Positions 1 to 14,824 of a stretch of DNA of 14,824 bases are shown piece after piece. The position numbers and the translations under genes were made by a program. The notes under the pieces are model-generated. The model did no database searches. It was not told where the DNA came from and was given only the letters and a program-made list of their open reading frames with translations. The DNA comes from Rikenellaceae bacterium. GTDB taxonomy: Bacteria > Bacteroidota > Bacteroidia > Bacteroidales > Rikenellaceae. Numbering within the stretch: the stretch's first letter is position 1; each line of letters starts with the position of its first letter. The DNA lies in NCBI GenBank assembly GCA_902362705.1, contig CABIXK010000012.1:1-14824 (forward strand), given 5' to 3'.

Positions 1-29
1 GGGGGGGGTACGAAAAACAAACGATTGCT

Positions 30-105
30 GCCTCTCTAGCTCAGTTGGTAGAGCACGACACTCTTAATGTTGGGGTCCAGGGTTCGAGCCCCTGGGGGGG
101 TACCA
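30..105 (+). tRNA. tRNA-Lys (anticodon CTT)
   Basis: A complete cloverleaf can be drawn: 7-nt acceptor arm 30-36, U8/A9, D arm 39-54 with an AGTTGGTA loop, anticodon stem CGACA/TGTTG around the loop CTCTTAA (anticodon CTT at 63-65), five-base variable region, T arm 78-94 with loop TTCGAGC, acceptor 3' strand 95-101, discriminator A102 and an encoded CCA at 103-105. The acceptor stem contains three G-U pairs, including G1-U72 at its end. CTT reads AAG lysine codons, which suits a GC-rich genome. Confidence 0.95.
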
Positions 106-135
106 AAGCGGAAGATGAAACTCTTCCGCTTTTTT
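106..135 (+). terminator. Rho-independent terminator of tRNA-Lys
   Basis: A perfect 10-bp stem (AAGCGGAAGA / TCTTCCGCTT) with a 6-nt loop runs into a six-T run at 130-135. It begins directly after the CCA end, so it should end the tRNA transcript. Confidence 0.9.
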
Positions 136-176
136 CGTATGCCCGCCCGGCCCGGTTTCCGGCGCGCGCCTTCTGC

Positions 177-925
177 CTACCGCAGCAGCTGGAGCTTGAC
201 GCCGCACGAGAAGCGGACGATCTGCGAGAGCCCGAGCGTCTTGTTGCCGCACTTGGCCACGATGTCGAGGTCGTTGGCGCTCAGCTCGTAGTAGAGCGTG
301 ACGCCGCGCACGGGTCCGTCGCTTTTCGGGTGGTAGGTGAGCCGCTGCCCGACGTAGAGGGTGGGGCGCAGGCGCGAGGTGAAGCCGTAGTAGCGGCTGC
401 TTGGGTATTTGTCGGGCTCGCGCACCCAGTACTGCTCGCCCGTGATGAGGGTGAGGTAGATGCCCGCCGCGAGGGGCTCGACCGAGAGCCGTCGGCAGCA
501 GCGGATGCTCCACGGGATGTAGTTCTGCCGCAGGGCGAAGACCGTGTGCGTGCGGTCGGACCAGGCGCCGGGCAGCACCCCGACCGAGAGGTCGGTCTCC
601 CAGCGGCATTTGCGCCCGTAGTCCCACCCGCAGCCGAGCGACAGCAGCCCCATGCCGCCGGCGTACTGCGCCTTGACGTGCGTGGGGATCAGTCGTTCCC
701 ACCCCTCGTATCCCCGGTGAACGCGCTGGTCGAGCGGCCGCCGCTCCCTCTTCGCCGCCGCTCCCTCTTCGCTGCCGCTGGATCTGCCGGCCGCCCCGGC
801 TCGGTCGCCTGCCCCAGCTCTGCCGCCGGCCTCTGTTTCGTCGTCGGCTCTTGGGCCCCCGCGGGCCGAAGGAGCAGCAGGGCTCCCGCGAGCAGGGCCG
901 ACCTGCTAAAATTCCACCCGTTCAT
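177..925 (-). pseudogene. Secreted beta-rich conserved protein, frame broken by a 17-bp tandem duplication
   Basis: The minus strand from ATG 925 encodes a Sec signal peptide (hydrophobic run LLAGALLLL, then PAGAQ) and a low-complexity linker rich in P, A, E and R, and then stops at 689 in the sequence as given. The conserved body lies in another frame, about 737 to stop 177, and starts around GYEGWERLIPTHVKAQYAGG, followed by many aromatic alternating strands such as LRQNYIPWSIR and YYGFTSRLRPTLYVGQRL. I recall this WERLIPTHVKAQYAG type of hypothetical protein from Bacteroidales but know no function; a small outer-membrane or periplasmic beta-barrel is possible. Removing one unit of the perfect 17-bp tandem repeat at 738-771 joins the two frames into one protein of about 243 residues. 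The start overlaps the end of the upstream phosphoesterase by 20 nt, so the two are probably translated together. It could be a true null allele, a switchable one, or an assembly error. Confidence 0.72.
738..771. repeat. Perfect 17-bp tandem duplication
   Basis: The 17 bases at 738-754 (CCGCCGCTCCCTCTTCG) are repeated exactly at 755-771, and the period holds for one further base on each side. Seventeen is not a multiple of three, so the copy number sets the reading frame of the secreted-protein gene on the minus strand. Confidence 0.93.
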
Positions 926-1679
926 AGTCGTAGCCCTCTTCGGTGAGGGTAAAGAGCAGGTAGACCTTCCGGCCGATGTCGTCGCACTGGTAGTAGACGA
1001 TCCCGTCGTTGAAGAGTTCCTCGGCCGCGAATCGGTGTCCGTGGCCGTTGAGGCAGCACTGCAGGCCGGGGAGCTGCCGGAGCGTGCGGTGGAAGAGCCG
1101 GGCCACGTTGTTATCGAACTGCTCGGTGCCGGGCCGGGCGTGCATGACTGCGACGCTCGTCCGCACCCGGGCGGGCGGGTCGGCTATCTGCCGTTCGAGA
1201 AAGTCGAAGTTGGGCACCGGTGTGTCGTGGCCGAACTCCAGGGCGTTGGTGTTCAGGCAGACGAAGCGCACGCTCCCGGCCGTGAAGGCGAAGTCGACCG
1301 GCCCGAACAGCTCGGTGAAGATCCGCTCGCCGGTGGCCAGGCAGTCGTGGTTGCCCGGCAGCACGACATAGGGGACGCGCAGGCGCTCGAGCAGGTCGCG
1401 CTGCCGCTCGAACTCGGCCCGCATGCCGAAGTCGGTCATGTCGCCCGCATGGATCACGAAGTCCACATCGTCGCGCGCGTTGAGCGCCCGTACGGCCGCC
1501 GCCGTCTCGTCGTAGTGGCGCTGCGTGTCGCTGATGAGGGCCAGGCGGATCGTCGTCCGCTCGGCGCACGCCGCCTCGATGCGGGCGATGTTGGCGGAGT
1601 TGATCCCCCGCCGGCCCTCGATGCGGGTGTCGTAGGGGTGGTATTCGACCCGGAGGCGGTCGACAGAAGGGCGGCGCAC
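906..1679 (-). CDS. Calcineurin-like metallophosphoesterase, probably a lipoprotein with a disturbed N-terminus
   Basis: The protein has the ordered metal-binding blocks of calcineurin-type phosphoesterases, numbered from a GTG at 1679 (257 aa): ISDTQ (D51), HAGDMTDF (D80), GNHD (109-112), MHARP (H180) and GHGH (212-215). It would hydrolyse a phosphoester with a two-metal site; the substrate is unknown. The start is uncertain. In this frame GTG 1679 gives no signal peptide, but 20 nt upstream an ATG at 1699 in another frame begins MKRIAALCAALLS, a typical export leader. One added base (or two fewer) near 1660-1675 would fuse the leader to VDRLRVEYHPYD. The intended product is therefore probably an exported lipoprotein of about 264 aa, and the leader is either frameshifted here or the base calls are wrong. 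The end overlaps the next gene by 20 nt. No clear promoter was found upstream. Confidence 0.8.
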   Translation of the reverse strand: MRRPSVDRLRVEYHPYDTRIEGRRGINSANIARIEAACAERTTIRLALISDTQRHYDETAAAVRALNARDDVDFVIHAGDMTDFGMRAEFERQRDLLERLRVPYVVLPGNHDCLATGERIFTELFGPVDFAFTAGSVRFVCLNTNALEFGHDTPVPNFDFLERQIADPPARVRTSVAVMHARPGTEQFDNNVARLFHRTLRQLPGLQCCLNGHGHRFAAEELFNDGIVYYQCDDIGRKVYLLFTLTEEGYDYERVEF

Positions 1680-1699
1680 AGCGCGGCGATGCGTTTCAT

Positions 1700-2103
1700 G
1701 GGCGTGGGACGTGTCGGTTTTGCGGTGCGAAGTTGTGCATTCGCCGCCATTCTCGGGATACGCAAAAGGGATCGGAAGTGTTCGATAAGTCCGCCCGCCC
1801 GGCGCGAGCGGAGCTATCGGACACGACGTGCGAAGAATCGCTGAACCTCCCCGCCGTGCCGTCCGGCCGTATTCGGGCCCTGCCCGTGCGAAAATCGGCG
1901 CCGCCCGGGTGCGCGGTTTCGGCGCGGTTTCTGCACGGTGCCGCACTGCGGGGGCCTGCGGCCGCATACGTGGCCGGGCCGCGAAAAAAATCGGCGCCGG
2001 GGTCGGGTTTTGGCGGAAAAAAGCGTAACTTTGAGCGGAGAAGAGGCTGCCGCCGCACCGCCGCGCGGCGCCACGAGGAGTGAATGAACCACCATATGAT
2101 AAC
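1700..2103. other. Gene-free divergent intergenic region
   Basis: About 400 nt separate the minus-strand phosphoesterase leader from the plus-strand barrel gene. The ORFs crossing it are low-complexity R/A/G-rich readings of GC-rich DNA. It holds the promoter box at 2026-2033 and a short imperfect direct repeat, GCGAAAATCGGCGCCG at 1888-1903 and the same with three more A residues at 1981-1999. Nothing else is recognisable. Confidence 0.6.
2026..2033 (+). promoter_or_regulatory. Bacteroidota -7 promoter box
   Basis: TAACTTTG is an exact match to the Bacteroidota -7 consensus TAnnTTTG. A TTTTG lies upstream at 2008-2012, but the 13-nt spacing is shorter than the usual 19-20, so the -33 element is uncertain. 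It would start a leader of about 65 nt before the barrel gene at 2104. Confidence 0.55.
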
Positions 2104-2706
2104 ATGCGAATTATGCGTAAACTGTTGATAATCGCGTTTCTTGCGCTTGCCGTGCTGCCCGCTCGGGCGCAGCGTCCGCGCGTGAAGCTGGAGTGGGGCG
2201 GCATGGCCGGTCTGAACATCGTCGACTTCTCGACCTCGGACGACGCCACCGCCGTCCGCAACAAGTTGGGCTGGCAGGCCGGCATCGTCACGGCCGTCGA
2301 CTTCGGCGCCTTCGCCATCGAGCCGCAGATCCTCTACGTCCGACAGGGACTGCGCCTGCGTCCCGAGGGCGAGCCGGAGCTCAACCTAAAGTCGAGCTCG
2401 ATCGACGTGCCGGTGCTCGTCTCGCTGCGTCTGCTGCGCCCCGTGCGCATCTACGCCGGCCCGGTGTTCACCGTCATGAACGACTGCAAGCAGAAGTCGG
2501 CGCGCGACCTGCTCGACTTCGGGCGCGTGCGGCCGTCGCTCTCCTTCACGGTGGGTGCCGGGGTGCAGATCATGCGCCACCTGCTCGTGGACCTGCGCTA
2601 CAACGGCCAGTTCAAGGGCAAGGAGGATGTGGCGCTCCCCTCGGGCCACATGCTCGACAAGCTCCGCCAGCACAACTTCGCACTCAGCTTCGGCTACATC
2701 TTTTAG
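2104..2706 (+). CDS. Outer-membrane beta-barrel protein (porin-like, PF13568 type)
   Basis: This 200-aa protein starts with a Sec signal peptide (MRIMRKLL, then AFLALAVLPARAQ, cleavage near residue 22). The rest is alternating hydrophobic strands with the features of small Bacteroidota barrels: GGMAGLNIVDF early, FAIEPQILYVRQGLR, IDVPVLVSLRL, VRIYAGPVFTV, FTVGAGVQI, LLVDLRYNGQF, and a final strand HNFALSFGYIF ending in phenylalanine, as expected for Bam-assembled proteins. It would sit in the outer membrane; no ligand can be named. In-frame starts are GTG 2080, ATG 2104 and ATG 2113; 2104 or 2113 gives the most normal signal peptide. phoH begins 3 nt after its stop, so the two are probably cotranscribed. 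Confidence 0.82.
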   Translation: MRIMRKLLIIAFLALAVLPARAQRPRVKLEWGGMAGLNIVDFSTSDDATAVRNKLGWQAGIVTAVDFGAFAIEPQILYVRQGLRLRPEGEPELNLKSSSIDVPVLVSLRLLRPVRIYAGPVFTVMNDCKQKSARDLLDFGRVRPSLSFTVGAGVQIMRHLLVDLRYNGQFKGKEDVALPSGHMLDKLRQHNFALSFGYIF

Positions 2707-2709
2707 TCT

Positions 2710-3678
2710 ATGACACAGGAGGCAGTCGGCAGACAGATCGAGATCGAAGGGGTCGATCCGCGCGAGCTCTACGGCCCGCAGGAGGCCTACCTGGACCGTA
2801 TCCGCGAACTGCACCCCTCGCTGCGGATCGTGGCGCGCGGGTCGTCGCTCAGGGTGCTGGGCGCGGAGGCCGAGACGGCGCGCTTCGCCCGCCGCATGGA
2901 GGGGCTGGTGGCCTACTACATCAAGTACGGCCACATCTCGTCGGAGGTTGTGGACCAGTGCTTCTCGGGCGAGGCCGTGGCGCCGCACGAGGCGCCGGTC
3001 GACAAGGACGTGATCGTCTACGGCAACAACGGCAACATCGTGCGCGCCCGCACGGTCAACCAGCAGCGGCTCGTGAAGCTCTACGACACGTGCGACCTGC
3101 TCTTCGCCGTGGGGCCCGCGGGCTCGGGCAAGACCTACACGGCCATCGCCCTGGCCGTGCGCGCGTTGCGCGAGAAGCAGGTGCGGCGCATCATCCTCAC
3201 GCGCCCGGCCGTGGAGGCGGGCGAGAAGCTGGGCTTCCTGCCCGGCGACATGAAGGAGAAGCTCGACCCCTACCTCCAGCCGTTGTACGACGCGCTGAAC
3301 GACATGATCCCGCCGGCCAAGCTGCAGAAGTATCTGGAGGAGGGGACCGTGCAGATAGCACCGCTGGCCTACATGCGCGGGCGGACGCTCGACAACGCCT
3401 TCGTCATCCTCGACGAGGCGCAGAATACGACCCTCGCGCAGATCAAGATGTTCCTCACGCGCATGGGCCGCAACGCCCGCTTCATCGTGACGGGCGACGT
3501 GACGCAGATCGACCTGCCGCGCCGCGCCGACAGCGGACTGGTGCGGGCGCAGGAGTACCTGCGGCGGGTCGAGGGGATCGGCTTCGTGGAGTTCGACCGC
3601 CGCGACATCGTGCGCCACCCGCTGGTGAAGCAGATCGTGGAGGCGTTCGATAAGCAGGAGGGGGAAAGTGATAAGTAA
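2710..3678 (+). CDS. phoH: PhoH-like ATPase
   Basis: This 322-aa protein matches the PhoH/YbeZ family in length and motifs. An N-terminal region of about 110 residues, containing a KH-like segment ([14 protein letters not shown]), precedes the P-loop ATPase: Walker A GPAGSGKT at 135-142, [19 protein letters not shown] at 162-180, Walker [12 protein letters not shown] at 231-241, and [10 protein letters not shown] at 261-270. The family is cytoplasmic and linked to RNA metabolism and ribosome maturation, often acting with the YbeY endonuclease, which is not in this window. It follows the barrel gene by 3 nt. Its last codons (E-G-E-S-D-K-stop) are made from the start of the 7-nt repeat array at 3661-3695, so the C-terminal tail may have been altered by repeat insertion. 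Confidence 0.95.
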
Positions 3679-3695
3679 AAAGTAGAAAGTAGAAA
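3661..3695 (+). repeat. A-rich 7-nt-period array overlapping the end of phoH
   Basis: Five consecutive heptamers can be aligned: GGGGAAA, GTGATAA, GTAAAAA, GTAGAAA, GTAGAAA. The phoH stop codon TAA (3676-3678) lies inside the third unit. The same period is seen at 6626-6667, 14457-14491 and 14525-14566, and inverted at 6720-6754. Confidence 0.8.
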
Positions 3696-3700
3696 GTTTT

Positions 3701-3793
3701 CGGCTCGCAGCCAGCGGAGGCGCGACGAAGGCGGACGCCGAAGGAGCAGCCCTCCGCCGGGGGTGGCTGCGGGCTGCCCGGCCCGAGGCCGGG
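3701..3793 (+). repeat. Composite hairpin repeat, copy 1
   Basis: The long hairpin has a 13-bp outer stem (3701-3713 with 3764-3776, two G-U pairs), a 6-nt bulge CGGGGG on the 3' side, and a perfect 7-bp inner stem GCGGAGG/CCTCCGC (3714-3720 with 3751-3757). A short hairpin follows with no gap: CCCGGCC, loop CGA, GGCCGGG at 3777-3793. Copies 2 (4016-4112, opposite strand) and 3 (14574-14669) have the same layout. Confidence 0.85.
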
Positions 3794-3814
3794 AATGAAT
3801 AATTGTGCATTGCG
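3794..3814 (+). repeat. Second-type 7-nt-period array (ATTGTGC type), short
   Basis: Three heptamers, ATGAATA, ATTGTGC and ATTGCGC, follow the short hairpin of copy 1 directly. A longer array of the same type (TTGTGCA units) lies downstream of copy 3 at 14726-14760. Confidence 0.6.
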
Positions 3815-3844
3815 CCGCCGATGGCGCCGCCACCTCCCGTCCGG

Positions 3845-3961
3845 CGAAAAAGGCGGCCGTCGGACGGCGGCTAAAAGCGCGAGCGAGGGGGCCGGTTTGC
3901 TTGCAAACCCGCGACGAGGCGCCCCGAGCCAGCGTTAGACGTCGTCGGACAGCCTTTTTCG
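3845..3961. repeat. About 117-nt imperfect palindrome with a nested apical hairpin
   Basis: Outer arms CGAAAAAGGC (3845-3854) and GCCTTTTTCG (3952-3961) are perfect 10-bp complements. Nearly at the centre is a second perfect hairpin, GGTTTGC-TT-GCAAACC (3894-3909). Partly complementary GTCGGAC/GTCCGAC-like stretches lie between. No coding sequence is convincing here. Confidence 0.7.
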
Positions 3962-3981
3962 TCAGCGGGCCGGCTTTTTGC

Positions 3982-4009
3982 GGCGCTTTTTGCCGGAACA
4001 AAAAGCGCC
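3982..4009. repeat. 10-bp hairpin GGCGCTTTTT / AAAAAGCGCC
   Basis: A perfect 10-bp stem encloses the 8-nt loop GCCGGAAC. On either strand one arm ends in a five-base T run, but the T run is inside the stem, so it is not a standard terminator. It may still slow transcription leaving phoH. Confidence 0.65.
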
Positions 4010-4015
4010 AGAATC

Positions 4016-4112
4016 CCGAAGCCGCAGGCTTCGGCAGCCCGCAGCCACCTGGCGCGGAGGGCTGCTCGTCTCGCCCGAAGGCTCGCCGGCCCCTCCGCTG
4101 GCTGCGGGCTGC
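4016..4112 (-). repeat. Composite hairpin repeat, copy 2 (inverted)
   Basis: Read on the minus strand, the long hairpin comes first: a perfect 14-bp outer stem (GCAGCCCGCAGCCA with TGGCTGCGGGCTGC, plus-strand 4034-4047 and 4099-4112), a 6-nt bulge, and an 8-bp inner stem (4054-4061 with 4091-4098). A short hairpin follows at once (plus-strand 4016-4034, CCGAAGCC, loop, GGCTTCGG). The short hairpin has a different sequence from copies 1 and 3, but a stem of 8 bp and the same place. Confidence 0.83.
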
Positions 4113-4117
4113 AAACG

Positions 4118-4142
4118 CCCCCCCCCCCGGCTCTTAGCCGGG
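4118..4142. repeat. C11 homopolymer and a short CCCGGCT/AGCCGGG hairpin
   Basis: Eleven C residues (4118-4128) run into the hairpin CCCGGCT-CTT-AGCCGGG (4126-4142). The hairpin is the exact reverse complement of the short hairpin of copy 3 at 14653-14669. It ends about 90 nt before the pepD start codon. Confidence 0.8.
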
Positions 4143-4231
4143 CGCTGGCTGCGGCCCGAAAAAGAGAAGAGCCGGACGCGGCTGCGAACCGAACGAAAAA
4201 GAAAATATACTGACCTTAAACTGAAATAGTT

Positions 4232-5677
4232 ATGAACAGAGATTTGACGGCGCTCCGACCGGAGCTCGTGTGGAAACATTTCGCGCAGATCGCGCGCATC
4301 CCCCGTCCCTCGGGCCACGAGGAGGCGATCCGCGCCTACGTGGCGGGCGTCGCCCGCTCCCTGGGGCTCGAGTGCAGCGAGGACGAGGCGCACAACGTCT
4401 ACGTGCGCAAGCCCGCCACGCCGGGCATGGAGGACCGCAAGGGCGTGGTGTTGCAGGCCCACCTCGACATGGTGCCGCAGAAGAACAACGACAAGACTTT
4501 CGACTTCGAGCAGGACCCCATCGACGCCTACATCGACGGCGACTGGGTGACGGCCGACGGCACGACGCTTGGGGCCGACAACGGCATCGGCGCGGCTGCG
4601 ATTCTCGCCGTGCTGGAGGACAGCACGCTGGTCCACGGCCCGCTGGAGGCGCTCTTCACCGCCACCGAGGAGACCGGCATGGACGGCGCCTTCGGGCTCA
4701 AGGCGGGCCTTCTGCAGGGCGACATCCTGCTCAACCTCGACTCGGAGACCGAGGGCGAACTCTACGTGGGCTGCGCCGGCGGTCTGGACGCCAACATCAC
4801 GCTCGACTACGCCACCGAGCCCGCACCGGCCGGCTGCAAGGCCTACCGGCTCTGTGTCAAGGGGCTCAAGGGCGGCCACTCGGGCATCCAGATCGTGGCT
4901 CAGCGTGCCAACGCCAACAAGCTGCTCTTCCGTCTTCTGAACCGCACCGAGGGCGTGTCGATCGCCTCGGTCGACGGCGGCGGGTTGCGCAACGCCATCC
5001 CGCGCGAGGCCGTGGCCGTGGTCACGGTGCCCGACGGCGCGGCGTTCGAGGCTGCGGTGGCCGCCTACGAGAAGACCGTGCAGGCCGAATATGCCGGCGT
5101 GGAGGATGCCATCCGCATCTTCGCCGAGCCGTGCGAGCAGCCCTCTGAGGTCATCGCTGGCGAGGCTGCCCGGCGCCTGATGCGTGCCGTGGTGGCGTGC
5201 CCCGACGGCGTGGAGCGCATGTCGGAGGCGATGCCCGGGCTGGTGGAGACCTCCACGAACCTGGCGCGCGTGGTCTCGGACGGCCGCTGCGTGAAGATGC
5301 AGTGTCTGCTGCGCAGCTCGGTCAACTCGGCCAAGGAGGCTCTGGGCGAGGCGATCTCGGCGGTGATGGATCTGGCCGGCGCTGCGACCGAGCTCTCGGG
5401 CGCCTACAACGGCTGGAACCCCGACATGGAGTCGCCCATCCTGAAGGCCATGACCGAGTCCTACGAGGCGCTCTACGGCCGCAAGCCGCTCGTGACGGCC
5501 ATCCACGCCGGTCTGGAGTGCGGCATCATCGGCAGCAACTACCCCTCGCTCGACATGATCTCGTTCGGACCCACGATCTGCTACCCCCACTCGCCCGACG
5601 AGAAGGTGGAGATCGCCTCGGTCGGCAAGTTCTACGACTTCCTGGTCCATACGCTGCGCAACGTTCCCCGCAAGTAG
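4232..5677 (+). CDS. pepD: Aminoacyl-histidine dipeptidase (Xaa-His dipeptidase, peptidase M20C)
   Basis: The 481-aa length and motif set fit the cytosolic di-zinc PepD family, which cleaves Xaa-His and related dipeptides. Visible blocks: IPRPSGHEE near residue 27, the metal-binding QAHLDMVPQ (H77, D79), DGTTLGADNGIG (D116, bridging aspartate), TATEETGMDGAFGL (E146/E147, general base and ligand), LNLDSE (D170), KGGHSG in the lid/dimerisation domain (213-218), HAGLECG (H425) and the C-terminal FGPTICYPHSPDEKVEI with H453 as last ligand. All expected metal ligands are present, so it should be active. The start ATG at 4232 is well placed before MNRDLTALRPELVWKHF. The kinase gene begins 9 nt after the stop. 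Upstream is the repeat block, and no clean promoter box was found next to the gene. Confidence 0.95.
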   Translation: MNRDLTALRPELVWKHFAQIARIPRPSGHEEAIRAYVAGVARSLGLECSEDEAHNVYVRKPATPGMEDRKGVVLQAHLDMVPQKNNDKTFDFEQDPIDAYIDGDWVTADGTTLGADNGIGAAAILAVLEDSTLVHGPLEALFTATEETGMDGAFGLKAGLLQGDILLNLDSETEGELYVGCAGGLDANITLDYATEPAPAGCKAYRLCVKGLKGGHSGIQIVAQRANANKLLFRLLNRTEGVSIASVDGGGLRNAIPREAVAVVTVPDGAAFEAAVAAYEKTVQAEYAGVEDAIRIFAEPCEQPSEVIAGEAARRLMRAVVACPDGVERMSEAMPGLVETSTNLARVVSDGRCVKMQCLLRSSVNSAKEALGEAISAVMDLAGAATELSGAYNGWNPDMESPILKAMTESYEALYGRKPLVTAIHAGLECGIIGSNYPSLDMISFGPTICYPHSPDEKVEIASVGKFYDFLVHTLRNVPRK

Positions 5678-5686
5678 ACCGCAGCT

Positions 5687-6637
5687 TTGGAATCGACGAC
5701 CGACAGGAAGTGGTTCATGATCGTCAACCCCGCGGCCGGCGAAGGCCGCGGGCTCGACGATTTTCCCCTCGTCTCGCGCCTGCTGCGCGAGGCCGGCGTG
5801 GTATACGAACCCGTGTTCACGGAGCACAAGTGCCATGCCACGGAGCTCACCGTGGCGGCCGTGCGGCAGGGCTACCGACGCATCATCGTCGTGGGCGGCG
5901 ACGGCACGCTGCACGAGGTGGTCAACGGGCTCTTCATCCAGCAGGAGGCGGCGCCCCACGAGGTGCTGCTGGCCGTCGTGGCCGTGGGCTCGGGCAATGG
6001 CTGGGTCCGCTCGTTCGGCCTCTCGGGCCGCTACGGCGAGGCCGTGCGCGCCATCGCCGAGGAGCGCTCGTTCCTACAGGACGTGGGGGTGGTGAGCTAC
6101 GAGGAGGCCCACTACCGCCAGAGCCGCTACATGGCCAACGCGGCGGGCGTGGGCTTCGAGGCCTATGTCATGGGGCGCATCGCCCACCTGCGCAACAAGG
6201 GGCGCACGGGCGGCCTGCGCCGCACGTGGTGTCTGGTCCGCTCGTTCTTCCGCTACAAGTCGACGGGCGTGAAGGTGTGGGTCGACGACCGCCTGGTCTA
6301 CAACGACCTGCTGCTGTCGGTGGCCATCGGCATCTGCAAGTTCAACGCCGCGGGCATGCAGCAGCTGCCGGCCGCCGTGGCCGACGACGGCATGTTCGAC
6401 GTCTCGCTCGTGCGGCCCGTCCACTTCTGGCACATCCTCTTCCGGGTTCGCTACCTCTTCAACGGCGGCATCTACCGCATCCGCCACATCCTGCAGGAGT
6501 GCGGCAGCCGCATCCGCATCGAGTCGTCGCCCGAGGTGCCGCTGGAGGTCGACGGCGAGCTGCTGGGCGGCTCGCCCCTGAGTTTCGAGATCCTCCACCG
6601 GGCGATCCGGGTGGTGGTGGGGGAGGGCAGAAGTTGA
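5687..6637 (+). CDS. Diacylglycerol-kinase-family lipid kinase
   Basis: This 316-aa protein has the DAGK catalytic signature: KWFMIVNPAAGEGRG near the N-terminus, the nucleotide-binding VVGGDGTLHEVVNG (GGDGT at 70-74), VAVGSGNGWVRS (GSGN at 101-104), ANAAGVGFEAYV, and the C-terminal VDGELLGG (288-295). It should use ATP to phosphorylate a lipid such as diacylglycerol or a sphingoid base at the inner face of the membrane; sequence alone does not say which. I chose the TTG start at 5687 because residues KWF before the first ATG (5717) belong to the usual first strand of this fold. It lies 9 nt after pepD, so they probably share a transcript. Its stop codon TGA (6635-6637) lies inside the first GTTGAAA unit of a 7-nt repeat array, which also supplies the last codons. 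Confidence 0.9.
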   Translation: MESTTDRKWFMIVNPAAGEGRGLDDFPLVSRLLREAGVVYEPVFTEHKCHATELTVAAVRQGYRRIIVVGGDGTLHEVVNGLFIQQEAAPHEVLLAVVAVGSGNGWVRSFGLSGRYGEAVRAIAEERSFLQDVGVVSYEEAHYRQSRYMANAAGVGFEAYVMGRIAHLRNKGRTGGLRRTWCLVRSFFRYKSTGVKVWVDDRLVYNDLLLSVAIGICKFNAAGMQQLPAAVADDGMFDVSLVRPVHFWHILFRVRYLFNGGIYRIRHILQECGSRIRIESSPEVPLEVDGELLGGSPLSFEILHRAIRVVVGEGRS

Positions 6638-6667
6638 AAATTGAAAATGGAGAGTTGAAAATGGAGA
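6626..6667 (+). repeat. A-rich 7-nt-period array overlapping the end of the lipid kinase gene
   Basis: Six heptamers align: GGCAGAA, GTTGAAA, ATTGAAA, ATGGAGA, GTTGAAA, ATGGAGA. The TGA stop of the kinase gene is within the second unit. Confidence 0.83.
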
Positions 6668-6719
6668 ATATCTTTCGACCGTTTCAACGATCCGTTCCGA
6701 CGTCTGCAACCTGCTCCCG

Positions 6720-6754
6720 ACTCCTTATTTTTAATTTTCCACTTTCCGTTTCCC
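6720..6754 (-). repeat. A-rich 7-nt-period array, inverted, abutting the next start codon
   Basis: Read on the minus strand, five heptamers align: GGGAAAC, GGAAAGT, GGAAAAT, TAAAAAT, AAGGAGT. It ends 1 nt before the ATG of the MmcQ/YjbR gene and points against the array at 6626-6667, with about 50 nt of non-repeated sequence between. Confidence 0.75.
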
Positions 6755-6755
6755 C

Positions 6756-7139
6756 ATGGACGTTCTCTCCTTCCGCGACTACTGCCTGTCGTTGCCGATG
6801 ACCGAAGAGTCGACCCCGTTCGACGAGACGACGCTCGTCTACAAGGTGGGCGGCAAGATGTATGCCTGCGCCGACATGGCCGAGTTCGCGACCGTGGCCG
6901 TGAAGTGCGATCCCGACGAGGCGATCGCCCTGCGCGAGCGCTACGCCGAGGTGGGGCCGGCCTACCACTTCAACAAGCGCCACTGGAACGGCATCCGCAC
7001 CGACGGCGATCTGCCCGACGCCTTCCTGCGAGAGCAGATCCGCCGCTCCTATATGCTGGTGCTGCGCCGCAGCGTCGTCCCGCGCTCGCTGCGCGACGAG
7101 ATCCTCGCCGAGGTCGAGCGCGTCGGCCTGCCCGAGTAG
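6756..7139 (+). CDS. MmcQ/YjbR family protein
   Basis: This 127-aa protein has the usual length and pattern of the MmcQ/YjbR family: an N-terminal helix with SFRDYCLSLPMTEESTPFDE, the strand pair TLVYKVGGKMYACADM, VAVKCDPDEAIALRERY (CDP at 51-53), and the diagnostic AYHFNKRHWNGI (69-80), followed by helices ending in REQIRRSYMLVLRRSV. The fold resembles a CyaY-like DNA-binding domain, but the cellular role is poorly known. It is cytoplasmic, with no signal peptide. The ATG at 6756 follows an inverted repeat array directly, so its translation start has almost no ordinary leader. It may be the last gene of the pepD-kinase transcript or have its own promoter, which I cannot see. Confidence 0.9.
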   Translation: MDVLSFRDYCLSLPMTEESTPFDETTLVYKVGGKMYACADMAEFATVAVKCDPDEAIALRERYAEVGPAYHFNKRHWNGIRTDGDLPDAFLREQIRRSYMLVLRRSVVPRSLRDEILAEVERVGLPE

Positions 7140-7232
7140 GCAGCTGGTCCCCGAGCAGGGGGCGTGCCCGGAGCGGGCGCGGCGGTCCGCGCAGGATTCT
7201 CCGCGCTGGCGATCTCCCCTCCGGCACAGACG

Positions 7233-7267
7233 AAAAATCCCGCCCGGCTATGCAGTCGGGCGGGATT
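7233..7267 (-). terminator. Rho-independent terminator downstream of pfp
   Basis: On the minus strand, an 11-bp perfect stem (AATCCCGCCCG / CGGGCGGGATT, plus-strand 7236-7246 and 7257-7267, 10-nt loop) ends in a T run. It lies about 25 nt after the pfp stop codon. Confidence 0.88.
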
Positions 7268-7290
7268 CGCATTGGGTCGCCTTGCGGCGC

Positions 7291-8526
7291 TTACTTCCAG
7301 TTGAGGATCTTGTAGAAGTCGAAGGCTGCGGGGTCGGCCACATACTGCTTGGCTGCCTCGTAGTCGGCCTCCGTGACGGCGTTGAGGATGTTGTCCACCA
7401 CCGACGAGAACTTGTCCGACGAGATGTCGACCAGACGGGGCGGAATCTTGCCCGTCGTGGGATCCTGCAGGTCCTTCAGGTAGAGCGGAGCGACGTTGCC
7501 CTCCGAGTCGACGTAGACCATGCAGCCCGTCTTGCCCTCCTTGAAGAGCTTCAGCACGCCGATACCCAGCTCCGAGCAGTAGGTCAGGTCGTAGGCGATC
7601 GGAGTCTGGCAGCGGATCTCGTAGCCGAGCTCCACGGGACGGCTCTTGACCTTGATACCCAGCTCCTTGAGCTTCTTCTCGATCATCTCGTTGAAGATGT
7701 GCGCCTTCGACACCTTGCCCAGCTCGGGGTGGCCGTGGTCGTCGTAGGTGAAGTGCACGCCGCTCTTGCGGATCTCCTCGTCGGAGAGCGAGTGGAAGAC
7801 GCCCTCCGAGATGACGGCAGCGCCGTAGTCCATGCCCATGATCTTGCGCTTGATGATCGACGAGATCACCAGGTTGACGATCTTCTCGACGGTGATCTCC
7901 GTCTTGTCGAACATCTCGGGGATGACGATCATCGGGTAGTGGCAGGCCTCGCCGATGCCGAATGCCAGGTGGCCCGCCGAGCGGCCCATGGCTGCCAGCA
8001 CGAACCAGTTGCCGCTCGTGCGTGCGTCGACATAGACGGCACGGGCGATGACGGCACCCTTGTCCTTGGCCGACTCGTAGCCGAACGTCGGCGTGCCCTT
8101 CGGGAGGGGCAGGTCGTTGTCGATGGTCTTCGGCACGTGGATGTTGGCGATGGGGTACTGCTTCTTCTCCAGGAACTTGGCGATGCGGTTGGCCGTCGAG
8201 GCGGTGTCGTCGCCGCCCACCGTGACGAGCAGCTTGATGTTGTTCTCGGTGAAGAGCTTGAGGTTGAAGTTGTTCTCGAAGTCGGCGTCGGTCGGCTTGA
8301 AGCGGCTCATCTGCAGGAACGAACCGCCCTGGTTGAAGATGCCGTCGGCCATCGGATAATCGATGTCCACGGTGCGGGGCGAGGGGTTGAACAGACCCGT
8401 ATAGCCCTCGTGCAGGCCGATCACGCGGTAACCCTGGCGCAGGAACGCCTTGGCGACGCTGCCCACGACGGTGTTCATGCCGGGGGCCGGTCCGCCGCCG
8501 GTCAGAATAGCGATAGCTTCTTTCAT
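7291..8526 (-). CDS. pfp: Pyrophosphate-dependent 6-phosphofructokinase
   Basis: This 411-aa cytosolic enzyme should transfer phosphate from PPi to fructose 6-phosphate, a reversible step of glycolysis. It begins MKEAIAILTGGGPAPGMN, the phosphofructokinase nucleotide/PPi loop. The donor choice is readable: GGDDT at 104-108 has aspartate where ATP enzymes have glycine (GGDGS), and PKTIDND at 132-138 carries the lysine typical of PPi enzymes. MGRSAGHLAFGIG and the later sugar-phosphate-binding region are present. The length matches the roughly 400-residue group rather than the 550-residue PFP. Compared with its neighbours it reads as a highly conserved, well-expressed gene. It is monocistronic, with a promoter at 8580-8610 and a terminator at 7233-7267. 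Confidence 0.95.
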   Translation of the reverse strand: MKEAIAILTGGGPAPGMNTVVGSVAKAFLRQGYRVIGLHEGYTGLFNPSPRTVDIDYPMADGIFNQGGSFLQMSRFKPTDADFENNFNLKLFTENNIKLLVTVGGDDTASTANRIAKFLEKKQYPIANIHVPKTIDNDLPLPKGTPTFGYESAKDKGAVIARAVYVDARTSGNWFVLAAMGRSAGHLAFGIGEACHYPMIVIPEMFDKTEITVEKIVNLVISSIIKRKIMGMDYGAAVISEGVFHSLSDEEIRKSGVHFTYDDHGHPELGKVSKAHIFNEMIEKKLKELGIKVKSRPVELGYEIRCQTPIAYDLTYCSELGIGVLKLFKEGKTGCMVYVDSEGNVAPLYLKDLQDPTTGKIPPRLVDISSDKFSSVVDNILNAVTEADYEAAKQYVADPAAFDFYKILNWK

Positions 8527-8579
8527 GGTTTTGGCTTTTATGTGTTTGAAAACTTGTGTTCCGATGGAATTTCGCCGCC

Positions 8580-8610
8580 CGAAATTACGGCTTTTTTTTC
8601 AATCCTGCAA
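8580..8610 (-). promoter_or_regulatory. Promoter of pfp
   Basis: On the minus strand, TAATTTCG (8587-8580; 7 of 8 to TAnnTTTG including the free positions) lies 20 nt downstream of a TTG (8610-8608). Spacing fits the Bacteroidota -33/-7 pattern. The expected leader is about 45 nt. Confidence 0.5.
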
Positions 8611-8648
8611 GCCGCGGGCGAAGATCGCCCCGGGCGGCGCTCCGCACA

Positions 8649-8681
8649 AAGGCGGACCCCCTTCGTGGAGACCCGCCTTCG
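8649..8681 (-). terminator. Weak terminator-like hairpin downstream of the cold-shock gene
   Basis: On the minus strand AAGGCGG and CCGCCTTT form an outer stem around an imperfect inner stem, ending in only three T residues. It lies 25 nt past the csp stop codon and is the only candidate before pfp. Confidence 0.4.
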
Positions 8682-8705
8682 AGTGAAGTGAATGGTAATT
8701 ATAGT

Positions 8706-8906
8706 TTATTCGACTACAGTTACGTTCACAGCCTGTTCGCCCTTGGCACCGCTGCCGACTTCGAACTCGACCTTCTGTCCTTCGTTGAGCGACTTGAAAC
8801 CGTTCGAGACGATGCCCGTGAAGTGAACGAAGATCTCTTTGCCGTTCTCGCCCGTGATGAATCCGTAGCCTTTCTTGCTATCGAACCACTTGACTTGACC
8901 TTTCAT
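8706..8906 (-). CDS. Cold-shock domain protein (CspA family)
   Basis: This 66-aa protein is a single OB-fold cold-shock domain. It begins [17 protein letters not shown], with RNP1 (KGYGFI, 12-17) and RNP2 (IFVHF, 25-29), and ends with the usual [16 protein letters not shown] strands. It should bind single-stranded RNA or DNA and act as an RNA chaperone in the cytoplasm. The frame stays open upstream to another ATG, but the ATG at 8906 gives the standard family start, and the promoter at 8931-8962 excludes the longer form. The predicted leader is under 20 nt, so this copy lacks a long structured cspA-type leader and is probably not regulated that way. Confidence 0.95.
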
Positions 8907-8930
8907 AGTAATAAATGTTAAAGTGTTCGG

Positions 8931-8962
8931 CAAAGTAACGCAAAAATGCGTGGCCGTCAAAA
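8931..8962 (-). promoter_or_regulatory. Promoter of the cold-shock gene
   Basis: On the minus strand TTTTG (8962-8958) and TTACTTTG (8938-8931) are exactly 19 nt apart, matching the Bacteroidota -33/-7 layout with one mismatch in the -7 box. Confidence 0.68.
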
Positions 8963-9000
8963 CTTTTCGGGTTAATTTTTCGGGTTCGGCGAAATTTTAT

Positions 9001-9008
9001 TACATTTG
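9001..9008 (+). promoter_or_regulatory. -7 box of the lipoprotein/radical SAM operon
   Basis: TACATTTG is an exact match to TAnnTTTG, 30 nt before the lipoprotein start. A weak TTTTC at 8977-8981 sits at the -33 spacing (19 nt). It diverges from the cold-shock promoter, whose -33 element is only about 40 bp away. Confidence 0.6.
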
Positions 9009-9038
9009 TTTCGGGGAAAAAGCCCCCTTGGGAAGCCT

Positions 9039-9293
9039 ATGAATAGAAAATGGAAACTCGCCCTTGCGGCGCTGCTCGGGTTCTCGACGGCCTGCTCGAC
9101 GGTGAAGAACGCCCCCCGGCGCGACGCCGCCGAGGGCGGGGAGCGCATCGAGCAGCGCGACAGCCTGCGCATCATGGTCATGTACGGCGTGCCCACGCCG
9201 CGTCCCGAGCGCCTCGACGCGCAGCAGCAGCAGCAGCGCGAGGCCTCCGAAGTCGCCGACCCGGCCGTCGGGGAGCGCGCCGGCGAGCGATGA
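9039..9293 (+). CDS. Short putative lipoprotein, presumed partner or substrate of the adjacent radical SAM enzyme
   Basis: This 84-aa product begins MNRKWKLALAALLGFSTAC. A hydrophobic leader ends in a Cys (C19) that could be lipidated, although S at -3 is not the usual L/V/I. The mature part is charged and disordered-looking, with one conserved-looking core, RIMVMYGVPTP (44-54), then five glutamines coded by (CAG)5 at 9222-9236 and an E/A-rich tail. I recall lipoproteins in the Bacteroidales rSAM/lipoprotein system (TIGR04134 from memory) with a similar LLGFS-C leader and a YGTP/YGVP core followed by a longer domain. Here that domain is absent. The start at ATG 9039 is chosen over the upstream in-frame ATG 9006 because it gives a clean leader and lies after the promoter. 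The stop overlaps the enzyme's ATG (ATGA), which indicates coupled translation. Confidence 0.78.
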   Translation: MNRKWKLALAALLGFSTACSTVKNAPRRDAAEGGERIEQRDSLRIMVMYGVPTPRPERLDAQQQQQREASEVADPAVGERAGER

Positions 9294-10363
9294 ACGGCCG
9301 CCGCCTGGGTCTGCGCAAGAGGCTGGCTCTGAACATATTTTCGGATCTCTACCGCGCGAAGGCGGCCGAGCACCGGCTCGATACCCTTTTCTGGGAGTGC
9401 ACGCTGCGCTGCAACCTCTCGTGCCGCCATTGCGGCAGCGACTGCCGCACCGAGCCCGCCGTACCCGACATGCCGCTGGCCGATTTCCTGCGGGTGCTCG
9501 ACGAGGAGGTGACGCCCCACGTCGATCCTGCGGAGGTGCTCGTCGTCTTCTCGGGCGGCGAGGTGCTGCTGCGCGACGATCTGGAGGAGGCGGGCGCCGA
9601 GGTCGCGCGCCGCGGCTATGCGTGGGGCATGGTGACCAACGGCATGGCCCTCACCGCGGCGCGGCTCCGCACGCTGCGCGACGCGGGGCTGGCCACCGTG
9701 TCGCTCAGCCTCGACGGCTTCGAAGCCGAGCACAACTACGTGCGCCGCAATCCGCGCAGCTACGACCGGGCGCTCGACGCCCTGCGGCTCATCGTGCGCG
9801 AGCAGGGGCTCACCTACGACGTGGTGACCTGCGTCACGGCGCCGCTCGTGCCGCAGCTCGAGGCCTTCCGCGACATGCTCGTCGCCGAGGGGGTGCGCTC
9901 GTGGCGTCTGTTCACGATCTTCCCCGCGGGGCGCGCCGCCGCCGATGCGACGCTGCGTCTGGGCGACGCCGACTTCCGCCGCCTGCTCGACTTCATCCGC
10001 CGCACGCGCAAGGAGGGGCGGATCGCCGCCAGCTACGCCTGCGAGGGGTTTCTGGGCGGCTACGAGGCGGAGGTGCGCGACCACTTCTACCAGTGCGCCG
10101 CGGGCGTTTCTGTCGCCTCGGTGCGCGTCGACGGCGCCATCTCGGGCTGCACGTCGATCCGCGCCGACTACCACCAGGGCAACATCTACACCGACTCGTT
10201 CTGGGACGTGTGGGAGCACCGCTTCGAGCCCTTCCGCAACCGCGAGTGGGCCCGCCGCGGGGCGTGCGCCGAGTGCCGCATGTTCCGCTACTGCCTGGGC
10301 GGCGGCATGCACCTGCGCGATGGCGAGGGGGAGCTGCTGCAGTGTCATTACCACCGGCTCTGA
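9290..10363 (+). CDS. Radical SAM/SPASM enzyme, rSAM/lipoprotein system type
   Basis: This 357-aa protein has the radical SAM cluster motif CNLSCRHC (C41, C45, C48) that binds the SAM-cleaving 4Fe-4S cluster, the SAM-contacting FSGGE (88-91), VTNG and LSLDG strands of the partial TIM barrel, and a C-terminal SPASM-like cysteine set (C269, C287, C326, C329, C335, C352) for auxiliary clusters. This architecture is typical of enzymes that modify ribosomally made peptides or proteins, and I recall the group as the rSAM partner of a lipoprotein (TIGR04133 from memory). The ATG at 9290 overlaps the lipoprotein stop by 4 nt, so the lipoprotein is the natural candidate substrate; which residue would be changed is unknown. 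The enzyme has no signal peptide, so any modification would precede export. Confidence 0.9.
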   Translation: MNGRRLGLRKRLALNIFSDLYRAKAAEHRLDTLFWECTLRCNLSCRHCGSDCRTEPAVPDMPLADFLRVLDEEVTPHVDPAEVLVVFSGGEVLLRDDLEEAGAEVARRGYAWGMVTNGMALTAARLRTLRDAGLATVSLSLDGFEAEHNYVRRNPRSYDRALDALRLIVREQGLTYDVVTCVTAPLVPQLEAFRDMLVAEGVRSWRLFTIFPAGRAAADATLRLGDADFRRLLDFIRRTRKEGRIAASYACEGFLGGYEAEVRDHFYQCAAGVSVASVRVDGAISGCTSIRADYHQGNIYTDSFWDVWEHRFEPFRNREWARRGACAECRMFRYCLGGGMHLRDGEGELLQCHYHRL

Positions 10364-10387
10364 CGCCGGATAAAGATTCATAAACCG

Positions 10388-11266
10388 ATGAAAAAGAACG
10401 AAAAAGAGGTTTTCGAGCCGCTGCCCGGGGAGGAGCGGCCGACGGAGGCGGAGGTCGATCCGATGCCGCAGGACAACGATGCCGAGGCGCTGTGCCGGGC
10501 GCGCCGCGATGTGCGCTATGGGTTGCTGTGGTGCCTGGGCGGTCTGGCCGTGACGCTGGGTTCCTACTGGTTCGCCGAGGAGGGCGGAAAATATCTGATG
10601 GCCACGGGCGCCATCGTCTGGGGTGCGATCCAGGCGCTGCGCGGAGTGGTCAATCTGCTGCGCCTGCACTACAGGCGGGGCGAGCGGGCCGCTTTCCGGC
10701 GCACGATCTGCACGGCCCTCGCGGCGGCGATCGTCGGGGGCGTTGCGGTGTGGCAGGCCGTGAAGGTTACGATCGGAGAGGAGCTACGCCTGGTCGGGCA
10801 CGAGCAGCGGATCGAGATCCCCGCGCTGCGGCTGCGCATGGCCGTGCCGGCGGGCTATACCGAGGTGGAGTACGAGACGACGCCCGAGACCGACACCGCA
10901 TATGCCCTCCACCGCGCCTCGGCATGGAACGAGCGGCGCTGCATCACCGTCGAGGGTATCGAGGGAATGCTGCGCGCCGACAGCGTCACGTGTGTGGACG
11001 AGATGGACGATTACCTGCGCGCGCAGGCCGAGGAGTTCCTCGACGACGGCATCCTCGGCGAGCCCGAGACGGTAGAGATCGGCGGCGTGCGCATGATGAA
11101 GCACCGCGGCCGGGTCTCGCGGTCGCCGGGCTACATCTATGTGTTCTACGACCTGGCGCACGACTTCTCGCTCGTGACCCTCTATTTCTCCTACGTCGCC
11201 GAGGTGCCCGACGCCTCGGTCGAGCGGCAGGCCGAGGAGCGGCTGCGGCAGCTGGAATTATATTGA
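10388..11266 (+). CDS. Membrane protein of unknown function
   Basis: I do not recognise a family for this 292-aa protein. It has an acidic, charged N-terminal stretch (1-40), then likely membrane segments near 44-62, 68-92 and 108-127, with a basic loop RLHYRRGERAAFRR between the second and third. A soluble C-terminal domain of about 160 residues follows, rich in E and R, with beta-type strands (LRLRMAVPAGYTEVEYE, CITVEGIEG, VYIYVFYDL-like YIYVFYDLAHDFSLVTLYFSY). The C-terminal part probably lies outside the cytoplasm if three segments are right. The gene starts 24 nt after the radical SAM gene on the same strand with no terminator between, so it is likely cotranscribed and might serve the same system. 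The shared terminator follows it. Confidence 0.82.
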   Translation: MKKNEKEVFEPLPGEERPTEAEVDPMPQDNDAEALCRARRDVRYGLLWCLGGLAVTLGSYWFAEEGGKYLMATGAIVWGAIQALRGVVNLLRLHYRRGERAAFRRTICTALAAAIVGGVAVWQAVKVTIGEELRLVGHEQRIEIPALRLRMAVPAGYTEVEYETTPETDTAYALHRASAWNERRCITVEGIEGMLRADSVTCVDEMDDYLRAQAEEFLDDGILGEPETVEIGGVRMMKHRGRVSRSPGYIYVFYDLAHDFSLVTLYFSYVAEVPDASVERQAEERLRQLELY

Positions 11267-11280
11267 TTTGGATGTAAAAG

Positions 11281-11320
11281 AAGGCGGAGGGACACCCGTT
11301 CGGGGCGTCCCTCCGCTTTT
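11281..11320. terminator. Bidirectional terminator between convergent operons
   Basis: The perfect 10-bp stem GCGGAGGGAC / GTCCCTCCGC (11284-11293 and 11307-11316) has a further GC-rich inner stem. A TTTT follows on the plus strand, and CTTCTTTT on the minus strand. It can end both the rSAM operon and the thiamine operon. Confidence 0.85.
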
Positions 11321-11336
11321 GTGTACGACGGCGGTC

Positions 11337-11963
11337 TTATCGTCCGCCTGCGGCCGCTTCTGCCGCCGCGCGCCGCCAGCGCAGGTAGCCCGCCACGGCC
11401 AGTGCCGAGTAGAGGGCGTAGAGGCCGGCCGTGAGCGGAAGCTGCTTGTGGAGATAGAGCCCCACGCACACCAGGTCGACCGCCAGCCACACCAGCCACT
11501 GCTCGGTCAGCTTGCGCGAGAGCATCCAGTAGGCGACGATGCAGAGCGCCGTGGTGAGGCTGTCCCAGAAGGGGACCGTGCTGTCGGTGAGGCGGGCGAG
11601 GGCGAGGTAGATCGCCCCGTGCAGCGCTGCATAGGCCGCCACGAGCCCCGGCACGTAGCGCCACGGCGTCGGGCGGATGGGGGAGGCGACGGCGGCCCGG
11701 TCGTCGGTGCGGTTGTCGGTGCGGTCGGCCCCCTTGCGCTGTGCTGCGCGTCGCCAGACGGCCCAGCCGTAGAGCCCCGCGGCGATGTAGTAGAGCTGCA
11801 TCGAGCAGTCGGCGTAGAGCCCCGAGCGGAAGTAGAGCGCCCCGTGCACCGCGGGCATGACGAGCCCCACGATCCAAAGCCGGATGTCGGCACGGTATTC
11901 GAGCCACAGATAGAGCAGCCCGAGCGCGACGCCCGCGATCTGCAGAAGCAGATTCCAATCCAT
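11337..11963 (-). CDS. pnuT: PnuC-family permease, probably thiamine transporter PnuT
   Basis: This 208-aa inner-membrane protein has about seven hydrophobic segments and the tryptophan- and tyrosine-rich style of the PnuC family: LLYLWLEYRADIRLW near residue 17, MQLYYIAAGLYGW (55-67), FWDSLTTALCIVAYWMLSRK (132-151) and QWLVWLAVDLVCVGLY (155-170). A charged insert at 71-98 (RKGADRTDNRTDDR) forms a hydrophilic loop. PnuC proteins carry vitamins by facilitated diffusion and rely on phosphorylation inside the cell to trap them. Nicotinamide riboside is the classic cargo, but the TonB receptor 6 nt upstream and the TPP riboswitch in the leader point to thiamine. The trapping kinase or pyrophosphokinase is not in this operon, as the terminator follows directly. 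Confidence 0.88.
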   Translation of the reverse strand: MDWNLLLQIAGVALGLLYLWLEYRADIRLWIVGLVMPAVHGALYFRSGLYADCSMQLYYIAAGLYGWAVWRRAAQRKGADRTDNRTDDRAAVASPIRPTPWRYVPGLVAAYAALHGAIYLALARLTDSTVPFWDSLTTALCIVAYWMLSRKLTEQWLVWLAVDLVCVGLYLHKQLPLTAGLYALYSALAVAGYLRWRRAAAEAAAGGR

Positions 11964-11969
11964 AAGTGT

Positions 11970-14294
11970 CTAAAAGTTAACCGTTACGTTGCCCAGCACG
12001 TGCAGCGGTGCCTGGGCGAAGTAGTAGGCCATGTCGATGCGGCGGGGCGTCGCCTCGCTCCAGGTGTCCATGTAGGAGTAGCCGTAACCGTTGCTGCAAT
12101 ACTCCTGGTCGAAGAGGTTGAAGATCTTCACGCCGAAGCGCACCGACCGTGCGGCCTTCATCCGCAGCGTGTACATAAGATCGAGGTTCGTCACGCAGTA
12201 GCGGCCCAGCGAGAGGGCGTCGTTCTCGTTGTTGGTGAAGTACTGGCGCCCCACGACCTGCGTGTGGAGCACGGCCCCGAAGCCGCCCCGGTGGAAGTCG
12301 AGCAGCAGCGACCCCATGGCCGAGGGCGAGTAGGCGATGGTCATATCTCCCAGGTTTTGCCCGTAGGTGGGGCTGTCGGCCAGCATGTCGACGTAGTCCT
12401 CGATGCGGTTCTGCGAGAAGGTGGCGTTGGCGCTCGCCGTGAGCCAGTCCGTCGCGCGCCACGAGGCGGTGAGCTCCACGCCGCGGCGGTAGCTGTCGGG
12501 CACGTTGACGTTGAGCACGTCGGAGCCGTCGTTGACCATGCCCGTGGGGACCAGCTGGTCCTTGTACTTCATGTAGTAGAGGTTGACGCCCGCCGTGACG
12601 CGCGGCGCCTCGTAGCGGTAGCCGATCTCGAAGTCGTAGAGCCGTTCCGAAGAGGGGTAGCTGTCGTCCGCGGCGAAGCGGTAGCGGTCTGTGAAGTCGC
12701 TGCGCGTCGGTTCGCGCTGCGCGACGGCGAACGAACCGAAGAGGCTGTGGCGCCCCGCGGTGTAGCTGAGTCCCGCACGCGGGTTGAAGAAGTGGTAGCT
12801 CTTGTCGACGTCGATGGGCTGCATGCCCGTCTCGGCATCGACCCAGTTGTCGTTGACGCCCCACGCCTCGTAGCGGACGTAGCGGTACTGGAGGTCGGCG
12901 AAGAGGTGCAGGCCGCGGGCCACGCGCCAGTCGGCCTTGGCGAAGAGGTTGGCGTCCTGCTTGCGCACGTCGTTGTCGTACCAGCGGCCGCCGATGCGCG
13001 AGGCGTCGATGCCCTCGACCCAGTCGAGCTCGCCCCAGTGGGGGCAGGTGTAGTAGCTGTAGGAGCCGCCGAAGGCCAGGTCGAAGTCGCGGACGGCATA
13101 GAGCGCCGAGGCGTTGATGCCGCCCAGGTGGTTGCGCATGAGCTTCTCGCGGATCAGGTCGCGGCGCAGCCGGTTGCCCCCGTCGTCGAAGGCCACGCCG
13201 GCGAGCGTCGGGTACTCGTTGAGCTTCGCATCGTCCTTATACTGCTTGTAGTAGCCGTAGCCGTAGGTGTAGAAGGCCGTGGCGTTGAGGCGCCAGCGGG
13301 CGTTGAAAACGTGGCTTGCGACCAGTTGGTTGTTGATTTGCAGGTAGTTGTCGGTCTGGTCGTCGTAGTAGGCCACCTCCTTCCACTCGGGGGGATCGCC
13401 GTGCCACACGCGGTGCGACAGCCCGCCCGAGACGGTGTACATCCCCTCGGGGTTGAAGCGGCGGCCGTTCAGGCGCATCTCCTCCTTCGTGGCGCCCGTG
13501 TAGGTGAGGCCCGTGCGGGCCTTGCCGCCGAACGAGAGCAGCTTGAGCATCGTCCGGCCGCCGTAGTAGCCCGCCTGGAACATGTAGGACTTCAGGTCGG
13601 TGGCGCCGCGCTCGACATAGCCGTCGGAGCCGATGTGCGTCAGGCGTGCGTCGAGCGTCCAGTGGCCCCCCATGAGGCCCGACGCGATGTGCACGGCCTG
13701 CTTCTGGGTGTTGTACGATCCGTAGGAGAGCGACGCCGAGCCGCCGAACTCGGTGCGGAGGGCGTCGGTGGTCATGTTGACGGCGCCGCCGAAGGCCCCC
13801 GTGCCGTTGGTCGACAGGCCGGCGCCGCGCTGCACCTGGATCGTGCCAACCGACGAGAGAAGGTCGGGTGTGTCGTACCAGTACATCGAGTGGGAGTCGG
13901 GGTTGTTCATCGCCACGCCGTTGATCGTGACGTTGATGCGCGTGGGGTCGGTGCCGCGCAGGCGGACGGCCGTCGAGCCGATGCCGATGCCCGTCTCGTT
14001 GGTCGCTACCATCGAGGGGGTGAGGGCCAGCAGCGACGGGATGTCGGTGCCGTAGGCGTTGCGCGCGATCGCCTCGCGCTCCAGATCGGCGTAGGCCACC
14101 GGGGTGCGGGCATCGGCGCGCAGGGCCGTGACCTCGACCTGCTGCATGCGGATCATGCGCACCGAATCCTCGGGTTGCGCCTGCTCGGTTGTCCGGTCGC
14201 CGCTGCGTGCCGGGGTTGCCGCGGAACGTTCCGCGGCTGTTGCGGCAGCCAGGCACAGGGCGAGGGCGGCCGCAGTCAGTGAAAACCTTTTCAT
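11970..14294 (-). CDS. TonB-dependent outer-membrane receptor, predicted thiamine uptake
   Basis: This 774-aa protein has a signal peptide (MKRFSLTAAALALCLAAATA, cut near residue 21), a short linker, then a plug domain from about 52 to 176: MQQVEVTALR (TonB-box region), DIPSLLALTPSM, GSTAVRLRGTDPTRINVTINGVAMNNP, and VQRGAGLSTNGTGAFGGAVNM. The remaining 600 residues form the 22-strand barrel with dense aromatic girdles and end in LGNVTVNF with terminal phenylalanine. It lacks the N-terminal carboxypeptidase-like domain of SusC-type receptors and no SusD partner is present, so it belongs to the micronutrient type. The substrate is inferred from control by the TPP riboswitch and from pnuT 6 nt downstream. 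Start ATG 14294 follows a structured leader. Confidence 0.92.
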   Translation of the reverse strand: MKRFSLTAAALALCLAAATAAERSAATPARSGDRTTEQAQPEDSVRMIRMQQVEVTALRADARTPVAYADLEREAIARNAYGTDIPSLLALTPSMVATNETGIGIGSTAVRLRGTDPTRINVTINGVAMNNPDSHSMYWYDTPDLLSSVGTIQVQRGAGLSTNGTGAFGGAVNMTTDALRTEFGGSASLSYGSYNTQKQAVHIASGLMGGHWTLDARLTHIGSDGYVERGATDLKSYMFQAGYYGGRTMLKLLSFGGKARTGLTYTGATKEEMRLNGRRFNPEGMYTVSGGLSHRVWHGDPPEWKEVAYYDDQTDNYLQINNQLVASHVFNARWRLNATAFYTYGYGYYKQYKDDAKLNEYPTLAGVAFDDGGNRLRRDLIREKLMRNHLGGINASALYAVRDFDLAFGGSYSYYTCPHWGELDWVEGIDASRIGGRWYDNDVRKQDANLFAKADWRVARGLHLFADLQYRYVRYEAWGVNDNWVDAETGMQPIDVDKSYHFFNPRAGLSYTAGRHSLFGSFAVAQREPTRSDFTDRYRFAADDSYPSSERLYDFEIGYRYEAPRVTAGVNLYYMKYKDQLVPTGMVNDGSDVLNVNVPDSYRRGVELTASWRATDWLTASANATFSQNRIEDYVDMLADSPTYGQNLGDMTIAYSPSAMGSLLLDFHRGGFGAVLHTQVVGRQYFTNNENDALSLGRYCVTNLDLMYTLRMKAARSVRFGVKIFNLFDQEYCSNGYGYSYMDTWSEATPRRIDMAYYFAQAPLHVLGNVTVNF

Positions 14295-14344
14295 TTACCT
14301 TTTGTGTTAGGTTAAAAACTGAAAAGGGGTATACGTTGTTGATT

Positions 14345-14427
14345 ACGCTTGTCTCCCGGTCTCGGCATTACCCGTATCCGGTTCCATGGGTATAATCTCA
14401 GCCTGATAGTAAGGCACCCCTTCGAAA
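14345..14427 (-). promoter_or_regulatory. TPP riboswitch (THI element)
   Basis: Read on the minus strand, the leader has the hallmark order of the TPP aptamer: GGGGTGCC, a small P3 stem (GCCT/AGGC), GGCTGAGATTATACCC with the invariant CTGAGA (14401-14396), then ACCGGATACGGGTAATGCCG (TAATGCC at 14370-14364) and GGGAGA. It binds thiamine pyrophosphate and should repress the receptor and pnuT when TPP is plentiful. The likely platform is a competing pairing of AAGGGGT (14422-14416) with ACCCCTT (14330-14324), plus a weak hairpin ACCT/AGGT over the start codon region. Confidence 0.93.
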
Positions 14428-14436
14428 TGTCGGGGG

Positions 14437-14444
14437 CAAAGGTA
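14437..14444 (-). promoter_or_regulatory. -7 box of the thiamine uptake operon
   Basis: On the minus strand TACCTTTG is an exact TAnnTTTG match, about 10 nt before the riboswitch. Transcription would start near 14430 and give a leader of about 136 nt. No good -33 element is seen; the expected place is occupied by the start of a 7-nt repeat array. Confidence 0.65.
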
Positions 14445-14456
14445 GCATAATTTTTC

Positions 14457-14491
14457 GAAAATGGAGAATCGGGGATGGAAAATCGGAGCGG
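14457..14491 (+). repeat. A-rich 7-nt-period array upstream of the thiamine operon
   Basis: Five units align: GAAAATG, GAGAATC, GGGGATG, GAAAATC, GGAGCGG. It begins only 13 nt upstream of the operon's -7 box. Confidence 0.65.
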
Positions 14492-14524
14492 GTTCGGTTG
14501 GCGGCCGGGGGGGGCTGAGGCGCC

Positions 14525-14566
14525 GTGAATTGAAAATTGAAAGTGGAAAATTGAAAATGGGGACTT
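14525..14566 (+). repeat. A-rich 7-nt-period array preceding hairpin repeat copy 3
   Basis: Six units align: GTGAATT, GAAAATT, GAAAGTG, GAAAATT, GAAAATG, GGGACTT. It stands 8 nt before the long hairpin of copy 3, as the array at 3661-3695 stands before copy 1. Confidence 0.83.
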
Positions 14567-14573
14567 CCGTTTT

Positions 14574-14669
14574 CAGCCCGTAGCCAGCGGGGCGTTCGGG
14601 AGGAGCTTTGCTGACAGAACAGTCCTTCGCCGGGGAGGGTGGCTACGGGCTGCCCGGCTAAGAGCCGGG
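14574..14669 (+). repeat. Composite hairpin repeat, copy 3
   Basis: The long hairpin has a perfect 13-bp outer stem CAGCCCGTAGCCA / TGGCTACGGGCTG (14574-14586 with 14640-14652), a 3'-side bulge of 9 nt and a 6-bp inner stem with two G-U pairs (14587-14592 with 14625-14630). The short hairpin CCCGGCT-AAG-AGCCGGG (14653-14669) follows with no gap and runs into TTTTATTATTT, so this copy also resembles a terminator on the plus strand. Confidence 0.87.
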
Positions 14670-14725
14670 TTTTATTATTTGCACTTGCAGTCCTCCGCCG
14701 GAGGTGCGTTTATCGCGGCATTTCA

Positions 14726-14760
14726 TTGTGAATTGTGCATTATGAATCGTGCATTGCGAA
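14726..14760 (+). repeat. Second-type 7-nt-period array (TTGTGCA type)
   Basis: Five units align: TTGTGAA, TTGTGCA, TTATGAA, TCGTGCA, TTGCGAA. It follows hairpin copy 3 with about 55 nt between, in the same order as the shorter array behind copy 1. Confidence 0.8.
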
Positions 14761-14824
14761 GCCTCGGGCTTCGTCCCTTTGCCGGCTCGCGCCTTTGGCG
14801 CGACCGCCCCAGCCGGCAAAGGGA
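14757..14824. repeat. Adjacent palindromes at the window edge
   Basis: The hairpin CGAAGCC-TCG-GGCTTCG (14757-14773) is followed directly by a larger palindrome with perfect 14-bp arms TCCCTTTGCCGGCT (14774-14787) and AGCCGGCAAAGGGA (14811-14824), enclosing the hairpin CGCGCC-TTT-GGCGCG (14788-14802). The structure may continue past the window end. Confidence 0.8.

Follow-up and report, generated by a model that had tools for sequence, protein, structure and literature searches.

A short folded intergenic repeat of Alistipes-group genomes, probably an orphan population of REPIN-like palindromic DNA

The spread of REP and REPIN sequences is currently explained by RAYT transposases. REPINs are inverted doublets of REPs, for which the available parts of one report describe frequent compensatory changes, clustering in tandem and two folds, a long hairpin and a clover (PMC3116915). 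REPs tagged with CGTC are said, in the accessible portion of another article, to lack a dedicated transposase (PMC3733652), and orphan REPs as such are therefore not new. For Bacteroidetes, excerpts of published work describe TnpA_REP subclass 2.6, in which Y1 genes are flanked by atypical secondary structures repeated in the genome (PMC6006769), and palindromic candidate RNAs such as HMP2_1032, HMP2_1065, HMP2_4078 and HMP2_4205 (PMC8040213), one or more of which might, by their description, be the family treated here; other MITE-type repeats are named in Porphyromonas in the available part of PMC5771137. Searches of the open-licence literature turned up, in its accessible parts, no account of a repeat of this kind in Alistipes.

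The DNA analysed here, called the window, is a stretch of 14,824 nucleotides of contig CABIXK010000012.1 from a Rikenellaceae bacterium, and is syntenic with G001, the nearest genome compared, at 83 to 94% nucleotide identity across the main blocks. Alistipes is a genus common in the gut. Between the genes of some Alistipes-type bacteria lies a short folded element, present in dozens to hundreds of copies, whose paired letters change together. The element is non-coding, about 105 nt long, and reads from 5' to 3': U, A, B, a variable inner hairpin, M, B', a 6-nt bulge, A', M' and a short 3' hairpin. Its right half (M, B', bulge, A', M') alone forms a REP-like hairpin, and its left half approximates the reverse complement of the right half minus the 6-nt bulge.

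A preliminary description had placed three copies in the window (Table 1), each with an outer stem, an inner stem, a one-sided bulge and an adjoining short hairpin, and the letters bear this out for places, strands and parts alike; the bulge, present in all three, is 6 nt long in copies 1 and 2 and extends to 9 nt in copy 3. The outer stem of copy 1 does differ from that of copy 3 by a C-G to T-A change and two swaps of G-U and Watson-Crick pairs, the C-G to T-A change in the short hairpin is real, and the short stem of copy 2 is different in sequence yet complementary. The stems of the earlier layout thus stand, while a third helix, M-M', had been overlooked, and the outermost part of the outer stem (U-M') proved to be the least conserved helix. 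The partial copy probably arose by internal deletion; locus L206 in G073 holds a somewhat similar, internally deleted element that keeps only outer repeats, M' and the 3' hairpin.

Table 1. Features of the window; E-values of the copies come from a covariance model (CM) built from these copies among others.
Feature	Position	Strand	Basis or remark
phoH-like gene	2710..3678	+	PF02562 E 7.7e-91; upstream of copy 1
Composite with copies 1, 2 and partial copy	3651..4191		missing from the phoH-pepD spacer at the syntenic place in G001; blastn (window versus L100), junction letters
Copy 1, whole	3701..3793	+	letters, folds; CM match 3698-3807 (+), E 1.3e-18
Copy 1, left parts	A 3706-3713, B 3714-3719, variable inner hairpin 3720-3745	+	letters
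Copy 1, M (GCAGCC), complement of M'	3746..3751	+	M-M' helix counts
Copy 1, right parts	B' 3752-3757, bulge 3758-3763, A' 3764-3771, 3' hairpin 3777-3793	+	letters
Copy 1, M' (GGCTGC)	3772..3777	+	M-M' helix counts
Copy 2, inverted relative to copy 1	4016..4112	-	letters; CM match 4006-4114 (-), E 4.8e-15
Copy 2, left parts and M	A 4106-4099, B 4098-4093, M 4065-4060	-	letters
Copy 2, right parts	B' 4059-4054, bulge 4053-4048, A' 4047-4040, M' 4039-4034, 3' hairpin 4033-4016	-	letters
Partial copy: element start fused without a gap to a 3' hairpin that matches copy 3's exactly	4126..4162	-	letters; inverted pair I25, 18 nt, 100%
M20-family dipeptidase-like gene (pepD-like)	4232..5677	+	PF01546 E 3e-15; downstream of composite
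Copy 3	14574..14669	+	letters; CM match 14571-14683 (+), E 8.2e-13
Copy 3, left parts and M	A 14579-14586, B 14587-14592, M 14619-14624	+	letters
Copy 3, right parts	B' 14625-14630, bulge 14631-14639 (9 nt), A' 14640-14647, M' 14648-14653, 3' hairpin 14653-14669	+	letters

AT-rich, minisatellite-like stretches (e.g., TTGAAAA units) lie at window positions 3672-3700, 6620-6667 and 14530-14563, beside elements and in another spacer, and at locus L045 such stretches form inverted arms around an element. A second structured repeat at window positions 14777-14821, in which CTTTGCCGGC and an inner TCGCGC/GCGCGA hairpin are followed by CCGCCCC and GCCGGCAAAG, has similar stretches in loci L006, L057 and L191 and stands beside several elements.

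Pairing was assessed in an alignment (A1) of 52 rows, 46 from G001, three from G013 and three from the window, which derives from 54 parsed copies after two were dropped by eye as false, L054 was left out for its long insert and copy 3 was added by hand. Paired cells make up 98.4% of the 1040 (A-A' 98.3%, B-B' 99.0%, M-M' 97.8%), and both-sided changes occur in 53 cells as compared with 14.5 in shuffles, in two pairs of A-A', one of B-B' and three of M-M'; when partners are slid by one to three columns, pairing falls to 24-54%. The U-M' helix, with 77.9% of cells paired, is the lowest. A structured repeat family with changes that preserve pairing, as first proposed from three copies, is also seen in the copies of relatives, where the stem changes checked across many copies mostly keep pairing.

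The M segment occurs as GCAGCC, GCGGCC, GCGGGC, GCAGTC and GCAACC among others, each with its complement at M', and as GCGAGC and GCAGGC in other species, so that at least seven versions, each seen with a complementary M', are firmly established across the genus. This linkage was checked in 40 other copies (20 from G073, eight from G003, five from G008 and seven from G013), mostly the best-scoring and hence non-random, which had been found by a model treating M-M' as unpaired columns, though its sequence profile still covered M and M'. All six M-M' pairs form in 33 of them (permuted mean 23.6, maximum 29 in 5000 permutations), or in 31 with Watson-Crick pairs alone (permuted mean 13.8, maximum 22), M being placed at the better of two offsets and the permutations treated alike. 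In G208, M-M' is fully paired in 73 of 88 copies against a permuted mean of 71.8, a test that says nothing, because M hardly varies there. An element tree built from the remaining columns has about 14 changes in M and 16 in M' (16.9 for shuffled labels), the two switching together about 14 to 16 times; since only one of 14 independent pairs sits on well-supported branches, inheritance of the right half as a block may explain much of the M-M' linkage.

The 3' hairpin behaves differently from this core, as it varies strongly in G208 and yet stays paired. On contig C1 of that genome a good stem directly follows 162 of 263 anchors (the A'-M' junction), whereas control positions 60 nt further along gave 14 of 263. 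The 166 stems used include 39 different 5' sequences, and pairwise differences between stems fall on both sides 47355 times and on one side 2426 times, a ratio inflated because the stems were selected for pairing. At about 233,350-233,570 of the same contig, mini-units of about 62 nt stand in tandem; their spacers are almost identical and their hairpin stems different, as if hairpins were swapped as cassettes.

The covariance-model search of relatives proposed in the preliminary description did recover many more copies, all in same-genus genomes. G001 alone gave at least 43 matches at the DNA level (40 of 120 candidates scored), and a narrow-pattern scan of genome contigs gave 23 stretches, all in this one Alistipes assembly. 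A covariance model built from 52 copies with A-A' and B-B' paired and M-M' unpaired matched, at a cut-off of E 0.001, five of 81 genomes (5/49 same-genus, 0/32 others), with at least 47 copies in G001, 45 in G013, 46 in G073, eight in G003 and five in G008, at most 47 candidates having been scored in each under stricter filters. In selected stretches of G001 and G013, mostly picked for the copies in them, the model matched 27 and 8 times, respectively; 100 kb from G003 and 40 kb each from G008 and G020 gave no match. A strict pattern, for which the reversed control gave 0 in each genome, matched 19 of 180 same-genus genomes, with 351 matches in G208, 84 in G001, 35 in G013 and 29 each in G184 and G073; the single match in G010 looks like chance by eye.

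A first architecture scan was discarded as too loose, since it matched shuffled sequence many times; a stricter filter gave 29 matches in G001, 11 in G013, two in the window and between 0 and 3 in each of the other genomes, missing copy 3 and including several, in G001 and G013 too, that look like chance by eye. Copy 1 had no match among phage and plasmid records, and Rfam 15 yielded only a tRNA at gathering cut-offs, its two matches at the composite being far below theirs. A pattern scan of IMG/VR found two contigs (L243 and L244) with one match each, which may be viral or host DNA. As far as sequence searches reached, the family appears confined to one genus.

Mapping the copies relative to genes, as had also been suggested, places them between genes. 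With overlap counted above 25 bp, none of 52 copies (46 in G001, four in G013, two in the window) overlaps a gene called by a caller trained on window genes, nor is there overlap with a called gene for any of the 87 first-type copies (88 parsed, one dropped as false) on G208 contig C1, which is 62% GC and 73% called coding. The window copies have ordinary genes as neighbours: phoH, M20 dipeptidase, diacylglycerol-kinase-like, YjbR, phosphofructokinase, NMN transporter and TonB receptor. A second element type adds 40 copies on C1, bringing both types to 127 in 369 kb, a density that by extrapolation would correspond to roughly 860 copies in 2.5 Mb. The contexts of 86 classified G208 copies are balanced (29 sense, 31 antisense, 13 convergent, 13 divergent), and among the 36 neighbours of the first type that lie within 400 bp, 34 share the same orientation. 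Of the two alternatives raised earlier, propagation as palindromic DNA accordingly fits better than a fixed RNA role, because this best-sampled genome has no strand preference relative to genes.

The composites differ in presence and absence between two species: that of the window is absent in G001, which in turn has composites in its YjbR-PFK and PFK-cold-shock spacers where the window has none, and the spacer upstream of TonB contains element remnants in both. In 12 other same-genus genomes, those showing a pepD-like gene start, the phoH-pepD spacer is short and element-free by eye; G003 has its own divergent copy there.

As RNA, all three window copies fold better than dinucleotide-shuffled sequences (z -3.7, -3.8 and -4.5 for copies 1, 2 and 3; 0/200 shuffles as good for each), although in the best fold of copy 3 the hairpin interior pairs otherwise and only the outer stem and short hairpin are as first described. 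For DNA folds, computed for copies 1 and 3, the signal is weak in copy 1 (z -1.9, 7/200 shuffles as good; other strand -1.8, 6/200) and strong in copy 3 (z -5.2, 0/200). With M placed inside the A stem, M' outside it and no linker available, the M-M' helix should, on geometric grounds, be incompatible with the whole long hairpin and compete with it, which would give two alternative folds, as proposed for REPINs: one long bulged hairpin with A-A' and B-B' (F1), or a row of local hairpins with M-M' and its neighbours followed by the 3' hairpin (F2). The best DNA fold is F1 in 50/52 top and 43/52 bottom strands of A1 and in 78/87 and 71/87 of G208. Against the two-fold model, it is rarely F2 (0/52 top and 6/52 bottom in A1; 1/87 and 4/87 in G208). 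Counted in favour of two folds, F2 in A1 lies above F1 by a median of 8.2 kcal/mol on top strands (n=52) and 4.7 on bottom strands (n=51), coming within 2 kcal/mol in 3/52 and 12/51 strands, respectively.

The preliminary description had also suggested looking for a REP-type (RAYT) transposase. Domain searches (Y1_Tnp, PF01797; RAYT/IS200) found none in 37 genomes of the same genus, as against positives in 19 of 24 from other genera, and none in the 18 carrier genomes (all pattern carriers but G010), including G208, which is 99% complete; these same-genus and carrier genomes are relatives of the one that contains the window. RAYT as the driver is thus rejected as far as searched. Other candidates fared no better in a set of 15 genomes: IS110-type proteins (PF02371) occur in three and are absent from G208, G001, G184 and G073, and reverse transcriptases (PF00078) occur in nine, G001 and G073 not among them, with no consistent link. 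The Y2 transposase (PF04986) was matched in 0/15, which is no evidence of absence, because no control genome was positive either. Ten genes on G208 C1 have copies within 400 bp on both sides, and none of the eight that were Pfam-scanned is a transposase. Two reverse transcriptase matches lie close together at G208:C6:117597-119617, perhaps a defence or retroelement locus.

We consider it rather likely that the copies are an orphan REPIN-like population of palindromic DNA in Alistipes-group genomes, spread by a putative activity other than RAYT. Replication would expose single-stranded DNA of the element, which would fold; the folded strand would be recognised by its shape by a putative trans-acting activity, and new copies would insert between genes, pointing either way, and persist at those sites. 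Copying would continue only for elements with arms that can still pair, and this is proposed as the reason why stems stay complementary while their letters drift. It counts against such mobility that no mobilising protein was found among the families searched. Not all the rivals considered below exclude one another or this explanation.

A doubtful variant is a RAYT-free, REPIN-like spread in which a host or mobile enzyme would read only the shape of the folded strand, with the 3' hairpin as a handle of free sequence; because its arms would be renewed together at each copying, dozens of stem versions could stand beside an almost fixed core in one genome.

It also seems rather unlikely in general that the core is cargo of a MITE, a non-autonomous transposon that has terminal inverted repeats and depends on a DDE transposase for its movement, although copies inside longer terminal inverted repeats point to that route in G073. 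Several copies there are flanked by imperfect inverted repeats (GTATCNAYTTTNGGCTTG) paired around cores, with 18 matches at up to two mismatches compared with four for the reversed control, and two of them (L159 and L167) have by eye short AT-rich direct repeats outside. However, there is no autonomous copy among the 18 matches, and in a scan of 93 copies for inverted flanks only four exceeded 99% of the background and ten more exceeded 95%, which is above chance yet a minority, the four including AT-rich arms and other modules. Cores inside imperfect terminal inverted repeats (GGAAGTATC...GGCTTG) were seen at G073 loci L158, L159, L167, L197 and L200.

Neutral correction of quasi-palindromes, in which a change in one arm is transferred to its partner by template switching and pairing is kept without selection on the fold, is unlikely, although the covariation itself may reflect either selection or such palindrome-correcting mutation. 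The many different G208 3' stems and their excess of both-sided differences are what it would produce, though the choice of stems by their pairing inflates that excess, but it leaves unexplained both the spread to hundreds of places and a nearly fixed core beside a free 3' hairpin. Many differently paired stems in a single genome offer a natural data set for setting selection on folded DNA against palindrome-correcting mutation. The density reached in G208, 127 copies in 369 kb, where searches found no RAYT, also makes it directly testable how palindromes are copied and by what.

A structured RNA or a bidirectional terminator at gene ends is improbable. The RNA folds are stable, the mainly G001 set of 52 copies has 22 in convergent and only 4 in divergent contexts (14 sense, 12 antisense; no baseline), and a T-rich tail follows 2 of 45 scored 3' hairpins in A1, where tails are cut short, copy 3 being followed by TTTTATTATTT; on the other hand, no Rfam family was found, none of 82 G208 3' hairpins has such a tail, and G208 C1 spacers hold first-type elements in 8/26 convergent, 32/101 tandem and 9/27 divergent cases. 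Finally, attC-like sites of an integron-type tyrosine recombinase, making direct arrays, would suit folded hairpins with variable stems and the shared orientation of G208 neighbours, but are highly improbable, as neither of the attC R boxes, GTTRRRY and RYYYAAC, is present in the three window copies.

The orphan, REPIN-like population favoured here can be set against each described system. It resembles MITEs in being small, non-coding and dispersed, with outer inverted repeats in some G073 copies, and differs in that G001 and window copies have no consistent terminal inverted repeats, G208 having been judged by eye only. The structures of TnpA_REP subclass 2.6 come from the same phylum and are likewise atypical and genome-repeated, but, in the accessible text, flank Y1 transposase genes, of which none was detected in the genomes searched here (PMC6006769). 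The element resembles the CGTC REPs, palindromic repeats that according to the available text lack a dedicated transposase, and it differs in length (about 105 nt against their 20-40 bp) and in having no CGTC foot (PMC3733652): neither a GT[AG]G nor a CGTC tag lies within 8 nt of three feet in any of the 87 first-type G208 copies, and the GTAG of window copy 3 is inside the A stem, not at a foot.

The likeness to REPINs, judged by the available parts of their description, covers intergenic position, high copy number, what may be inverted units joined in a single long hairpin, a long-hairpin fold with a clover alternative, compensatory changes and clustering in tandem (PMC3116915). Many extragenic imperfect palindromes, a REP and REPIN trait, are found here too, as gene overlap and pattern counts attest. 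For the trait of two inverted units the picture is mixed: A-A', B-B', M-M' and, less well, U-M' are paired, but the symmetry is incomplete, because the left half has little or no M partner (4.23 of 6 pairs against 3.44 shuffled in G208, little trace; 3.53 against 3.55 in A1, none). Unlike REPINs, the element has asymmetric halves, with the bulge on one side only, and a strongly variable 3' hairpin, and because neither a tag nor a RAYT was found where searched we do not class it as a REPIN, though it works like one. Like BIMEs, it forms intergenic mosaics that combine palindromes with spacer modules, but it differs from them in that neighbours in G208 mostly keep one orientation instead of alternating, the pair in the window being inverted. 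The likeness in idea to REP and BIME elements first noted for the window matches what its relatives show.
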